Source of the DNA: Paludibacter sp.
GTDB taxonomy: Bacteria > Bacteroidota > Bacteroidia > Bacteroidales > Paludibacteraceae
Assembly (NCBI GenBank): GCA_028710415.1
Contig: JAQTUE010000011.1
Location: 62,001 to 126,000, forward strand
Reading direction: 5' to 3'
DNA length: 64,000 nucleotides
In this document: in pieces, positions 1 to 64,000 of the stretch
How positions within the stretch are numbered: the first letter of the stretch is position 1
Layout: the number at the start of each line of letters is the position of its first letter
Notes under the pieces: generated by a model
Seen by the model: the letters and a program-made list of their open reading frames with translations, nothing else
Told to the model about the DNA's origin: nothing
Database searches by the model: none
Translations under genes and position numbers: made by a program

Positions 1-319
1 GTTGATTAAGTTGATTAAGTTGATTAAGTTGAATAAGTTGAATAAGTTGAATAAGTTAATCCAGTAGAATAGGTTTTAAGTAGATTTAGCTTTAATCAAA
101 TTAATCTATGTTCGAATTTACATTGTATCAACTTAATCTACCCAATTAATTTATTCAACTTAATCAACTTAATCAACTTAATCAACCTAATTAACTCAAT
201 CAACTGAATTAACTCAATCAACTCAATCAACTCAATCAACTCAATCAACAAATTAACTTAATCAACCAATCAACCAATCAACCTAATCAACTCAATCAAC
301 CAATTAACCAATCAACCAA
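1..319. repeat. Microsatellite with inverted arms: (GTTGATTAA/GTTGAATAA)n followed by (TTAATCAAC/TCAATCAAC)n up to the mfd start
   Basis: Direct reading: ~60 bp of GTTGATTAA-type units, then from ~145 the complementary CTTAATCAA/CTCAATCAA units. Confidence 0.9.
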
Positions 320-3300
320 TTGATTCTTTCTGATTTTCAACATCTATACGCCCAACATCCGCAGGTAAAAGCGCTTGTAACCTGGGCTTCTTCACTCGAA
401 CCGAATTTAAAAATATCGGGTTTGAGTGGATCTTCATCAGCCCTTGTTGTAGCTTCCCTGTTTAAAGCAACCCCCCATACTCATATTCTGGTCATGGAGG
501 ATGCCGATGAGGCGGCTTACATGTACAATGACCTGAAGCAAATGATCTCCCTCGATGATGTATTTTTCTTTCCATCATCTTTTAAAAGGGCTATTAAACT
601 TTCCCAGTTGGATACTGCCAATGAAATCCTGCGTACTGAAGTAATGAACCGGCTGGCAAATGTCACTGCGCCCTGCGTTGTGGTTACTTACCCGGAGTCC
701 TTGATGCAAAAGGTGGTTTCTGCCAATAGTATGAAGTCCCGAATGCTGAAGATTCATGTCGGAGAAAGCCATGGCATTGATTTCATTGTTGAAATGTTGT
801 TGGAATATAAGTTCGAGCGGGTTGATTTTGTCTATGAACCAGGCCAGTTTTCTGTCCGTGGTGGTATTGTGGATATTTTCTCCTTTGCGAATGAATTGCC
901 TTACCGGTGTGATTTCTTTGGTGATGAAGTGGAATCCATCCGGGTATTTGATATTGAGACTCAATTATCGCAGGAAAAGAAAACCGAAATCATCATTATT
1001 CCTGACCTGCAACTCGATACTACTTCACCCCATGTATCCTTCCTTGAATTTATCCCTGCCGCCTGTTGGTTTAGTTTTTCAAATGTCGTGTTTGTACGTG
1101 AACGGTTAAACCAACACTATAATGAAGCATTGGTGAAAGCGAACGAGGTGGAGCATAAGACACCTCATTTGGCTAAGACACAGATTACCGGAGATCAATT
1201 TATGGAGCAGGTTCAAAAGTTCCGCAAAATGGAGTGGGGGACCAAGGCTCATTTTCCTTCCAAAACTACCATTAACTTTAATACTTCTCCACAACCTATA
1301 TTCCATAAGAACTTCGATCTGGTAAGTGAAAATTTAAAGCACTGGCTGAATGAAGATTATAAACTGTATATTCTGAGTGACAGTTCAAAACAAACCGATC
1401 GTATTGCGGCTATCTTTGCGGATCGGGGTGACTCAATTGTTTTTCAACCTGTAAAGAATACCCTGCACGAAGGATTTATCGATCATGATTTGTCGTTACT
1501 ATGCTATACCGACCACCAGATCTTTGACCGTTTCCATAAGTTCCAGCTTAAGACCGATAAGACGCGGCTGGGAAAGGTTGTAATGACCCTCAAGGAATTG
1601 AACCAGTTTCAGGTTGGAGATTACATGGTGCATGTCGACCATGGGGTAGGTACCTTTGGCGGATTGGTTCGTACCAATGTGAACGGGAAGATGCAGGAAA
1701 TGGTGAAGCTCGTCTACAAGGATGATGATATCATTTTTGTCAGCATCCATGCCCTGCACCGCATTTCAAAATACAAAGGCAAAGAAGGGGAAGCTCCCCG
1801 TATCAATAAACTTGGATCCGGTACCTGGGAACGTTTAAAGGAACGTACCAAAACGAAGGTGAAGGATATTGCCCGCGAACTGATTAAGCTGTATGCCAAG
1901 CGTAAAGCGGAACAGGGTTTCCAGTTCTCCCCCGATAGCTATTTGCAGCAGGAACTGGAGGCTTCGTTTATCTATGAAGATACCCCCGATCAGGTTAAAG
2001 CTACTGCTGATGTAAAGAAGGATATGGAATCCATTCTGCCCATGGACCGCCTGGTATGTGGTGATGTGGGCTTCGGCAAGACTGAAGTTGCCATCCGGGC
2101 TGCTTTTAAAGCTGTTACCGACAGCAAACAGGTCGCCATACTTGTTCCTACTACCGTACTGGCTTTGCAGCATTACAACACCTTTAAAGATCGTCTGAAG
2201 GACTTTCCATGCACCATTGAATACCTGAGCCGAGCCAGGACCAGCAAGCAAACCGCTGATGTGCTTGACCGCCTTTCCAAAGGGCAGGTTGATATTGTTA
2301 TCGGTACGCACAAACTTGTCAGTAAATCAGTAAAGTTCAAGGAACTTGGATTGCTCATTATTGATGAGGAGCAGAAATTCGGTGTTACGGTCAAAGAAAA
2401 GCTGAAAGAGATGAAGATCAATGTGGATACACTGACCATGACTGCCACGCCTATCCCACGGACCCTTCAGTTCTCGTTAATGGGAGCCCGTGACCTGTCC
2501 ATTATTAATACACCGCCGCCTAACCGGTATCCGGTACAGACAGAAATCCATGTCTTCGATGAAGATGTGATCCGGGAAGCCATCCAGATTGAAATGAACC
2601 GTAACGGACAGGTTTTCTTTGTCAATAACCGCATCCAGAACATATACGTCATAGAAAACATGATCCGCAGGTTGATCCCGGGCTGCCGTGTAGCTGTAGG
2701 CCACGGACAGATGCCTGCTGATAAACTGGAGGAAATAATTGTCGATTTCATTGATTATGAATACGATGTGTTGGTTGCAACTACCATTATTGAATCAGGA
2801 ATCGACATCCCGAATGTCAATACGATCATTATCAATAATGCCAATAATTTCGGACTGAGTGATTTGCATCAGTTACGGGGCAGGGTAGGGCGTAGCAACC
2901 GGAAAGCATTCTGTTATCTGATGGCTCCTGAAATCAGCCTGTTGACACCGGAAGCCAAAAGACGTCTCCAGGCCATTGAAACATTTGCCGAATTGGGCAG
3001 TGGGTTTAATATTGCCATGCAGGACCTGGATATCCGTGGTGCCGGAAATATGCTTGGTGCCGAACAAAGCGGGTTTATTGCTGACTTGGGATACGAAACG
3101 TACCAGAAGATATTGAACGAAGCAGTCCATGAGTTGAAAGATGAGGAATTTGCCGATTTGTATGCCGATGAACGTGCAGCAAATGCATCCTCTACTACCT
3201 TTGTTACCGACTGTCAGATAGATTCCGACCTGGAAGTATTGTTCTCCGGGGATTATATCGAAAATGTATCGGAACGTATCAGCCTGTACCGCGAACTGGA

Positions 3301-3655
3301 TAGTATTGATAGTGAAGCTGAATTGCTTGAGTTTGAAAAGCGCCTGGAAGACCGCTTTGGGAAAATCCCTGCCGAAGGCCATAGCCTTATCCTGGTAGTG
3401 AAGTTACGCTGGCTGGCCATGAAACTGGGCATCGAGAAACTGGTACTCAAGAATGAAACCATGACTGCCTTCTTAGTTTCAAATCCACAATCCCCTTACT
3501 ATCAATCCGAACCTTTCGGAGCACTTTTGAAATATATGACCACGCATCCCCGTAAATGCCAGCTTCGTGAAAAAAATATGCGGCGATCGGTGGTGTTTTC
3601 AGAAGTCAAGTCAGTAGAAAAGGCATGGGAGATATTATCAGAAGTGGGTAGGTAA
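320..3655 (+). CDS. mfd: Transcription-repair coupling factor Mfd
   Basis: 1111 aa with CarD-like region (NQFQVGDYMVHVDHGVGTFGG), Walker A CGDVGFGKTEVA, DEEQKFG, ATPIPRTLQFSLMGARDLS, RGRVGRS; TTG start. Confidence 0.97.
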   Translation: MILSDFQHLYAQHPQVKALVTWASSLEPNLKISGLSGSSSALVVASLFKATPHTHILVMEDADEAAYMYNDLKQMISLDDVFFFPSSFKRAIKLSQLDTANEILRTEVMNRLANVTAPCVVVTYPESLMQKVVSANSMKSRMLKIHVGESHGIDFIVEMLLEYKFERVDFVYEPGQFSVRGGIVDIFSFANELPYRCDFFGDEVESIRVFDIETQLSQEKKTEIIIIPDLQLDTTSPHVSFLEFIPAACWFSFSNVVFVRERLNQHYNEALVKANEVEHKTPHLAKTQITGDQFMEQVQKFRKMEWGTKAHFPSKTTINFNTSPQPIFHKNFDLVSENLKHWLNEDYKLYILSDSSKQTDRIAAIFADRGDSIVFQPVKNTLHEGFIDHDLSLLCYTDHQIFDRFHKFQLKTDKTRLGKVVMTLKELNQFQVGDYMVHVDHGVGTFGGLVRTNVNGKMQEMVKLVYKDDDIIFVSIHALHRISKYKGKEGEAPRINKLGSGTWERLKERTKTKVKDIARELIKLYAKRKAEQGFQFSPDSYLQQELEASFIYEDTPDQVKATADVKKDMESILPMDRLVCGDVGFGKTEVAIRAAFKAVTDSKQVAILVPTTVLALQHYNTFKDRLKDFPCTIEYLSRARTSKQTADVLDRLSKGQVDIVIGTHKLVSKSVKFKELGLLIIDEEQKFGVTVKEKLKEMKINVDTLTMTATPIPRTLQFSLMGARDLSIINTPPPNRYPVQTEIHVFDEDVIREAIQIEMNRNGQVFFVNNRIQNIYVIENMIRRLIPGCRVAVGHGQMPADKLEEIIVDFIDYEYDVLVATTIIESGIDIPNVNTIIINNANNFGLSDLHQLRGRVGRSNRKAFCYLMAPEISLLTPEAKRRLQAIETFAELGSGFNIAMQDLDIRGAGNMLGAEQSGFIADLGYETYQKILNEAVHELKDEEFADLYADERAANASSTTFVTDCQIDSDLEVLFSGDYIENVSERISLYRELDSIDSEAELLEFEKRLEDRFGKIPAEGHSLILVVKLRWLAMKLGIEKLVLKNETMTAFLVSNPQSPYYQSEPFGALLKYMTTHPRKCQLREKNMRRSVVFSEVKSVEKAWEILSEVGR

Positions 3656-3824
3656 GCAGTATGAGGTAAGTAAATATCAACTCACTATTGTTGGTATAAA
3701 GCGGGTTAAGGAAAAGAGAAAACCCATACAGGAGGTGAAATTCTTGCGTGGGTTTGTATCAGTTATAAGCTATTTATTAATAAAAAAAACTTCAAAAAGT
3801 GATAAGTACTTTTGATGTATTCTG

Positions 3825-4181
3825 CTACATTAATCCTAAAATTTCTTCTTTTAATTTTGGTAAATGATTAATCACGATGCTCCAAATTAAGTCATCCGAA
3901 ATTTTATCATATCCATGTGCAATCCGATTGCGAGTTCCAATGATTTTTTGAGCATTTACTATTTCAAAATTATTGTCTTTCTTTAAAATTCGATTGACAG
4001 CTTCACCAATTATTTCAATATCTCTTTCTACAGCACGTTTGGTTCTTATATCCGTTGTATATTCGTCAAAGTGTTTTGGTCTATCTTCAAAATAACTTTC
4101 TATCTCGCTGATTGATTGTAATATATCATAAAGCCATGTTTTAATCTCGCTATCCATATACAATTTGTTTTTGTGAATCAA
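3825..4181 (-). CDS. HepT-like (DUF86) HEPN ribonuclease toxin
   Basis: 118 aa; Rx4HxY motif in GTRNRIAHGYDKI; overlaps the MntA-like gene. Confidence 0.85.
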   Translation of the reverse strand: MIHKNKLYMDSEIKTWLYDILQSISEIESYFEDRPKHFDEYTTDIRTKRAVERDIEIIGEAVNRILKKDNNFEIVNAQKIIGTRNRIAHGYDKISDDLIWSIVINHLPKLKEEILGLM

Positions 4182-4449
4182 TCGATTGGCGTAAATAGGG
4201 GTTGTTGATGGCTTGGTTCTCTAATAAATCGACCTTACGTTTGAAAATTCGCTCCAATGAATCTTTTAATTCAAAATAATTATCGGCGTAATCATATAAT
4301 TCAACACCTTGAAAATCAACAATAAAGTCAATATCACTATTTTCCTTGAATCTATTGGTAAGAATAGACCCAAAAATAAATAATTTTGCTACTTTATGCT
4401 TTTTACACAAAGTGCGAATCGTTTCTATATTTCTATCTATTAAGGTCAT
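4150..4449 (-). CDS. MntA-like minimal nucleotidyltransferase antitoxin
   Basis: 99 aa with LFIFGSILTNRFKENSDIDFIVDF (GS...DxD) motif. Confidence 0.85.
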   Translation of the reverse strand: MTLIDRNIETIRTLCKKHKVAKLFIFGSILTNRFKENSDIDFIVDFQGVELYDYADNYFELKDSLERIFKRKVDLLENQAINNPYLRQSIDSQKQIVYG

Positions 4450-4694
4450 AATTTATTTTGTCTATTATCACGATTACTTGTTCTGGAATCACGTATTTCT
4501 TTTATAATTAATTCTGTATCACGGGTATCATCCCATGAACCAAACAAAGGAGCAATACTTTTTTTGTCAGTTTCGGTGTCCTTAATTGATTCTGTTAATT
4601 TAATAATAAGTTTCTTCTTAGTGCTATTATCCATTTTATAAAGAAATCCAAAGAAAATATTTAATGATTTACTATTCAAATGTATTGTGATCAT
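4446..4694 (-). CDS. Small antitoxin-like protein
   Basis: 82 aa; LFGSWDDTRDTELIIKEIRDSRTSNRD tail resembles Bacteroidetes PIN-associated antitoxins; 4-bp overlap with MntA-like gene. Confidence 0.5.
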   Translation of the reverse strand: MITIHLNSKSLNIFFGFLYKMDNSTKKKLIIKLTESIKDTETDKKSIAPLFGSWDDTRDTELIIKEIRDSRTSNRDNRQNKL

Positions 4695-4895
4695 ACTAAA
4701 TAGTTTTTATTTGAATAACAAAGATAATTGAAAATCATCAATATAACATTTATCTTGTGAAAAATATTATCGGTCTAAACTAATTTATTTTATTTTGATT
4801 TAAATGTAATTAAGAAGAAAGACAAAGGGATAAAATGTCAAACCAGGATCAGAATTTATGGTGGCTATCGTGAGGAGTTGGGTGGTGGGAAAGAT

Positions 4896-5085
4896 GAAAA
4901 AAAACCGCATTGCCGTTAGTTGAGAAAACTCCTATAATTAGGATTTGAGGTGTTGGTTTCTTTTGTAATCTGCCGTCCATAAAGGATACCCTGAGGCGCA
5001 GCCCGCCATTAGAAACCAGACATGTCTCGTTTAATTTTTTTAAACGTTGAGTTTTCCAATCTCAGGACAATGCGGTTAGTTTTTG
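4896..5085 (-). ncRNA. Candidate 6S-like RNA (rod-shaped ~190 nt)
   Basis: Minus-strand TATATTTG at 5092-5099; terminal stem AACCGCATTG/CAATGCGGTT followed by T8; inner GAAAACTC/GAGTTTTC and GGTTTCT/AGAAACC; bubble arms each carry a hairpin. Confidence 0.5.
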
Positions 5086-5304
5086 TTGATGCAAATATAT
5101 AGTATTATTTTTAATTGTATTCGAAAATAAGCAAAATATATAGTTAAATATGCGCCTTTTAGCTTTACAGCCTCATTCATAGATACTATTTAAAGTGCCT
5201 CAAAAAAAACACTTCCAAAAATTTCGTTATCTAAAAGAAAATATCTACTTTTGCAACTCTATTGTAAAAACGTATTAACAAAAAGAAATTAATAACATAA
5301 TCTT

Positions 5305-5982
5305 ATGTCGAAAAAAGAGGATACAAAACACGACGAATTAGTAAATGTTGAACATGCTTTAACTTCAACGGAAGTGTTTATTGAAAAATACCAGAAACAA
5401 ATTATTTATGGGGTTGGTGCTGTCGTTTTAGTGGTTTTAATTGCTCTTTCATTTCGTAATTTCTATCTGGAACCCCGTGAAGTGGCTGCTCAGAATGAAA
5501 TGTACAAAGCACAGGGTTATTTTGCCAAGGATTCTTTCCGTTTGGCCCTCGAAGGTACAGGATCTGAATCGATCGGTTTTAAAGAAATCGTTTCCGACTA
5601 TGGTATCACCGCTTCCGGTAAACTGGCTGCAGCTTATGCCGGTATTTGCTACTACAAATTAGGTCAATACGACAATGCCATCAAATATCTGTCACAGTTC
5701 GACGGGGATGATACTTATTTCGCTGCTTCAGTTATTGGATTGACCGGTGACAGTTATGTTGAAATGGGTGAGACTTCAAAGGCAATCAGTTATTTCGAAA
5801 AAGCTGCTGATAAAGACAATACTGTTATGAGTCCAGTTTATTTGAAAAAAGCAGGATTAGTATACGAATCGTTGAATCAACCTGAAAAGGCAGAAAAAGA
5901 ATATACAAAGATTAAAGATAACTATCCAAAAAGCCCTGAAGCGTCGGATATAGATAAATATATCGCACGCGTTCAAAAGTAA
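5305..5982 (+). CDS. Membrane-anchored tetratricopeptide repeat protein
   Basis: 225 aa, one N-terminal TM helix then TPR-like repeats; upstream TACTTTTG -7 box. Confidence 0.8.
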   Translation: MSKKEDTKHDELVNVEHALTSTEVFIEKYQKQIIYGVGAVVLVVLIALSFRNFYLEPREVAAQNEMYKAQGYFAKDSFRLALEGTGSESIGFKEIVSDYGITASGKLAAAYAGICYYKLGQYDNAIKYLSQFDGDDTYFAASVIGLTGDSYVEMGETSKAISYFEKAADKDNTVMSPVYLKKAGLVYESLNQPEKAEKEYTKIKDNYPKSPEASDIDKYIARVQK

Positions 5983-6000
5983 TTTTTAAACTGAAAATAC

Positions 6001-6036
6001 AAAAAAAGCTACTTCTGAATAAGAGGTAGCTTTTTT
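6001..6036 (+). terminator. Intrinsic terminator
   Basis: aaaagctacttctgaataagaggtagctttttt. Confidence 0.8.
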
Positions 6037-6110
6037 AATACTCTACTCATTTCTCATTCCTCATTCCTCAATGCTTAACGCTTAACGCTCAACGCTCAAT
6101 ACTAAATCTT

Positions 6111-6635
6111 ATGGCAACTAAATATCAAAACCTCTCTGATTATGATGAAGACCTTATGCCCGATAAAGAAAAGGTCTCGGAACAGCAGTATGCCATTGCG
6201 GTAGCTGACTGGAATCCCAATATCACCCATGCTTTATTAGAGGGTGCCTATTCTTCATTAATTGATAACGGTGTTAAAGAAGATCAGATTAAGGTAGTCC
6301 ATGTACCGGGTACCTTTGAATTAATCTATGCTGCGAAACAATTGCTGGACTGCTCCGAATGTGTCATCGATAATGTAAAGGTCCATAAATTCGCTGCAAT
6401 CATTGTCCTGGGCTGCGTCATTCAGGGCGATACCCCCCATTTTGACTACGTCTGCCAGGGAGTAACCAACGGAATTTCCAGTCTTAATATGAAGTCTGAA
6501 GGATGCCCCGTAATTTTTGGTGTTCTCACAACCAATACCTTACAGCAGGCACTCGATCGTGCGGGTGGAATTCATGGCAATAAAGGCGTGGAAGGCGCTA
6601 TAACAGCCATAAAAATGGCAAATATTGTTTGGTAG
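6111..6635 (+). CDS. ribH: 6,7-dimethyl-8-ribityllumazine synthase
   Basis: VPGTFELIYAAKQLL, GCVIQGDTPHFDYVCQGVTNGI, PVIFGVLTTNTLQQALDRAGG. Confidence 0.95.
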   Translation: MATKYQNLSDYDEDLMPDKEKVSEQQYAIAVADWNPNITHALLEGAYSSLIDNGVKEDQIKVVHVPGTFELIYAAKQLLDCSECVIDNVKVHKFAAIIVLGCVIQGDTPHFDYVCQGVTNGISSLNMKSEGCPVIFGVLTTNTLQQALDRAGGIHGNKGVEGAITAIKMANIVW

Positions 6636-6680
6636 TTTAAAATTTTAAACGTATCTTTGCACTGCTTTTGAAAAGGACAT

Positions 6681-6763
6681 GGGCAGTTACCAAAGTGGCC
6701 AACTGGGGCTGACTGTAACTCAGCTGTCTTTCGACTTCGGAGGTTCGAATCCTTCACTGCCCA
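6681..6763 (+). tRNA. tRNA-Tyr (GTA)
   Basis: Acceptor GGGCAGT/ACTGCCC, anticodon loop CTGTAAC, long variable arm, T-arm GGTTCGAATCC. Confidence 0.93.
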
Positions 6764-6856
6764 CATTGCCAATTTGAAAATGAATCCATTTGAAGATCTG
6801 AAAATGCAATAAACATTTTCAAATATCCAAATTTTAAAATCTTCAAATTGTATTTT

Positions 6857-6932
6857 GCGAAAGTAGCTCAGTTGATAGAGCATTAGCCTTCCAAGCTGAG
6901 GGTCGCGGGTTTGAGTCCCGTCTTTCGCTCCA
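6857..6932 (+). tRNA. tRNA-Gly (TCC), CCA encoded
   Basis: Acceptor GCGAAAG/CTTTCGC, anticodon loop CTTCCAA, T-arm CGGGTTTGAGTCCCG, followed by T-CCA. Confidence 0.95.
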
Positions 6933-6934
6933 TA

Positions 6935-6973
6935 AAAAGAGATTCTGACTTCGGTTAGAGTCTCTTTTTTTGC
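6935..6973 (+). terminator. Intrinsic terminator after tRNA-Gly
   Basis: agagattctgacttcggttagagtctctttttttg. Confidence 0.85.
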
Positions 6974-7027
6974 ATCATAAAGACTGCATTCTGTTTAAGA
7001 AATTCTATTTGCAAATAAGTAATAGGA

Positions 7028-7275
7028 TCAATTAAATGTCCCATCTTGAATTTATAAGAATAGAACGCGGATATACGCAGATTTGGCGGATTAATAACGG
7101 ATCTTATTCCAACAAGTTGGAATCGATTTTTCTATATTGATCAACTTCAACTTGTAGGAGTTTTAATCCGAATAAAATCTATTTATTAAAAGAATCCGTA
7201 AACATCCGCTTGATCAGCGAAAATCAGCGTTCTATTCTTATAAAAAATAGGACATTATATCATTTCCAGTTCTTA
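7028..7275. repeat. MITE-like palindromic element, copy A
   Basis: About 90% identical to 61565-61812; termini AATGTCC...TTTATAAGAATAGAACGC / CAGCGTTCTATTCTTATA...AGGACATT. Confidence 0.85.
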
Positions 7276-7322
7276 CATTGTTACGCGGCCAGGATCTAAT
7301 CATTCTAATTAATCTACCAATT

Positions 7323-7605
7323 CACCAAACTGTCTCCGCTACGCGGCTTAAGAATCCTACGGTTGATGTCTTTCTACCAAACTGTCTCCGCTATGCGGCT
7401 TAAAAATTATTCTACCAAACTGTCTCCGCTACGCGGCTTAAGATTCCTACGATATATGATATTCTACCAAATTGTCTCCGCTACGCGGCTTAAGATTCCT
7501 ACCTTATATGTTATTCTACCAAACTGTCTCCGCTACGCAGCTTAAGATTCCTACGGTTTATATTATTCTTCCAAACTGTCGCCACTTCGCATCTTCTGAT
7601 TCCAA
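7323..7605. repeat. Tandem repeat, 52-bp period (one 38-bp unit)
   Basis: CTACCAAACTGTCTCCGCTACGCGGCTTAAGATTCCTAC starting at 7323, 7374, 7412, 7464, 7516 and a degenerate copy at 7568. Confidence 0.9.
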
Positions 7606-7649
7606 ATGATTGCTATGTTTCTTAAGACTGAAAGTCTGCCATACACTAG

Positions 7650-7725
7650 CCCAAGGCAAAGCCCTGAAAGGGTGAAGCCTTGGGTAATTAACCACCCACC
7701 AGATCTTCGCCCTGAAAGGGCAGCA
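7650..7725. repeat. Nested palindromic repeats CCAAGGC..GCCCTGAAAGGG..GCCTTGG and GCCCTGAAAGGGC
   Basis: Direct reading of self-complementary segments. Confidence 0.75.
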
Positions 7726-7903
7726 TATAAGGTCCATAAATCAATCCTGAAAGTTTTCAAACTGTCCAATCAGATTATAATTGGACCTCATATAATTTAC
7801 TATGGGTTAATTTATCGGTCATTCATTTCAAAAACCAGCCATCTTCCTCAGTACAGATTATTTTGTTTATTATATCCGGTATCAATTACTCCCGCTTAAC
7901 CAT

Positions 7904-7943
7904 AAAAAAAAGAGACCCTAACCGAAGTCAGAATCTCTTTTCT
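7904..7943 (-). terminator. Intrinsic terminator of the minus-strand operon
   Basis: Minus strand agagattctgacttcggttagggtctctttttt. Confidence 0.85.
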
Positions 7944-7968
7944 GTATTTACTATAATTCCAGTTTCTA

Positions 7969-9231
7969 TTAAAAGAACGAAGCTACAAACAATGTCATGG
8001 TTAGCCCAATCAATACCGAAATGGTAAACCATCCGAATATGTTCTGGTACCGGTTATTCACATGCACCCCCATTACTTCCTTGTTGTTTACAATCAATAT
8101 CATGCAAATCAATACTACCGGCAGCAGCAACCCGTTGGCAACCTGAGACCACAAGGTGATCAGGATAAGCGGAGCATTCGGTATTAATATAATGGCAGCG
8201 CCAATGATGATGATAAATGTAAACAACCAATAGAACTGGGGTGCTTCCTTCCATTTCTTATCAATCCCTGCCTCAAATCCGAAAGCCTCGCACACATAGA
8301 ATGCGGTGGCAACCGGTAGGATGGTTGCTGAGAAGATGGACGCTATAAACAGCCCGAATGCAAAGGTCGCAGAAGCTAAATCCCCTGCCAGAGGTTTCAG
8401 TGCAAAGGCAGCATCCTTGGCTTCCTCAATTTTAATCCCGCTCATGTGCAGGGTAGAGGCACAGGCAACAATGATAAAGAATGCCACTACCACCGTAATG
8501 ATACTCCCGAAGATCACATCTGCCAAGGTGTATTTATAATCCGATATGGTCAGCCCTTTCTCAATCACCGCCGACTGCATGTAGAACTGCATCCACGGGG
8601 CAATGGTGGTACCTATGATCCCGATCACGATAGTCAGGTAATCCTTGGTATACTTGATGTCCGGTTTAATCATTGCCTGACCGATATCATGCCAGTGTGG
8701 TTTGCCCAACAATGCTGAAAAGACATACACTAACAGGAAGGCACTGAATATCAGGAAAACCCTTTCGCTGAATTTATACGTTCCCTTTACCACCAGCCAC
8801 CATACCAGCACCGCGGAGATGGGTACTGAAATATATTTGCTGATATCAAAAACCTGCATACTGCCTGCAACCCCCGCAAATTCAGTGGTCGTGTTGCCTA
8901 TATCGGCAATCAACAGGCCCACAAATATAAAGAAGGTTATTTTTACACCTGCATATTCCCTGATCAGGTCCGCCAGCCCTTTGCCGGTTACAATCCCCAT
9001 GCGGGCATTCATTTCCTGCACCACTACCAGTACCAGAAAGGCCGGGAACATAGTCCAGAGCAGGTTATAACCGTACAGGGCGCCGGCTACCGAATAGGTA
9101 GTGATGCCCCCGGCATCATTGTCAACGCTTCCGGTGATGATTCCCGGACCCAGAATGGCAAGGAATACAATGATATTCCGCCAGATATTCTTACGTCTTT
9201 TGTTGAATTCGCTGTATTTAATTAACGCCAT
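7969..9231 (-). CDS. Nramp-family transporter, NRMT-like (probable Mg2+/Mn2+)
   Basis: GPGIITGSVDNDAGGITTYS in TM1 in place of DPGN; IGTTIAPWMQFYMQSA in TM6 in place of MPH; ~11 TM segments. Confidence 0.85.
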   Translation of the reverse strand: MALIKYSEFNKRRKNIWRNIIVFLAILGPGIITGSVDNDAGGITTYSVAGALYGYNLLWTMFPAFLVLVVVQEMNARMGIVTGKGLADLIREYAGVKITFFIFVGLLIADIGNTTTEFAGVAGSMQVFDISKYISVPISAVLVWWLVVKGTYKFSERVFLIFSAFLLVYVFSALLGKPHWHDIGQAMIKPDIKYTKDYLTIVIGIIGTTIAPWMQFYMQSAVIEKGLTISDYKYTLADVIFGSIITVVVAFFIIVACASTLHMSGIKIEEAKDAAFALKPLAGDLASATFAFGLFIASIFSATILPVATAFYVCEAFGFEAGIDKKWKEAPQFYWLFTFIIIIGAAIILIPNAPLILITLWSQVANGLLLPVVLICMILIVNNKEVMGVHVNNRYQNIFGWFTISVLIGLTMTLFVASFF

Positions 9232-10517
9232 GAACGACTGCTTTTCCTTGTTTTACCTTTATCCATTAAATCTTCAATAATATCATCGATGACAACCATA
9301 CCCACCAGGGTGTTTTGTGCATCGGTCACCGGAATTGCCAGCAAGTCGTATTTCAAAATAATCGAAGCCAACTTGTCAATCTTATCCTCATCCTGTACGC
9401 TGATAACCTGTTTGTCCATGATATCGGCCAGGCTCAACTCTGGTGATGAGATCACCAGGTCTCTCAATGAAACGGTGGCTACCAGTTTCTCGTCGTTATC
9501 CGTAATGAACAACGAATAAATCATATCTGCTTCCGGTTTCTGCAGCCTCAATTCCTTCAGGGTATCCTCAATGGACATCGACTCACGGAACGAGAGGTAA
9601 TCGGTGGTCATGAGACTACCCACTTCCTTATCATCATATTCCAGCAATTCGCGGACATCCTCTGACGATTCTTTTTCCATTTCGTTCAGCAGCTCTTCCA
9701 CCTTTTCGTCTTCCAGCTCGTCCATCAAGTCGGCTACCTCGTCGGCAGGCATCTTTTCCAGTACGTCGGCAGCCTTGCTTATCGAGAGGCTCTCGATAAT
9801 CTGTGCCTGTGCGTAAGGTTCCATTTCTTCCAGTACGTCGGCAGCACGTTCTTCATCGAGTGATTCAAACACCTTGGTACGTGAGAGTGAACCCATTTCT
9901 TCAATGATGTCCGCCAGGTCCGAAGGGTGTAACAGTTGTAGTTTACTCGATGAATGCGAGAGTTTGATGTTGAAGTTGGTGGTGTCGAAGGCTTCCACGT
10001 CATCCCACAGTATAAACTGGGTAGGCAGGCTTAGCTTGAACAAATACAGCAATTTGTTGATGATATAGGCTACACCCAAACGTCGCAACAGGCCTTCGGT
10101 GCTGATATCCACAGCCAGGGCATAGATCTCGGGATCAATGGAGACCAACCGGATGTCGTTCACCCGCACCAGTTTACGGCCGTTGATATCCACAATCTGA
10201 CGGTCGAGGATGTTCTTTACCAGTGGCAAACAGTTTTCAATGGTGGAATCGGGTAATTGTTCAATCTTAGAACATCTGAACGAAAAAGTCCGGTTATTCT
10301 TTTCAATTTTGATGTGCTCAAAGTTCAGGTACCGGACTTCCCCGTTGATCCTGGTTTTCAGTCCAATAATAACCGGTCGGAACGCTTCTTCCTTGTGCTT
10401 TCCGTGTTGTGCGGTATTGACTATGATGTCAATAACTTTGCCTAGACGGTTTCCGTTCAGGTCATAGATCTTACAGCCGGTTACCTGGCTTAAGTAAAAT
10501 GTGATTTGTGATGTCAT
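9222..10517 (-). CDS. MgtE intracellular N-domain + CBS + PRC-barrel-like protein (no channel domain)
   Basis: Repeated LxxLxPxDxADIxEEM / EERAADVLEEM / EVADLMDELEDEKVEELLNEM, then YDDKEVGSLMTTDYLSF and CBS repeats; overlaps the transporter start. Confidence 0.88.
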   Translation of the reverse strand: MTSQITFYLSQVTGCKIYDLNGNRLGKVIDIIVNTAQHGKHKEEAFRPVIIGLKTRINGEVRYLNFEHIKIEKNNRTFSFRCSKIEQLPDSTIENCLPLVKNILDRQIVDINGRKLVRVNDIRLVSIDPEIYALAVDISTEGLLRRLGVAYIINKLLYLFKLSLPTQFILWDDVEAFDTTNFNIKLSHSSSKLQLLHPSDLADIIEEMGSLSRTKVFESLDEERAADVLEEMEPYAQAQIIESLSISKAADVLEKMPADEVADLMDELEDEKVEELLNEMEKESSEDVRELLEYDDKEVGSLMTTDYLSFRESMSIEDTLKELRLQKPEADMIYSLFITDNDEKLVATVSLRDLVISSPELSLADIMDKQVISVQDEDKIDKLASIILKYDLLAIPVTDAQNTLVGMVVIDDIIEDLMDKGKTRKSSRSWR

Positions 10518-10655
10518 TTGCCACCTCCTTTTTTTGTAGACTTAGAAGGACGGCTGAAGGAACGATGCGATCAGGCGAACTTTTAAATCAGGATGATTTT
10601 TACTAATTTTCGTATCGCAGGGTCGTCGTCCATTGTGGATTGATGTTTTTTTGAT
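10518..10655 (-). promoter_or_regulatory. Structured 5' leader RNA, candidate metal-responsive riboswitch
   Basis: Minus-strand -7 box TACCTTTG at 10662-10669; nested helices GGACG/CGTCC, ACGA/TCGT, TGCGAT/ATCGCA, AAATCA/TGATTT; SD AAGGAGG just before ATG. Confidence 0.55.
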
Positions 10656-10814
10656 TTCGTGCAAAGGTAATCTAATTTTTTTACGAAAAGATACACCCTT
10701 TTTATTTTAACGTTTATTTTATTTGTCTTGTCTTTTTCTGTGGCAGATATGTCAATCCCGCTTCATTTAGTAAATGGAAATAAATAATGTTGAGTCATTC
10801 AATTTGTACAGCCT

Positions 10815-10983
10815 TGAGATTAGAACGCGGATAGACGCTGATTTGGAGCATATTTGCTGATCATAATATAACTTATGATAGTCATGCAAGCTTGACTGAT
10901 ATGAATAAAAAGATATCTGAAAATCATTCCGACTTTTTGGATTTAAAATACACTATTTCAGCGTCCATTCGCGTTCTAAGTTT
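10815..10983. repeat. Divergent palindromic element of the AGAACGCGGAT family
   Basis: TTAGAACGCGGATAGACGCTGATTT ... ATTTCAGCGTCCATTCGCGTTCTAA. Confidence 0.8.
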
Positions 10984-11129
10984 TTTATAAAATACAGATC
11001 AATATTTCTATCTCCAACGAAATAAGAAGGGTGATAAAAAAGTGTTACTTTCTTATATTCCCTTTCCTGTTTATGTAGTGTTTCGAGCTGCCTCTGCTCC
11101 TTTGTATATTCGTATCTCATTTTTACTAT

Positions 11130-11221
11130 AGATAGGGTTGAGTTAGGGTTGAGATAGGGTTGGGATAGGGTTGAGATAGGGTTAGGATAGGTAAATCTAT
11201 CTGAACCCTATCTGAACCCTT
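11130..11221. repeat. GATAGGGTTGA microsatellite with inverted arm
   Basis: (GATAGGGTTGA)n - ggataggtaaatctatc - (TGAACCCTATC)n; sister locus at 59650-59747. Confidence 0.9.
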
Positions 11222-11636
11222 ACTAAAGTCCTTCTGAATCCTTTTTATAGAAAGAATGGATGGAGACAAGATGCCGGATGAACGGTGATTGAATAAATAA
11301 GATGATGGACTAAACCTGATTTTAAGTCTTCAACTATCCATTTCTTGTTGGGAGTCAGAAAATATGAAGCCAAAACGGGTATAAAAATAATAGATAGTGT
11401 GTTAAATATAAGGAAAGTAATGTATAATAATCAATAAATATTTAGATGGTAATGATGTCAGGAGATGTCAGGACATGTCAGGAGCTGCAAAAAATAAAAA
11501 ACAACTGATTAACACTCTATTTAAGTATATCAGATTAATTAAAATATATTTATCTTTACAACGTTATATCAGTATACTTTCCTGACGGAGTGTATGAAAA
11601 GCCGTAATCCATTTATTCATTTAAAATTTTAACAAC

Positions 11637-12269
11637 ATGAGTATCGCACAAAATCCCTTGCTGGGTCCCATGACAAATTCTATGGGTAATTTTACGATGT
11701 ACACATACAATGGCATGAACATCGTTCGTTCGAAGGCATTTAAAGTCAAGGATGCCAAAAGTGAAAAGCAACTCAATGTACGGGCACGTATGGCCGCTCT
11801 GGGTGAAAAATACCGTTTCTTTAAGAGTGTCATTGGCCTGGGATTTCCTGAAGACAGTGAATACAAATCACCTCAAAACATGTATGTTAAAGCCAATTAC
11901 TCAACTGCCTTTGAACTGATTGACGACAAGCCGGTCTTTAGTTATCCCCTGATGGTAGTTGCCAAAGGATCCTTGCCTGTAGTGACTGTGACAGAATCCG
12001 TCATCGATGCAGAAGGAATTAAGATACAGTTTGATGCTTCAGCATTGTTTCCTAATGTGACGGCCGCCGATGAACTGATAGCCAGTGCCCGTCTTGAAAG
12101 CGGCGTATTGCTTATTGTCCGGCAAGTGCTGGGGTTTAAAGCCACGGGAACGATCCATTTGAATTATCCTAACCTGCAAGCCGGGGATGTGGAATGCTGC
12201 TATCTGTTTGTGCGAAGCGGGGACGGGAAGAAGACTTCGAATTCGGTGTTTATGGAAGTGAATTCCTAA
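11637..12269 (+). CDS. DUF6266 family protein
   Basis: N-term MSIAQNPLLGPMTNSMGNFTMYTYNGMNIVRSKAFKVKDAKSEKQLNVRARM; overall length and pattern. Confidence 0.75.
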   Translation: MSIAQNPLLGPMTNSMGNFTMYTYNGMNIVRSKAFKVKDAKSEKQLNVRARMAALGEKYRFFKSVIGLGFPEDSEYKSPQNMYVKANYSTAFELIDDKPVFSYPLMVVAKGSLPVVTVTESVIDAEGIKIQFDASALFPNVTAADELIASARLESGVLLIVRQVLGFKATGTIHLNYPNLQAGDVECCYLFVRSGDGKKTSNSVFMEVNS

Positions 12270-13216
12270 GCGGTTATATAAAAGTACAGTTATTAGCTGA
12301 ATAGTAAAGACAGTTAGTACCTGTACCGATTTATCGAGAAGTTTCCACTACGCTAAGAGCGAAAAATAGTCTGGACACAAAAAGCCTTTGAGGAGAGTCT
12401 GATAAAACACTTTCTATAAATTAGCTTTTCCTCCACAATATAGCGAATTAAAAGGCGTGTAAACCAATAATGGGTTACGCTTTTTTTTATTTAAGGCTGT
12501 AAATGAGGGGAAAGTGGAATGACTCTTTATTTCTTAAATTCAATACTTTTTGTGTTTATTTAAAATAAATGCGGATAATGTTGGGTATGTTAATAAGAGT
12601 TCGTACTTTTGGACGGAATTACAGATAAAGGATTGCAAATTTATAGAATATATGAGTTTGGATTATAAATCCAAACATCAATATCAACGATTTTGCAACT
12701 AAATTGGATACATCCGATAGGAAGTGGATATTACAAAATAAGAAGCAAAAGTTGGTGTTAAAACGGATAACTGTATACACTTTGCTTCACTTATTTGTTG
12801 TAATTTGGTATATCTATAAGACTGTTTACAAATACCTGAACAAGGTATTTGTAAAATAATAGATAAATATACAATATTACCACCTTAGGATTCAACCTAT
12901 TAAAAAGATCGTTGGATAAATTAGAAATAAAATAAAAATGAACAATACTTATCCAAACAATCATTTTTTTTTGTAAACAATCAATTTAAATAATTAATAT
13001 TTAAACACTTCACAAAGTTCTGTAAGCGCAACTACTTTAGAATTACTAATCATTATATTATTCTACTAATCATTACATTAATAATTTTAGAAGTAGTAAT
13101 TAAGGTAAATACATACCCAACTGTGTTGAGCATATATGATTTTGAATAGCGTATAGATTGATGTTAGGGGCAAGCATAAAAAACCAAGAAAACAGATTAA
13201 CTGATAAATAAAATAT

Positions 13217-14773
13217 ATGGGATTTTCACTGGAAATAAGACAAAAAGTTATGCTTGCATCAGCAAGACACTGTTGTGTGTGTCATAGATATAAGGGTGTG
13301 AAAATTGAAGTTCATCACATTAAACAAGAAGCTGACGGTGGACCTAATACATTTGAAAATGCAATAGCATTGTGTTTTGACTGTCATTCAGATGCAGGTC
13401 ACTTTAACGACAGACATCCCAGAGGAACTAAATTTTCAAAGAAAGAATTGATTGTAGCTAGAGATATTTGGTATGAAACAATTAAAAGCAAACCTTCAAT
13501 TGAAAAACTGATAGTTTCAAACAAAATACATGCAAGTTATTTTGTTCTACATTCTTTTGAAATATTGGAATCAGTTATTAAAAATGATTTTTCATCCGTA
13601 AATAAATATAGAAATATAGTATATTTATCAAGTAATGCCATTTCAAATCAATGGATTAATCTGTTAAAAACTCACGAATTAGATTACGAATATAATATTG
13701 ACCAAAACGTTATTATAGAATTAGGACAATTTTCTACATTAAATGATTATTGCCAAAAATATGATAATGTCCAAATCATTGATAGAGCTGGAGTAGATTA
13801 TCCATACTACATTGCTAAAAGAGAAATTAAATGGACGGAAATTGATTCAATTTTGCCAAACAGTTTTCTGCGAGAAATAAGTAAATCAGGGATTGAACCA
13901 AAATACTTTTGTACTTCGGTACTTAAAGAAAATGGGGTTACTTGTGGAGATGCGGTACCAACTCTGGCTTTTACTGAATACTTGGAGATTGCACCTATTA
14001 GTTTTATTTTCCTAGGAATTACTAATGCATCGAAAGAACCATTAAAACTTAATAGTTTGACAACTTCTGATGCTGGAGGTATATTCAATTTACCTAAATT
14101 CAATTTACTTCCTTACGAAATGGTTTTAATGCCAATTTCAACAGCAATAAATTTAAGTAGCATAGACAATAACGGAATTGTAATTAATCATATAGATGGT
14201 GACAGAGGGCAAGATTTTTCCAGGATACTAAATTCATATAACTTTAATGACAAGTATGTGAAATTCTTTGAAAAGAAAATCAACCCTCGGACTATCATTT
14301 TTAACGACAATGAAGGTGAATATGAAATTGAGATTCACGAATTCGACTTTAATAATATCTATTCAATAAATAGTTATTGGGAATGTGGTTCTTGTCCTCA
14401 TTTATTTTTAGTAGACAATTCTGGTCAACAAAGATATAGTAGAGAACTTTTAGTTTCATCTTCATTTAAAAAAGGTTCGGATTCATTCGTTGTTCCAAAG
14501 GATATTTACCAAATAGTAATTAGAGAATTAGAAGATGAAATTACATACATTGATAAGATAATTGTAAATGAACTGATAGTTGTTGAATCTAACTCATTAG
14601 GAAAAGGTGAAAAAATAGTTGTCAATGTAAAACCGTTTGACAAAGTGAAAATTAAAGGGCATTATGAGCCGTTCTTTAAAACGAATCCTAAACTTAATGA
14701 CTTATGGTACAGAAATGAAATGATTAAATTGTCAAACAACGTTGTTAATAATAAAATAGATGGCCACTGCTAA
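13217..14773 (+). CDS. HNH endonuclease-domain protein with large uncharacterised C-terminal region
   Basis: CCVCHRYKGVKIEVHHIKQEADGGPNTFENAIALCFDCHSDAGH: CxxC...HHI...N...CxxCH zinc-HNH motif. Confidence 0.85.
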   Translation: MGFSLEIRQKVMLASARHCCVCHRYKGVKIEVHHIKQEADGGPNTFENAIALCFDCHSDAGHFNDRHPRGTKFSKKELIVARDIWYETIKSKPSIEKLIVSNKIHASYFVLHSFEILESVIKNDFSSVNKYRNIVYLSSNAISNQWINLLKTHELDYEYNIDQNVIIELGQFSTLNDYCQKYDNVQIIDRAGVDYPYYIAKREIKWTEIDSILPNSFLREISKSGIEPKYFCTSVLKENGVTCGDAVPTLAFTEYLEIAPISFIFLGITNASKEPLKLNSLTTSDAGGIFNLPKFNLLPYEMVLMPISTAINLSSIDNNGIVINHIDGDRGQDFSRILNSYNFNDKYVKFFEKKINPRTIIFNDNEGEYEIEIHEFDFNNIYSINSYWECGSCPHLFLVDNSGQQRYSRELLVSSSFKKGSDSFVVPKDIYQIVIRELEDEITYIDKIIVNELIVVESNSLGKGEKIVVNVKPFDKVKIKGHYEPFFKTNPKLNDLWYRNEMIKLSNNVVNNKIDGHC

Positions 14774-14835
14774 CCATATTAGATGTCAGAAACTAACTTT
14801 GAACGAAAGAAATTTAAATTTTAAATAAAAGCATC

Positions 14836-15690
14836 ATGAATTGGAAAGATTACGAAAAAGAAATTCACAACTATTTCAAAGAAATGTTTCCTAATGCTGA
14901 TATTTCTCATAACGTAACTGTTTTGGGACGATATTCAAAAGTTGAAAGACAAATTGATATTTTAATTGAAGATTATATTGCTGGTTGTCGAATGAGAATT
15001 GTTATTGATGGTAAACTTTTCTCTGAAAAAATTGATGTAAAAGATGTTGAAATGTTTATTGGAATGCTTAATGATTGCGAAGCAAACAAAGGACTTTTAA
15101 TAACCCAAGAAGGGTTTTCAAAAGCAGCAATAAATCGAGCATATCATGACCCAATTGACATAGAATTAGATATTCTAAATTTCAAAGACTTATATCAATT
15201 TCAAGGTTCTGGGGGAATACCGTATAGTGGAAAGCATGGAGTATTATTACCTGCACCATTTGGATGGATAATAGACGCAACCAGAAGGAATGGTATGTTA
15301 GCTACACTCTACCAGCGTGGATTGACACTTGAAAAAGCGGGAGCAAATAAAGAATGGATGTATGTAAATCTTAGAAGTAAAGACGATGAAATAAAAACAA
15401 TAGATGATTTTCTAAAATTCCAAGAAAAAAATACACTCAGGGAATTTCCAAAAGCAAAAATATCTTTCTTGCCGACAGTCAAACGAGATGATGCTACAAT
15501 TAAACTTAGAGTAATTGATATTAGTACATACCCGACAAAAGAATATACTGGATTTGTTGACTTTAAGGACTTTATTTTCTTTTGTGTGATGTTTACACCC
15601 GATGAACTGAATAGGAAAAATATTCGAAAGTTGGAAAGTATTTTACAAAGGGCATTGCCTATTAATATAAATCAACCGGCTGGTTTATGA
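14836..15690 (+). CDS. Mrr-like PD-(D/E)xK restriction endonuclease family protein
   Basis: RQIDILIEDYIAGCRMRIVIDGKLFSEKIDVKDVEMF...GLLITQEGFSKAA pattern. Confidence 0.75.
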   Translation: MNWKDYEKEIHNYFKEMFPNADISHNVTVLGRYSKVERQIDILIEDYIAGCRMRIVIDGKLFSEKIDVKDVEMFIGMLNDCEANKGLLITQEGFSKAAINRAYHDPIDIELDILNFKDLYQFQGSGGIPYSGKHGVLLPAPFGWIIDATRRNGMLATLYQRGLTLEKAGANKEWMYVNLRSKDDEIKTIDDFLKFQEKNTLREFPKAKISFLPTVKRDDATIKLRVIDISTYPTKEYTGFVDFKDFIFFCVMFTPDELNRKNIRKLESILQRALPININQPAGL

Positions 15691-15947
15691 AAAACAAATA
15701 GTTATATTCCCTAACAAACTTCCATATATAGTCCAAGTTTGCTTAATTTGGATAGTTCAAGTTTAGCGAAGCTTAACTTGTGCTGGAAATAAGAAAAGTC
15801 ACGGAATCAAATGTGCCATTTGAAGCCTGATATTAATTAGAAAATAAAAAGCCAATTTCAGGGAGTTATGAGAAGAAAGTATAAATCCAGGAATCCTGAA
15901 GCCATTATTATCCTATAAAAAGAAATCCAATTTAAGTTTATATTCGC

Positions 15948-16799
15948 ATGCTTCATGAAATTTTACCACACAGGTTCAATAATCAGTTTGTAATCGCTAC
16001 CGTGATTGGAGAAGATGATTATGTACTTTATTACAAGGAGAATACCTTATTAGTAAAAACAACTGGTGACGGATTTGAATTTCCAAGGAAAAAAGAGATT
16101 TCAGAGATTTCAAACACTACCGAAAGTACTTATTTGTTTTCGCTGAATGAGGTGCGTTGTTTCCTCGTCTGGGAAGATCCAACGATACGGGATGATCAAT
16201 TTAGTTACAAAGAGATTAGTTTCTTCCGTACCTTGAGCCCGCCTGAAATAGCCTGGGCCGGCATTGTAGGCTTTCAACTCAGAAACTGGTATTTAAGAAA
16301 CAAGTTTTGTGGGAAGTGCGGCTCCAAAACAAAAGAAAAACCGGAAGAAAGGGCTATCGAATGCCCTTCATGCCATGCCGTAGTTTTTCCTGAAATAACA
16401 CCGGCAATCATAGTAGCTATTTTATGTAACGATAAGATTCTTTTGGCGCACAATTCTAATTTTATGGAAAACTGGTATTCGCTGATAGCAGGGTATGTTG
16501 AAATCGGGGAGTCGCTTGAAGAAACCGTGCGGCGTGAGGTGAAGGAAGAGGTAGGTCTGGATGTGAAAAATATCCGTTATTATAAAAGTCAACCCTGGCC
16601 ATTTTCAGGTTCCATGATGATAGGTTTCTTTGCACAAGCCGACGACACGCAACCTGTTTGTCCCGATAACATAGAAATAACCGAAGCTAACTGGTATAGC
16701 CGGAGGAATCTTCCCAATCATCCTCCTACCATCAGTATTGCCGGTGAGATGATTGAACTGTTTGAGAAAGGGGAAGTAGGATTCAATGAGATTTATTGA
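15948..16799 (+). CDS. nudC: NAD+ diphosphatase (NudC-type Nudix)
   Basis: Zn ribbon CGKCGSK...CPSC; Nudix box GYVEIGESLEETVRREVKEEVGL; SQPWPFSGSMMIGF. Confidence 0.93.
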   Translation: MLHEILPHRFNNQFVIATVIGEDDYVLYYKENTLLVKTTGDGFEFPRKKEISEISNTTESTYLFSLNEVRCFLVWEDPTIRDDQFSYKEISFFRTLSPPEIAWAGIVGFQLRNWYLRNKFCGKCGSKTKEKPEERAIECPSCHAVVFPEITPAIIVAILCNDKILLAHNSNFMENWYSLIAGYVEIGESLEETVRREVKEEVGLDVKNIRYYKSQPWPFSGSMMIGFFAQADDTQPVCPDNIEITEANWYSRRNLPNHPPTISIAGEMIELFEKGEVGFNEIY

Positions 16800-16821
16800 A
16801 CTTAGATAAAATGATAAACTT

Positions 16822-17493
16822 ATGAAAACAAGTTATGTGGTGAAGCATTTTATTGGCACGTTTGTGTTTTTTGCAATCCTGTTTATCAGTGCCGGCAGGA
16901 TCGATTATTGGCAAGGGCTGGTTTATGTGGCCATAGGCGTAATCATGTCTGTGTTGAGCTACACGGTATTCAGTATTGATCAGGAGCTATTGGACGAACG
17001 TGGGAAGGCCGGGGAGGGTGCCAAGCAGTGGGATAAGACCATTTTAGGATTGTCGTTCCTGATCACCATTTCCATGTATGTTACGGCAGGCCTTGATTCG
17101 GGGCGGTACCACTGGTCACCTGATTTTCACTGGAGCCTGTGCGTCGTGGGTATACTCCTGACTATAACCGGACAACTGCTGTTCCTGATTGCCCAGAAGC
17201 AGAATAAGTTTTTCTCCAGTACTGTCCGCATTCAAACTGACAGGGAACATACGGTTTGTGATACAGGACTTTATAAAGTGGTTAGACACCCTGCGTATTT
17301 AGGCATGATTATCCAATCCTTGGGTTTCCCATTGCTCTTTGGTTCACTCTGGAGCATTATTCCCATTAGCCTGTCGATTATCCTGATTGTGATCCGAACA
17401 AGCCTGGAAGATAAAACGTTGAGGGCTGAATTGAAAGGGTATCCGGAATATACTAATAAAACACGGTTTAAGATTATTCCAGGTGTTTGGTGA
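16822..17493 (+). CDS. Isoprenylcysteine carboxylmethyltransferase-family integral membrane protein
   Basis: TM-rich; TGLYKVVRHPAYLGMIIQSLG and KGYPEYTNKTRFKIIPGVW. Confidence 0.8.
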   Translation: MKTSYVVKHFIGTFVFFAILFISAGRIDYWQGLVYVAIGVIMSVLSYTVFSIDQELLDERGKAGEGAKQWDKTILGLSFLITISMYVTAGLDSGRYHWSPDFHWSLCVVGILLTITGQLLFLIAQKQNKFFSSTVRIQTDREHTVCDTGLYKVVRHPAYLGMIIQSLGFPLLFGSLWSIIPISLSIILIVIRTSLEDKTLRAELKGYPEYTNKTRFKIIPGVW

Positions 17494-17560
17494 TCAGAAT
17501 TTACAGAATTAAAGAATAAGGATCAGAATTTACAGAATTATAGAATTTACAGAATAAGAA
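17492..17560. repeat. ATCAGAATTTACAGAATTA repeats upstream of GxxExxY gene
   Basis: Direct reading; inverted counterpart at 18083-18124. Confidence 0.85.
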
Positions 17561-17587
17561 AAATCACAAACTAAAAAATCACAGACT

Positions 17588-17986
17588 ATGGAAAAGGATC
17601 CGCTTACCTATCAAATTATTGGTTGTGCTATGAAAGTACACAAAACTCTGGGAAATGGTTTTCAGGAAGTTATCTATCAACGTTGTTTGGCTATTGAACT
17701 GGAACGTTCGGGTTTAGAGTTTAAAAGGGAAGTAGAACAAACGATTTATTATGAAGGTATTCATGTGGGCACTCGTAGAGCCGACTTTGTAGTTGAAAAT
17801 AAAGTGGTTGTAGAATTAAAAGCATTGATAAATCTTGAAGACGTGCATTTGGCACAAGCGAAAAACTATGTTGTTGCTTATAAATTTGAAAGAGGATTAT
17901 TAATCAACTTTGGAGCAACAAGCTTACAATATAAACTTATCTTTAATCAGAATTTACAGAATAAGGATCAGAATTTACAGGATTAA
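17588..17986 (+). CDS. GxxExxY protein
   Basis: GNGFQEVIYQRCLAIELERSGL ... VVVELKALINLEDVHLAQAKNYV ... GLLINFGA. Confidence 0.92.
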   Translation: MEKDPLTYQIIGCAMKVHKTLGNGFQEVIYQRCLAIELERSGLEFKREVEQTIYYEGIHVGTRRADFVVENKVVVELKALINLEDVHLAQAKNYVVAYKFERGLLINFGATSLQYKLIFNQNLQNKDQNLQD

Positions 17987-18125
17987 AGAATTTACAGAAT
18001 AAGGATCAGAATTTACAGAATGAAAGAATTTGCAGAATAAGAGAGGAAAAGAAAGTAAGAAACTTGCAATGTGAATCACTCAAGTCTTAATTCTGTAAAT
18101 TTTATAATTCTGTAAATTCTGATTC
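17945..18125. repeat. ATCAGAATTTACAGAAT repeats downstream of GxxExxY gene, ending with an inverted copy
   Basis: Several direct copies, then aattctgtaaattttataattctgtaaattctgatt. Confidence 0.85.
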
Positions 18126-18143
18126 AGAAGAGTGTTTTATTAT

Positions 18144-18530
18144 ATGACAATCAAAAGAAACCGATTTTACTATTTACTATTTATAGTCATAACCATCTTT
18201 TCAGGACTTGCATCGAGGCATTATACCGGTAGTTTGCCTACTTGGGTAGAATCGTATGTGGGTGATGCGCTGTGGGCACTGATGGTATTTCTGATGGCCG
18301 GCTTCTTATTTCAGAGTAAAAGCACCCGATGGATAGCCCTGGTTGCATTAGTATTTTCGTACTGTATTGAGATCAGCCAACTCTACCGTGCACCCTGGAT
18401 TGATGCCGTGCGTGCCAATAGGCTGGGAGGGTTGGTACTTGGTTTCGGCTTTCTATGGAGTGATTTGGTATGCTATGCGGTGGGAATAGGATTTGGGGTT
18501 GTGATGGAAAAGATATTTCTAAAAAAGTAA
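18144..18530 (+). CDS. DUF2809 domain-containing membrane protein
   Basis: SYVGDALWALMVFLMAGFLF ... EISQLYRAPWIDAVRANRLGGLVLG. Confidence 0.85.
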   Translation: MTIKRNRFYYLLFIVITIFSGLASRHYTGSLPTWVESYVGDALWALMVFLMAGFLFQSKSTRWIALVALVFSYCIEISQLYRAPWIDAVRANRLGGLVLGFGFLWSDLVCYAVGIGFGVVMEKIFLKK

Positions 18531-18531
18531 C

Positions 18532-19647
18532 ATGAAAACGAAACTAATTATCATCCTGGTAATACTATCCATAGTCCATTGCCAGGCACAATTCAGTGAA
18601 GCATATTATAAAAGTGGCAGGGAGAAAGCGAATCGTCAGGACCATACAGGTGCCATTGCTGACTACACAAAAGCCATTGAACTGAAACCGGATTACGCGG
18701 ATGCCTATTGTGCCAGGGGAATTTCAAAAGACCAGTTGTTTAAATACGGGGATGCTATTGCCGACTATACCAAGACCATAGCTCTTAAGCCGGATAATTC
18801 TGCAGCCTATTCGAACAGGGGAAATACAAAAATGCATATTCATGACTATGCAGGAGCAATTGAAGACTTTACAAGCGTAATGAAAATTATGCCTGATTTT
18901 TATGATACTTATTTCAACAGGGCAGACGCAAAAATGAATTTAAAAGACTTTCAGGGAGCCATAGCAGATTATACAAGTTTTCTGAAGTTTAAGCCGGATG
19001 CAGTTGAAGGTTATATCAACAGGGGAATTGCAAATGGGAATTTGGGAGAACGCAATGGATCGATCGAAGACTTTGATAAAGCTATCCGCATTGACCCTAA
19101 AAATGCAGACACCTATTATAAGATTGGTCTTGCCAAAAACGGGTTGCAGAACTTTAAGGGGGCAGTAGTTGATTATACAAGAGCTATAGCGATAAATCCT
19201 AATGATGCAGATTATTATATCAACAGAGCTATAGCACTGCAGAATTTGGGAGATCATAAATCAGCCATTTCAGATTACACCAAAGGGATAGAAATTCATC
19301 CTGGCTTCGCTGTTGTTTATTACAACCGGGGAACATCAAAAGATCAACTCAAAGACTATCCGGGAGCCATAGCTGACTATACCAGGACTGTCGAAATTAA
19401 TCCTGAGTATGCAGAAGCTTATTATTACATGGGATTGGTTAAAGACAAAGTAAGAGATTATGCCGGCGCTATTGCAGACTTCGGCAAAGTGATAGAAATA
19501 AACCCCAAAAGTACGGAAGCTTATGTACAACGTGGAATAGCAAAAATTAATGCCGGTGACAAAGCGGGAGGATGCGCTGATTTGAATAAAGCGGGTGAAC
19601 TGGGTTTTGTAAAAGCTTATGATATAAGCAAGGCTGTATGTAAATAA
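18532..19647 (+). CDS. Secreted tetratricopeptide repeat protein
   Basis: Signal peptide plus about nine 34-aa repeats (YSNRGNTKMHIHDYAGAIEDFTSVMKIMPDF etc.). Confidence 0.9.
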   Translation: MKTKLIIILVILSIVHCQAQFSEAYYKSGREKANRQDHTGAIADYTKAIELKPDYADAYCARGISKDQLFKYGDAIADYTKTIALKPDNSAAYSNRGNTKMHIHDYAGAIEDFTSVMKIMPDFYDTYFNRADAKMNLKDFQGAIADYTSFLKFKPDAVEGYINRGIANGNLGERNGSIEDFDKAIRIDPKNADTYYKIGLAKNGLQNFKGAVVDYTRAIAINPNDADYYINRAIALQNLGDHKSAISDYTKGIEIHPGFAVVYYNRGTSKDQLKDYPGAIADYTRTVEINPEYAEAYYYMGLVKDKVRDYAGAIADFGKVIEINPKSTEAYVQRGIAKINAGDKAGGCADLNKAGELGFVKAYDISKAVCK

Positions 19648-19743
19648 TAATTACGTGAATTGTTTCCAGGGGTAAGTCAGATAAATTAGTATACAATCGA
19701 AAAACTTTAACTATCAACTATATAAACCAATAAATTATCATGT

Positions 19744-21264
19744 ATGAAAAAATTCTATGTTTACTTATTAATGGTCGTTTTGCTAAACTTACTTCCTCTA
19801 CAACATATTCTGGCAGGATGTGGTCCTGCCTGGATGAAAAAGACAGTTCCTGCAGCAGGTTCATTCCTTTTACCGGACAATAAAATATCTTTTACCTTTG
19901 TAGCCGGCTCCGGAACACAGCAGGTAGTTGGAGGCAATATCCACCTGTACAAAGCTTCGAATGACAGTTTGATTGAAACAATTGCAATTGCCAGCGTTTA
20001 TCCTGTTGGAAGTTATGGAAATGTTGACGGTTCATTTGAATTTGTGATCAGCAAAAAACTGGAAAGCGATACCCAATATTATGTACTGATTGATTCCGGT
20101 TCATTTGCATGCAGGGAATACGTTTATGACTTCTTGAAGGACAGTACCGGCAAATCATTTGTATGGAATTTTACAACAGCAGCATCACCCGTAACCATTA
20201 ATTACAGCGGAGCCGTGAATTTCTGCCAGGGAGAAACAGCAACGTTGAGCGTGCTTAAATGTTATTCGTACCTGTGGTCGACCGGTGAAACAACTCAAAC
20301 TATTACTGTTCACCATTCCGGAAAGTATTCCGTCAGTGTTGTTTATATGAATGGTACTTCAGCAACTAACTCAATAGATATTAGCGGCAAACAACCCGTT
20401 TCCGTTCCTATTTGCTATGTATCGGTTGATTCACTTTCACAAAATAATATTATCAGCTGGGACAAAACGAACCTCTCCATTGTTGATAGTTTTATTGTTT
20501 ACCGTGAGACCACAACCGATAACTACCAACAGGTGGGAGCAGTGCCTTACAAAGGTGCAGCAGGACTATTCACCGATACGGTACGCGCGAAATACTTTCC
20601 TAATACCGGAAACCCGAATGCAGGAACGTACCGGTATAAACTTCAGGTCAGGGATACCTGTGGGAATTACAGCGCATTGAGTGGATACCACAATACCATT
20701 TACATGAATAATAACAATGGGACTTTCTCCTGGATAAAATTGTACAGTATTGAAGGAACAGATAACCCTGTAAACGCCTATGTGTTAATGCGTGATGATA
20801 ACAGTGATGGTACCTGGCATGCCATTAACAGCGTTACCGGCACACAATATACTGTAACCGACCCTGCATACCTGAACTTTAAAAATACAGCCCGATGGAG
20901 GGTGGAAACACTTTGGGGTATCAGTTGTGGAGAACCAATGAGAGTAAAAGGTAGCACGACTGTAAGCAGAGTTTCACGTTCTAACACGCGTAGTGCTTTA
21001 AATTCAGGCATTTCAACAGTAACAGCATCAGAACTGTTTAAACTATACCCTAATCCAAGCCAGGGTAAGTTTATGCTCGAAATGACTGGTGAACAACCTG
21101 CGAATGTAAAAATATACAGTATCCTGGGAGAGCTTGTTTACGAACAAAAAACAACAGATCGAATTCAACAGATTGATTTATCGGATTATCCCGCCAATAT
21201 TTATTTTGTAGAAGTGCAATTCAAAGATAAAGCATTTAAACAAAAACTGGTATTGACAGAATAG
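19744..21264 (+). CDS. T9SS type A sorting domain-containing secreted protein
   Basis: Signal peptide; C-term LFKLYPNPSQGKFMLEM...VKIYSILGELVYEQ...IYFVEVQFKDKAFKQKLVLTE. Confidence 0.9.
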   Translation: MKKFYVYLLMVVLLNLLPLQHILAGCGPAWMKKTVPAAGSFLLPDNKISFTFVAGSGTQQVVGGNIHLYKASNDSLIETIAIASVYPVGSYGNVDGSFEFVISKKLESDTQYYVLIDSGSFACREYVYDFLKDSTGKSFVWNFTTAASPVTINYSGAVNFCQGETATLSVLKCYSYLWSTGETTQTITVHHSGKYSVSVVYMNGTSATNSIDISGKQPVSVPICYVSVDSLSQNNIISWDKTNLSIVDSFIVYRETTTDNYQQVGAVPYKGAAGLFTDTVRAKYFPNTGNPNAGTYRYKLQVRDTCGNYSALSGYHNTIYMNNNNGTFSWIKLYSIEGTDNPVNAYVLMRDDNSDGTWHAINSVTGTQYTVTDPAYLNFKNTARWRVETLWGISCGEPMRVKGSTTVSRVSRSNTRSALNSGISTVTASELFKLYPNPSQGKFMLEMTGEQPANVKIYSILGELVYEQKTTDRIQQIDLSDYPANIYFVEVQFKDKAFKQKLVLTE

Positions 21265-21572
21265 TTCAGGATAATTTGGTGAAATATAGTGATCTTTGTA
21301 CTGTACAGTCATATTATTTGAACCTATAAAAGTATTTCCTGGAAAACAGGATTAAAATGCGATCATGGAATGTGATTTAGTTCATTTTATACCTGTCATA
21401 TGGAGCACTGTTTTTAGGAATTAATGGTGACCAACTTCAATCCCGTTGAATAGTTATCAACAATCTCGTTTCATGTGTAATGATAATCAGGCCATTACCC
21501 TGTTCATAACTCTGTTGAAATGTTGTTTGCAAATACAAGGTAAAATACTTGCAAAACGCATATTCAATGCAG

Positions 21573-21580
21573 TATATTTG
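21573..21580 (+). promoter_or_regulatory. Bacteroidetes-type promoter -7 box TATATTTG with TTG 21 nt upstream
   Basis: TTG at 21549-21551, TATATTTG at 21573-21580. Confidence 0.6.
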
Positions 21581-21586
21581 CATCAT

Positions 21587-23017
21587 GAGTTTCGACTCAA
21601 AACATGAAATGATATGTTGAAACGCTCTTTGAAATACTGAAACATCAAAAAAAGTCAATAGTTAAATGCCGAACCCAACTACAGGGGTGCAGGTTTGTTT
21701 TATGTAAAGAACGAACTGACTGTTCAGACAAGTTATCTCCGTTATTGTTTACGCAAGTTTGCAATGAGATGCATAACAAAGAGAATAGTTTTACGGTCTC
21801 TGGCAAAAATAGACTTCCCGCTGAGTCAGACTCACTAAATATAATTATGGTGCGTTTGAATAAAACGTAACCCTGTCTCTTGCAGACAGGAAAGCCGGGT
21901 AGTCGGGATGGGAATCTGTAAAAAGTAATTCGTTACTTCTATTCATTTCCGGCCACAAAGAATAATCAGCAATGTTTTGAACTTGTGACTAACAGTTCCA
22001 GGCGAGCAGTACAAAAAAATTAAAAGTCGCGGCAGTTCGGTATTTATTTATAAATGAGTTTATAATTGTACGAATTTTATTTTTTGGTAAAAATACCAAC
22101 AGAGTAAAACAGTCAAGAGTAAAAAAACTGTGTAAGTATAAACCTGATAGCAATATCAGGATTGTACTATAGCGGTGAAATTAAAAAAATCAGCAAATCT
22201 GATAGCTAATAATTTGAACCTGAAACAGGAAGAACCGAAATCCACGTAATACGGGATCAAGTTTGACAAGCGTGAAAAGGGAAAAATTGCCGGTAAACAA
22301 TTGCGAATGGTAAACATTCTCATTTGTGATTACGTAAAAAGCAACTAAGATTTCGACGGTATTCAAGGTAGTTCTATCCGAATGACAAATCTGCCAAGAT
22401 GTGTCAATCCCAGGACTCGAAACTATGAAAGTAGCCGTAACCCGTGAACACCAGAATGATTATATACAAATTTCATCTAAAAATAGTTTCATTGCAAAAC
22501 AATGAAACTAACTATACAGAATTTCAATTTCTATTGACCGGTGATTTGAGTTCTTTGAAAATAGTGATTTCAGGTAAATCCGTAAAAGGATGATAAATTG
22601 AAACACATACTTTGCACGAACAAGTTTGAATCTTACATGCTAAAACATTTGAGATTAAGCCCAGAGAGAATCCGGAAATTGTAAACAAGTAGTTTTATAA
22701 AAAACTGCATACAATCAGCCGGATTAAGCAGAGTAAAAACGAATCAAAGACAGAGATGGCTGCAACAGGCTATCCGCGAAAAAGGAGAAAAAGGACAAAT
22801 TGGTAAAACAGTCTGTAAAATTAATCTGAAGCGGAAAGATACGGCAGCAGTAAGCAAGGTAAAACCCGGCATACTAAAACGGATCCAAATCAAACTCATG
22901 GTGTTTCATCAGTATTCAAAGATAGTCACATTAAATTTTATGTTCAGAGAGGGTGTTGTAAAAGACACCCTCTTACTGTTTAAAATAGGTTAGACTCATC
23001 ATCTGACCTTTTTTTAT
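21587..23017 (+). ncRNA. Candidate very large structured non-coding RNA
   Basis: No plus-strand ORF of 60 aa or more between 21265 and 23260; own promoter; many short hairpins with UUCG/GNRA-like loops; strong terminator at the 3' end. Confidence 0.5.
22987..23017 (+). terminator. Intrinsic terminator
   Basis: AGGTTAGA-CTCATCA-TCTGACCT followed by TTTTTT. Confidence 0.85.
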
Positions 23018-23260
23018 TTCAACAAAGCAGGTTTAATTGAAAAAAAGGAAAATATTTATCATTCAGTTTTAAATGATCACTTTAAGTCTATATATTTTCA
23101 AATAAACAGGACTTAATATCACTAATTAAACTCGATATAGAATCCAGGAATATGATTGTTTAGGTCTGTATTTATAATAGGCTGTAAATGTTTAAGTAAA
23201 AATTAATATATTTGTGGTTAAATTAGAAAGAATTGTAAATACAACTGATTAGCATATTTA

Positions 23261-25501
23261 ATGAAAAAATTAACTCTCCTGGCATTTGTTCTTTTATTAA
23301 CCGTACACTCCCTTACAGCCCAAGGTACATCCGAAGACTACAAACGTGCTTTTTCACTTCAGGCAAAATTGAAAGATAAAGTCTATTACTCCAATGTTGT
23401 TCCAACCTGGATAGATCATACAAACAGTTTCTGGTACGTGCGAAATACACCTCAGGGTAAAACATACCTGTTGACAGATGCAAAAAAGAAGTGGCGAACC
23501 GTGCTTTTCGATCATATGAAACTGGCTGAATCACTTTCGAAAGCAACAAAAACCAATATTGATATAGAGCAACTTTCATTACAATCCTTACAGGTTTCAA
23601 CGAATCTGGATACCCTTCGATTTATAGCCAATGGTTCAAGATGGACTTATATTAAAAATACTGATACGTTGAAAAATGATGGAATCCCGGTTTCTGCAAA
23701 ACCTGAATACTGGGGAACAGTAGATACAGAACGAACAGGAGAACCGGTTATTTCACCCGATAAAAAGCTGGTGGCATTTGTAAAGGATAACAACCTATAC
23801 ATCAAAGACAGTTTGACAGGAACCATAAAATCTCTCAGCACCAATGGTACCCGGGACGATTATTATTCAGCTTATCTTTATTGGTCGCCCGACTCTAAAA
23901 AGATAGCAGTAATGTGCATTCACGCAGCTGATACCCGCCAGTTGTATCTGATTGAATCCTCGCCATCTGACCAGTTGCAACCAAGATTGCATACCCGCAA
24001 TTACGTTAAACCAGGTGATGTATTGCCACAACGAACTCCGGTGATTTTTGATATTGAAACAGGGGATATTAAAACCGCCTCAACCGATTTATTCAAACAA
24101 CAGATGGATTTAAAAGCTTTTGAATGGTTGCCGGACAGCAAATCGGTGATATTTGAATACAATGAACGAGGCCATAAAGTATACAGGGTATTGGAAATGT
24201 CGGTTCAAACAGGCGTTGTAAAGACACTCATTGAAGAAACTTCAAATACTTTTGTAAATTACAATCGTTATTTCCGCCAAAACATCAACAATACAAACGA
24301 AATTATCTGGATGAGCGAGCGCGATAACTGGAATCATTTGTACCTGTACAACCACCTGACGGGAAAAGTAAAAAATCAAATCACCAAAGGCGAATGGTAT
24401 GTACGCGATATTGTTAATGTGGACGAAAAGAAACGAGAAATTATTTTCTCCGCTAACGGCATGGTACACAACGAAGATCCTTATCTGGTGCGTTACTACC
24501 GCATCCGTTTTGATGGCTCCGGGCTTACCTGCCTGACTCCTGAAGAAGGTATGCATCAAGCCTGGTTTTCGGAAGATAAAAAGTATTTGGTAGATGTATA
24601 TTCTCTGGTCAACAAAGCCCCGGTAGCCGTTTTACGTTCTGCCTTGGATGGCAAAATTGTTATGGAACTTGAAAAAGCGGATATTTCAAAATTGGTACAA
24701 TCGGGGTGGAGTGCTCCACTACCTTTTGTAGCAAAAGGTCGTGATGGCAAGACCGATATCTGGGGTATTATCCAGCGTCCTACAAACTTTGACCCAACAA
24801 AAAAGTATCCTGTGATTGAATATATTTATGCAGGTCCGGGAAACCAATATGTACCAAAAATATTTATTCCATTTAACCGTAATATATCAGCAATTGCCGA
24901 GTTGGGCTTTATAGTCATTCAAGTGGATGGCATGGGAACTTCGTTTCGTTCCAAGTCATTCGAGGATATTTGTTATAAAAACCTGAAAGATGCAGGATTT
25001 TTAGACCGCATAGCCTGGACAAAGGTAGCTGCTGCCACCTATCCGTATATGGACATCGGTCGTGTAGGTATTGCCGGTAGTTCAGCTGGTGGGCAGGAAT
25101 CCATGGGGGCGGTACTATTTCACCCTGAACACTATAAAGCTGCCTATTCCGCCTGTGGGTGCCACGATAACCGTATGGATAAAATGTGGTGGAATGAGCA
25201 GTGGATGGGTTATCCGGTTGATAAGTCGTACGAAGAAAGTTCCAATGTGGTAAACGCCCATTTACTTACCCGGCCTTTGATGTTGGTGGTTGGCGAATTG
25301 GATGACAATGTAGATCCATCGAGCACTTACCAGGTTTGCAACGCACTGATAAAAGCAGGCAAAGACTTTGAACTTGTAGTTTTACCAGGTTCCAACCATA
25401 CTATGGGAGGTGATTATGGCGAACATAAACGTTTCGATTTCTTTGTGAAGAACCTGATGGGTATTTCACCACCAAACTGGGAGTCGGTTGTTGTAAAGTA
25501 A
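23261..25501 (+). CDS. S9 family prolyl oligopeptidase / DPP-IV-like peptidase
   Basis: DPPIV N-terminal region; catalytic GIAGSSAGGQESMGA, DDNVDPSSTYQ, PGSNHTMGG. Confidence 0.92.
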   Translation: MKKLTLLAFVLLLTVHSLTAQGTSEDYKRAFSLQAKLKDKVYYSNVVPTWIDHTNSFWYVRNTPQGKTYLLTDAKKKWRTVLFDHMKLAESLSKATKTNIDIEQLSLQSLQVSTNLDTLRFIANGSRWTYIKNTDTLKNDGIPVSAKPEYWGTVDTERTGEPVISPDKKLVAFVKDNNLYIKDSLTGTIKSLSTNGTRDDYYSAYLYWSPDSKKIAVMCIHAADTRQLYLIESSPSDQLQPRLHTRNYVKPGDVLPQRTPVIFDIETGDIKTASTDLFKQQMDLKAFEWLPDSKSVIFEYNERGHKVYRVLEMSVQTGVVKTLIEETSNTFVNYNRYFRQNINNTNEIIWMSERDNWNHLYLYNHLTGKVKNQITKGEWYVRDIVNVDEKKREIIFSANGMVHNEDPYLVRYYRIRFDGSGLTCLTPEEGMHQAWFSEDKKYLVDVYSLVNKAPVAVLRSALDGKIVMELEKADISKLVQSGWSAPLPFVAKGRDGKTDIWGIIQRPTNFDPTKKYPVIEYIYAGPGNQYVPKIFIPFNRNISAIAELGFIVIQVDGMGTSFRSKSFEDICYKNLKDAGFLDRIAWTKVAAATYPYMDIGRVGIAGSSAGGQESMGAVLFHPEHYKAAYSACGCHDNRMDKMWWNEQWMGYPVDKSYEESSNVVNAHLLTRPLMLVVGELDDNVDPSSTYQVCNALIKAGKDFELVVLPGSNHTMGGDYGEHKRFDFFVKNLMGISPPNWESVVVK

Positions 25502-25573
25502 AAAGGAAAGCTTAACTGGAAGTTTCTGTTTCTCACATGGATAAATTTAAAGACTAATTTAATACTAATAAAA

Positions 25574-26395
25574 ATGAATCTAAAACACTGTTTCATTACA
25601 ATCACGTTATTCATTGCACTTCATACAACTGTTTCGGCGCAGGTATTTACCAATTCCGATCTGACAATTACGAAACTCGAGGATAAATTATGGGTGGTAG
25701 AAACGACTGATAAAACTACCATGTATATTATTGAAGGAAGTGAGAAGGCTTTGTTGATAGATACCGGTACGAAATGTGAAAAGCTTGACGAAATTGTGCG
25801 TAATATCACAAAAAAGCCGCTCCTTGTTGTGCTGACTCATATACACAGTGACCATGCCGGAAACCTTGATGCATTTGCTGACATTTATTATCATGCCGCT
25901 GACACACTATTGTTGAGCATGCTTAAACCTTACAAGGGAAACACTCATTTTGTGAAAGATGGAGATATTTTCGATCTGGGTGATGAAAAGATTGAGGTAA
26001 AGCATATGCCGGCACATACTCCGGGATCCATTGTACTTATTGACAGGGCAGCAGGGAATTGTTTTTCGGGTGATGCCTTTGGTTCAGGGCAGGTATGGTT
26101 GCAACTATGGCCATTTTCAACTATGGAAACTTATATTCAATCGTGCAAAAAGATGGAGCAGCTGATGGACGAAGGTATTAGTAAAATTTATTGTGGACAT
26201 TATCCATACGTAAAGAAAGCTCTTGACATTCAATATATAAGAAACATGCGAATATTGGCAGAAGCTATTCAAAATGGAACAGTGAAGGATCCGAAGGTAT
26301 TTCCAACAAGAATTCCCGGTATTGGAGGTCCTAACCCTATGATTGCTACAGATAATGGGATTGCCATTGTGTATGAACCTTCCAAAATCAAATAA
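25574..26395 (+). CDS. Secreted metallo-beta-lactamase-fold hydrolase
   Basis: LTHIHSDHAGN motif, MPAHTPGSIVLIDRAAGNCFSGDAF. Confidence 0.92.
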   Translation: MNLKHCFITITLFIALHTTVSAQVFTNSDLTITKLEDKLWVVETTDKTTMYIIEGSEKALLIDTGTKCEKLDEIVRNITKKPLLVVLTHIHSDHAGNLDAFADIYYHAADTLLLSMLKPYKGNTHFVKDGDIFDLGDEKIEVKHMPAHTPGSIVLIDRAAGNCFSGDAFGSGQVWLQLWPFSTMETYIQSCKKMEQLMDEGISKIYCGHYPYVKKALDIQYIRNMRILAEAIQNGTVKDPKVFPTRIPGIGGPNPMIATDNGIAIVYEPSKIK

Positions 26396-26473
26396 ACTGG
26401 TATGGAGTTGGCTATATTGTTTCTATGATAATTTCCATAAATAATAATATAAAACATCAAAAATACATTGTAT

Positions 26474-28531
26474 ATGAAGACAAAACTGATTTCAGCGTTG
26501 ATATTAATCTGTTTTTCCTTATCGCTTTATGCAGTTCAAAACAAAGAAAATACTCCGGGAACCATGAAAAAGAATATCTATATTGAATCAACTTTGGCAG
26601 AGTCAGTAGCCAAATCCATTATTGGTACAGTGGGAGAGAAGTCACGCTTTCGTGTGGAACGTGGAGTAGCACAGGTAGCCGGGTTGTGGCGAAAGGAAGA
26701 TGGAACACCAGAGGAATTCAAAGCATTTTGCAAAACCGGTTTTATAACTGATGATGCACAACTGGATACCTTGTTCTTAAAACTTCAGCGGAACCTTGAA
26801 ATTATCAGCGGTTATTTTCATAAGATTGATTTGCAGCTGAAAGAACCTGTACAGCTTACGGGTTCTGAAATAACACCTTTAGATGAGCTTTTCGGAGGGT
26901 ATGACATTAGTTCGCATCTGGATGAAGACCTGTTTGCTAATAAAATAGCATTTATTGCTGCACTTAATTTCCCGTATTACTCACTGGAAGAGAAAACAAA
27001 AGAAGGCAAACAATGGACACGCAAACAATGGGCGTATGCCCGTATGGGTGACAGGTTTACGATACGAATACCTGCGAATGTCCTGCAAAACCTGTCGCAG
27101 GTGCTTGCTTCGGCCGATTCGTATATTTCAGGTTACAATATCTGTATGGGCAGCCTGCAAAATGCGAAGGGTGAGAAACTTTTCCCTGCAGACATGAAGT
27201 TGATCAGTCACTGGGGTTTGCGTGATGAGCTCAAATCGGATTATTCGGATAAAAAGCATGGTAAAGAGAAACAGGAACTGATTTATTCGGTGATGAAGCG
27301 GATTATCGACCAGTCTATTCCGGCTGATGCTATTAACAGTGATAAATACACCTGGAATCCTGTAACCAATGATCTTTATTCAGCAGGAAAGCAGGTAACT
27401 GTAAAACCTGAGGACAACAAACGTTATGAGATGTTGCTTGCCAGTTTCAGGGCAAATAAGGATCTGGATGCATACACCCCACAATTACCTAATGCATTGG
27501 CACGGAATTTTGACGGTAACATGGAGATTCTCCAACAGGATGTGGAAACATTGTTCAAGGGGCTGCTAACATCTCCTGAAGTAAAAAGAGTGGCTGCATT
27601 AATTCAAAAGAAAGTGGGTCGTAATCTTCGTCCATATGATATCTGGTACAACGGTTTTAAATCAAAACCTGACTTATCGGAAGCTGAATTGAATCAGATT
27701 ACTTCTAAAAAATATCCGAATCCCAAAGCACTGGAAACTGATTTGCCTGAGATACTTATAAAGCTGGGTTGGTCAAGTGAAAAAGCAAAACAAATAGCAT
27801 CATTGGTCAAAGTAGACCCGGCACGTGGTTCAGGTCATGCAACTGGGGCTGTAATGAAGAATGATTATGCCCACCTGCGTACCCGTATTGCTGCAACCGG
27901 AATGGATTACAAAGGTTACAATATTGCAGTCCATGAGTTCGGTCACAACACGGAACAAACCATTACCATGAACGATGTGGATTACTGGATGTTGAGCGGT
28001 GTGCCGAATACTGCTTTTACCGAAGCAGTTGCTTTCATGTTCCAGAAACGGGACCTTGAATTGCTCGGTTTTACCAATACTAATGCTGATACGGAAAACA
28101 ACCTTGCCCTGGATGATTTCTGGTCGTGCTACGAAATTATGGGTGTAGCATTGCTTGATATAGCCACCTGGGAATGGATGTATGCCCACCCGAATGCTAC
28201 ACCACAGGAATTGAAAGAAGCTGTATTATCCAAATCAAAAGAAATCTGGAATACCTATTATGCCGGAGTATTGGGAGGAAAAGATGAGACCATCCTGGCG
28301 ATTTATTCCCACATGATTGATGCACCCCTTTATTTGTCGAATTATCCAATCGGATATCTGATCAGTTTTCAGGTAGAAGGTCGTATGAAAGGAAAATCAA
28401 TGGCTGATGAGATGCAGAGAATGTATACCCAGGGGCGTATAATTCCCCAAATTTGGATGAATAACAGCGTGGGTAAGGATATTTCAGCAGAACCGCTGTT
28501 AGAGGCTGTGAGGACGGCGTTGAAACAGTAG
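26474..28531 (+). CDS. Secreted zinc metallopeptidase-like protein (HExxH)
   Basis: Signal peptide; VHEFGHNTEQT with downstream FTEAVAFMF (gluzincin-like). Confidence 0.75.
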   Translation: MKTKLISALILICFSLSLYAVQNKENTPGTMKKNIYIESTLAESVAKSIIGTVGEKSRFRVERGVAQVAGLWRKEDGTPEEFKAFCKTGFITDDAQLDTLFLKLQRNLEIISGYFHKIDLQLKEPVQLTGSEITPLDELFGGYDISSHLDEDLFANKIAFIAALNFPYYSLEEKTKEGKQWTRKQWAYARMGDRFTIRIPANVLQNLSQVLASADSYISGYNICMGSLQNAKGEKLFPADMKLISHWGLRDELKSDYSDKKHGKEKQELIYSVMKRIIDQSIPADAINSDKYTWNPVTNDLYSAGKQVTVKPEDNKRYEMLLASFRANKDLDAYTPQLPNALARNFDGNMEILQQDVETLFKGLLTSPEVKRVAALIQKKVGRNLRPYDIWYNGFKSKPDLSEAELNQITSKKYPNPKALETDLPEILIKLGWSSEKAKQIASLVKVDPARGSGHATGAVMKNDYAHLRTRIAATGMDYKGYNIAVHEFGHNTEQTITMNDVDYWMLSGVPNTAFTEAVAFMFQKRDLELLGFTNTNADTENNLALDDFWSCYEIMGVALLDIATWEWMYAHPNATPQELKEAVLSKSKEIWNTYYAGVLGGKDETILAIYSHMIDAPLYLSNYPIGYLISFQVEGRMKGKSMADEMQRMYTQGRIIPQIWMNNSVGKDISAEPLLEAVRTALKQ

Positions 28532-28669
28532 GTAGTCATTAGTAAGTAGTAGGTAGAAAGAATTTAAGCTGGTAAGTGAATGAATGCATAGTAATACCAG
28601 TTTATAACGGATATGTTCTTCATTAAAAAATAATGAGTGCGGACTTTTCAATTAGAAATAGAAGAAAAA

Positions 28670-29512
28670 ATGATAAAAGACATAGAAAAAGTAATCAGAT
28701 TACGTAAATCAATACGGACATTTACGAATATCGATATTGAACCAGAAAAGAAGCAGTTGATCCTGGATTTTATGAAGGATAACTCAGTGGGTATATTTGG
28801 CAATAAAGTCGATTTTTACTGGATAGATGGCAGTTCCGATAAATTTAAAGATGTAAAGCTCGGAACGTATGGTGTTATTTCCGGGACTAAATGTTTTATA
28901 GTCGGGAAAGTCAGGGATTCGGATAAAAACTTTGAGGATTTCGGGTATTGCATGGAAAAACTGGTGCTGTATTGTGCCCAGTTAAATATAGGGACCTGCT
29001 GGATGGGTGGTACGTACAAGAAAACTGCTTTTTCAACTGCCGTCGATTTAAAGGATGATGAACTTATTCCGGCAGTTACTCCAATCGGTTATTTTGGAAC
29101 CAGGAAACGAACGATTGATAAAATGTTCAGGCATTTTGCCGGATCGGATAACCGCAAACCCTTTGAGGAATTGTTCTTCTCCGGAACATTCTTACAGCAA
29201 CTTTCCCAAAAAGAGAAGGAAACCTATGGGTACTTCCTTGAAATGGTTCGTTTGGCACCTTCTGCATCCAATAAACAACCCTGGAGGGTTGTAGTGATCG
29301 AAAAGGTGCTGCATTTCTTCCTCAAACGAACGCCTAATTACAATAAAACCATACTGCATTCTGATCTGCAACGGGTGGACATGGGTATTGCCATATCGCA
29401 TTTGGAACTGGCATTAAACGAAAAAAACATATCGCACAAGTGGATCGTTCGTAATCCGGACCTTGATTTGGATGAGATGACGGAGTATATTGCAAGCTGT
29501 GAGATACATTAA
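28670..29512 (+). CDS. Nitroreductase-like protein
   Basis: RKSIRTF..., MEKLVLYCAQLNIGTCWMGG, RLAPSASNKQPWRVVV; start corrected to ATG 28670. Confidence 0.85.
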   Translation: MIKDIEKVIRLRKSIRTFTNIDIEPEKKQLILDFMKDNSVGIFGNKVDFYWIDGSSDKFKDVKLGTYGVISGTKCFIVGKVRDSDKNFEDFGYCMEKLVLYCAQLNIGTCWMGGTYKKTAFSTAVDLKDDELIPAVTPIGYFGTRKRTIDKMFRHFAGSDNRKPFEELFFSGTFLQQLSQKEKETYGYFLEMVRLAPSASNKQPWRVVVIEKVLHFFLKRTPNYNKTILHSDLQRVDMGIAISHLELALNEKNISHKWIVRNPDLDLDEMTEYIASCEIH

Positions 29513-29819
29513 TTCTAAACTTAAATAATCAAATAACATTTAAAAAAGAAATCAAAATATCTCAAATATATTATATGCAGTCAACAAGTTACATATAATT
29601 CGGTTGTAAATTTAAATCTATTGAGATTTGAACAAACAATGCTCTGATTTATTTTAATAGACAGTCAAGATAAAATGTTTAATAAAGAAAGGATGAAGTG
29701 AAAGACAAAAAAGAATAAACCCGTTTGATAATACTTCTTCTTTAACAAGAGCAGGTGCATTGCAATTCGTAGATTTAAAAAATAAAAGAGATTGATTTAA
29801 ACTAAAAATTAAAATACTT

Positions 29820-30260
29820 ATGAAACTTATAGCCAAAGCAACTATCCAGATTCAAAAACCGATTGAAGATGTTTTTGAAGCCATTGTGAATCCAGAAAAG
29901 ATGAAAATGTATTTTATCTCGGAAAGCAGTGGACGATTGGAAACAGGAAAAGAATTAATATGGAAGTTTCCAGAATTTTCTGACGAATGTATTGTCAAGG
30001 AAATTAAGATTGAAACCAATTGTTCCGTTTCATTTGTTTGGGACCCGGAAACCATTGTGAAAATCGAATTGGAAACACAACCCGACAAAAGTACAGTCGT
30101 AAAAGTAACTGAAGATGGAAAAGTATTCAATGAAGATAACCTGAAATGGGTTATTGGAAATACTGAAGGTTGGGCAAATTTCCTTTCTTGTATGAAGGCC
30201 TATCTGGAATATGGAATACAACTTCGTAAAGGAGCATTTGAGTTTATGAGAAAAAATTGA
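29820..30260 (+). CDS. SRPBCC/AHSA1-domain protein
   Basis: 146 aa; IQKPIEDVFEAIVNPEKMKMYF ... NTEGWANFLSCMKAYLEYG. Confidence 0.85.
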   Translation: MKLIAKATIQIQKPIEDVFEAIVNPEKMKMYFISESSGRLETGKELIWKFPEFSDECIVKEIKIETNCSVSFVWDPETIVKIELETQPDKSTVVKVTEDGKVFNEDNLKWVIGNTEGWANFLSCMKAYLEYGIQLRKGAFEFMRKN

Positions 30261-30400
30261 AAATGTCCGACAATGAAAACATGGTCCTAATAGGCTTATT
30301 TTAACTGGCTGTTGAATCATACTAAGCAGTATTTGCTTCTGATACCTTTCATAACAAAATGCTCATAGCTTCACTTGTTATCATTCAATCTAAAAAGAAT

Positions 30401-30907
30401 ATGAGAACAAAAACATTATTGACGATTTTACTTTGCCTAAGCTTTACTTTTGTTTTAGCACAAAACGAAAAGCCTTATAGAGATGCATACACTTTAAGAC
30501 TCCCTGTAGATGGAAAACAATTCTATGAACAGAAACTCGAGAAATCACCCTATTTTGTGAAAGAAAATATACTTCAACTGTATCCGGAAGAAAAACTATT
30601 TATTGAAGTTGAGATAACTAAAAATAAAATAACCTCCATGAAAGTTGTGAAAGAGAATCTTAATCCTGAAAAAACTATCAAAATTGATTTTACTCAGTCT
30701 ATCAGCAACAGAAAAAATGAATACATGAAGTTGGAAATCGTGAATCCATTTAAAAAAGATATTGAGTACAAGGCACTGATGTATATTCTTGGTCATGATA
30801 AATGGATTGAAACAAATGTATATCCTGTCAGGGCGAAATTGACAGGAATAGAAATGTGGAATGACTTGATAATAACTCTTGCCTTATCAGACTGGAAATT
30901 AAAATAA
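30401..30907 (+). CDS. Secreted hypothetical protein
   Basis: Signal peptide at ATG 30401; no recognised domain. Confidence 0.6.
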   Translation: MRTKTLLTILLCLSFTFVLAQNEKPYRDAYTLRLPVDGKQFYEQKLEKSPYFVKENILQLYPEEKLFIEVEITKNKITSMKVVKENLNPEKTIKIDFTQSISNRKNEYMKLEIVNPFKKDIEYKALMYILGHDKWIETNVYPVRAKLTGIEMWNDLIITLALSDWKLK

Positions 30908-30968
30908 AGAAATACTAATTCACGATACTATTATTCGTGGAATTTAAAATCTGTTTAAGAATTTCAGC

Positions 30969-32240
30969 TTACATTTCATTTCTTGCTTTCCTGAAAAAAT
31001 ACCTGGAACATAAAATATAAACAAAACCTCCCAAAACAGAAGAATAGGCAGCACCCATTAATCCAAAGAAATAAAGCGAAATACTTATGACGATAAGATT
31101 AAATACGAGGGTAATTAAACTTGTATAGACATTGTACTGTATTTTTCCTAATCCAAATATTGCACCATTCTGAAGCTGTGACAACAAACGAAGACTCCAA
31201 CCGATTGCTAAGTATGGGAAATATTGCAATGAAGGATCATATTTCCCATTAAAAATAAAGTGAAGAAAAAAGGGAATGAATAGTAAAACCCCCAGTAAAG
31301 AAATTGCAATGATAATGTACAGTAGTTTGTTGTATTGTTTGAATGCTTGTAAGAATTCACTTTTTTGTTGTGATAACGAAGAAAAATAGGGAATTGTAAT
31401 TTGCTGTACGGTACTTGGAATTATTTTTAAAACAACAGTAATTGTTAATGCGAAACTGTAAAATCCGATTTGATTCATATCCCGAATAAAAAAGCTGATC
31501 AATAAAATGTCAACATAAGCCGATATGTCTGATAATAAATAGGCTAACATGGATGTTTTGGCATATTTCCAGTGAATAGAAAATTGAGACAAGTTTTTAA
31601 TTGAGAAAGTCTTGATAGCTGAAAAAGAACTATAATGCCTGAAACAGACAAATAACATGAGAATGAAACTTAAGTTATAAGCCACATAATATCCTTTTAT
31701 TCCCGCCCAGTAGGTTAATAATACTATTGCAATTATGGATATGATTTTGTTCGATATTGTTAAGTTTGACAATAGTTTTATTTTCTTAATAGCCTGAAAG
31801 TAAGAAACAAAAACCATAAATACAGAATTGCTTATAATCGGAAATAGTCCAAGTGGGATGAGCCATTGAATTAGTTTATCTGATGAAAACAGCCCGTAAA
31901 AGTTTAAAATCAGGATAATAATATACAGGCTAATTGTAGAAATAATGGTAAGCAATAAAGCAGATTGAAGAAAAGATTTTTTTTCTTCCTCAGTCCTGTT
32001 TTCGGAACAGAGTTTAAGGGTTGAAGAATTAAAGCCCATACCTGCTACTATGGAAAAAATGGTCAGGTAGGTTTGTACGATTTTTATGCGCCCAATATCC
32101 CCCGGTGATAATATCCCTGCTACAAAAAGTTGTGATCCAAAAGCAACAACCTGGATAAGCAAATTAGCCGATAATAAATGGAAAAACCCTTTATTATTTA
32201 TATTCCTGATTGTGTTTTTTACAGCAATGTTCTTAAACAT
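30969..32240 (-). CDS. Polysaccharide flippase (Wzx/MATE-like)
   Basis: 423 aa, ~12 TM helices, lipopolysaccharide/O-antigen flippase pattern. Confidence 0.85.
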   Translation of the reverse strand: MFKNIAVKNTIRNINNKGFFHLLSANLLIQVVAFGSQLFVAGILSPGDIGRIKIVQTYLTIFSIVAGMGFNSSTLKLCSENRTEEEKKSFLQSALLLTIISTISLYIIILILNFYGLFSSDKLIQWLIPLGLFPIISNSVFMVFVSYFQAIKKIKLLSNLTISNKIISIIAIVLLTYWAGIKGYYVAYNLSFILMLFVCFRHYSSFSAIKTFSIKNLSQFSIHWKYAKTSMLAYLLSDISAYVDILLISFFIRDMNQIGFYSFALTITVVLKIIPSTVQQITIPYFSSLSQQKSEFLQAFKQYNKLLYIIIAISLLGVLLFIPFFLHFIFNGKYDPSLQYFPYLAIGWSLRLLSQLQNGAIFGLGKIQYNVYTSLITLVFNLIVISISLYFFGLMGAAYSSVLGGFVYILCSRYFFRKARNEM

Positions 32241-32318
32241 TTTAACTTATTTGTTGGTTGGTAATAAGGGTATTGTATGTATTAAATGTCTAATTGCCTG
32301 TTGAATAATCAGATTCTA

Positions 32319-33458
32319 TTATTTTCTGAAATGTGATTCAATAAACGAAATGAAATTTTGTTCAACGGCTTTCCAGTTATAGGTTGATTTTGAGATGGCC
32401 AATGCATTTGCAGCATGTTCAGCATATAAATTTGGATTATCGATATATTCCTTAATGTGCCCGGCAATGGATTCAACATCGGTCGGATCGCACAAATATC
32501 CGAAGTCTATGTTTTTTATTTCCCTGCGGATGGCCTTCAGGTTTGAATACAGTACAGGCCTGCCGCATGCCAGGTAATAAAACAGTTTGATAGGCAGGCA
32601 ATGCGTATTTTCAAAATCAATAATGCGTAAATCCAGAAACAGGTCGGTATTCCCGATGGCCTTGCAATATTCAGAGAATGGCAAAGTCTTTATCACAGTG
32701 ACCTGCACATTCGCAGGCAATCCGGATTGTAAATTGTTGAAACGGTAACGGTTTTCCTTATTTTGGAAATTACCTATGATTTTCAATTTAAACTTAATCT
32801 CAGGACTTCTTATTCCGGCTGTTTTAATGGCTCCCATCACAGCATCAATCCCTTTGTCCTGATTTATCTTGCCGGTATACAACAGGTTCATTTCTGACGT
32901 GATTTCCCGAAGCGGGTAATTTTCAATATATTCCAGGTCCGGGTAATAGGGTAGTTTGCAAACCCTCTTCCAGAAATATATACTCCTGTATTCAAGCGAT
33001 TTATAATACTCTCCAAAAATAAAACTATCGGCTGCCAAACCTGCTGACAGGTTGGCCATCAGCAGTACAAAATAGCGGACCAGTTTTTGATACCCTTTGA
33101 AACGTTGTAAATGTATTTTTGAGGGGTACCATTCGGTGACATCATAAATTATTTTGACCCGGTGGGTTGCCCTGTAAGTATTTGTTGACAATACGGCTAA
33201 CGGTGAATCACAGATGATGATATCAGGTGAAAAAGCTTTGAGGTAGGCTGTAATCTTATTGACTTTTTCAATACGATCCAGGTTGCTGTCATTAAAGGAA
33301 TTGATGGTGATGTTGTCAAGTTCTTTATAACATGCTTCCTTGGTGGAAATGATTTGTATGGTATACCCATGCTCAGCTAAACTTTTAGCCTGATGATAAA
33401 AAACTCTATCATCGTATGAATTGTGCCAGGTATTCAGAAGGACTATTTTTTTTGACAT
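32319..33458 (-). CDS. Glycosyltransferase (GT4-like)
   Basis: Rossmann-like N-term; YTGKINQDKGIDAVMGAI ... PIKLFYYLACGRPVLYSNLKAIRREI. Confidence 0.85.
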   Translation of the reverse strand: MSKKIVLLNTWHNSYDDRVFYHQAKSLAEHGYTIQIISTKEACYKELDNITINSFNDSNLDRIEKVNKITAYLKAFSPDIIICDSPLAVLSTNTYRATHRVKIIYDVTEWYPSKIHLQRFKGYQKLVRYFVLLMANLSAGLAADSFIFGEYYKSLEYRSIYFWKRVCKLPYYPDLEYIENYPLREITSEMNLLYTGKINQDKGIDAVMGAIKTAGIRSPEIKFKLKIIGNFQNKENRYRFNNLQSGLPANVQVTVIKTLPFSEYCKAIGNTDLFLDLRIIDFENTHCLPIKLFYYLACGRPVLYSNLKAIRREIKNIDFGYLCDPTDVESIAGHIKEYIDNPNLYAEHAANALAISKSTYNWKAVEQNFISFIESHFRK

Positions 33459-33460
33459 AA

Positions 33461-34348
33461 TTATCGGGATGATCGGCCTATTAAAAACGAAGGCCTGAAC
33501 TTTTTTAGTATATAGTATGGATGATATTTTGCACCAAAGCCCTTGTACAGGCGGGCAACACCTTCAATTCTTGATCCTTCGAAATCGAGCAGTTTATCCT
33601 TGCCCGCTTCGTTCCGGATAATGGTGTCAATCAGTAAAAACATGGCTGATGCTTCCTTCCCGTGTGGATTTGAGACCGGCAGCAGGTAGGTAATACGATT
33701 GCCCGTATTGAGTACACACAGTCCGGCTATCAGTTCTTGCTTTTCATCATAAACGCCGTATAAGGTTAATGCTTTTTCGTCAATCCCTTTATGGATGAGC
33801 TTTTCCAGGACAGGTTCCTTGGGTGACAAAAAGTTTTTTTCGACGGAGAAATAAAACGATAAAAAGGTTTCAACACTTAAATCAGACTCCACCGTAAGCT
33901 TTGATTTTAAAGCTTTATCCAGGTTCCGCTTCGTGTTTTTGGAAAAGGCTTTTCGCAACAAATCATACGGATGCAACAGGCTCAGAATGAAATTAGGGAA
34001 AATAAGGGCTTTCACGTAGAAGTTGGCCTCGTTTAGGTTCAACTCATAACTGAAATAGGGAATTTGTTTGATAAACTCTTCTACAATCTTCTCATTAATG
34101 GTTTTTTTTGAGAAAATGCCCAATTGCTGGGTTAGAACGGGTTGTACCAGATAGGGAATCCCATAGCGGCTTTTCACCGGCAAGGGCATGATGTATTCAT
34201 AATCCTCGCTTACCAATGCTTCCCATTCAGGCGAAACAATGTCCAGATACCACGAAAATGCATACGTCAAGTGATTGTGCGCCTGTGCGATACAGGTATC
34301 CCAGCGGTTATAGTCAATTGTTTTGTTTCGTAGATGAATTATCTGCAT
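33461..34348 (-). CDS. FemAB/GNAT-like acyltransferase-fold protein adjacent to glycan genes
   Basis: LLDFEGSRIEGVARLYKGFGA pattern; co-directional with GT and flippase. Confidence 0.55.
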   Translation of the reverse strand: MQIIHLRNKTIDYNRWDTCIAQAHNHLTYAFSWYLDIVSPEWEALVSEDYEYIMPLPVKSRYGIPYLVQPVLTQQLGIFSKKTINEKIVEEFIKQIPYFSYELNLNEANFYVKALIFPNFILSLLHPYDLLRKAFSKNTKRNLDKALKSKLTVESDLSVETFLSFYFSVEKNFLSPKEPVLEKLIHKGIDEKALTLYGVYDEKQELIAGLCVLNTGNRITYLLPVSNPHGKEASAMFLLIDTIIRNEAGKDKLLDFEGSRIEGVARLYKGFGAKYHPYYILKKFRPSFLIGRSSR

Positions 34349-34622
34349 TGGTAGGGTTTAACAAACATCAACACAAAAGTAATTGATTTTTACATTAAAA
34401 CAGCATGATTGAGCTGTTAATTTATTTAGTCGTACCCGGAACCTTTAAATGATGCCTTTTATATTCCTACAAACATACTGCGGATTTATTTTCTGCGTTT
34501 TAAGCAAACAGGGTGGGCGTGAAGCTTCAATCCAGACAGCCAGCTTTGGGTTGAACTGAAATATCAGACGGAAAGTTCGACATTATTTGTTGAGTCCCTA
34601 ACTTGGTCAAGCCATAATTAAG

Positions 34623-34715
34623 ATTAGAACGCGGATGGTACATTCCGGTTTTCGGAATATACGCAGATTTGGCGGATGGAACATTCCGGTTTTCGGAATT
34701 AAAAACGGATTATAA
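34623..34715. repeat. AGAACGCGGAT-family element interrupted by two copies of a 22-bp hairpin
   Basis: GCGGAT|GGTACATTCCGGTTTTCGGAAT|ATACGC..GCGGAT|GGAACATTCCGGTTTTCGGAAT|TAAAAACGGAT. Confidence 0.85.
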
Positions 34716-34857
34716 AAATACTACGTATTTTGATTTTAAGACCTTATATGGAATAGTGTGAATAAAATAGTTAGAAGATAATTCTGTAATATTGTGCCAA
34801 AAAATACACGAAATTGAGAGTTAAGATACTAACTAAATGTTCACTTTGATACTACCA

Positions 34858-35035
34858 TGATGTCGTCATGATGTCGCTGATAATCCATATATAATCCAAT
34901 AATAATCCATATATGATCCATATATAATCCATACTTATATAAAGATGGAATATATATGGATTATTATTGGATTACTATTTTGTTATTAAAAAGTTATCAG
35001 CGACATCGTGGTGACATCATAGCGACATCGTCACA
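34858..35035. repeat. ATAATCCATAT repeats and TGATGTCG repeats with inverted arms
   Basis: gatgtcgtcatgatgtcgctgataatccatatataatcc...ggattattattgg...atcagcgacatcgtggtgacatcat. Confidence 0.8.
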
Positions 35036-35042
35036 AGTTCAA

Positions 35043-35120
35043 TGTTTGAAGAGTTTGAAAGGTTTGAAGAGTTTGAAAGGTTTGAAGAGTTTGAAAGGTT
35101 TGAAGAGTTTGAAAAGTTTG
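35043..35120. repeat. Tandem 18-bp repeat (GTTTGAAGAGTTTGAAAG)n
   Basis: About 4 units, direct reading. Confidence 0.9.
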
Positions 35121-35318
35121 GGAGTCTGGAGGTGAAGTAGCACTGGTGGGTAATCGGATACAGATTTTTCAGGCGGAATGAAAATCATTTTGCTTCTCAG
35201 GATACAAGGCTTTCAACGCATTCTGTAACAAATGTAAAATATTTTTCCGGGATTTATTTTGTTATTCAGAAAGAAATCTGTAATTTTGAACGTTCAAAAT
35301 AAAGTTAACTAAATACAT

Positions 35319-35681
35319 ATGGCTAAAGAAGTAGTAACGAATACAGGAGCAATGTATAATGCATTGACAAACGGAAGTAAGATTGTAGGTAAGATAGTTG
35401 CAGACAGTGATTTCCGGATTGATGGAGATGTAGAAGGAACAATAACCTGTAACGGAAAAGTAGTCATTGGTCAAAAAGGTTATCTCAAAGGTTCAATATC
35501 CTGTGTGAATGCTGAAATCATTGGTACTGTCGAAGGGGATATTGTGGTGACGGAGACTCTGTCATTACGAAGTACCGCAGTAATCCGGGGAGAAGTAAGG
35601 ACAAGGACATTAATGGTAGAGCCAAACGCAGTATTCGATGGGACTTGCTCTATGAAGGACTCCGCATTAGCATCAGAATAA
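35319..35681 (+). CDS. Bactofilin / polymer-forming cytoskeletal protein
   Basis: GSKIVGKIVADSDFRIDGDVEGTITCNGKVVIGQKGYLKGSISC. Confidence 0.93.
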   Translation: MAKEVVTNTGAMYNALTNGSKIVGKIVADSDFRIDGDVEGTITCNGKVVIGQKGYLKGSISCVNAEIIGTVEGDIVVTETLSLRSTAVIRGEVRTRTLMVEPNAVFDGTCSMKDSALASE

Positions 35682-35796
35682 AAAACAGTTACAGATAAAA
35701 CAATTAAGCAGTATTACTGTTTTGAAGAATATAAATACAACGTTGAAGTAAATCCTACTTCAACGTTTTTATTTCAGGTTTATTAAACAAGATTAT

Positions 35797-36792
35797 ATGA
35801 AAGCAATACAATTCAAGGCACTGGTGGTGGAAGAAGTAGACGGAGGTTTTACACAATCCATTCAAACATTGTCGACAGATCAATTACCTGCCGGAGACGT
35901 ACTTGTCAAAGTGCACTACTCTTCGATTAACTACAAAGATGCACTTTCTTCAACCGGAAATAAAGGAGTTACCAAAAACTATCCACATACCCCGGGAATA
36001 GATGCAGCAGGCACGATAGAATATTCTGAATCCGGTTTGTTTCAACCGGGTGATGAGGTTATTGTGACAGGTTTTGATTTGGGAATGAATACAGCAGGTG
36101 GTTATGGACAATACATCCGGGTACCCGCAGAATGGGTGGTCAGGTTGCCTGAAGGACTGTCCCTGAAAGAATCCATGATTATTGGCACTGCCGGGTTTAC
36201 AGCAGGGATTTCAGTTTTAAGACTGAGTGAACTGGTTAAGCCTGCCGATGGTAAAATACTCGTTTCGGGTGCTACTGGCGGAGTAGGGTCGGTATCACTG
36301 GCTTTACTGACAAAGCTTGGATACCAAACAGTTTCTATAACTGGAAAGGAATCGGAGCATGAATTCCTGAAAAGCCTGGGGTCAACGGAAATCATTTCGA
36401 GGGATGAATTCCTGCTGCCTGACAAGCGGCCCTTGCTTTCGGCCCAGTATGCCGGGGCAATCGATACCGTGGGAGGGCCGGTACTTGAAAATATATTAAA
36501 AGCATTAAGGCCATTGGGAGCAGTAACCACCTGCGGCAGCGTGTCATCAACCCAACTGAACACCACAGTTTTCCCGTTTATTTTGAGAGGTAACACACTC
36601 ATAGGCATTTCGGCCCAGAATTATCCCACACCATTGCGGAAAAACCTGTGGGAAAAGCTAGCAACAGCATGGAAACCAAGTAATTTACTGGATCTCTATA
36701 CTGAAATAAAGCTCACTGACCTGAAAAGTCAGATTGAACAGATACTGGGTGGTAAATTAAAGGGAAGAACAATAGTGAATATGCTGGATTGA
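35797..36792 (+). CDS. YhdH/YhfP-family quinone oxidoreductase
   Basis: SSINYKDALSSTGNKGVTKNYPHTPGIDAAG, GTAGFTAGIS, VSGATGGVGS. Confidence 0.92.
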   Translation: MKAIQFKALVVEEVDGGFTQSIQTLSTDQLPAGDVLVKVHYSSINYKDALSSTGNKGVTKNYPHTPGIDAAGTIEYSESGLFQPGDEVIVTGFDLGMNTAGGYGQYIRVPAEWVVRLPEGLSLKESMIIGTAGFTAGISVLRLSELVKPADGKILVSGATGGVGSVSLALLTKLGYQTVSITGKESEHEFLKSLGSTEIISRDEFLLPDKRPLLSAQYAGAIDTVGGPVLENILKALRPLGAVTTCGSVSSTQLNTTVFPFILRGNTLIGISAQNYPTPLRKNLWEKLATAWKPSNLLDLYTEIKLTDLKSQIEQILGGKLKGRTIVNMLD

Positions 36793-37039
36793 TGAATTGT
36801 TTTGGATGCAGAATTGATTTAATGGTTCCGGATTAAATAATTGACCGTCAATTGGTATAAAGATTATCAAAGAATGTATACAGGAGGTTAATTCGATAGC
36901 AGATTAACGAAAATTCAATCAATATCTGTCAATGTTCAAATCTTTTTAATCAAAACGCTTTTATTAATGGAAAAAAAAGCGCAATTTTGCACTTTATTTC
37001 TGGTCGTAATTTAACCTCAAAATTAGAACCCTTCTTTGA

Positions 37040-38266
37040 ATGGCATTAGCAAACGAGAATTATTTAAAGACTCCCGAAATCTATTGTTTTGACGAAATAG
37101 AGAAGCGTGTTAACGCGTTTAAAATACTGCATCCCAACGCAAAAATAATCCGTTTAGGTGTAGGGGACGTTACCCGCCCTCTGCCTTCTGAAGTAGTTCA
37201 GGCCATGCATAAAGCCATTGACGAAATGAGTCAGGTTGAGACTTTTAGAGGCTACAGTCCACCCCAGGGTTATGATTTCCTGATTGAAAAAATACTAAAG
37301 GAGTACCGGTCTATCGGTGTTTTCCTGGACAAGGACAGCATATTTGTCAATGATGGGGCTAAATCCGACATTGGCAATATTGGCCATGTGTTGGGGAGGG
37401 ATAATATCATAGCCATTTCCGACCCGGTGTATCCCGTTTATGAAAATGCAACTATCATGAGTGGCAGGGCAGGAGTGTTGAACGATGATCAGAAATGGAG
37501 CAATATCGTTTACTTGCGTTGTACTGAAGAAACTGGATTTATACCTGAATTGCCGACAGAAAAGGTGGATGTGATTTATTTATGCAATCCCAACAACCCG
37601 ACCGGTACGGTTATGACCAAAGCGGAATTGAAAGGTTGGGTTGATTATGCCATTGAACATCAAAGTATTATTATCTACGATGGAGCCTATCAGGCTTATG
37701 TGAACGAACCGGATGTTCCCAGGAGCATCTATGAAATAAAAGGAGCCAAAAAGGTAGCCATTGAAATACGAAGTTACTCTAAAACTGCCGGTTTCACAGG
37801 CCTTCGGTGTGGTTATTCGGTATTTCCACAGGAATTACTGGTGTATACCAAAATGGGAGAACAGGTACCCCTGATCAAACTCTGGAGCCGAAGGAATGCA
37901 AATTATACCAATGGTGTATCCTATGTGGTACAACGGGGAGCAGAAGCTGTTTATACCCGAAAAGGCAAGGCAGAAACTCAAGAATTGGTGAACTATTACC
38001 TGACGAATGCATCCCTGATCAGAAAGGAATTACTCTCTTTAGGACTCGAGGTCTATGGCGGGGTGAGTTCACCCTATGTATGGTTTAAAACACCCGATAA
38101 CCAACCTTCCTGGAAGTTTTTCCATCAATTGCTTTATGAAAATCACATTGTAGGAACACCGGGTGATGTATTTGGGCCTTCCGGGGAAGGATATATGCGT
38201 TTTACAGGTTTTGGAAGCCGTGAAGACACATTAATTTCTTTAGAGAGACTAAGAAAAATAATATAA
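37040..38266 (+). CDS. dapL: LL-diaminopimelate aminotransferase
   Basis: LGVGDVTRPLP, FRGYSPPQGYDFL, CNPNNPTGTVMTK, EIRSYSKTAGFTGLRCGY. Confidence 0.95.
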   Translation: MALANENYLKTPEIYCFDEIEKRVNAFKILHPNAKIIRLGVGDVTRPLPSEVVQAMHKAIDEMSQVETFRGYSPPQGYDFLIEKILKEYRSIGVFLDKDSIFVNDGAKSDIGNIGHVLGRDNIIAISDPVYPVYENATIMSGRAGVLNDDQKWSNIVYLRCTEETGFIPELPTEKVDVIYLCNPNNPTGTVMTKAELKGWVDYAIEHQSIIIYDGAYQAYVNEPDVPRSIYEIKGAKKVAIEIRSYSKTAGFTGLRCGYSVFPQELLVYTKMGEQVPLIKLWSRRNANYTNGVSYVVQRGAEAVYTRKGKAETQELVNYYLTNASLIRKELLSLGLEVYGGVSSPYVWFKTPDNQPSWKFFHQLLYENHIVGTPGDVFGPSGEGYMRFTGFGSREDTLISLERLRKII

Positions 38267-38290
38267 TTAATATATAAACAAAAGTAGATT

Positions 38291-40132
38291 ATGTGTGGAA
38301 TTGTAGGTTATATTGGAACTAAACAGGCTTATCCTATACTTATAAAAGGACTTCGCAGACTGGAATACAGGGGATACGACAGTGCCGGAATTGCATTGTT
38401 GCATAATGACAACCTGAATGTATATAAAGCAAAAGGCAAGGTATCAGACCTGGTTCAATTTGCAGAACAAAAAGATATTGAAGGGACAATTGGAATTGCA
38501 CATACCCGTTGGGCAACCCATGGTGAACCCAATCAGGTAAATGCACACCCACATTTTTCACAGTCGGAAGAACTGGCCATCATCCATAACGGGATCATTG
38601 AAAACTATGCTGTTTTAAAAGAAGGGTTGAAAAAACACGGTTATACTTTCAGCAGTGATACCGATACCGAAGTACTGATACAACTTATTGAGTTTATAAA
38701 AAAATCGAATAAAGTAGATTTAACTACAGCCGTTCAATTGGCCCTTAACCAGGTTGTTGGAGCCTATGCCATCGCAGTCATTGAAAAAGGACAACCTGAT
38801 TTGATCGTGGCAGCCCGTAAAGGAAGCCCATTGGTAGTAGGTATTGGCGAGGATGAATATTTTTTGGCCTCTGATGCAACCCCGATCATTGAATATACCA
38901 ATAAGGTAGTCTATATTGGAGAAGAGGAAATCGTTACATTGGAACGTGGCAAAGGATTGAAAATACGTACCATCGGGAATGTTGAAAAAACTCCTGAAGT
39001 AATGCAGCTGGAGATGACCCTGAGCCAGTTGGAAAAGGGTGGATACCCGCACTTCATGATCAAGGAAATCAACGAACAGCCTAAGACTTTGAGTGACAGT
39101 ATGAGAGGCCGTGTGAATATTGATGAGAATAACATCACATTAGCCGGATTCATTGACAACAAAGAAAAATTCCTGAAAGCAAAACGTATTATCATTACTG
39201 CTTGCGGAACATCCTGGCATGCCGGATTAATCGGAAAATATGCCATTGAGGAATTTGCAAGAATACCGGTAGAAGTAGAATACTCTTCAGAATTCAGGTA
39301 TCGCAAACCGGTTATCAATCCGGACGATATCGTTATTGCCATATCACAATCCGGTGAAACCGCCGATACCCTGGCAGCCGTTGAACTGGCTAAATCAAAG
39401 GGCGCCTTTATCTTTGGTATCTGTAACGTGGTTGGATCTTCCATTCCAAGGAATACTCATTCAGGTTGTTATACCCATGCAGGTCCTGAAATCGGGGTTG
39501 CCTCAACAAAAGCATTTACTGCCCAGGTTACAGTACTGACCATGCTGGCATTGATCATAGGAAAAGAAAAAGGTACCATCAGCCAGGAAGATTACCTGAA
39601 AATAGTCTATGAACTGGCCCGTATCCCTGAAAAGATCAAGGAAATCCTGAAACAGGATAAAGTGATAGCAGAGTTTTCGAAAACATTCACCTATGCACAG
39701 AACTTTATTTATTTAGGCCGTGGATATAATTTCCCGGTAGCCCTCGAAGGAGCGCTTAAATTAAAGGAAATATCGTATATCCATGCAGAAGGATATCCGG
39801 CTGCAGAAATGAAACACGGTCCTATCGCCCTGATAAGCCAGGAAATGCCTGTTGTAGTGATTGCACCAAGTGTGGGTATGTACGAAAAGGTGGTAAGCAA
39901 TATCCAGGAAATAAAAGCCCGCAAGGGGAAAATTATATCCATCGTCACCGAAGGGGATGTGGTGGTAAGCAATTTGTCGGATTACAGTATCTTCATACCT
40001 GATACTGTAGAGTGTCTGGTGCCTTTGCTGGCAGCCATTCCGTTGCAGTTGTTAGCCTACCACATAGCAGTGGTTAAAGGTTGTGACGTCGATCAACCGC
40101 GAAACCTTGCCAAATCGGTAACTGTTGAATAA
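38291..40132 (+). CDS. glmS: Glutamine-fructose-6-phosphate aminotransferase (isomerizing)
   Basis: MCGIVGYIG, RGYDSAGIAL, SIS domains, C-term DQPRNLAKSVTVE. Confidence 0.97.
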   Translation: MCGIVGYIGTKQAYPILIKGLRRLEYRGYDSAGIALLHNDNLNVYKAKGKVSDLVQFAEQKDIEGTIGIAHTRWATHGEPNQVNAHPHFSQSEELAIIHNGIIENYAVLKEGLKKHGYTFSSDTDTEVLIQLIEFIKKSNKVDLTTAVQLALNQVVGAYAIAVIEKGQPDLIVAARKGSPLVVGIGEDEYFLASDATPIIEYTNKVVYIGEEEIVTLERGKGLKIRTIGNVEKTPEVMQLEMTLSQLEKGGYPHFMIKEINEQPKTLSDSMRGRVNIDENNITLAGFIDNKEKFLKAKRIIITACGTSWHAGLIGKYAIEEFARIPVEVEYSSEFRYRKPVINPDDIVIAISQSGETADTLAAVELAKSKGAFIFGICNVVGSSIPRNTHSGCYTHAGPEIGVASTKAFTAQVTVLTMLALIIGKEKGTISQEDYLKIVYELARIPEKIKEILKQDKVIAEFSKTFTYAQNFIYLGRGYNFPVALEGALKLKEISYIHAEGYPAAEMKHGPIALISQEMPVVVIAPSVGMYEKVVSNIQEIKARKGKIISIVTEGDVVVSNLSDYSIFIPDTVECLVPLLAAIPLQLLAYHIAVVKGCDVDQPRNLAKSVTVE

Positions 40133-40181
40133 AGTATAAAATAGCCCCTGACTTGAAACGTTGGGGCTTTTTGTTTGTTAG

Positions 40182-40300
40182 TTAGTTGATTAAGTTGACT
40201 AAGTTGATTAAGTTGATTAAGTTGATTGGTTGATTAAGTTGATTGAGTTAATTGGTCGATTAAGTTGATTGAGTTGAATAAGTAAGGTTGATTAGGATTA
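40182..40300. repeat. GTTGATTAA microsatellite
   Basis: Direct reading. Confidence 0.9.
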
Positions 40301-40328
40301 TTAGTTCATTTTTCAAATTCTTTTTTTT

Positions 40329-42128
40329 ATGTGTGGTATAGCAATGATTAGGCTGTTAAAGCCATTGGATTATTATCAGGAAAAATATGGAACCTGGCAG
40401 TATGGATTACAGAAAATGTACCTGCTCATGGAAAAGCAACATAACCGGGGGCAGGAAGGTGCCGGCCTGGCTACTGTGAAGCTTGACATGCCTCCGGGTG
40501 AAGAATATATCTGGCGCGAACGCATGGAAGGCAAGAATGCTATCCAGGATATTTTCGCCAAGATCAACAAGGATATGGCACAGTCAGCCCTATCCGATTT
40601 TACAAATCCAATGGATTGCAAAGCCGATAATCCTTTTGCCGGGGAACTCTACCTAGGTCATTTGCGATACAGTACCACCGGGAAAAGCGGTTTGTCCTAC
40701 ATACATCCATTTCTGAGACGTCATAACTGGAAAGCCCGCACCATGCTGCTTGCCGGGAACTTTAACCTGACGAATGTGGATGAGATTTTTGACCATCTAA
40801 CTTCACAGGGACAACACCCAAGGGAAAAAGCAGATACATTTTTAATGCTTGAATCACTTGGGAATAAATTAGACCGTGAAGTCCAACATGAATATGACCT
40901 GATTAAACAACGATATACGAATGATGTTGTTATTACCAAAAAGATTGAAGACCAGCTGGATATTGCTTCCTTTATACGTAAATCTGAACGCCATTGGGAT
41001 GGTGGATATGTAATTTGTGGTATGCTCGGTCATGGTGATTCGTTTGTGTTCCGTGATCCAAAAGGAATCAGGACTGCATTCTATTATGCCGATGATGAAG
41101 TAGTGGTGACGGCTTCTGAACGACCTGTTATTCAGACAGCCATGAATGTGAAAGAAGAGGATATTCATGAACTGAAACCGGGGCAAGCGATGATTATCAA
41201 AAAGAATGGTAAAATTCAGTTTGAAACAATCCGTGAGGCAGATGCAAATATAACACCTTGTTCGTTTGAGCGTATCTATTTTTCCAGGGGAAGTGATTTG
41301 GATATCTACAAGGAACGGAAGAAACTGGGTGAATCATTAAGTGCACCAATTCTGAAAGCCATTGATAATGATATGGAAAACACCGTTTTCTCGTTCATAC
41401 CCAATACTGCCGAAGTTGCATTCTTTGGAATGAAAGATGGTATCAAAACTTCTACAGGGAAACCTATCCGTGCAGAGAAGGTATTGATTAAAGATATTAA
41501 ATTACGTACATTTATTTCGAATAATAATGAGCGGAATGACCTTGCAACCCATGTTTACGATATTACTTACGGTTCTATCCGCCGTGGGAAAGTAGATAAC
41601 CTGGTAGCAATTGATGATTCTATTGTACGGGGTACAACGCTTAAACAAAGTATCCTGACTATTCTGAACAGGCTGGAACCAAAGAAGATTGTCATAGTCT
41701 CTTCTTCACCCCAGGTGCGTTTCCCCGATTATTATGGCATTGACATGGCCCGGATGAATGAGTTTTGTGCTTTCAGGGCAGCCATTGAATTGTTGAAGGA
41801 GTCAGGCAGGCAATCGATCATTGATGATGTATACCGCAAAGCCAAAGAACAGGAACATCTGCCAAAAGAACAGGTTGTCAATTATGTGACGGAAATATAC
41901 AAACCCTTTACGCAGGATGAAGTATCAAAGAAAATAGCTGAAATGCTTACCCCGGCTGATGTGGACTGTCCCGTGGAACTGGTGTATCAAACCCTGGAAG
42001 GGCTTCATCTGGCCTGTCCGAATCATTCCGGCGATTGGTATTTCTCAGGCAATTACCCAACACCCGGTGGAAACAGGCTGGTTAACCAAGCCTATATCAA
42101 TTATTACGAAGGAAGAGACCAAAATTAA
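40329..42128 (+). CDS. Amidophosphoribosyltransferase-like class II glutamine amidotransferase
   Basis: MCGIAMIRLL, QHNRGQEGAGLA, VAIDDSIVRGTTLKQSI. Confidence 0.85.
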   Translation: MCGIAMIRLLKPLDYYQEKYGTWQYGLQKMYLLMEKQHNRGQEGAGLATVKLDMPPGEEYIWRERMEGKNAIQDIFAKINKDMAQSALSDFTNPMDCKADNPFAGELYLGHLRYSTTGKSGLSYIHPFLRRHNWKARTMLLAGNFNLTNVDEIFDHLTSQGQHPREKADTFLMLESLGNKLDREVQHEYDLIKQRYTNDVVITKKIEDQLDIASFIRKSERHWDGGYVICGMLGHGDSFVFRDPKGIRTAFYYADDEVVVTASERPVIQTAMNVKEEDIHELKPGQAMIIKKNGKIQFETIREADANITPCSFERIYFSRGSDLDIYKERKKLGESLSAPILKAIDNDMENTVFSFIPNTAEVAFFGMKDGIKTSTGKPIRAEKVLIKDIKLRTFISNNNERNDLATHVYDITYGSIRRGKVDNLVAIDDSIVRGTTLKQSILTILNRLEPKKIVIVSSSPQVRFPDYYGIDMARMNEFCAFRAAIELLKESGRQSIIDDVYRKAKEQEHLPKEQVVNYVTEIYKPFTQDEVSKKIAEMLTPADVDCPVELVYQTLEGLHLACPNHSGDWYFSGNYPTPGGNRLVNQAYINYYEGRDQN

Positions 42129-42146
42129 TTCATAATACTAACAAGT

Positions 42147-42482
42147 ATGAGTAATAGTAAGAATTTTATCTTTGATGCGGAGACTGAGTGGGTTCAGATC
42201 AATGAGGGCATGCGTCGTCAGATTTTAGGATATGATGACCAAATGATGCTGGTAAAAATAGAATTTAAGGCTGGTGGAGTAGGCACTGTCCATACCCATA
42301 TTCACCGTCAGTGTACCTATGTGGTCAGTGGAGTTTTTGAATTTGAAATTAACGGAGAAAAGAAAGTCGTAAAGACAGGTGACGGACTCTACATGGAACC
42401 AAACATTCCGCATGGAGTTGTCTGCCTGGAAGAAGGTATTTTGATTGATACTTTTAGTCCTGTACGGGCTGATTTTCTGTAA
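42147..42482 (+). CDS. Cupin domain-containing protein
   Basis: GTVHTHIHRQCTYVVSGVFEFEINGEKKVVKTGDGLYMEPNIPHG. Confidence 0.92.
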   Translation: MSNSKNFIFDAETEWVQINEGMRRQILGYDDQMMLVKIEFKAGGVGTVHTHIHRQCTYVVSGVFEFEINGEKKVVKTGDGLYMEPNIPHGVVCLEEGILIDTFSPVRADFL

Positions 42483-42630
42483 GAGTCAAGAACCAAGAGT
42501 CAAGAACCAAGAACCAAGACTCAAGAATTAAGATACAAGATTCAAGAACATAGAACAAAGAATAATACGCAATATATTAGTATCTTGCACTTATTATGTC
42601 AAATTAATTTGTTCGTTGTAAATAACTAAA

Positions 42631-42662
42631 AAAAGGCACGCAATACGCGTGCCTTTTTTATT
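42631..42662. terminator. Bidirectional-type terminator
   Basis: aaaaaaaggcacgcaatacgcgtgcctttttt. Confidence 0.85.
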
Positions 42663-42758
42663 TACTAAACCTTATTGGTTTAAACTTTTAATCTATGCAT
42701 TTAATCCAATCGTAAATTGTAAATGAATAAATAGTAAATGACTAAATTGTAAATTATT

Positions 42759-43427
42759 TCAGACCAGTAGTTCCCTCAATCGTTTCATGTCCAGAATAGT
42801 ATATTCCTTTTTGTTGATATCGATAATCCCGTCCTGCACCATTTCCGATAAGCTCCTGGCCAGGGATGGACGGGCAATGCCAAAGAAATCGGCCAGCTCC
42901 GTTTGATTCCTGCTAATACTGAAGCTTTTCTGCGATTCAGTTTCCTGTTCCATCAGGAAATGGGCAACCTTTCCTTTTATGGTCTTGATGGATAGCATTT
43001 GCAACCGGTTAGTCAGGAATTGAGTCCGGTTGGAATTGTGGGTCAGGAATTGTTTCATGAAATCAGGATTGGTCATCATCAGGCGCATAATCTCCTCTTT
43101 GGGTATTTTCATGATCTCCACTTCCTCCAGTGCGGTAACATCCACCGGGAAATGATTGTTGTCAGAGAATAAAAAGGCAGGTGCCAGTGGACGAGGTGCC
43201 TTAATAATTTCAATCCCCAGTATATTCCCGTTCTCGGTGATCATTTCTGTCTTTACCGATCCCTCAGTGAGCATGTATAAGCTATCGCACACATCCCCCT
43301 GCCTGACAATCAGTTCATTTTTTTCATATACTTTAATTGAGCACTTCAAATCCAACAGGAATTGATCTGCATCATCAATTTGAATCTTACTGCAAATAGG
43401 ACAGGCAGCTAAATCTTCTTTTTTCAT
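42759..43427 (-). CDS. Crp/Fnr-family transcriptional regulator
   Basis: cNMP-binding fold and C-term HTH SRNQTELADFFGIARPSLARSLSEM; adjacent to an hcp cluster (HcpR-like). Confidence 0.88.
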   Translation of the reverse strand: MKKEDLAACPICSKIQIDDADQFLLDLKCSIKVYEKNELIVRQGDVCDSLYMLTEGSVKTEMITENGNILGIEIIKAPRPLAPAFLFSDNNHFPVDVTALEEVEIMKIPKEEIMRLMMTNPDFMKQFLTHNSNRTQFLTNRLQMLSIKTIKGKVAHFLMEQETESQKSFSISRNQTELADFFGIARPSLARSLSEMVQDGIIDINKKEYTILDMKRLRELLV

Positions 43428-43490
43428 TTCCTAATAATCTATTTACTTCCGGAATTGTTATACACTACAAAAATACAAACAAAATTTGAG

Positions 43491-43510
43491 AGTGTAACAA
43501 CTGTTACACT
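43491..43510. promoter_or_regulatory. Probable Crp/Fnr-type operator AGTGTAACA-AC-TGTTACACT
   Basis: Inverted repeat with 9-bp perfect arms, between the divergent regulator and cupin genes, ~40 bp upstream of a TACTTTTG box (43530-43537). Confidence 0.65.
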
Positions 43511-43564
43511 TTTATTGTTTTACAGGTTGTACTTTTGCACCATAAACATAAAACCAATAGAAAA

Positions 43565-43894
43565 ATGGAAAAGAAAGAATTCCCAAAAGCAGAGAAATTC
43601 AGCTTTACAGATAGTGTAACGTATGCAGACGATTCGATAGTAAGCAAGATATTATTACGCAATGACAAGGGTAATGTAACGCTTTTTGCATTCGATAAAG
43701 GAGAGATGCTAAGCGAGCATACAGCCCCTTTTGATGCCATTGTGCAGGTATTGGATGGATCTGTGGAAGTGGAGATTGACCACAAACCTCATATCCTGGT
43801 AACAGGCGAAAGCATCATTATGCCGGCAAATATACCTCATGCAGTGACAGCACTCGAGAAATTCAAAATGCTGCTGATCATGATTAAAGGATAA
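43565..43894 (+). CDS. Cupin domain-containing protein
   Basis: MLSEHTAPFDAIVQVLDGSVEVEI...MPANIPHAVTALEKFKMLLIMIKG; ATG 43565 preferred over the TTG inside the promoter. Confidence 0.9.
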   Translation: MEKKEFPKAEKFSFTDSVTYADDSIVSKILLRNDKGNVTLFAFDKGEMLSEHTAPFDAIVQVLDGSVEVEIDHKPHILVTGESIIMPANIPHAVTALEKFKMLLIMIKG

Positions 43895-43995
43895 GGACAT
43901 TTACAATTTACCAACATCATTTACTATTTTATCATTTACTATTTACCATTTAATAAGTCTGCGAATACTATCACATGGTAATATCACCAAAGGCT

Positions 43996-44110
43996 AATAT
44001 CACAAAATAATATCATGAAATAATATCATGAAATAATATCATGAAATAATATCATGAAATAATATCATGAAATAATATCATAAAATAATATCACGAAGTC
44101 ATATCACGAA
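43996..44110. repeat. 13-bp tandem repeat (AATAATATCATGA)n immediately upstream of the ferredoxin gene
   Basis: At least 7 units, direct reading. Confidence 0.92.
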
Positions 44111-44116
44111 GTAAAC

Positions 44117-44986
44117 ATGAAAAGAACAATTATAAAAATAGACGAAGTGCTTTGCAATGGTTGTGGAGCTTGTGTAACCGGTTGCCATGAAGGGGCACTT
44201 CAAATGATTGAAGGGAAAGCGCGTATGGTGAGTGAATTATTTTGTGACGGCCTGGGTGCCTGTATCGGGGATTGCCCGGTAGGTGCTATCACCCTGGAAG
44301 AACGGGAAGCAGAACCTTATGATGAAATAGCTACCATGCAACGCATGGTTCCAAAAGGGGAGAAAACCATCCTGGCACACCTCAAACATTTGAAAGACCA
44401 CGGTGAGTTTGACCTGCTAAAACAAGGAGTCATGTGGTTGAAGCAAAACAATGTTGCTGTGGATTTCTCATCGGTACACAATGCACCTGACCCGGCACAA
44501 CACAGCCATTCAGGTGGTGGATGCCCTGGAAGCCGCGAAATGTCTTTTGCACCGGTAGCTGCCCCGTCCTTTAAAATGGCACCTGTTGCCAATGCAGGGT
44601 CAGCCTCCCAGCTACGACAATGGCCTGTCCAGTTACACTTGTTGAATCCTGAGGCCGGTTATTTCCATGGTGCCGATGTTGTACTGGCAGCAGATTGTGT
44701 AGCCTACAGCATTGCCGATTTCCACAACCGTTTCCTGACCGGTAAAATTCTTGCCATTGCCTGTCCCAAGCTGGATAGCAACAAGGAATCGTATATAGAA
44801 AAGATTAAAGCAATGATTGCACGTTCGGCTATCAACACACTCACGGTCATTATCATGGAAGTACCATGTTGTGGTGGCCTTCTTCAACTGGCCGCCAAAG
44901 CAGTATCCGAGTCCGGCCGTAAAATACCATTGAAACTGGTCGTGATAGGTACCAGGGGAGATGTATTGAAGGAAGAGTGGGTGTAA
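44117..44986 (+). CDS. 4Fe-4S ferredoxin-domain protein
   Basis: CNGCGACVTGCHEGAL and CDGLGACIGDCPVGAI clusters. Confidence 0.92.
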   Translation: MKRTIIKIDEVLCNGCGACVTGCHEGALQMIEGKARMVSELFCDGLGACIGDCPVGAITLEEREAEPYDEIATMQRMVPKGEKTILAHLKHLKDHGEFDLLKQGVMWLKQNNVAVDFSSVHNAPDPAQHSHSGGGCPGSREMSFAPVAAPSFKMAPVANAGSASQLRQWPVQLHLLNPEAGYFHGADVVLAADCVAYSIADFHNRFLTGKILAIACPKLDSNKESYIEKIKAMIARSAINTLTVIIMEVPCCGGLLQLAAKAVSESGRKIPLKLVVIGTRGDVLKEEWV

Positions 44987-44989
44987 TTG

Positions 44990-45345
44990 GTTGACTGAGT
45001 TGACTAAGTTGATTAAGTTAATTGGTTAATTAAGTTGATTAGGTTTATTAGGTTAACTGGTTGTTAAAGTTGATTAGGTTTATTAGGTTAACTGGTTAAT
45101 TAAGTTGCTGGTTAATTAAGTCAATTGGATGAAGAAGTCCTTTTTGCAGTTTTACCAGTAAGCAAATAAACCAGTAAGCTAATAAACCTAATCAACTTAC
45201 TCAACTTACTCAACTTAATCAACTTAATTAACCAATTAACCAATTAACTTAATCAACTTACTCAACTTACTCAACTTAATTAACCAATTAACCAATAAAC
45301 TTAATCAACTTAGTCAACTTAATTAACCAATCAACAAATCAACCA
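44990..45345. repeat. GTTGATTAA-type microsatellite with inverted arms
   Basis: (AAGTTGATTA)n arm, unique centre ~45121-45180, (TTAATCAACTTA)n arm. Confidence 0.9.
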
Positions 45346-45350
45346 ACACA

Positions 45351-46586
45351 ATGAGCGAACTAATTAATAATTCACAAATCAGAAAAGAAAAGCTGAAAGA
45401 ACTTATTCTGAAGTTACATCATGGAGAATCGCAGGAATTGGTACGTAACGAGCTTTTGCTGTCCCTGAGCCAGATTCCTTACGGTGAAGTAGTAGAAGTA
45501 GAGCAGGAGCTGATTAGCGAGGGGCTTCCCGAAGCTGAAATTCTTGATCTGTGTGATGCACATTCGGCAGTGCTCGAAGGACATGTCGATTTGTCAGCCC
45601 TGAAAGTAGTAACCGAAGGCCATCCGGTAGATGTCTTTCGTAAAGAAAATGCTGAAATACGGAAAGTGGCACATGAAATCTTTGAAGTTATTTCAGGGAT
45701 TAACCAGGCAACCGGGGAAAACGTTGAAGGCATGATCATGAAATTAAGAGGTTTATTCAATAACCTGTATGATGTGGATAAGCACTATCAACGTAAAGAA
45801 TACCTGCTCTTCCCATACCTGGAGAAATTAGGCATAACAGGACCCCCAAAGGTTATGTGGGGCAAGCATGACGAAATTCGTGAACTCATCAAAGGCAGTA
45901 TCGAAATATTGCTAATGCAGGACATTACCAAAGATGAACTGTTGGCAAGTGCTGATATTATTCTAAAGCCAGCTGCCCGCAATGCAGACGAAATGATTAC
46001 AAAAGAAGAAGAAATCCTGCTTCCCATGTCTTTGGATAACCTGACTGAAGAGGATTGGTATGAGATTCACAAGCAATCCCTTGAAATCGGTTATTGCCTG
46101 TACGATCCTAAAGTAGAATGGCAACCTGAATGGGCTGAGAAACTGTCAATCAACGAGTCGCAAAAGAATGGCAGCAATATCCAACTGCCATCAGGAAGTT
46201 TCTCTGCAGAGGAATTAATGGCCATATTGAATACGTTGCCAATTGACATGACCTTTGTGGATAAGGATGACAAGGTTAAGTATTTCTCCCAGGGTGCAGA
46301 ACGTATATTCCAACGTAACCGTGCCATTCTAAACCGGGATGTCCGCCATTGCCATCCACCTGCAAGTGCGCATATTGTTGATAAAATCCTGGATGATTTT
46401 AAGAGTGGACGTCAGGAAAGTGCTCCATTCTGGATCAATATGGGTGGCAAAATGATTCATATTGAGTATTTCGCCCTTCGCAATGATAACGGGGAATACC
46501 TGGGTACACTCGAAGTCTCTCAAAATATCGCCCCATACCGGGAGCTGGAAGGTGAACAACGTATTCTCTCCTACAAATCTATTTAA
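45351..46586 (+). CDS. DUF438 domain protein (hemerythrin-like + PAS)
   Basis: LILKLHHGESQELVRNEL; hemerythrin-like H/E pattern; PAS LNTLPIDMTFVDKDDKVKYFSQGAERIFQRNRAILNRDVRHCHPP. Confidence 0.9.
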   Translation: MSELINNSQIRKEKLKELILKLHHGESQELVRNELLLSLSQIPYGEVVEVEQELISEGLPEAEILDLCDAHSAVLEGHVDLSALKVVTEGHPVDVFRKENAEIRKVAHEIFEVISGINQATGENVEGMIMKLRGLFNNLYDVDKHYQRKEYLLFPYLEKLGITGPPKVMWGKHDEIRELIKGSIEILLMQDITKDELLASADIILKPAARNADEMITKEEEILLPMSLDNLTEEDWYEIHKQSLEIGYCLYDPKVEWQPEWAEKLSINESQKNGSNIQLPSGSFSAEELMAILNTLPIDMTFVDKDDKVKYFSQGAERIFQRNRAILNRDVRHCHPPASAHIVDKILDDFKSGRQESAPFWINMGGKMIHIEYFALRNDNGEYLGTLEVSQNIAPYRELEGEQRILSYKSI

Positions 46587-46599
46587 ATAATTTGATACC

Positions 46600-47121
46600 A
46601 TGATCAATAATAATTTAATTATCACCCCAAAAACCAAAGTATTGGACCTGATTGATACGTATCCTGAGCTTGAAGACCTGTTGTTGGCATATGTGCCTGC
46701 ATTTGAGAAACTGAAGAATCCACTGCTCCGGCGTACCGTTGCAAAAGTGGCTACCTTACAGCAGGCTGCTATCATAGGCAATGTGGATATCAGTAATTTA
46801 ATCAATGTGTTACGAAATGAAATAGGACAAGATACGACAATGGAAACAGCAGAAAACCAACAATACAACTATACAAAACCTGAATGGTTTAACGAATCGA
46901 ATGTAACGGTACAGTTCGATGTCAGGGAAATGCTCTCGAAGGGTGAACATCCGGTCAATCAGGTATTGGCCGATCTCAAGGCACTTCCTGAAGGTCAGAT
47001 CTATCACATGATTGCTCCGTTCCTGCCCGTTCCTTTAATTGATAAAGCCACAGGATTGAATTTTGCACATTGGATTGACCAGAAAGAGGATAACCTGTTC
47101 AATATCTATTTTTCGAAATAA
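46600..47121 (+). CDS. DUF1858 + DUF2249 protein
   Basis: VLDLIDTYPELEDLLLAYVPAFEKLKNPLLRRTVAKVATLQQAA; LKALPEGQIYHMIAPFLPVPLIDKA. Confidence 0.88.
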   Translation: MINNNLIITPKTKVLDLIDTYPELEDLLLAYVPAFEKLKNPLLRRTVAKVATLQQAAIIGNVDISNLINVLRNEIGQDTTMETAENQQYNYTKPEWFNESNVTVQFDVREMLSKGEHPVNQVLADLKALPEGQIYHMIAPFLPVPLIDKATGLNFAHWIDQKEDNLFNIYFSK

Positions 47122-47182
47122 CGGAGTTCTTGCCTTCATGCTGAATTAAGTAGGTGGAATAAATTAATGTCATATTTTTTAA

Positions 47183-47319
47183 TCACATAGTTCCACATAG
47201 CCAAAACACATAGAAACACATAGTTTAATACTAAAAAAGAACATAGAAAACATAGTTCCAATTTGAGCATTAACACTTTTAAATTTTACAGATACAATTC
47301 TATGTGTTTCTATGTCTTC
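47183..47319. repeat. ACACATAGAA microsatellite with inverted arm
   Basis: cacatagttccacatag...aacacatagaaacacatag ... ctatgtgtttctatg. Confidence 0.8.
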
Positions 47320-47635
47320 GATTTATAAAAAAAAATCAGATCACAGTAATTACAACTAAGTACATGCTCGAAATTAGTTTATACTTTGATAATGCATTAA
47401 GTTGTTGTATTTCAAATAGTAAACGTAAAACAATAATATAAACTAATTAGCGTGTAGTACTTATGTGGTACTATGTGAACCTATGTGATAAAATTGAATT
47501 CTTTATGAGTGCATGAACCAATGTGAAATACGACATTTAATTTGTCCTAATACTTAAATCAAGAAGGGTCATTAAAACATATTTAAATTCTCTATTGTCT
47601 GTTGACCCGGCAATTTACTCAAAAATTAAAAACTT

Positions 47636-48847
47636 ATGTCTGAATTTACGAATACTTCGGATCTCAGGTCTGTTGAACTGGCAGATTATATGCTGGGCCT
47701 GTTAAAAGGTGGAAATGGGTTGGAATTAATCGAGAAACATGCCATTAAAACCAGTAAATTCATTCCGCATGATATCATTAATGCATTTGATATCCTGATG
47801 GAGAAAAATATCCCGGTTGATGATTTGAAATACGTATCCAACAAGCTCATTAATATACTTTTTCATACGATTCTTGAATATCCGGCTTTAACTCCTCCGG
47901 AGAACAGTATCCTGAGCCTGTTGACAACAGACAATGCCATTGCACTTCAAAAACTGAAAGATTCACGTGAGTTAATCAAGGCTATCAATAAAAAAGTTGA
48001 TTCCTCTTTGTTGGTTGAACTGGCTGAACGCTTTGTTGATATTGAAAAATTCATGTTGCATTACACGGTTATTGAAAATGTTGTTTTCCCATTCATGGAA
48101 TCCGGCATGAAACACCACCAATGTGTAAAAATCATGTGGTCGTTCCATGATGACATTCGCAGGAATTTATCCAGAATGATCAGCTTGTTGAAAGCCGGTA
48201 CGTTCGACCTGAAGGAATTTAATACCTTAAGCGGGTTGCTGTTTTTCAATATCAACACGATCATTTTAAGGGAGGAGAAGATTATATTCCCTATCCTGCT
48301 GGAAACATTATCAGTGGAAATCATGCAGGATATGTTGTTGCAAACACAGGAAATAGGCTTGCCATTTGCAACAATCACTTTGCCGGTTGCAACAGTAACA
48401 AATAACGGAAAACCATCTGCAACTACTGTATTTGCCGAAGGTGACCTGGTCCACCTTCCAACAGGGGTATTAACGGTCGAACAGTTCAATATGATTTTCA
48501 ATTTTCTGCCCGTTGATATTACCTATGTGGATGAGAATGATACCGTAAAGTTTTATTCCAATCCGCCTCACCGGATCTTCCCACGGACACCGGCCATTAT
48601 CGGACGAAAGGTTCAAAACTGCCATCCCCCTGAAAGTGTGGATGTGGTCAACCGGATCATCGCTTCCTTTAAATCAGGTGAAAAAAGCGTTGCCTCATTC
48701 TGGTTTCACATGGGTCCGAGGTTTATTCTGATCCAGTATTATGCACTTCGCGATCCAAACCTGGACTATAGGGGTGTTCTGGAAGTATCCCAGGAGATCT
48801 CCGGGATTCAACAGATTGAGGGCGAAAGGAAACTGCTGGATTGGTAG
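47636..48847 (+). CDS. DUF438-like hemerythrin/PAS protein (paralogue of 45351-46586)
   Basis: FNFLPVDITYVDENDTVKFYSNPPHRIFPRTPAIIGRKVQNCHPPESVDVVNRI. Confidence 0.88.
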   Translation: MSEFTNTSDLRSVELADYMLGLLKGGNGLELIEKHAIKTSKFIPHDIINAFDILMEKNIPVDDLKYVSNKLINILFHTILEYPALTPPENSILSLLTTDNAIALQKLKDSRELIKAINKKVDSSLLVELAERFVDIEKFMLHYTVIENVVFPFMESGMKHHQCVKIMWSFHDDIRRNLSRMISLLKAGTFDLKEFNTLSGLLFFNINTIILREEKIIFPILLETLSVEIMQDMLLQTQEIGLPFATITLPVATVTNNGKPSATTVFAEGDLVHLPTGVLTVEQFNMIFNFLPVDITYVDENDTVKFYSNPPHRIFPRTPAIIGRKVQNCHPPESVDVVNRIIASFKSGEKSVASFWFHMGPRFILIQYYALRDPNLDYRGVLEVSQEISGIQQIEGERKLLDW

Positions 48848-48924
48848 AAGTCCGAATTTAAATAAAAACAAATAAATCAATTACAATAAATTAGGTCAAT
48901 TAGTTACATTTAAAAATTAAGAAT

Positions 48925-50568
48925 ATGAATATGTTTTGTTATCAATGTCAGGAAGCATCCAAAGGGTTGGGGTGCGAGGTTAAGGGAGTTTGCGGAAAAA
49001 CTCCCGAAGTATCAGCTTTACAGGATTTGCTTATTTATCAGATTAAAGGGTTGTCGCACTATACAACGGCGTTACGCGCACTAAACATAGAAAATGATAC
49101 TGCCAACCGTTTTATTACCGAAAGTCTCTTTATGACCATTACAAACGCGAATTTCGACCATTCCCGATTCGTATTACGAATCCGTGAAGGTTTTAAACTC
49201 CGTTCCCAACTTAAAGCAGCATTACATGAAAAGAATGTTGTCCTTCCACAAACCGAATTACTCACCTGGTCGGCCATTACTGCCGGAGAAATGGAGGAAA
49301 TAGCCGAATACGTCGGTGTTCTTGCCACTGAAAATGAAGATGTACGTTCCCTGCGCGAATTAGTGATCTATGGCCTCAAGGGAATGGCTGCCTACCTGGA
49401 ACATGCTTCCAACCTCGGATACTTCGATACTGAAATACATGCCTTTACCCAACGGGCATTGGTAGCTACCACTGATGACAGCCTTACAGCAGATGAACTG
49501 ACCGCCCTGGTCCTCGAAACAGGCAAAATGGGGGTACAGGTCATGGCATTGCTGGATAAAGCCAACACCACGTCGTACGGCAACCCGGAGATTACCAAAG
49601 TAAACCTGGGCGTTCGCAAGAATCCGGGTATCCTGATCAGCGGCCACGACCTGAAAGACATGGAGGAATTGCTCAAACAAACAGAAGGTACAGGCGTTGA
49701 CGTGTATACGCACAGCGAGATGCTTCCGGCCAATTATTACCCAGCCTTCAAGAAATACTCCCATTTCGTAGGGAATTACGGTGGTGCCTGGTGGAGTCAG
49801 GTGACTGATTTCGAAACATTCAACGGGGTGGTCCTGTTTACTACCAATTGCATTGTCCCACCACGTAAAACTGCAACTTATGTCGATCGTGTTTATACAA
49901 CAGGAGCTTCCGGATTCCCCGGCTTCAAACACATTGCAGAAGGGGAGGGGAAACCAAAGGATTTCTCAGGCCTGATACAACATGCCCAATCATTTGCTTC
50001 CCCAACAGAAATTGAAACCGGTGAAATTGTTGGTGGATTTGCCCATGCCCAGGTATTTGCGCTGGCTGATAAGATTGTTGATGCCGTTAAATCGGGTGCT
50101 ATTCGTAAGTTCTTTGTAATGGCAGGATGTGATGGACGCATGAAAGGACGTAGCTATTACACTGATTTTGCTACTAAACTGCCGAAAGATACCGTTATCC
50201 TGACAGCAGGTTGTGCCAAATACCGTTACAACAAGTTGCCATTGGGTGATATCGGTGGCATTCCACGTGTGCTGGATGCAGGTCAGTGCAACGACAGTTT
50301 TTCACTGGTCATGATTGCCTTAAAATTAAAAGAAGTGTTTGAACTCAATGATATCAATGAGTTGCCAATTGCCTATAACATCGCCTGGTACGAACAAAAA
50401 GCAGTGATTGTACTGTTGGCATTGCTTTCATTGGGTGTAAAGAACATTCATTTAGGGCCAACATTGCCGGCTTTCCTATCGCCAAATGTCGCCAAAGTAC
50501 TGGTTGATAACTTCGGAATAGCACCAATCGGAAGTGTGGATGAAGATATGAAATTGTTTCTGAACTAA
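48925..50568 (+). CDS. hcp: Hydroxylamine reductase / hybrid cluster protein
   Basis: [75 protein letters not shown]. Confidence 0.96.
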
Positions 50569-50787
50569 TACTTTATAACTTTTCCAAAGTTTGGAACTTT
50601 GGAAAAGTTAAGGCACTGATAATTAAAAAAACAGCATTCAATGTTTATCTTGAATGCTGTTTTTGTTTGCAGTAAAGGTCTCCACTTCGCTGAGAACCTG
50701 AACTATCCGGTACGTTCGTATAAAAAATCTTACCTGGACGAAATAAGGTTTTTCCATAGATACATTTTTCTTCTTAATGCCCGCTGA
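50346..50787 (+). repeat. Long direct repeat copy A (hcp 3' end and downstream hairpins)
   Basis: Similar to 54588-55030 including coding end, AACTTTTCCAAAG hairpin and CAGCATTCAA terminator. Confidence 0.85.
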
Positions 50788-50970
50788 AAAGAAAAAAGAA
50801 TGACCTTTTTACACCCTTGCTGCCGCAGGATTACATCGTGTGGTGGATTTAAAATGCCATTTCTATTATCTCAAGCGATACTATCGCACGTGAGCGCTGG
50901 CATTATTGTTGATAAAATTATAAAACGTTACGATCACGTTTTGCGGTTGGATACAAAAACAAGCACCAGG

Positions 50971-51819
50971 CTAAATATATTTAATAGCCTCTTTCACCGT
51001 CATTTTTTCATTGATGTTTCTGGTCTTTGCCAGTTGGTTACAAACAGTGATAATGCCATTATCAAGTACGTCCTGCCCGTTAAAAATCTCAGCACTCATG
51101 CAGTCAACTGTGCATGCAAGGATTCCGGCATCATTTAAAGAGTCAAGACTTTTTATACCTGCGTTGTTTTTACCGATTCCGGCATCATTAAAAAACACGG
51201 CTTTAACACGATGTTTCTGTGCATAATGCCCTGCACTTACACCACCATGTGATCCACACACAACAATATCTCCTGAATTATTCCCGTTTAAGAAAGTTAT
51301 ACTATCGGTTACTGTAATGCTCACTCCATCAATTTGAGTTTGGGTTTGTTTTTTCAGGTCAACTTTGCTACTATTTTCTTTCTCTTCATTCATAAGAGAT
51401 TCAGAATTCTTACTTTTTTGACCCGAAGAAGAGAGATCAATCAGATTGATTATTCTGGCAACGGCTTCTTGCACTGAATCACCGGTTTGGATTCCGAGTT
51501 CTTCTGCCTGAGTATTGGTGTGACTTATAATTCCGTTTTCCCAGGTATATCGGGCAACACCAATTTCAGCGCTATTGTGATCAACAGCACAGGCCAGAAT
51601 ATTCTCAGCCTCATAATGTGCGAGACCACTGATACCTGCCTGATTTTTGCCTATACCGGCATTGTTGAGAAAAACAGCTTTAACACGACAGTTTTTTACC
51701 TTTCTGGCAAAAGTCCCATTGTCACCGCAATGTGATGCGCACACAAGAATCGGACTTGTATTGTCAGCTTGTAAATCACCTAAACTATCCAGGAGTATTA
51801 CACCTACAGGTAATTCCAT
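50971..51819 (-). CDS. Uncharacterised protein with two homologous halves
   Basis: ILVCASHCGDNGTFARKVKNCRVKAVFLNNAGIGKNQAGI versus IVVCGSHGGVSAGHYAQKHRVKAVFFNDAGIGKNNAGI. Confidence 0.7.
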   Translation of the reverse strand: MELPVGVILLDSLGDLQADNTSPILVCASHCGDNGTFARKVKNCRVKAVFLNNAGIGKNQAGISGLAHYEAENILACAVDHNSAEIGVARYTWENGIISHTNTQAEELGIQTGDSVQEAVARIINLIDLSSSGQKSKNSESLMNEEKENSSKVDLKKQTQTQIDGVSITVTDSITFLNGNNSGDIVVCGSHGGVSAGHYAQKHRVKAVFFNDAGIGKNNAGIKSLDSLNDAGILACTVDCMSAEIFNGQDVLDNGIITVCNQLAKTRNINEKMTVKEAIKYI

Positions 51820-51918
51820 TTTGTTTCCTTTTTATACTTACCCCCTAACCCCCTAAAGGGGGAATAAGAAGGTTTTATGAATTTTTGTAAAACGAGAACA
51901 ATCTCTTATACGAACTCT

Positions 51919-52539
51919 TTACTCCCCTTTAGGGGTTGGGGGTTTAGCGCGGGCAATCGATATTCCCCTTTCGTATGCTTTTATATTTCCTTCAACAAAT
52001 TTTTCAGGAACGTTTTCTTTTACTATCAGAATCATCTCGTCATGCGAATAGCCTCTAAACTCAGCATAGATGGCAAGCATGACAATATTCATCATTTTGC
52101 TGATATCAAAATCCTGACTCTTATTCTCATCGGGATCAATAATAAATGTCTTCTTTCCCGATCTCTTTATCAGCTCTGTTTTAGATTCAGGCATATCTTT
52201 TTCCAGTCGGGTGTTTACGCTGGAAGTGGTTAACTCAAAGGTGCTTGAGAAAACGAAGCCATCGTCTTTCAGGCAATGCAAATACCGGAGTGTTTCGGTT
52301 TGTTCAAAAGACAACAGGTAATCCACATCACCTGCTTTGATAAAAGGAGATAACACCGGTTTGTTTGAATACCGGAAATGACTTTCGACACCTCCACCAC
52401 GTTGTCCTAATCCAATTACGTCTGATATTTTTAACTCGTAACCAAGTTTCATGTAATACTTGCTTAAGAGGTTGCTGAAAAGGAGAATTCCTTGTCCTCC
52501 CACACCAGCTATGATAATATTTTTTCCTGTGTCCTGCAT
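51919..52539 (-). CDS. iorB: Indolepyruvate ferredoxin oxidoreductase beta subunit-like
   Basis: IIIAGVGGQGILLFSNLLSKYYMKLGYELKISDVIGLGQRGGGVESHFRYSN. Confidence 0.88.
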   Translation of the reverse strand: MQDTGKNIIIAGVGGQGILLFSNLLSKYYMKLGYELKISDVIGLGQRGGGVESHFRYSNKPVLSPFIKAGDVDYLLSFEQTETLRYLHCLKDDGFVFSSTFELTTSSVNTRLEKDMPESKTELIKRSGKKTFIIDPDENKSQDFDISKMMNIVMLAIYAEFRGYSHDEMILIVKENVPEKFVEGNIKAYERGISIARAKPPTPKGE

Positions 52540-52543
52540 TTTT

Positions 52544-54349
52544 TTATGATTTTATGGCTTCAAACTGACATGCTGTAGAACATAATCCACAGCCCACACA
52601 AAGATCTTCGTTAATAACTATTTCAACTTTACCGTTTTTTGTTTTTTTACTCTCGATAGCTAAACATCCGATATTGATACACTTCCTACATTGCGTACAG
52701 AGATCCTGATCAATAGAATAAGCGTCACCTTTAGGCAGCTTAAATCTCGTTACACACGGTTTTTGTACAATAACTACCGAATTAGTATCTGCATTTACTG
52801 CATTCAGAATCGCTTTTTCCAGTTTTTCAAATTCGTATGCATCTACGGTTACAATATCTTTTACACCAATGGCTTCGCATACTTTGGCAATTTCCAGTTT
52901 ATTTTCCGGTTTGTAATTAAACCCAAACTCACTGGAGGCCACATGCTGTCCGCCGGTCATTGCCAGACAGCTATTGTCGACAATAATCGTGGTTGACTGA
53001 CTGTCGTTGAAAATCAGATTCATCAGCCCATTGATTCCGGTTGCCCAAAATCCACCATCGCCTATCATACCCACAAATTTTTCTTTGTGATCTGTTGCCA
53101 CGTTGAAACCATGGGCCAGCGCAATGCTCGACCCCATGCATTTTTGTAGTTGATAAGCTTCCATATGAGGAAAGCATCCGATTAAACCACAGGTAACATC
53201 GGAAGCTGCCTTGATTTTATGTTTTCGTAGTATTTGTGATATGAAGAGGTGAGAGCAGCCGGCACAACTAACCGGCAACCTGAAAGGAATACCTTCCATA
53301 AGCGTTCTTTTTGGTGCGTCCGGAATGAGTCTTTCCTCAATAATATCCGGAGTAAAACGCATCATATCGGGGAATTTAGGGAATAATTCTTTTCCAATAA
53401 CCGCAATTCCCAGATCCTTGATATTCTTTTCCATAATATCATGACCATCTTCAATCACATAGAGTTTCTCTACGTGTCCGGCCAATTCACGGATCAACTT
53501 TTCCGGAAGCGGCATAACAAGACCCAGTTTTAAAATCGAGGCATCGGGTAAAACTTCTTTTGCGTAAAAGTAAGGAGTGCCTGCAGTAATTATTCCAATC
53601 TTTTTACCATTCAACTCCAGTTTGTTAATGTCGAAGTCATTGCAGTCGCTGGCCAGCTGCTTCATATGTGCCGGAAAATCATTAAAGCATTTGGTCAACT
53701 TTGGATGCTCAGAGCCTTTTGCATTCATCATCATGGTGGTCATGATAACTTTGCTGAAACTTACGGTGTATTTTTTTCTGCATTTTGCTTCGTACATGTA
53801 GTCTTCATCAAAGGCAACTACACTGGTTGTTTTGCATATTACTGATGTAATTTTAAGAATAACCGGAGTACTATATTCTTCGCTAATTTCGAATGCTCTA
53901 ACCATTAAGTCTTTGGCTTCCTGACTGTCACTTGGCTCCAATACCGGGATGTTGAACATATTTCCATAATGACGAACATCATTATAGTCGTCGCCCGCAA
54001 TACGGCCAACATCATCGCCAACTACTAATACCAGACCACCGTTAATCTGACTGCCGGCAGCTCCACCCAAAGCATCCGCTGCCACATGTAAACCCACTGT
54101 TTTCATTACTGCCAGGCTACGATAACCTGCAAAGGAAGCTCCAATGGCTACTTCTAAACCTACTTTCTCATTCGTCGACCATTCACAATAGATGTCAGGG
54201 TATTTTTGTTGGGTATAATCCATTACTTCTGTGGAAGGTGTACCCGGGAAACCGGAAGCAACTTTCACCCCTGCTTCAAAGGCGCCTCTGGCAACTGCTT
54301 CGTTACCATTCATCATTTTCATTGTGGTAAGCTTATTTTCTTTCTTCAT
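52544..54349 (-). CDS. iorA: Indolepyruvate ferredoxin oxidoreductase alpha subunit-like
   Basis: GNEAVARGAFEAGVKVASGFPGTPSTEVM; TPP region GDGGFWATGINGLMNLIFN; C-term ferredoxin clusters CTQCRKCINIGC and CVGCGLCSTAC. Confidence 0.93.
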   Translation of the reverse strand: MKKENKLTTMKMMNGNEAVARGAFEAGVKVASGFPGTPSTEVMDYTQQKYPDIYCEWSTNEKVGLEVAIGASFAGYRSLAVMKTVGLHVAADALGGAAGSQINGGLVLVVGDDVGRIAGDDYNDVRHYGNMFNIPVLEPSDSQEAKDLMVRAFEISEEYSTPVILKITSVICKTTSVVAFDEDYMYEAKCRKKYTVSFSKVIMTTMMMNAKGSEHPKLTKCFNDFPAHMKQLASDCNDFDINKLELNGKKIGIITAGTPYFYAKEVLPDASILKLGLVMPLPEKLIRELAGHVEKLYVIEDGHDIMEKNIKDLGIAVIGKELFPKFPDMMRFTPDIIEERLIPDAPKRTLMEGIPFRLPVSCAGCSHLFISQILRKHKIKAASDVTCGLIGCFPHMEAYQLQKCMGSSIALAHGFNVATDHKEKFVGMIGDGGFWATGINGLMNLIFNDSQSTTIIVDNSCLAMTGGQHVASSEFGFNYKPENKLEIAKVCEAIGVKDIVTVDAYEFEKLEKAILNAVNADTNSVVIVQKPCVTRFKLPKGDAYSIDQDLCTQCRKCINIGCLAIESKKTKNGKVEIVINEDLCVGCGLCSTACQFEAIKS

Positions 54350-54584
54350 AGTATAAAATGACTCCTCTTATTGTTGCATATTTTTATCATTTTTCTGATA
54401 AATCAGCCAAAAATACTGCTTTTTTGTTACATTCCAAAATCAAAGAGCAATTTAATTGAAGAAATTGTAATATTGTTGTCATAAAATCACGAAGAAAACT
54501 TACAGCAGAGTTTAGGCCAAAGTCGCCACTGTAGCTATAGAAGAGTACACCAAATAGCTTAACTATGTATGAAATATCATCCTG

Positions 54585-54810
54585 GATAAACGATATCAAT
54601 GAGTTGCCAATTGCCTATAACATTGCCTGGTACGAACAAAAAGCAATAATTGTACTGTTGGCAATACTTTCAGTGGGCGTAAAAAACATTCACCTGGGGC
54701 CAACATTGCCTGCATTCCTGTCACCAAATGTAGCCAAAGTACTGGTTGATAACTTCGGAATCGCACCTATCGGAAGTGTGGGTGAAGATATGAAGTTATT
54801 TTTAAACTAA
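54585..54810 (+). pseudogene. Truncated 3' fragment of hcp
   Basis: [74 protein letters not shown] nearly identical to the Hcp C-terminus. Confidence 0.9.
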
Positions 54811-55030
54811 CTTTTCTTTATAACTTTTCCAAAGTTTGGAACTTTGGAAAAGTTAAGGAGCTGATAATAGAAAACAGCATTCAAGGCTTATTTTGAATGC
54901 TGTTTTTATTGCAGTAAAGGTCTACATTTCGCTAAGAACTTGAACTATCCTGTAATGCTTACAAAGAATCATACCTGGACAAAACAGGGTTTTCTGATAA
55001 ATACATTTATCTTCTTAACGCATGTTTATT
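54588..55030 (+). repeat. Long direct repeat copy B
   Basis: See copy A at 50346-50787. Confidence 0.85.
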
Positions 55031-55138
55031 GAAGTTCCTGCAGAGTGAAAATTAAGTTCAACCTGTTTTTCATGCTGAGTTTTACCGACTGCATGATAGT
55101 ATATAACAGTACTAAAGTCTTTATTTGAGGTTCAGTAA

Positions 55139-56434
55139 TTATATTTTCATTGGTCTACTACTTGCAATTAAAACCTTCCTTGAAATATATTCTATGAGTT
55201 CAATGTCATAATTTAGACTCTTAACTTCATTAGAATATGGTAAAAGTACATCATAATTCCCTTCAGTGGCTTTGGTATGTACAATTCGGCATCTAATTTC
55301 ATAAATTCGCTCTGAAACCTCCGCTAATAAGTCGGAATTATCTGTCTTTACTGATATTTTTTGCTTCGAAATCAACTTCCCTTTATCTTCAGCATAGAAT
55401 TTGAAACGATTTTCATCTGACTTGAAGAAATCAGAAAGTTCGCTATTATTTGTGCAAGCTGAAAGTGTTGATTTTAATTGCTCTCTTTCATTTCCAAAAG
55501 ATTTACCACCACTTGATACTTTAATCGTAGAAATGATTTTTGAGATATCAGAATCTTTATTCGGATTAAATCTTGGATCTTTTATAAGACTTTGAATTTT
55601 TTGTTTTGCTTCGTAACTAGAGAAAATTGGGAAGTAGAACTCTATAGATTGATAAAAAGCTAAGTATTGAAATATTGGCATATTGACAGATTCTTTTGCA
55701 TACCAATAGAGAGAAATAGGTTCTGAGTCATATTCATACTTAGGCTCTTTAATTGTAGCAGTTTCATCAATGAACATTTGTTTTCGTAGTTTTTTCTCCC
55801 TTCGTTCGATATAACTTTCTCTTTTTGTTTGTAAATTTATAGGTAATTCAAAAGTTAAATCAATCTGAAAAAAAATTGAATTGGCAATTTTATCTAAGAC
55901 ATCCTTTGCATTATCGTGTGATTGAGTTTTTGTATTGGTTATTTTTAGTGTAAGTCTTTTTGCATATCTACCTCTTGGTCCTCTTTCTCTACTTCCAATC
56001 AAAAATGCAAACTCAGGAGAACAATATCCAATTGAAATTTCGAGGTCGTCAACACCTGGTAAAGGGATATTTGTTATTTCAACTTCCGTTTCTTCATCTT
56101 CATTTTTGTCTGGTTTACAAATAAGTCTATGTAACCGTTCAAAAAAGAACCGTCCAGTAATATCTGTATAACTTATTTCAGCCTCAATTACTTTTAAATC
56201 TTTTGACCAAATTGCCTCATTGCCTTTTATAAATCGAAATTGTTCAAAGGGAAGGTCTAATGCAGATTGAAGTGTTTCATCCCTATAAACAACAAAGCAT
56301 TCATGCTTTTCTCTTCCTGCTGTAATTTCAAAAATAATTCTAGAATACAAATCGGGGTCATCGAATATCTTTTCTTTATATTCTATCCCTGCGTCTTCAA
56401 GTTTCTTTTTTAGCTTATCTATTTTCTCTGTCAT
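55139..56434 (-). CDS. Uncharacterised protein with C-terminal HEPN-like Rx4H motif
   Basis: ~430 aa (MTEKIDK start); IYEIRCRIVHTKATEG near C-terminus. Confidence 0.55.
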   Translation of the reverse strand: MTEKIDKLKKKLEDAGIEYKEKIFDDPDLYSRIIFEITAGREKHECFVVYRDETLQSALDLPFEQFRFIKGNEAIWSKDLKVIEAEISYTDITGRFFFERLHRLICKPDKNEDEETEVEITNIPLPGVDDLEISIGYCSPEFAFLIGSRERGPRGRYAKRLTLKITNTKTQSHDNAKDVLDKIANSIFFQIDLTFELPINLQTKRESYIERREKKLRKQMFIDETATIKEPKYEYDSEPISLYWYAKESVNMPIFQYLAFYQSIEFYFPIFSSYEAKQKIQSLIKDPRFNPNKDSDISKIISTIKVSSGGKSFGNEREQLKSTLSACTNNSELSDFFKSDENRFKFYAEDKGKLISKQKISVKTDNSDLLAEVSERIYEIRCRIVHTKATEGNYDVLLPYSNEVKSLNYDIELIEYISRKVLIASSRPMKI

Positions 56435-56571
56435 TTTTGATTTTTTTGTTCCTAATTTATTTATGAACATTTTATTAACGATCTATATGCTTTAGCTTTC
56501 TTCATTCTATAATATTTTTTCATATTAATCAAATACAGAATAAGAAGCTTATAGGACTTGGCAGTAGTTTT

Positions 56572-56805
56572 TTAGATTTTACTCTTTAAGAATTCACAAA
56601 CTTGTACCCTTAGAGATTGCTTCTCTTCTATTTGCTGAAACTTTTTGTAAATTTCGAAGTCCATTGTTTCAATAATTATTTTTCTTTTAACTAGTTCAGA
56701 GGTTTTGTCCCCAAATTTTGTCAAAACTATATTGTCATCAACTTGTTCGACATTAAGCGCAATAGTTTGACCTTTTTCTTTTTTAATAATTATTCTATCA
56801 GTCAT
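56572..56805 (-). CDS. Small hypothetical protein
   Basis: 77 aa; ATGA start/stop overlap with upstream gene. Confidence 0.55.
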   Translation of the reverse strand: MTDRIIIKKEKGQTIALNVEQVDDNIVLTKFGDKTSELVKRKIIIETMDFEIYKKFQQIEEKQSLRVQVCEFLKSKI

Positions 56806-57806
56806 ACTTTTTGAGTTTTATATAGGTTTAATTTTATAAAGTCGTAAAGTCCATCGGCCACACCAAGCAAAAGTGGAACATCATAGTAAGAGTTAAACAC
56901 TTCCTTTTTTTCTAGTTCACAATCAACACATAAGAAACCAACTATTGGGTGTTTGGATTTAGATTCTTTCTCTAATGGTGAAATACTAACAACCAACTCA
57001 CTTCTATAATTTAGAGGCCATTTACTTCTTCTTGTTGATTCATTTTCTCTAATTTCATAATTAAATTCAGGATATAGCAAAAAACTTGAATTTTCATAGT
57101 CTTGCAATGCAATAATATCATTACACATGAAATACATATCCTCATGTTTGTGAGAAAAGAATTTACTTATAATCTTTTGATAACAACTATTATTAGCAAT
57201 AGTATGTTCAATCTCGTTATATTCATTATCATATCTTTTTTTTGACTTGCTGTCTCTACAAAGATTTACTACACGAGTATTAAAGTTTATACCATTCTGT
57301 TCCTCGTTTAAATCAATTATGGTTTTAATAGAAACAGAACATTTTGATTTCGTTTTGAACTCATAAATATCTCTTATTCTATCACAAAAATCTACAAGTA
57401 TTCCTTTCACTTCATCTATTGAAATTTCTTCATGCCTATTTTTATTGACTTTTGAATAGCCTTTACTTAGTAAAACAATAGCATTACCATATATGCTTTC
57501 TCTTTTTATTAAAATCCATTTACGCCAAGCTTGCACAAAAAACTGTTTTAATTGATAATAAACAAAAAGAAGAAAAAGTATCATAAAGAAAAACATTACT
57601 GCTTTAATCCATGGAGAGTCGTTTAAAAAAATCGTAAATTCATTATTAATATCTCTAAATAGTTTTTCTTTAGTTGAATAAAATGCTCCTATCGAACCAA
57701 ATAGATAAGTTCTTAACTTTGAAAATGAGTCTAAGAATTCTTTAAGACCATCAACAACTGATTCTTTAAAAATATCTCTTAAATGTTTGTAGATTCTTTC
57801 TGTCAT
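56802..57806 (-). CDS. Membrane protein with possible GAF-like sensor domain
   Basis: TM WIKAVMFFFMILFLLFVYYQL; C-term IVGFLCVDCELEKKEVFNSYYDVPLLLGVADGLYDFI. Confidence 0.55.
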   Translation of the reverse strand: MTERIYKHLRDIFKESVVDGLKEFLDSFSKLRTYLFGSIGAFYSTKEKLFRDINNEFTIFLNDSPWIKAVMFFFMILFLLFVYYQLKQFFVQAWRKWILIKRESIYGNAIVLLSKGYSKVNKNRHEEISIDEVKGILVDFCDRIRDIYEFKTKSKCSVSIKTIIDLNEEQNGINFNTRVVNLCRDSKSKKRYDNEYNEIEHTIANNSCYQKIISKFFSHKHEDMYFMCNDIIALQDYENSSFLLYPEFNYEIRENESTRRSKWPLNYRSELVVSISPLEKESKSKHPIVGFLCVDCELEKKEVFNSYYDVPLLLGVADGLYDFIKLNLYKTQKV

Positions 57807-57930
57807 GTTGATATTCTCTATCTAATATTACGGTTAACATCTGTGTATGAACACTCTATTAATGATACATTTTTTGGTTCAAAACTGTTTTGTACAGTTA
57901 TCAACTTCACTTTTCAACCAGGACTTCATA

Positions 57931-58284
57931 TTAGTAATCATGTCTGCTATATATTTCAATTTTCGCACCATACCGAATAAAAACCTGTGAAAGAGCTTGA
58001 ATAGCAAAGTCATCAGTTTCTACAACTATTTTCTTTCCTTCAACATCTAATGGATAAATATAGTCAAGATCTTCTGCAGCATTTCGGTTGAGATATACTT
58101 GATATTTATTCATGACTTCTCTAATTTCTTCAGGGAATGGATAGCTTTCATCTCCCACCTCTCTTTTTTCTAGGAGTTCATTAAAAGCTGTAGCTGCTTG
58201 GTTTGCATTTTCGACTGTTTTAAATGTTCCAGTTATACGAAGTTTTGCAGAATGTTCACTTGAGAAAGATTTCCAGATTTTCAT
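57931..58284 (-). CDS. DUF6375-like small protein
   Basis: MKIWKSFSSEHSAKLRITGTFKTVENANQAATAFNEL ... VVETDDFAIQALSQVFIRYGAKIEIYSRHDY. Confidence 0.5.
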   Translation of the reverse strand: MKIWKSFSSEHSAKLRITGTFKTVENANQAATAFNELLEKREVGDESYPFPEEIREVMNKYQVYLNRNAAEDLDYIYPLDVEGKKIVVETDDFAIQALSQVFIRYGAKIEIYSRHDY

Positions 58285-58296
58285 AATAATTACTTT

Positions 58297-59187
58297 TTAG
58301 TATTGATTAATAGTTTGTAACTGTTTTTCTATTTCATAAAAGTTGTCAATGAATGTACCCTCATTTTCATAAGAATGCAGTTTCAATTTTCTGTCTGCTG
58401 AAATATGAGCAAATAAGAATTCTTTATTCACCTCTGTTTCTAAATAATTTGAATGAATAAAAATGCTTGCATCATAAGTCACATTTATTTGTATTTCATT
58501 CTTGTATTTTAAAATTAAGTTTTCAACCTTTTTCCAATCATTTTTCTCTAAAAGAAATTCTCCATTTTGGTGTTCTGGAATAAGCAAAACATCTATTGCT
58601 CCAAGTTTTATTGCTAATTCTATAACATCTTCCGCATCTTTAGTCAAGCCTGAATTAATTATTACATTTACTCCAAATGGTATAATTCCTTTGACCTTAT
58701 GAATATTTTGAACAAGTTTGTCAAGAGCAACTTTTTTAACTCTACTATATTTAGGTTCTAATCCATCAATTGAAAATCTAAGCGACGAAATATTACCTTT
58801 AATCTTCTCAATAATATCTGTGTTTATCAAATGTCCATTAGTCGTTATGTTAATACCCAACTTAGTATTTTCCCATATCCATTCAATTAAATTAGTTATT
58901 TCGGGATACATGAATGGTTCACCACCGCCAAAAGTTAATTCGAGTGTACCTAGTTCGTCAAATTTTTTTGCAATTTGTTTTACAAAATCAATTGGTAGTA
59001 GATTGTTATTTTTAGGTGCATAGCAATAATGGCATTTTAGATTACATTGATTTGTTAAAGCAATACTGAGTGTTCTAGGTGCAATTGAAATAATTTCTTT
59101 AGGAAAATTATATTCGTCCATTAAAATGTGAAGACCATTGATTCTGTCGAATATATGAAGTCCATTATTTTCAGTTCTTGTTTTCAT
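58297..59187 (-). CDS. Radical SAM protein
   Basis: TNQCNLKCHYCYAP (CxxxCxxC), LTFGGGEPFMYPEI, NITTNGHLI, LRFSIDG. Confidence 0.92.
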   Translation of the reverse strand: MKTRTENNGLHIFDRINGLHILMDEYNFPKEIISIAPRTLSIALTNQCNLKCHYCYAPKNNNLLPIDFVKQIAKKFDELGTLELTFGGGEPFMYPEITNLIEWIWENTKLGINITTNGHLINTDIIEKIKGNISSLRFSIDGLEPKYSRVKKVALDKLVQNIHKVKGIIPFGVNVIINSGLTKDAEDVIELAIKLGAIDVLLIPEHQNGEFLLEKNDWKKVENLILKYKNEIQINVTYDASIFIHSNYLETEVNKEFLFAHISADRKLKLHSYENEGTFIDNFYEIEKQLQTINQY

Positions 59188-59649
59188 TTTTCTTTTTTAG
59201 CTTTCCCATAACGATTCCCTATGTTAAACTAATTCAGTTTCCCATACTTCCACCTTATAATGATGTTTTAATATGTTTGTCTTGATTAATTTAAATACTT
59301 TATTGAAAGATTGATTTGTAAGGTTATTATCCTTTCTTGTCCAGCTTTAATCAGTATCCTATTCATTTGCAGATAAAAGCTTTTTCCGCCCCAAAAGTAC
59401 AAACTATTTATTAACTATTCAACATTTTGTGGATTTATTTTAAACAAATATAAAAAGAATTGAATTTACAATAAATAAACAACTTTATTGTTTCTTTTTC
59501 ATGAGGTGGCTCGCTTATTTCAATCATTCCCCTCTGTCGGGAAAGTGTTTGGGACTGCATCCAATTGTAAAATTTTAATGCCGGTGGGAGCTTTGTATCT
59601 GAATGGTTCAATGTATGGATTACTTCGTCATGTGGTTTTAGTATGGAGG

Positions 59650-59747
59650 GGGTTGAGATAGGGTTGAGATAGGGTTGGTATAGGGTTGGTATAGGGTTGA
59701 GATAGGGTTCGGATAGGTAGACCTATCTGAACCCTATCAGAACCCTT
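59650..59747. repeat. GATAGGGTTGA microsatellite with inverted arm, copy 2
   Basis: (GAGATAGGGTTG)n - GGATAGGTAGACCTATC - TGAACCCTATCAGAACCC. Confidence 0.9.
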
Positions 59748-59991
59748 ACGAAAGTCTCTCTGATTCCCTTCTATACCTAAAACAGAAGCATACCAGGATC
59801 GGTTGGAGTGGCAGGAACAAGAAAAGAAGAAGCAAAGAAACCAGGATTAAAACATTCCGTTACTTAATTATAGATTATTGATAGTAAGATACTAATTACT
59901 AAAAGCTTCCTAAAGTCCCGGCTCGATTTCAATAATTTATTCTTTAGCTATATTTTCAGCGGATTCAAAAAAAGCTTGTGGTAAATAAAAC

Positions 59992-60030
59992 AAAAATCAG
60001 CATTCAACTCATCATTGAATGCTGATTTTC
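59992..60030. terminator. Intrinsic terminator-like hairpin
   Basis: aaaatcagcattcaactcatcattgaatgctgatttt. Confidence 0.75.
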
Positions 60031-60110
60031 AGCGTATAAATTTACAGGGGTCTAATCGTTACGCAATGCTTTCGCGCTTTTAAAGGTTTACCCGCAGTAT
60101 GTATCCGAGA

Positions 60111-60521
60111 TCAGGAATGCCCGACTTCATCAGCATATAGTTGGTATTTCTTACCTTCATTGATTGCACTTCCTTCTGTGGCATGCCCATCAAATTTCCA
60201 CCATTCTATTCCTCCGATTAACTCTTTTACTTTAAAACCCAGTTTCGTCATGTTCAGGGCACCATGTGTGGAAGCATTGCATCCAATGCCCGAACAGTAG
60301 CAAACATAGGTTTTCGATTTTGCCAGTTGCCTGGTAGTCTCTTCATTCATTTCCCGGTGAGGAATGTTTATGGCTCCCGGAATGTGCTCCTTTTCAAAGG
60401 TAGCACGTTGCCTGGTATCTATTGCCACAACATTTTCCCCTTTTTCCAGGGCATAAAATAAGTCGTACGAATCCATCTCGTAATCAAGCTTATTCTGATA
60501 ATATTCTAGTTGCTTGTTCAT
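60111..60521 (-). CDS. Rhodanese-like domain protein
   Basis: VVAIDTRQRATFEKEHIPGAINIPH ... YVCYCSGIGCNAS. Confidence 0.9.
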   Translation of the reverse strand: MNKQLEYYQNKLDYEMDSYDLFYALEKGENVVAIDTRQRATFEKEHIPGAINIPHREMNEETTRQLAKSKTYVCYCSGIGCNASTHGALNMTKLGFKVKELIGGIEWWKFDGHATEGSAINEGKKYQLYADEVGHS

Positions 60522-60707
60522 AATTTTGAAATTTTATTTTAAATAGTCCTTAATTTATTCTTGTTCAACTCACGACCGGGATTATAGGCATCCTGTGGTT
60601 TGCAGGAGCATCACTGCCTAAAAGTGAAACAGTGCATGCAGGCGTAAACCTACCAAATGCACTTCATCCAGCAGGTGAACATTGACGTTTGTTAGCGATA
60701 ATTATTT

Positions 60708-61328
60708 TCATTTCTTCGTCAGTTTGTATCTTAAATGTGTTGTCAGGTTTGAAGGTATAACTTCTACAATTTCAATATCATAAATATTTTTATCAATACC
60801 GTCAAACAGCCGGATGCCACTTCCTAAAAAAACAGGTGCAATGTGAATGAAAAATTCGTCAACAAGTCCTGCATTGAGAAATTGTTGAATAGTATTCGCA
60901 CCACCTTGTATTCTTATGTCCTTTCCGTTGGCTGATTGTCTTGCTTTTTCCAATGCACTTTGTATTCCGTCATTGATGAAATAAAAAGTGGTTGTCCCTT
61001 TTTGTATCCAGGGATCCCGTTTTTCGTGTGTCAGCACATAAACATCCGCTTTGTATAAATCTTCCGGCCAACTGACTTCGCCTTCTTCAAACATTCGTTT
61101 TCCCATAATAAATGAACCTGTTCTTGCAATGGTCTCTCTGATAAATTTACCATCAGGTCCGTCTTCATTACCATCTTCCAATCCTAAGTATTCCCAAAAT
61201 GCTTTTTGAATAAGCATCCACCTGTGAATTTTTTCTGATACACCGCCCATTGCGTTGCCTGGACCTCTGTTGTCACCTGCGAAAAACCCGTCAAGGGATA
61301 TTGCGCTGTCAAAGATGATTTTGCTCAT
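60708..61328 (-). CDS. Dihydrofolate reductase-family (RibD C-terminal-like) protein
   Basis: AISLDGFFAGDNRGPG, GSFIMGKRMFEEGE, DIRIQGGANTIQQFLNAGLVDEFFIHIAPVFLGSGIRLF. Confidence 0.9.
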   Translation of the reverse strand: MSKIIFDSAISLDGFFAGDNRGPGNAMGGVSEKIHRWMLIQKAFWEYLGLEDGNEDGPDGKFIRETIARTGSFIMGKRMFEEGEVSWPEDLYKADVYVLTHEKRDPWIQKGTTTFYFINDGIQSALEKARQSANGKDIRIQGGANTIQQFLNAGLVDEFFIHIAPVFLGSGIRLFDGIDKNIYDIEIVEVIPSNLTTHLRYKLTKK

Positions 61329-61564
61329 AGTATTTATTGTTCCTAAAAATTAATTTTAACTGTAGGTTTGATTGTCTGAACAGTCGCTTTACAATTACTG
61401 CTATCACAACTTATATAATTATTGATTTTAGATATTTCCATTTAAAACATTTCAAACGGTTTAAAGTTTATCATTTTTTCATAGGACTGTGACATCTTAA
61501 AGGTAAAAACAATATTACTTTAATTTGCTTTATTTATTATCTGAAAAGCTAAGTAGGTGGAACA

Positions 61565-61812
61565 ATTAAATGTCCCATATTGAATTTATAAGAATAGAAC
61601 GCGGATACACGCTGATTTGGCGGATTAAAAACGGATCTTATTTCAACAAGTTGAAATCGATTTTTCTATATTGATCAACTCCAACTTGTTGGAGTTTAAT
61701 CAGAATAAAATCTATTTATTAAAAGAATCCGTATACATCCGCTTGATCAGCGAAAATCAGCGTTCTATTCTTATAAAAAATAGGAAATTATATCCTTTCC
61801 AGTACTTAATAA
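61565..61812. repeat. MITE-like palindromic element, copy B
   Basis: About 90% identical to 7028-7275. Confidence 0.85.
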
Positions 61813-61924
61813 TAGGTCATTACCAATTAAATAAAATGAAACTAAACCCGGATATTTGGAAAATAAGAAAAACATCACGACCTTTGCGCTCCATTACGAA
61901 TAAAATAAACAGAAACATATAAGT

Positions 61925-62359
61925 ATGAAAACAGCAAAAATCAGTACCGAAAAAGGCGACATGCAGGTTGAGTTCTTTGAACAGGATGCTCCAAAAACAG
62001 TGGCTAACTTTATTAAACTGGCCGAAAGTGGCTTCTACAACGGCTTAACTTTCCACAGGGTGATTCCTGATTTCGTTATCCAGGGTGGTTGTCCTAATGG
62101 CAACGGTGCCGGCGGACCCGGTTATACAATCCCTTGTGAGTTGGATGGTGGCAATCAGTTCCACGACAGAGGAGTTTTGTCCATGGCGCATGCCGGACGC
62201 AATACCGGTGGTTCCCAGTTCTTTATTTGCCATTCAAGGAAAAATACTTCCCATTTGGATCGCCAGCACACTTGTTTTGGCAAGGTAGTTGAAGGCCTGG
62301 AAGTAATCGATCTGATACGTGCCGGTGATAAAATCCTGAGCATCGTAGTATCGGAATAA
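61925..62359 (+). CDS. Peptidyl-prolyl cis-trans isomerase, cyclophilin type
   Basis: [55 protein letters not shown]. Confidence 0.95.
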
Positions 62360-62383
62360 GCTTTAGATAAAGCATACATAATA

Positions 62384-62420
62384 CAAAGGCCGGAAAGAAC
62401 TATTCTTTCCGGCCTTTATA
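62384..62420 (+). terminator. Intrinsic terminator
   Basis: aaaggccggaaagaactattctttccggccttta. Confidence 0.85.
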
Positions 62421-62533
62421 ATAACTTGTCTTTCTACACTTCACTTTTCCAAAGTTCGAGACTTTGGAAAAGTTTGCTGGTAAATAGCTCTCCAAACAAA
62501 AAGCTCTTAAATCTTATAAATCCTTCAATCAGC

Positions 62534-63802
62534 TTAATCAGGGCTTAATCTGGGTTCACTCACTATCCCCGTATACCCTTTTGTGGATGGTATCAGTTCA
62601 AAAATCTTATCCGGTTTCAGGTCAGGTTCATCCCGGTGCGAAACATATACAATGGCAATCTTCTTATCCACGGCAATGGCATTCACCATGTCAATAAACA
62701 AGCGGCTGTTCTCATCGTCAAGCTCAATGGTTGGCTCGTCCAGTATCAGCAAGGGAGGGTGTTTCACCATCGCCCGGGCCACCATGACCATGCGTTGTTG
62801 ACCGATGGAAAGGCTTTGGAATGATTTGTTCCGGTAGAAAGGTCCCAGCATGTTTATCCAGCTTTTGGCAATATCCCTTTGAATATCACTCGGTTTCGTG
62901 TACAGTCCTACCGAATCCATTAACCCGGATATAATCATGTTTTCCACAGTGTCATCCCTGGTAAATTGCAGGATCATGGCAGGAGTAAAGTAGCCTATCT
63001 GCCTTTTAATATCCCAAATCGTTTCACCGGTACCTTTCTTTTTTCCGAACAGGATCATGTCCTGGCCATATCCCTTGGGATTGTCACCAATGATCATCGA
63101 CAGCAAGGTACTTTTCCCGGAACCGTTTGGCCCGATAAGTTGCCAGAATTCACCCTTTTGTATGGTCCAGTTGATGTTTTCAACCACCTGTTTTTCAAGG
63201 TACTTTACCGATACTGAGTTCAGTTGCACCAACGGGTTGATATCCTGGTGTTGTTCGTCATACCCCGTTGGAAGCGAGAATAAATGTGCTTTTACTTCCT
63301 GCGAATGCTGCGCTGTATGGAAAGTCCCTGCATCCTGTTCGCTTACGATTTTATTATTTTCATCTATTGAAATAACTCGTTGTATGCAAGGCAGAATATC
63401 CCTTTTGCGGAAGAAGACCTGGATCATTAGGGTTGATTCAGCCAACTTTCCCAATGTGGCAGTGATGATTTGTTGGGTTTCTTTATCTACATTGCTGTAC
63501 ACATCATCCAGTACCATAAATTCAGGTTTTTGTGCAATCTGGTACAGGAGCAATGCCTTTTTCTGTTGGCCACTGGACATGGATCCCAGGCTTGAATTCT
63601 CATTGGTTTGTATAATAAACCGGTCATGGCGGATCTCTTCCTCAATAAAGCGGTTAATGGTTATCGTTGAGAATAAGACTCCCCTCATTGAACTTAAATC
63701 AACAATCCCATGCAAAAACTTATTTGCCAGAATTTGTTCCAGTATATGGTTTTTGTTCGATGAATTCGATAAATAGAGTCCTATACTTTTTGGTTGTTTC
63801 AT
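62534..63802 (-). CDS. ABC-type ATP-binding protein with two NBDs (ModF/PhrA-like), N-terminal NBD degenerate
   Basis: Second NBD intact (IGPNGSGKSTLL, LSIGQQRMVMVARAMVKHPPLLILDEP); first NBD has SSGQQKKALLLYQIAQKPEFMVLDD but no Walker A. Confidence 0.85.
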   Translation of the reverse strand: MKQPKSIGLYLSNSSNKNHILEQILANKFLHGIVDLSSMRGVLFSTITINRFIEEEIRHDRFIIQTNENSSLGSMSSGQQKKALLLYQIAQKPEFMVLDDVYSNVDKETQQIITATLGKLAESTLMIQVFFRKRDILPCIQRVISIDENNKIVSEQDAGTFHTAQHSQEVKAHLFSLPTGYDEQHQDINPLVQLNSVSVKYLEKQVVENINWTIQKGEFWQLIGPNGSGKSTLLSMIIGDNPKGYGQDMILFGKKKGTGETIWDIKRQIGYFTPAMILQFTRDDTVENMIISGLMDSVGLYTKPSDIQRDIAKSWINMLGPFYRNKSFQSLSIGQQRMVMVARAMVKHPPLLILDEPTIELDDENSRLFIDMVNAIAVDKKIAIVYVSHRDEPDLKPDKIFELIPSTKGYTGIVSEPRLSPD

Positions 63803-64000
63803 ATAATTTGTCTTTTATTTCTTTTCCTGTTTCTGAAAGTGATTGGTAGTTAAAGAAATAAGGGTCATGATAAATAAAATCAGCATCCTGGAATGAATGC
63901 TGATGGTTTAATTATTAATTTACAATATTTAAAAAAAATAGTGGCAAAGTCCTTTGGTTGCTGGTTAAACGTAATAGTTAGAAGCAACTTTTATGCATCA

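Follow-up and report, generated by a model that had tools for sequence, protein, structure and literature searches.

The window, a stretch of 64,000 nucleotides from a Paludibacter sp. contig, carries on its minus strand two overlapping genes behind a short upstream open reading frame (uORF): one for a channel-less MgtE-like protein, which we call the sensor, and one for an Nramp-fold transporter of the NRMT type. The best explanation of this arrangement is, with fair probability, a two-gene Mg2+-uptake operon in which Mg2+ controls the importer at two levels, synthesis and activity. As to the separate levels, our analysis makes a response of the leader peptide to Mg2+ quite probable, and we lean towards a gating of the NRMT by the sensor. 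The features of the two genes are as follows.

7906..7943, minus strand: terminator-like hairpin with a T run, closing the two-gene operon
7969..9231, minus strand: predicted NRMT-type Nramp-fold Mg2+ transporter, 420 aa (domain search, comparison with EleNRMT, tree)
8593..8610, minus strand: TM6 ion-site motif TTIAPW, residues 208-213, TxxA, Met to Ala (alignment; NRMT signature, PMC8806188)
9106..9123, minus strand: TM1 ion-site motif DNDAGG, residues 37-42, DxxG (alignment with EleNRMT and MntH)
9222..9231, minus strand: 10-nt overlap of the two reading frames (sequence)
9222..10517, minus strand: detached sensor PRC-PRC-MgtE_N-CBS-CBS, 431 aa, with basic C-terminal tail and neither channel nor plug helix (domains, AlphaFold)
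9258..9620, minus strand: CBS pair, residues 300-420, D412 corresponding to MgtE D247
9630..9932, minus strand: MgtE N domain, residues 196-296, ligand positions D227 (E59), D259 (D91) and D263 (D95)
9987..10232, minus strand: second barrel-like domain, residues 96-177 (AlphaFold, conservation), possible dock on the NRMT
10269..10517, minus strand: first PRC-barrel-like domain, residues 1-83 (PF05239, 4.7e-7; AlphaFold; in 85 of 88 relatives)

Both reading frames of the original prediction are real and overlap as it described, an overlap through which translation of sensor and NRMT may be coupled. The transporter was assigned to family PF01566 in a domain search (E 3e-96), and EleNRMT (7qia) is by far its closest solved relative, with a phmmer E-value of 8.9e-111 compared to 5e-26 for the best MntH. 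TM1 reads SVDNDAGG instead of DPGN and TM6 reads TTIAPW, just as had been seen in the letters; relative to the MPH of classical Nramps, Met has become Ala and His has become Trp. The resulting ion site, D39xxG42 / T208xxA211, carries the DxxG-TxxA/T signature of NRMTs (PMC8806188). The phylogeny against NRMT and MntH that had been suggested as a check was calculated: the transporter lies outside MntH and far from it, within an 85-row clade beside EleNRMT and the Mg-riboswitch-controlled Bacillota NRMTs, where the branch to EleNRMT is long and has a moderate support of 86. Judged by its sequence, the protein encoded at 7969-9231 (minus strand) is an NRMT-clade Nramp. The earlier description as an Nramp paralogue is right about the fold and loose in the word paralogue, since NRMTs, among which the transporter falls, form an outgroup clade.

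The overlapping upstream gene had been described as the MgtE N-domain and CBS module without the MgtE channel, and the domain search agrees: MgtE_N (2.5e-28) and two CBS domains are found, and the PF01769 channel domain is absent from the protein. The earlier reader missed the PRC barrels. One is recognised by sequence at the N-terminus (PF05239), and the AlphaFold model (mean pLDDT 83.6) doubles it, placing two barrels of together about 180 residues ahead of the MgtE_N superhelix. The C-terminal half of the sensor matches cytosolic structures of MgtE (2oux, TM-score of 0.85 on the target), with a sequence match to 2yvy at 1.7e-35. MgtE_N and CBS domains are present in all of the 88 sensor relatives and the PRC domain in 85.

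In MgtE, E59, D91, D95 and D247 are ligand positions that close the channel (PMC5882242). They align to D227, D259, D263 and D412 of the sensor, are conserved throughout the main clade with few exceptions, and provide the window sensor with the Mg4, Mg6 and Mg7 ligand positions of MgtE. The Mg5 ligand pair is mostly lost across sensors, while the window sensor itself has D391 and E415 there. The plug-helix ligands of Mg2 and Mg3 (E258 and D259 of MgtE) fall on T423 and R424 in the basic tail of the window sensor, and the ATP-stacking Phe of MgtE is Leu. Gating in the manner of MgtE proper is excluded: the sensor has no plug helix, the Mg2/Mg3 positions are not kept and Mg5 is mostly lost. The most conserved stretch of the sensor, residues 99-148, lies inside the second PRC-like barrel, which we propose as the dock on the NRMT. 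The sensors of L009-L026, which accompany a Bacteroidota NRMT family of 37% identity, lie 3' rather than 5' of the NRMT gene and have Ala at the position of MgtE D91; given the loss of this ligand position they may read something other than Mg2+.

In order to assess how regularly the two genes occur together, we compared 80 related loci in named genomes of Bacteroidota, Bacillota, Spirochaetota, Omnitrophota, Ignavibacteriota and others. A sensor frame lies directly upstream on the same strand in 75 of them; three of the other five are non-adjacent, two are cut by contig ends, and all five genomes have a sensor elsewhere. The pairing of NRMT and sensor is near-obligate across phyla and is not due to chance. 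Throughout 198 Bacteroidota genomes the TTIA/TPW type of NRMT and a full-length sensor co-occur, in either gene order, with one NRMT locus cut by its contig. The seven examined loci of related Nramp-like genes without the TTIA/TPW motif have no adjacent sensor, and no direct fusion of NRMT and sensor was seen among the related loci. The whole sensor-NRMT pair occurs twice in L034, convergently and with its own leader on each copy. In a Paludibacter MAG (L036:5328-6275, plus strand) a gene at the position of a CorA match follows directly 3' of the NRMT, giving a sensor-NRMT-CorA cluster.

None of the 11 close-clade genomes with the pair has the MgtE channel, compared to 174 of the 198 genomes of the phylum that do, and PF01769 is absent from the whole Paludibacter genome. 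Over all genomes with the pair it is missing from 11 of 23, against 13 of the 175 others (Fisher 4e-6, uncorrected for kinship). In the close-clade genomes the pair, by its gene content, replaces MgtE; many genomes of the distant 37%-identity family have retained MgtE alongside it. An M-box precedes 11 of the 13 Bacillota loci whose NRMTs are 68-75% identical to that of the window and none of 15 non-Bacillota loci, and neither the M-box (RF00380) nor any other Rfam element was detected in positions 7500-11700 of the window.

Part of this is already known. Shin et al. described in 2014 NrmT transporters under M-boxes, with an MgtE-N-like gene adjoining most NrmT loci, found this gene dispensable for transport and proposed feedback regulation (PMC4072509); the pairing and the idea of feedback in trans are therefore published. 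Our survey leaves MgtE-like Mg2+ sensing in trans on the NRMT plausible on the basis of the co-occurrence, the N-domain Mg ligands that are kept and the absence of the MgtE channel. We found no paper, among open-licence full texts, that joins PRC barrels with these MgtE-like sensors.

The partner could instead assist the assembly or stability of the NRMT, or act as its metal chaperone, and not be a Mg2+-dependent gate, which we regard as possible but rather doubtful. The C. acetobutylicum NRMTs function without it in heterologous complementation (PMC4072509), as does purified EleNRMT in transport (PMC8806188). The same reading would suit the missing plug helix, the Mg2, Mg3 and Mg5 ligands that are not kept across sensors, and the fact that conservation peaks in the second PRC-like barrel and not in the Mg module. 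Against it stand the three N-domain acidic positions and D412, retained by almost every sensor of the main clade, the intact MgtE N and CBS fold, and the replacement of MgtE by the pair in close-clade genomes. Gating by the sensor is the reading we retain for the activity level.

The level of synthesis concerns the region 5' of the sensor gene, where the earlier reader also missed the promoter, the uORF and the attenuator:

10521..10529, minus strand: Shine-Dalgarno of the sensor gene, AGGAGGTGG, predicted to be sequestered by arm B in the OFF state
10538..10558, minus strand: attenuator arm B (anti-Shine-Dalgarno), pairing with arm A or with the Shine-Dalgarno
10570..10590, minus strand: attenuator arm A, the uORF end including its stop and the following bases
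10583..10633, minus strand: uORF of 16 codons and a stop, leader peptide MDDDPAIRKLVKIILI
10662..10669, minus strand: Bacteroidota-type -7 element TACCTTTG (TAnnTTTG), TA and TTT columns invariant in 36 aligned leaders

Further 5' of the operon, at 11140-11230 of the window, the intergenic region holds a short tandem repeat (AACCCTATCTC type), which probably accounts for spurious matches to miRNA families.

A uORF starting M-D-x-x-P precedes 47 of 90 sensor genes, compared to 0.06 expected in shuffles, and one of 508 upstream regions of the other genes of the same loci; many of the 47 loci are related and do not represent 47 independent events. The start is MDDDP in the window, with the acidic residues and the proline inside the first five codons as in leaders of the MgtL/MgtQ type, and MDEGP or MDDGP in most Bacteroidota. 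In Bacillota it is MDGDP or MDSDP (Clostridium), MDTDP (Desulfosporosinus) or MDPDP (Paenibacillus), and in Spirochaetota MDPYP or MDAGP. Codon 2 is always Asp, and Pro5 is the most regular residue after it. The survey yielded no such uORF for the Omnitrophota/Ignavibacteria-like sensor clade, nor for the Bacteroidota family of 37% identity.

Two mutually exclusive stems together with the uORF are predicted, from the sequences, to form a translational attenuator. Native A:B pairing has a mean of -17.4 kcal/mol, compared to -13.45 for the best of 10,000 between-locus mispairings, and native B:SD pairing a mean of -14.0 compared to -12.2 for the best of 10,000. The trend of both also holds for 18 distant representatives, and five pairs of the leader alignment have compensatory changes. 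Opening the Shine-Dalgarno is 3.4 kcal/mol costlier with the ribosome at the uORF stop than with the ribosome on the uORF start (modelled by blocking the first 28 nt, which hold the acidic start); the corresponding value for shuffled sequences is -0.8 (p 1e-11). The shift is as expected in 40 of 48 leaders, from 3.9 to 6.7 in that of the window, and the other eight lack the shift that the attenuator model demands. Several CorA leaders, which are described below, have no clear Shine-Dalgarno or almost no shift. In the unconstrained fold of the window leader the Shine-Dalgarno hairpin is already favoured and the site closed, so that the ON state would have to rely on co-transcriptional order and ribosome position.

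These patterns also bear on whether the conserved leader is itself a metal-binding RNA, a riboswitch in which the short ORF is incidental. The strong conservation of the nucleotides ATGGAYGA and of GCG at codon 6 would suit such an RNA, and Mg2+ riboswitches exist, the M-box in front of Bacillota operons being one. We nevertheless consider it improbable: the window leader has no Rfam match, the third base of the Pro codon is free (CCT, CCG, CCC and CCA are all used), and the frame is open in all 51 leaders at varied length. Past codon 6 the sequence changes freely while the A:B and B:SD complementarity is kept, and Bacillota share the peptide start within different surrounding bases. A translated leader peptide is the reading we carry forward. 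Of the Bacillota loci with an M-box, 8 of 11 have an MDxxP uORF as well.

The same leader occurs before other Mg2+ genes. A covariance model built from NRMT leaders only was run over 396 Bacteroidota genomes (E <= 0.01) and found 12 places: two before sensors, five before CorA, one before MgtC and four others. All six CorA and MgtC places have a uORF starting MDD, MDE or MDxDP, and the remaining four have none. A widened, sequence-only model run over 395 Bacteroidia genomes (E < 1e-5) found 22 places. At 20 of them the gene that follows has to do with Mg2+ transport: sensors, CorA, a full MgtE and two ATPases of the MgtA type. Eight of the 22 are leaders of its own training set; outside that set 12 of 14 places precede Mg2+ transport genes, with two of the 12 (L214 and L215) being near kin that share their peptide with a training leader. 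The MgtE leader (L230) has TGTAAGG in both arm A and the Shine-Dalgarno region and CCTTACA between them. Among the weak matches to the widened model (E from about 1e-4 upwards), examined in part, are genes with no relation to Mg2+. Nor do all Mg2+ genes have the leader: the uORF was found neither at the 30 best-matching Bacteroidota CorA genes nor at 20 Bacteroidota MgtE upstream regions, which serve as negative controls.

Some individual places deserve mention. One genome (G403) has the leader before both a sensor gene (L133) and a CorA gene (L143). In L236 an acidic uORF runs out of frame into the start of a full-length MgtE gene, a layout that differs from the attenuator. A widened-model match at 9e-6 was rejected, being the coding start of a GldE-like protein and not a leader. 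In L233 a GldE/CNNM-type gene starts with MDEPPPG right after a TAnnTTTG-like element, and its N-terminus resembles the leader peptides. In L231 and L241 (Bacteroidia, around 1540) the acidic leaders MDPGSSCKKLLI and MDAGPSKIKSII, each ending in a stop, stand before OprB-family outer-membrane porins, with a hairpin just 5' of the porin start codon; these porins possibly serve Mg2+ entry.

Taken with the uORF survey, these results make it quite probable that Bacteroidia, together with at least some Bacillota and Spirochaetota, have in common one type of Mg2+-sensing leader peptide (M-D-x-x-P / M-D-D), in most members with a Shine-Dalgarno-sequestering attenuator, which stands before the unrelated NRMT-sensor, CorA, MgtE, MgtA and MgtC families. 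If so, the M-box operons of Bacillota would have two such elements in series, the riboswitch and the leader peptide.

A uORF attenuator commonly senses aminoacyl-tRNA, and the regularity of Pro5 could be taken to mean that the leader responds to charged tRNA-Pro or tRNA-Asp, as Salmonella mgtP does to tRNA-Pro, or to general translation stress, and not to Mg2+. This is quite improbable, since there is a single Pro codon, the acidic residues beside it are kept, several CorA leaders have no Pro at all (such as MDDYYSEMLN and MDDYYYSLVLN, each followed by a stop), and the genes behind the leaders are unrelated Mg2+ families rather than amino-acid genes. That the transporter mainly carries Mn2+ is very improbable: EleNRMT takes Mn2+ besides Mg2+ (PMC8806188) and an NrmT-outgroup member of A. 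capsulatum, beside an MgtE-like gene, apparently transports Mn2+ rather than Mg2+ (PMC4072509), but the relatives of 68-75% identity sit under Mg2+-specific M-boxes, the leader class is common to CorA, MgtE and MgtA, and the Paludibacter genome has a second, separate and canonical Nramp with the MPH motif.

For the leader as a Mg2+ sensor there are precedents. Ribosomes drop off MgtL at EPDP when Mg2+ is low (PMC11282234), in mgtQ the unmasking of a Shine-Dalgarno depends on acidic residues (PMC8092293), and E. coli corL acts on corA (PMC11552253). By analogy, the leader described here would report ribosome stability at low Mg2+ and would probably switch importer production on under that condition. 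The mRNA would start roughly 25-30 nt 5' of the uORF. In ample Mg2+ the ribosome would reach the uORF stop and cover arm A, and arm B would then be available for pairing with the sensor gene's Shine-Dalgarno (OFF). In low Mg2+ the ribosome would be destabilised on the acidic, proline-containing start and would leave or stay 5' of arm A, so that A could pair with B and the Shine-Dalgarno would be free (ON). The sensor, translated first, would then dock on the cytosolic face of the NRMT, perhaps via the PRC barrels, and its MgtE N/CBS module would read cytosolic Mg2+ and close the NRMT when Mg2+ is replete.

Bacteroidota are a dominant gut and environmental phylum, and Mg2+ sensing for the control of uptake in them is little described in open-licence full texts. 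A leader class before several families of Mg2+ importers would give a regulon that is readable from sequence alone, and would mean that Mg2+ sensing by ribosome destabilisation is not confined to Enterobacteria. The tandem-PRC and MgtE sensor is a concrete candidate interface for the feedback proposal of 2014.

In open-licence full texts we found no description of a leader of the MgtL/MgtQ type outside Enterobacteria, although an earlier description elsewhere is possible, and a leader peptide with two exclusive stems before Mg2+ importers is apparently undescribed. The operon otherwise combines features of several known systems. With the NRMT/NrmT systems (Ca_c0685 and Ca_c3329 of C. acetobutylicum, and EleNRMT) it shares the fold, the DxxG-TxxA site and the adjacent MgtE-N-like gene; relatives there are under M-boxes, whereas the window organism has no M-box, carries tandem PRC barrels on the sensor and leads the operon with a uORF attenuator. 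The cytosolic domain of MgtE has the same N superhelix, CBS pair and Mg4/Mg6/Mg7 ligand positions, but the sensor is a separate polypeptide with extra PRC barrels, without channel or plug helix, and of a family in which Mg5 is mostly lost. MgtL of mgtA (E. coli and Salmonella) likewise precedes Mg2+ importers and begins with acidic residues and proline in corresponding positions (Met followed by EPDP, compared to DDDP); it belongs to a different phylum and acts through Rho-dependent termination, unlike the predicted Shine-Dalgarno sequestration of the window leader. Salmonella mgtQ, before mgtB, is also a short acidic uORF with alternative stems masking a downstream Shine-Dalgarno. It is intergenic, however, and its translation opens the site by a 1:2, 2:3, 3:4 logic, whereas in the window A:B would compete with B:SD, and the site would be closed by a ribosome that has reached the end of the uORF. 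The M-box riboswitch (RF00380) exerts Mg2+ control in cis on the same operon, as the window leader, by its presumed Mg2+ response, would do; it is a protein-free RNA sensor, absent from the window and coexisting with the MDxxP uORF in most of the M-box loci of Bacillota.

Follow-up and report, generated by a model that had tools for sequence, protein, structure and literature searches.

A candidate Mg2+-responsive leader-peptide attenuator upstream of NRMT/MgtE-sensor and CorA genes in Bacteroidales

In a handful of enteric genes, Mg2+ is sensed by an acidic leader peptide through the stability of the ribosome translating it. In Salmonella mgtQ, the residues Asp2 and Glu5 reduce translation of the upstream open reading frame (uORF) and promote translation of mgtB via a stem that excludes the stem occluding the ribosome-binding site (RBS) (PMC8092293). 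The start of the MgtL peptide is also acidic and contains proline (EPDP), and this sequence destabilises ribosomes at low Mg2+ (PMC11282234, PMC11552253). Here we describe a 5' leader from Paludibacter sp. that, by analogy with Salmonella mgtQ and mgtL, is probably (at a probability of about 0.75) a Mg2+-responsive translational attenuator with an acidic leader peptide. The leader lies in a window of 64,000 nucleotides, which is the whole stretch of DNA that was analysed (assembly GCA_028710415.1, contig JAQTUE010000011.1, positions 62,001 to 126,000), and it precedes an operon of two genes on the minus strand.

The features of the leader and operon are listed below in window coordinates, where SD denotes the Shine-Dalgarno sequence and the basis of each assignment is given in brackets.

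10662..10669, minus strand: promoter -7 box TACCTTTG, of the Bacteroidota TAnnTTTG type (read from the sequence)
10583..10633, minus strand: uORF of 16 codons, MDDDPAIRKLVKIILI* (M-D-x-x-P uORF in orthologous leaders)
10619..10630, minus strand: uORF codons 2-5 (D-D-D-P), the proposed sensing or ribosome-destabilising element (Asp2 and Pro5 in orthologous uORFs)
10580..10589, minus strand: 5' strand of helix A, GAUUUAAAAG, across the uORF stop codon at 10585-10583 (cognate-pairing test)
10539..10548, minus strand: 3' strand of helix A, CUUCUAAGUC, which includes the anti-SD (cognate-pairing test, both families)
10544..10554, minus strand: 5' strand of helix B, the anti-SD, GCCG-u-CCUUCU (MFE structure and cognate-pairing test)
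10520..10529, minus strand: 3' strand of helix B, AGGAGGUGGC, the SD of the MgtE-sensor gene (MFE structure and cognate-pairing test)
9222..10517, minus strand: PRC / MgtE_N / CBS protein, 431 aa, first gene of the operon (Pfam)
7969..9231, minus strand: NRMT-type Nramp transporter, 420 aa, second gene of the operon (Pfam Nramp)

The protein encoded by the first gene matches the MgtE cytosolic-domain structures 2yvy and 2oux (PDB), and from its sequence it would be a soluble Mg2+-sensor domain of the MgtE type. The Nramp gene overlaps it by 10 nt, and the best PDB match of the Nramp protein is 7qia (E 9e-111), as compared to ~5e-26 for canonical MntH. The ion site of NRAMP-related Mg2+ transporters (NRMTs) is formed by a Gly on helix 1 and by a Thr and an Ala on helix 6 (PMC8806188); all three signature residues are present in the window's protein, whose NDAGG and GTTIAPW segments align identically with 7qia, and it is NRMT-like and closest to EleNRMT. 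The order of the downstream genes, MgtE_N with CBS (and PRC) followed by Nramp, had been correctly given by the initial annotation, which placed a cis-regulatory leader of ~138 nt before a Mg2+-type transport operon, a claim that our analysis supports, the leader being conserved. The segments it quoted are all present on the minus strand (TACCTTTG at 10669-10662, GGACGACGACCCTGCGAT at 10631-10614, AAATCA-TCC-TGATTT at 10599-10585, ATCGCATCGT at 10571-10562 and CGTCC at 10552-10548), as is the SD AAGGAGG (10530-10524, start codon at 10517). It overlooked the 16-codon uORF, which starts ~30 nt past the TACCTTTG box, reads ATG GAC GAC GAC CCT GCG ... TAA, and supplies, with its first codons, the 5' arm of a rod that the initial annotation had drawn. 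Elsewhere in the window are a Bacteroidales-1 RNA (RF01693, a suggested 6S RNA; 112.7 bits, 4897-5077, minus strand), a lumazine synthase gene (PF00885, 6111-6635) with two Rfam tRNA genes just past it (6681-6763 and 6857-6929, plus strand), and, at 13217-15690 on the plus strand, neighbouring genes with HNH endonuclease (PF01844) and Mrr-type restriction-endonuclease (PF04471) domains that are possibly a defence pair.

Homologs of the 431-aa protein were gathered through protein searches alone, with the uORF motif unused, yielding 37 full-length or nearly full-length sequences of 45-100% identity. A uORF starting M-D-x-x-P precedes 34 of these 37 MgtE-sensor/NRMT orthologs; before the other three (L008, L009 and L075), nothing recognisable as such a uORF is present. 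Its starts include MDDDPA, MDDGPA, MDEGPA, MDEGPD, MDGDPA, MDPEPA and MDPYPS, among others; Asp2 and Pro5 each occur in 34/34 uORF-bearing leaders, the invariance of Pro5 being partly a matter of definition, since M-D-x-x-P was the selection criterion. Lys and Arg are absent from residues 2-5 of every uORF, and at least two acidic residues occupy these positions in 77 of 79 uORFs. Selection was assessed by counting pairwise differences between diverged leaders at codon positions 1/2/3. Codons 2-5 have a clear third-position bias, with 80/160/414 differences in the MgtE-sensor leaders and 464/560/899 in leaders of CorA genes (described below), whereas codons 6-9 have none (466/589/558 and 1193/1044/1157, respectively). 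The bias is confined to codons 2-5, and therefore the first residues are conserved as peptide and the later ones are not. The stop region of the uORF is often closed in several frames (e.g. TTAACCTGATATAG), and related leaders end there in different frames (INLI* or LLT*), as would be expected of a region that matters as RNA and not as peptide. The Ala6 codon (window 10618-10616) is GCG in 24/25 MgtE-sensor leaders despite third-position variation in the codons that flank it, hinting at an extra, nucleotide-level constraint at codon 6.

The leader is restricted to genes of Mg2+ transport. A blind scan of 85,488 species genomes (264 billion bases) with the pattern TTTGC, gap, ATGGACGANGRNCCTGCG returned 60 matches, of which 8 are internal to long ORFs and 52 are short uORFs of 12-25 codons. 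All 52 precede either MgtE-sensor/NRMT genes (50) or CorA genes (2), the MgtE-sensor gene usually preceding an NRMT gene, and the named hosts include Bacteroides luti DSM 26991, Paludibacter, Mariniphaga and Prolixibacteraceae. As a background, the 242 genes of 150 aa or longer at the named loci were considered; such a uORF precedes 39, of which 38 are MgtE-sensor or CorA genes, including three CorA genes that had not been sought, among them a Bacteroides luti corA with MDDYHSKD. The MDEGP/MDDGP pattern has no match in 398 further genomes of the phylum, a set drawn mostly from outside the order, and class-level MDDYH matches are real only in two genomes of the same order, ahead of CorA (L202 and L203), the others being chance coding matches. 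The sampled range of the leader thus lies largely within Bacteroidales. One locus labelled Alphaproteobacteria (L098) has a leader and an MgtE-sensor gene typical of Bacteroidales and is probably a mis-binned contig, and three others (L096, L142 and L148) share one chance match in a long ORF (MDEEPARVIVNSRTGTVVI...).

At the level of the order, the pattern was also matched before three CorA genes (L042, L044 and L048) and one OprB-type porin gene (L046). A homolog search without the motif collected 60 CorA genes, and the leaders of 50 were read: an M-[D/E]-[D/E/G] uORF is present in 46, and four are without a uORF. Thirteen are of the MDDYH type (14 with L176, for which the automated choice fell on a wrong short ORF) and 13 are MDDGP/MDEGP, with others such as MDDSNPR and MDEDP. 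The MDDYH/MDDYY/MDDHH-type uORFs (L158, L171, L172, L174-L181, L184, L185, L187, L189 and L195) are without Pro5 and keep Tyr/His at positions 4-5, a pattern that suggests nascent-chain sensing of a second kind. The uORFs of L190-L194, L197 and L198 are of yet another type, MDD[S/P][N/I][P/S]R. The only CorA of the window's own genome (L199, G000:C81:12457-13329; E 1.1e-64 to PF01544) belongs to a subfamily other than that of the CorA genes with MDD leaders. The porin gene (PF04966; L046, in reverse orientation L213; G099:C2) is preceded by a complete MDEGPATRLLTVSMER* leader that includes an SD hairpin, which hints that outer-membrane Mg2+ entry may belong to the regulon. Its homologs L214-L216 have no uORF, so the porin is an isolated target. 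In genome G008, a porin gene adjoins the NRMT operon.

To describe the pairing within the leader, segments are named here by position as uORF start, uORF stop, middle (anti-SD) and SD. Duplex energies of cognate and non-cognate segments were compared after double-centring, with 5000 permutations, in leaders of less than 75% mutual identity; this test is conservative, since the partners of relatives also fit. In 33 MgtE-sensor leaders, the uORF-stop region pairs with the middle (helix A) at -13.6 vs -9.9 kcal/mol (z -7.3, 0/5000), and the middle pairs with the SD (helix B) at -14.5 vs -11.7 kcal/mol (z -6.3, 0/5000). The CorA leaders (30 used) gave z -11.0 for helix A and z -9.4 for helix B, again with 0/5000 each. 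In the window, helix B joins 10554-10551 plus 10549-10544 to 10529-10520, and helix A joins 10589-10580 to 10548-10539, with one A-C mismatch in the window's own copy. The two helices are mutually exclusive, because the CUUCU (anti-SD) strand is common to both. Within the genus, their pairs survive change: a C-G pair becomes T-A by a double change in helix B, and T-A, T-G and C-G alternate in helix A. Helix B also bears out the suggestion of the initial annotation that a CCTT segment could sequester the SD.

The remaining segment combinations served as controls. The start x middle, start x stop, stop x SD and start x SD pairs gave z values of -0.2, -1.1, -0.9 and +1.1 in the MgtE-sensor leaders and of -0.6, -0.2, -1.7 (weak) and -0.7 in the CorA leaders. 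Several rejected structures fall among them. The 21-bp outer rod with bulges, drawn by the initial annotation between the uORF start and the region near the anti-SD, is the start x middle pair; across the 33 diverged leaders it has no cognate-pairing signal and no covariation, 2037/5000 permutations being as good. The same tests rule out the uORF start as an SD mimic that pairs with the anti-SD (GAAGGA/UCCUUC), and pairing of the uORF start with its stop was likewise rejected. The AAATCA/TGATTT hairpin placed inside the rod varies compatibly within the genus, but it gives no signal when the whole set is considered (z -0.3 to -0.9). As an mgtQ-like 1:2 hairpin in the uORF, AAATCA/TGATTT and GAATCA/TGATTC are suggestive within the genus, and across the set a stem-loop 1:2 within the uORF gave no cognate-pairing signal with three window choices in both families. 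The fold of the window's leader as a whole barely beats shuffled sequences (-28 vs -22.6 kcal/mol, z -1.59, 11/200 shuffles as good).

Measured from the last base of the stop codon, the 5' strand of helix A has a median position of -8 to +10 in the MgtE-sensor leaders and of -1 to +12 in the CorA leaders, and it would therefore be expected to sit under the footprint of a terminating ribosome. In structure modelling, the SD is less accessible with the stop region masked than with a ribosome at codon 5 (p 1.7e-6 and 1.2e-5), and the modelled opening is small (mean 0.18 vs 0.07; in the window itself only 0.03 vs 0.00). Because most MgtE-sensor leaders favour helix B at equilibrium and the window's SD barely opens, helix A would have to win co-transcriptionally. 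A TTTG is found upstream in 121/129 leaders, most commonly 28-31 nt before the uORF ATG. The initiation contexts of the uORF and the main gene differ: the stretch before the window's uORF is A-rich (52% A over the set) and has no SD-like motif, and such a motif occurs in 2/129 uORF leaders vs 118/124 main-gene leaders. Ribosomes of Bacteroidia are reported not to recognise SDs, the anti-SD of their 16S rRNA being held by bS21, bS18 and bS6 (PMC9976891).

A conserved ORF with an acidic start, together with two exclusive helices at its stop codon and at the SD, gives this leader the anatomy of a leader-peptide attenuator. The features common to acidic leader-peptide (IRD-type) Mg2+ attenuators are present, namely an acidic/Pro start, a peptide-conserved N-terminus, exclusive structures that overlap the uORF and would control the downstream gene, and a downstream Mg2+ transporter. 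In the mechanism we propose, transcription would start just past the TACCTTTG box, and the mRNA would encode MDDDPAIRKLVKIILI*. The uORF-stop region (strand 2) could pair with the anti-SD (strand 3) as helix A, or helix B could arise between strand 3 and the SD of the MgtE-sensor gene (strand 4). With ample Mg2+, ribosomes would complete the uORF and the terminating ribosome would cover strand 2, so that helix B forms, the SD is hidden and the operon is poorly translated (OFF). At low Mg2+, ribosomes would be destabilised on the acidic/Pro N-terminus and drop off early, leaving strand 2 free, whereupon helix A would capture the anti-SD and expose the SD (ON). We infer that the uORF is translated, that the response is Mg2+-dependent drop-off as opposed to arrest, and that the switch runs in this direction. 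Given the SD-indifferent ribosomes of Bacteroidia, helix B could act by burying the initiation region or via ribosomes that lack bS21. Pure MgtL logic may not cover the MDDYH-type CorA peptides, which are without Pro.

Among other explanations, one keeps the same A/B switch and has the acidic nascent peptide cause a stable, Mg2+-sensitive arrest at codons 3-6 in place of drop-off, or, as a variant, has the peptide respond to some other signal, e.g. the status of prolyl-tRNA or EF-P; together these two versions are unlikely. Pro5 is invariant in the MgtE-sensor leaders, the specific MDDYH/MDEGPYH motif of the CorA leaders suggests specific nascent-chain recognition, and a ribosome parked at codon 5 would likewise leave strand 2 free. 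However, ribosome stalling by a lone Pro is not known (PMC8092293), the more general common feature is the pair or more of acidic residues at positions 2-5, and the enteric acidic-start precedents act by destabilisation. It is less probable still that the uORF works by Rho-dependent transcription attenuation, with the SD hairpin secondary. The enteric mgtL and corL do act through Rho (PMC11552253), but here helix B contains the SD itself, ends at the start codon and has no U-tract, and both helices are built precisely around the anti-SD and SD, an arrangement also seen in mgtQ, whose action is on translation alone.

Mg2+-dependent drop-off on the acidic N-terminus must also be weighed against readings in which the peptide is not the sensor. 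Metal riboswitches do exist, the M-box and yybP-ykoY being examples, and the initial annotation had proposed such an element, in which the leader RNA itself would bind Mg2+/Mn2+ in a rod-like aptamer and open or close the SD. An SD-sequestering helix and an alternative helix are indeed present, but neither the M-box (RF00380) nor yybP-ykoY (RF00080), nor any other Rfam family, matches the leader at the gathering threshold or at E<=1, in agreement with its remark that the leader does not fit those two. The rod and the uORF start x stop pair are without cognate-pairing signal, the most conserved segment besides the two regulatory helices is a reading frame with third-position variation, and the sequence between the uORF and the anti-SD is variable, with no room for a conserved aptamer. 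A nested-rod aptamer is unsupported, since the rod is unconserved and the conserved parts are the acidic-start ORF and the two exclusive helices, and Mn2+ is not indicated by the targets (NRMT, CorA and an MgtE-type sensor). The leader itself is real but probably no ligand-binding riboswitch, a reading we hold to be very improbable, and the rod is not its conserved structure. Least probable of all is that the strong SD marks mRNAs for specialised ribosomes lacking bS21, compare rpsU of Flavobacterium, with the uORF and hairpin as modifiers. The frequency of SD-like motifs in the main-gene leaders relative to the uORF leaders, in a phylum where SDs are seldom used (PMC9976891), would accord with this, but the SD strand covaries with the anti-SD (z -6.3 and -9.4), including the non-consensus AGAAGG in L005. 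Because this covariation includes departures from the SD consensus, the SD strand is conserved as a pairing partner.

Control by an acidic leader peptide and an SD-sequestering switch appears to be a widespread magnesium sensor undescribed in this phylum; among the open-licence full texts searched, no paper describing such leaders in it was found. We consider it rather probable that most Mg2+ importers of the NRMT/MgtE-sensor and CorA types in Bacteroidales are under the control of a large, so far undescribed family of Mg2+ sensors that act as nascent peptides, with at least three N-terminal types (MD[D/E]GP, MDDYH and MDD[S/P]NPR), that this family is linked to an SD-hiding switch although ribosomes of the phylum normally disregard SDs, and that it arose independently of enteric MgtL/mgtQ. 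If true, the ribosome itself would be a general Mg2+ sensor, such control would have arisen more than once, and the same logic would operate order-wide on unrelated transporters (NRMT/MgtE-sensor and CorA). It would also provide a concrete Mg2+ regulon for Bacteroidales, cultured Bacteroides included, and would explain a strong SD-like sequence in an SD-indifferent phylum as the pairing partner of the anti-SD. The diversity of N-termini, with Pro at position 5 or Tyr-His, would amount to a natural mutational series for ribosome-destabilising nascent chains.

The closest described systems share parts of this design. Like the Bacteroidales leaders, mgtQ combines a short uORF with an acidic start (Asp2 and Glu5 in mgtQ) and translational control of a Mg2+ transporter, and its RBS-occluding stem-loop 3:4 is excluded by stem-loop 2:3. 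However, mgtQ has a stem-loop 1:2 inside its uORF, an equivalent of which was not detected here, whereas in our leaders strand 2 contains the stop codon of the uORF; mgtQ is intergenic and the element described here is a 5' leader; and the targets here belong to another phylum and comprise NRMT/MgtE-sensor, CorA and one porin. With MgtL, the leader peptide of mgtA in Salmonella and E. coli, the likeness lies in the N-terminal acidic residues and Pro (EPDP there; DDDP, DEGP and DPEP here), a downstream Mg2+ transporter and alternative RNA structures, and the MDPEP start (L083) has the acidic-Pro-acidic-Pro layout of MgtL. MgtL differs in its transporter family and phylum and uses Rho-dependent termination (PMC11282234, PMC11552253), whereas the switch here is built on the SD, and the SD-centred helices argue for translational control rather than MgtL-like termination. 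In corL of Salmonella and E. coli, a uORF also precedes corA and its translation gives Mg2+-dependent repression (PMC11552253), but corL is poorer in acidic/Pro residues and works through Rho, whereas nearly every sampled Bacteroidales corA of the present type has an MDD/MDE uORF with helices A and B. The M-box (ykoK) and yybP-ykoY are likewise cis-regulatory RNAs before divalent-metal transporter genes, but here there is no conserved aptamer and the conserved element is the peptide. By analogy, then, the leader would work like mgtQ and MgtL, but by sequence it is a member of neither.

Follow-up and report, generated by a model that had tools for sequence, protein, structure and literature searches.

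Outside ribosomes, very few bacterial RNAs as large as ~1.4 kb are known, and these form unusual assemblies. The closest described examples are GOLLD and ROOL, very large and ornate RNAs of unknown function that stand alone in bacterial genomes and contain no ORF (PMC12286853); they measure ~600-900 nt, belong to phages or prophages and often lie near tRNA islands. Another example is OLE, a large RNA that is encoded on the chromosome and conserved in a restricted group of bacteria, Gram-positive extremophiles, and that likely acts in trans. A further point of comparison is the rRNA operon, in which a boxA near the 5' end pairs with the 3' end and a large untranslated RNA lies between the two (PMC10250234).

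The RNA described here lies in a 64,000-nt stretch of Paludibacter DNA, analysed over its full length (the window). The first-pass annotation of this DNA had proposed that a large, structured non-coding RNA is made here from a dedicated promoter and ends at a dedicated terminator, and comparison with relatives supports that proposal while adding features that had been missed, namely an upstream box cluster, a boxA and a closing helix between the 5' and 3' ends. By comparison, the gene has its own promoter, box cluster, 3' terminator hairpin, closing helix and many internal helices, encodes no protein and is inherited as a single copy within one genus. Judged from sequence comparison, this is almost certainly a real and previously unrecognised large structured RNA, and the best explanation of the locus as a whole, to which we give a probability of roughly 0.75, is a stand-alone gene for an ornate ~1.4-kb RNA that would be transcribed under antitermination and act in trans. 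The features are as follows (window coordinates).

4897-5077, minus strand: Bacteroidales-1 (6S) RNA, RF01693 (cmscan)
6681-6763 and 6857-6929, plus strand: two tRNAs (cmscan)
19744-21264: T9SS-type gene, 5' border of an ORF-free gap
21454-21527, plus strand: conserved upstream box cluster, aligned in 19 homologs including the divergent L081
21454-21462: box TTATCAACA, the first of the cluster
21501-21509: box TGTTCATAA, its inverted partner at near-fixed spacing, followed by TGTTGAAATGTTGTTT
21549-21580, plus strand: Bacteroidetes-type promoter, TTG (21549-21551) and TATATTTG (21573-21580)
21586-22985 (3' end approximate), plus strand: large structured non-coding RNA, ~1.40 kb, with ends placed according to the promoter and 3' hairpin
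21586-21599, plus strand: 5'-terminal UGAGU-UUCG-ACUCA hairpin
21602-21647, plus strand: 5' strand of the closing (leader-trailer type) helix (RNAalifold)
21623-21648, plus strand: boxA-like element CGCTCTTTGAAATACTGAAACATCAA
21676-21827, plus strand: best-supported long arm
22006-22032, plus strand: near-invariant A-rich segment GCAGTACAAAAAAATTAAAAGTCGCGG
22899-22943, plus strand: 3' strand of the closing helix, ATCAGTATTCAAAGA ... ATTTTATGT (RNAalifold)
22947-22982, plus strand: conserved 3' terminator hairpin GAGAGGGTGTT/GACACCCTCTT (22947-22974, GC-rich) with TTACTGTTT
22987-23017, plus strand: back-up intrinsic terminator AGGTTAGA/TCTGACCT with a T-run (pattern scan)
23261-25501, plus strand, as the RNA: DPP-IV-like gene, 3' border of the gap

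A cmscan search against Rfam 15, run over window positions 1-64000 and at a relaxed threshold over 21265-23260, assigns no family to the 1.4-kb RNA, including group I and II introns, rRNA, RNase P, tmRNA, SRP and 6S RNA. The first reading had recognised none of OLE, GOLLD, ROOL or HEARO, and the covariance models of these and of raiA likewise give no match at gathering score or at the relaxed threshold; the RNA is thus a member of none of these families and is of the same broad kind, being long, ORF-free and conserved in structure with covariation. Unlike GOLLD and ROOL, it is chromosomal, lacks viral and covariance-model matches and lies ~15 kb from the nearest tRNAs of the window; unlike OLE, it has no Rfam match and no conserved neighbour gene. 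The Bacteroidales-1 RNA is also an independent non-coding RNA gene of Bacteroidales in the same window, but is unrelated in sequence, 180 nt long and of 6S function. Among open-licence papers, neither this RNA nor the shorter one treated below was found reported, and an earlier description elsewhere is possible. If the interpretation is correct, few structured bacterial RNAs that stand alone would exceed its ~1.4 kb, apart from rRNA.

When 60 related genomes were searched at the nucleotide level, matches appeared within the genus, of which nine were nearly full length (71-80% identity, window ~21449-22985), and homologs are present in at least 22 of the 48 genomes of the genus (GTDB Paludibacter, broad sense), with a single copy in the window's own genome. 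Model R2, which covers the upstream region together with the 5' end and was built from Paludibacter homologs and L081, matches 20 of the 48 at E<=1e-33 and one atypical genome at 2e-12, and RNA fragments occur in two further genomes (G019 and G020), in one of which the 5' part falls in an assembly gap. More than 20 species, with differing genes around the locus, conserve the promoter, the RNA body and the 3' hairpin as a set, the RNA ranging from 0.9 to 1.9 kb in length. A model of the RNA body (R1; the long arm and the next hairpin, 21676-21870) found zero matches in 394 genomes of the order outside the genus. A very divergent version occurs in one MAG of the Bacteroidales (L081); it keeps the boxes upstream, the promoter, the boxA, the closing helix and the terminator but has a different interior. 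No convincing match was obtained for about half of the genus's genomes, the only closed one (G015) among them, and the RNA is therefore either dispensable or diverged beyond recognition.

As first reported, no ORF reaching 60 aa starts on the plus strand in the gap between the border genes (21265-23260), the longest being 53 aa. A long ORF-free gap with strand-asymmetric base composition could also be the trace of a decayed protein gene, and a frameshifted ancestral protein was the first objection raised to the RNA interpretation. However, the non-coding state is common to the homologs: each of the 12 near-full-length sequences has 13-45 stop codons in every frame and no open frame in any of them, 109 of the 113 gaps in their alignment (mostly-gap columns removed) have lengths that are not multiples of three, and codon periodicity is absent, the variable columns numbering 305, 325 and 298 at the three positions. 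The protein remnant was rejected on these stops, frame-breaking indels and the missing periodicity; compensatory changes in the helices also speak against a pseudogene, the probability of which is negligible.

The structural evidence begins with fold stability. Relative to dinucleotide shuffles, the minimum free energy of the window RNA has a z-score of -7.7, and all 12 homologs tested fold more stably than their shuffles (-4.8 to -11.1). For the window's reverse strand the value is -4.9, so the strand is set by the promoter and terminator and not by folding alone. In a test modelled on R-scape, with a null that preserves the phylogeny, 6 of 405 consensus pairs covary significantly, and none does when partners are slid by 1-3 positions; pair-level power is low because only 12 near-full-length sequences were used, and most helices are backed in these sequences by consistent pairing only. 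Stems devoid of compensatory changes had been another anticipated objection, and the covariation and double-change pairs answer it. The clearest case is the long arm with its next hairpin, in which 94.8% of cells are paired across 10 sequences, with double changes in 14 of 60 pairs. With 17 structure-fitted sequences, an alignment that leans towards structure and gives a less clean count than the 10, the values are 92% and 30 of 60, none of 500 shuffles scores as high for the arm, and slid partners pair at 36-49% compared with 92%.

The hairpins listed in the first-pass annotation are all present in the sequence and most are conserved among the 12 full-length homologs. The 5'-terminal UUCG hairpin is paired in 98% of cells (L081 keeps the stem with a different loop), CCTGTCT in 96%, TTGGTA in 96%, CCTGATA in 92% with three double-change pairs, AAGTAA-UUCG in 89% and the 11-bp perfect stem in 81% with one double-change pair. 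Others were overstated, and two or three are not conserved: TTATAAA (85%, no double change), ATCAG (72%) and ATCC, which is paired in 85% of cells and keeps from one to four of its four pairs, are all weak or lack conservation. The A-rich segment at 22006-22032 is retained even in the shortest homolog (L057, 882 nt) and is a candidate tertiary-contact or protein site.

The likeness to rRNA operons lies at the two ends of the RNA. The element CGCTCTTTGAAATACTGAAACATCAA, which we take to have the place and sequence type of boxA in rRNA operons, is near-identical to the rRNA leader sequence CGATCTTTGAGAATACATGAACAACAAA of a congener, and none of 2000 shuffles aligns locally as well to that 16S leader; the comparison draws its rRNA leaders from a single genome (G015), the only one with an assembled 16S gene, and the window's own assembly has no 16S match. 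The boxA element pairs with ATCAGTATTCAAAGA near the 3' end of the RNA, and the closing helix contains a compensatory change, GAATTACTG/CAGTAATC in L057-L059 as opposed to GAAATACTG/CAGTATTC elsewhere. Unlike in the rRNA operon, the 1.4-kb body between the two strands is not rRNA and has no SSU or LSU match. A 19-base boxA-core pattern also matched ~30 unrelated genomes and eight viral contigs; profile search showed these to be chance matches, and no rRNA turned up at 14 loci checked.

At the 3' end, conservation stops at the AGAGGGTGT/ACACCCTCT hairpin and TTACTGTTT (22947-22982). This hairpin, already listed in the first reading, is 97% paired with three double-change pairs in the 12 full-length homologs, and its 11 bp are 100% paired, again with three double-change pairs, in a set of 10. 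The terminator at 22987-23017, which had been taken as the end of the RNA, does exist, but no more than 4 of 12 homologs form it fully, and it is best regarded as a back-up. Since conservation ends at 22982 and the distal terminator is so limited, the main product is probably ~1.40 kb.

Neighbouring genes and their orientation mostly differ between species, and partial synteny is confined to close relatives (L057-L059 and L049/L060); in L057-L059, the RNA lies behind a shared gene cluster that resembles the rpsD-rpoA region, as identified by gene size and order only. This pattern is consistent with a stand-alone gene passed on vertically while the genomes around it rearrange. It also argues against the RNA being an extended 5' leader or a cis-regulatory element of the DPP-IV gene: although the two share a strand in the window and the RNA comes first, the downstream genes of the homologs vary and often have the opposite orientation, and the unit is closed by its conserved terminator hairpin. 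The cis-leader reading was rejected on this neighbour comparison and is very improbable. The varying position, together with one copy (L003) that adjoins transposase-like ORFs, could instead suggest the RNA of a mobile element, such as a group I or II intron, a retron, a transposon or a phage. However, there is a single copy in the window's genome, Rfam gives no intron match, the loci of L057-L059 and of L049/L060 are partly syntenic, and phage, plasmid and viral collections contain no match, on which account a phage or plasmid RNA was rejected; a mobile origin is very unlikely. Across the homolog loci, neither a protein partner nor a conserved neighbour points to a function.

Upstream of the RNA, the predicted promoter, TTG followed 21 nt later by TATATTTG, is invariant in 19 of 19 aligned homologs (TTG with TATATTTGCA), and its -7 box is of the TAnnTTTG type known from Bacteroidetes promoters (PMC7366714). 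The cluster preceding it contains an inverted pair of TTATNAACA-type boxes, and of 12 genomes searched, 9 show this paired pattern at the RNA locus. These boxes form a candidate regulator site that is DnaA-box-like, and DnaA may be the regulator. The inverted boxes could also belong to a chromosomal replication origin at which the RNA is incidental; a dnaG-like gene adjoins several copies of the shorter order-wide RNA (see below), and in L186 a cluster of this kind stands before a gene resembling dnaB. Against this, three contigs (G279:C22, G069:C28 and G000:C35) show no GC-skew switch at the locus (the skew of G249:C23 is flat there and uninformative), dnaA promoters are without the boxes, and conservation runs 1.4 kb past them with RNA-type covariation. 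A replication origin was rejected on GC skew and dnaA promoters; the locus is probably not an origin, and we consider the chance that it is one to be slight. As a separate observation, the G000 assembly contains two full dnaA genes (C58 and C100) and has 6.3% contamination, and some of its contigs may belong to another organism.

Returning to the stand-alone RNA gene, a mechanism can be proposed. Because the RNA is untranslated and long, an rRNA-type boxA (NusB/NusE) antitermination complex would transcribe it and block Rho. The 3' end would then pair with the boxA strand, as in the rRNA leader-trailer helix, closing the RNA and making trimming possible. The mature RNA would act in trans, as a ribonucleoprotein scaffold or an RNA-only assembly, and not through regulation of its neighbours. 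We consider rRNA-like antitermination somewhat more likely than not, and size, structure and independence from neighbours make a trans-acting structural role comparably likely.

A wider relationship emerged when R2 was run over 395 Bacteroidales genomes. It returned many matches (best 7e-9) at the start of another ORF-free unit of 290-625 nt with CATCAAGTGAGCGATAAAAGG at the 5' end and AATAACAGTARCTTGRC...GCTACGG at the 3' end, followed by a terminator (loci include L160, L161, L165, L168, L169, L171, L173, L176 and L187). This shorter RNA has no match in Rfam 15, and its alignment supports a structure of 61 pairs, 31 of them with compensatory types. A model of its 3' domain (R3) matches 95 of the 395 order genomes, down to 4e-24, and lies 180-450 nt downstream of R2 on the same strand for 20 of 39 R2 hits in genomes outside the R3 build. 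In the 48 Paludibacter genomes R3 finds only three weak places, and none at the Paludibacter RNA loci, where the AATAACAGTARCTTGRC...GCTACGG domain is absent.

The two RNAs are almost mutually exclusive, and they share upstream boxes and a promoter region that match over ~120 nt (E down to 7e-9), while profile search detects no sequence similarity between their bodies. Common descent is therefore plausible but unproven. A shared regulator site and promoter type without common descent would account for the dissimilar bodies, and this is a serious possibility at somewhat below even odds; the extent of the ~120-nt match and the near-exclusion of the two RNAs weigh against it. That both are one gene, which grew larger in the lineage of Paludibacter, is somewhat favoured by the resemblance of the promoter regions, and there is about an even chance that the full proposal holds, i.e., that the RNA is a lineage-enlarged form (0.9-1.9 kb) of a Bacteroidales-wide RNA gene with rRNA-like antitermination and a dedicated upstream regulator. 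The size range (0.9-1.9 kb here, 0.3-0.6 kb for the shorter RNA) would help to separate a functional core from expansions. Together, the findings would add a large RNA with a testable expression mechanism borrowed from rRNA and a wider order-level RNA, both absent from Rfam.

Several minor observations concern the wider set of loci. The sequence TCTTTGAAATACTGAWACA occurs in similar short intergenic sequences of Prevotella contigs (L098, L101, L102 and L108), which by profile search are not the same RNA. The shorter RNA adjoins a convergent dnaG-like gene in several families (L161, L165, L168, L171 and L187), and L186 has a similar box cluster with no evident RNA before a dnaB-like gene, the gene identities having been assigned by eye. 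Tandem or nearby duplicates of the shorter RNA occur in G204:C1 (208865 and 209349), G119:C28, G317:C1 and G085:C55. Lastly, two R2 hits (L149, G070:C258; L162, G279:C22) have a third, boxA-like type of 5' end, GGAGTTCATTGACATTTTG, L149 also carrying GAGAGATAAAG, and both are possible intermediate forms between the two RNAs.

Follow-up and report, generated by a model that had tools for sequence, protein, structure and literature searches.

The gap between a gene for a T9SS-sorted protein (19744-21264) and a DPP-IV gene (23261-25501) houses a single-copy gene that comparison identifies as encoding a structured non-coding RNA of about 1.40 kb (21583-22984, plus strand). All positions refer to the window, the stretch of 64,000 nucleotides of Paludibacter sp. 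DNA that we analysed. The transcript itself is inferred and has not been demonstrated. That a real, new and very large structured RNA gene lies here is, in our judgement, close to certain. Our main reading goes further, and we give it a probability of roughly 0.7: this is a free-standing gene in which a repeat array and promoter drive an RNA of about 1.4 kb, which acts in trans as a folded structural molecule, serves the cell in an accessory capacity and is controlled by an oligomeric regulator. Expression and function are inferred in this reading. An earlier note had proposed a structured RNA of this size with its own promoter and terminator. Comparative evidence agrees with that proposal, including the RNA gene and its promoter, but the note had overlooked a long-range closing stem, a multibranched long-range architecture and a conserved repeat array upstream. 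The structured RNA is supported by full-length homologues at non-syntenic sites, by compensatory changes throughout and by strand-specific G-U pairs, and also by the absence of a coding signal and of any match to Rfam, phage or plasmid records.

Homologues, for which the earlier note had suggested a nucleotide search, are found in 22 of 48 Paludibacter genomes and in seven genomes of the sister genus g55, the latter confirmed with a promoter model (R2). BLASTN placed the element in 19 of 60 relatives. Identity among homologues ranges from 45 to 81%, and their predicted transcripts are 0.65-1.72 kb long. A structure model built from 21826-22030 (R1) detected one copy each in 17 Paludibacter and three g55 genomes, plus one further weak match in genus g29 (E 8e-4). 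The same model had no match beyond its own genome in a sample of the order (395 genomes, 208 genera) or of the class (316 genomes), and no RNA match was found in phages, plasmids or three viral-contig pattern scans. The locus is present once in its own genome. The complete genome of one relative (G015; 3,685,504 bp) lacks the RNA, even though its DnaA and the DnaA of a carrier share 95.5% identity. Because closely related species such as this one do without the RNA, we infer that it serves an accessory function.

Folded as a single sequence, the two halves of the RNA give z = -4.1 and -7.6 against dinucleotide shuffles. Sixteen full-length homologues, aligned by sequence only (MAFFT, 1851 columns), yield a consensus of about 350 pairs (353 tested) with 165 compensatory pairs and a fold energy of -358.5 kcal/mol; the corresponding ranges in 19 column-shuffled controls were 41-70 pairs and -135 to -157 kcal/mol. 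This structure was derived from the same alignment on which it was tested, with the exception of a held-out test. In that test, a fold learned on 11 sequences kept 81% of its pairs in one withheld relative (L057), 73% in another (L059) and 65-68% in g55, while a slid control kept 35-47%. Doubly changed pairs still paired in 32 of 42 cases in L057 and 49 of 70 in L059, and in 35/76, 34/66 and 32/58 cases in the withheld g55 relatives. Since the g55 relatives keep only about half of these pairs, parts of the fold model are wrong or lineage-specific.

Under an R-scape-like tree null based on substitution shuffling, 83 of 353 pairs had p<0.05, with 17.7 expected and 16-32 in slid controls; three pairs had E<0.05. 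Covariation is strong in aggregate, but 16 sequences limit what can be said of any one pair: most pairs taken singly are not significant by this measure, and the case rests on the whole structure. Domain 1 (Table 1), counted independently, is 93.6% paired (22-49% in slid controls) and has 11 doubly changed pairs against 4.5 in shuffles, none of 500 being as high. The plus strand is favoured, both in energy (-358 versus -283 kcal/mol) and in the balance of G-U over A-C cells (603 versus 203), and this preference agrees with the direction of promoter and terminator. The comparison demonstrates that selection maintains the predicted fold rather than the sequence or any reading frame.

Alternatively, the locus could be decayed coding DNA, or its hairpins could have arisen by chance. 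The gap is AT-rich and lacks long ORFs, as the earlier note had said in reporting no plus-strand ORF of at least 60 aa; the longest ORF on this strand with an ATG, GTG or TTG start is 53 aa. Neither origin sits well with full-length conservation in two genera and with compensatory changes. In pairwise comparison of homologues, 95.5% of indel runs have a length not divisible by three, the frame and place of the longest stop-free stretches vary, and no clear codon periodicity is seen in the substitutions. The coding test and the consensus fold, set against its shuffles, thus contradict decay or chance as an explanation, and we give it next to no credence. By its own account the earlier note would have been refuted by a frameshifted ancestral protein or by stems without compensatory changes; the indel runs speak against the first, and the compensatory changes seen in the stems against the second.

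The structured RNA is organized around a stem that joins its two ends (Table 1). In each of 25 homologues, which span 651 to 1720 nt, this closing stem beats 200 of 200 shuffles; it shows compensatory changes in 8 of 24 consensus pairs and persists in relatives that lack 700 nt of inner domains. One large branch of the consensus contains domains 1 and 2. A homologue of 732 nt (L061) is without domains 2 and 3, and another of 972 nt (L012) has lost much of both. The longest homologue (L058:8360-10079; 1720 nt) carries extra blocks of about 150 nt and about 110 nt at two loop positions, in the manner of expansion segments. From these losses and insertions we conclude that the core is a closed stem with exchangeable domains.

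Table 1. Predicted features of the RNA gene and its upstream region (window positions)
Feature	Position	Strand	Basis or remark
Structured non-coding RNA	21583..22984	+	homologues, consensus structure with compensatory changes, strand preference
Conserved upstream array of DnaA-box-like direct repeats	21449..21544	+	alignment of 26 homologues
Array repeat TTATCAACA	21454-21462	+	upstream array
Array repeat TGTTCATAA	21501-21509	+	upstream array
Array repeat TGTTGAAAT	21513-21521	+	upstream array
Array repeat TTGTTTGCAA	21523-21532	+	upstream array
Promoter: -33 TTG (21549-21551), 21-nt spacer, -7 box TATATTTG (21573-21580)	21549..21580	+	sequence
5'-terminal hairpin GAGT-TTCG-ACTC, loop UUCG or UACG	21586..21599	+	kept in 16/16 full-length homologues
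5' arm of long-range closing stem	21601..21646	+	duplex with 3' arm in 25/25 homologues
Domain 1, branched 5' domain, most conserved; stems 21691-21816, 21744-21765, 21872-21890, 21923-21938	21654..22045	+	
Domain 2, variable (some relatives lack it or have a shorter form); hairpins 22135-22168, 22484-22510	22128..22519	+	
Domain 3, branched 3' domain, not present in L061 and mostly lost from L012	22542..22892	+	
3' arm of long-range closing stem	22900..22944	+	pairs with 21601-21646
Conserved 3'-end hairpin GAGAGGGTGTTG/AGACACCCTCTT with T-rich tail; T run after it in several relatives (intrinsic terminator)	22947..22984	+	
Second, back-up intrinsic terminator AGGTTAGA..TCTGACCT + T run	22987..23016	+	position recurs in some loci

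Ten hairpins ahead of the last terminator had been listed in the earlier note; all ten are present in the window, and eight recur in homologues and two do not. The 5' UUCG hairpin (21586-21599), those at 21872-21890, 21923-21938, 22082-22102, 22135-22168 and 22578-22591, and the terminator hairpin (22947-22974) are conserved, and the one at 22484-22510 recurs with its stem kept and its ends variable. The hairpin at 22048-22065 folds in just a few relatives, and that at 22189-22203 is weak or absent in many homologues. The terminator that the note had placed at 22987-23017 does exist in the window as a local back-up, without conservation of its sequence; the conserved 3' end is a GAGGGTG..CACCCTC hairpin ending at about 22974. 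A simple scan for pseudoknots and kissing loops gave no clear loop-loop complementarity, only two weak 5-bp candidates. We also observed that CATCATGAGTTT (21581-21592) can pair with AAACTCATGGTG (22892-22903), 1.3 kb apart, over 12 nt at 92%. This could be an alternative or tertiary pairing that competes with the conserved 5' hairpin.

The -7 box TATATTTG and the TTG 21 nt upstream of it are both present where the earlier note had located them, and the box is invariant in 26 of 26 aligned homologues. We take this promoter to fit the Bacteroidota -33/-7 consensus, and infer that the RNA starts at about 21585-21588. All 26 homologues have a common order, in which TTATCAACA, TGTTSATAAC, TGTTNANAAG and TTGTTNANAA repeats are followed by TTG and then TATATTTG; the array repeats are conserved and lie 11-12 bp apart. 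The tandem TGTTSATAAC pattern occurs 14 times in the 48 genus genomes, 13 times at the RNA and once in G310. On two long contigs the densest cluster of TTATSAACA-type sites is the array at the RNA locus. By analogy, we infer that a protein oligomerising on these regularly spaced repeats controls transcription of the RNA. DnaA is the leading candidate for this regulator; its involvement is possible and is suggested by sequence resemblance only. The G310 occurrence lies on a short contig (C258; L158:361-453, minus strand), where an array promoter, TGTTGATAACCTGTTGAGAAGTTGTT then TTATATTTGCAG, has no RNA downstream; a promoter similar to it occurs at G371:C5:2002-2137 (L193).

If the repeats are true DnaA boxes, the RNA could be made in step with replication initiation and act on the replication or segregation machinery. 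The TTATCAACA/TGTTSATAA repeats do resemble DnaA boxes, they are conserved and regularly spaced, and the array is almost unique to the RNA locus in 48 genomes. In G375, a genome in one contig, a distance of 4.5 kb separates the RNA from dnaA and the GC skew changes close by, and R2 matches with TGTTGATAA occur at mraZ/division-cluster promoters in three other Paludibacteraceae genomes. However, there is no GC-skew switch at the RNA in G000:C35 or G309:C28, dnaA is off the RNA's contig in every other genome checked, and the dnaA regions of relatives have no such array; a location at the origin is therefore not upheld. An oriC-associated element was rejected, skew and dnaA proximity being confined to G375. 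The DnaA box of Paludibacter is itself unproven, and a complete relative lacks the RNA altogether. We consider a replication-linked RNA doubtful, although control of the RNA by DnaA, judged by resemblance alone, remains possible. In genus g29, promoter-model matches (L174, L186, L192) fall at the mraZ/division-cluster promoter, with TGTTGATAA beside GTGGGG repeats; this is a hint that cell-cycle genes in Paludibacteraceae make use of TGTTGATAA-type boxes. Weak R2 matches in g29 were rejected as further RNA loci and are mostly ordinary promoters.

Homology between non-syntenic loci extends from about 21449 to about 22984, reaching slightly further at loci that have the second terminator in common. 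The conserved cassette is a predicted single transcription unit composed of repeat array, promoter, RNA and terminator. Its neighbours differ in most species and include housekeeping genes; there is no fixed neighbour gene, and no partner protein or conserved neighbour of the RNA was found. Some loci have synteny in common (L051/L053/L059; L060/L061/L064), and in g55 the RNA lies beside an rlmD-like methyltransferase gene. The window has no tRNA within 14 kb of the RNA; a tRNA-Tyr and tRNA-Gly pair lies at 6681-6932, about 14.7 kb away.

The RNA lies upstream of the DPP-IV gene in the same direction, and could thus be read as a long cis-acting leader of that gene, riboswitch-like or an attenuator. 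Terminators at 22947-23016 and a further 240 nt stand between the two, however, and in relatives the RNA adjoins unrelated genes, often in opposite orientation. Many relatives have the DPP-IV gene but no RNA next to it (G018 and G032 carry the RNA on a different contig), and the gene downstream of the G311 RNA likewise occurs in relatives without it. Cis-regulation of a neighbour is thus excluded for practical purposes, and a leader role appears very improbable.

Patchy presence, differing neighbours and sharp borders are what one would see if the transcription unit were a selfish or mobile cassette, a small element that spreads; its fold would then help to move the cassette itself, as in introns, HEARO and IS-associated RNAs. 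DnaA and RNA divergence are also discordant for some pairs of genomes (e.g. G016/G024). Yet, taken overall, distances between RNAs are correlated with those between DnaA proteins (rho 0.72), and there are some shared synteny groups. Each genome has one copy, without an adjacent ORF or recombinase, and Rfam gives no match to an intron or to HEARO. Because the paired ends are located within the conserved unit, they are not terminal inverted repeats; a MITE-like arrangement was rejected, as the promoter array and terminator fall outside them. We regard a mobile cassette as improbable.

The free-standing structural RNA that we favour belongs to no catalogued family. The earlier note had recognised no known large RNA here, and cmscan bears this out: at E<=5, a scan of 20000-25000 returned only two irrelevant sub-threshold snoRNA matches outside the RNA region, and nine homologous loci had no match at the Rfam gathering threshold. 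We found no such RNA described for Paludibacter or Bacteroidales in the open-licence literature searched, although an earlier description elsewhere is not excluded. The RNA is new as far as Rfam and this literature go. It meets the criterion for a large ornate bacterial non-coding RNA, namely extensive covariation-supported structure in an ORF-less transcription unit.

Among the described RNAs of this kind, OLE, GOLLD and ROOL, none is larger than GOLLD, which exceeds 800 nt; it occurs mostly in phages or prophages near tRNA islands, and ROOL has the same setting (PMC12286853). Like GOLLD, the Paludibacter RNA is very large, ornate, protein-free and of unknown function. Unlike GOLLD, it is about 1.4 kb long and chromosomal, lies away from tRNAs, has no counterpart in the searched collections of phage and viral sequences, and is conserved in its 5' domain and both ends. 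With ROOL it has in common that it is a large stand-alone ornate RNA with no known protein partner, but it is modular in length and more than twice as long. Like OLE, it is a large RNA that a bacterial group carries on the chromosome in a single copy, but it has no fixed neighbour, while OLE has recurrent neighbours and known protein partners. Because it fails each covariance model and lacks the phage and tRNA setting, we rejected membership in GOLLD, ROOL or OLE. For HEARO or a group I or II intron one would expect an associated ORF and usually several copies; HEARO and group II introns are likewise large folded RNAs at varying genomic sites, but the Paludibacter RNA is single copy, has no associated ORF and matches none of these in Rfam. 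The best reading is of a trans-acting, modular large ornate RNA that is like OLE, GOLLD and ROOL in style but unrelated to them.

We propose the following explanation. At the head of the gene, as comparison shows, stand a conserved array of repeats and a promoter of the Bacteroidota type. A regulator would oligomerise on the TGTTSATAAC repeats to control transcription, DnaA being favoured among candidates by likeness of the sites and nothing more, and the RNA would be transcribed from its own promoter, an inference made without transcript data. Comparison also shows that the 5' and 3' ends of the RNA pair in a stem of about 45 nt around three branched domains, followed by the terminator hairpin; the inner domains are modular, giving totals of 0.65-1.72 kb. 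The RNA may be a folded structural molecule that works in trans, whether as an assembly of RNA alone or as a scaffold for protein, as is thought for OLE, GOLLD and ROOL. By this analogy, a structural or scaffold role under a dedicated oligomer-binding regulator is its most likely part in the cell; function is inferred, not demonstrated. A bolder and unlikely version is that this is a new class of giant RNA, larger than GOLLD, ROOL and OLE, in which a constant closed stem with exchangeable domains is switched on by DnaA through the box array and forms a replication-tied machine or cage.

Very few bacterial RNAs besides ribosomal RNA are so large and structured, and each known one has raised a new question. 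Natural experiments are also at hand: a minimal core is defined by the relatives that lack one or two domains, and loss of function can be studied by comparison with close species that do not carry the RNA. The RNA can also be made in vitro and imaged directly.

The assembly from which the window comes carries a second dnaA (G000:C100; L172), only 33% identical to Paludibacter dnaA. The 6.28-Mb bin of this genome is probably contaminated (6.3% by its own score).
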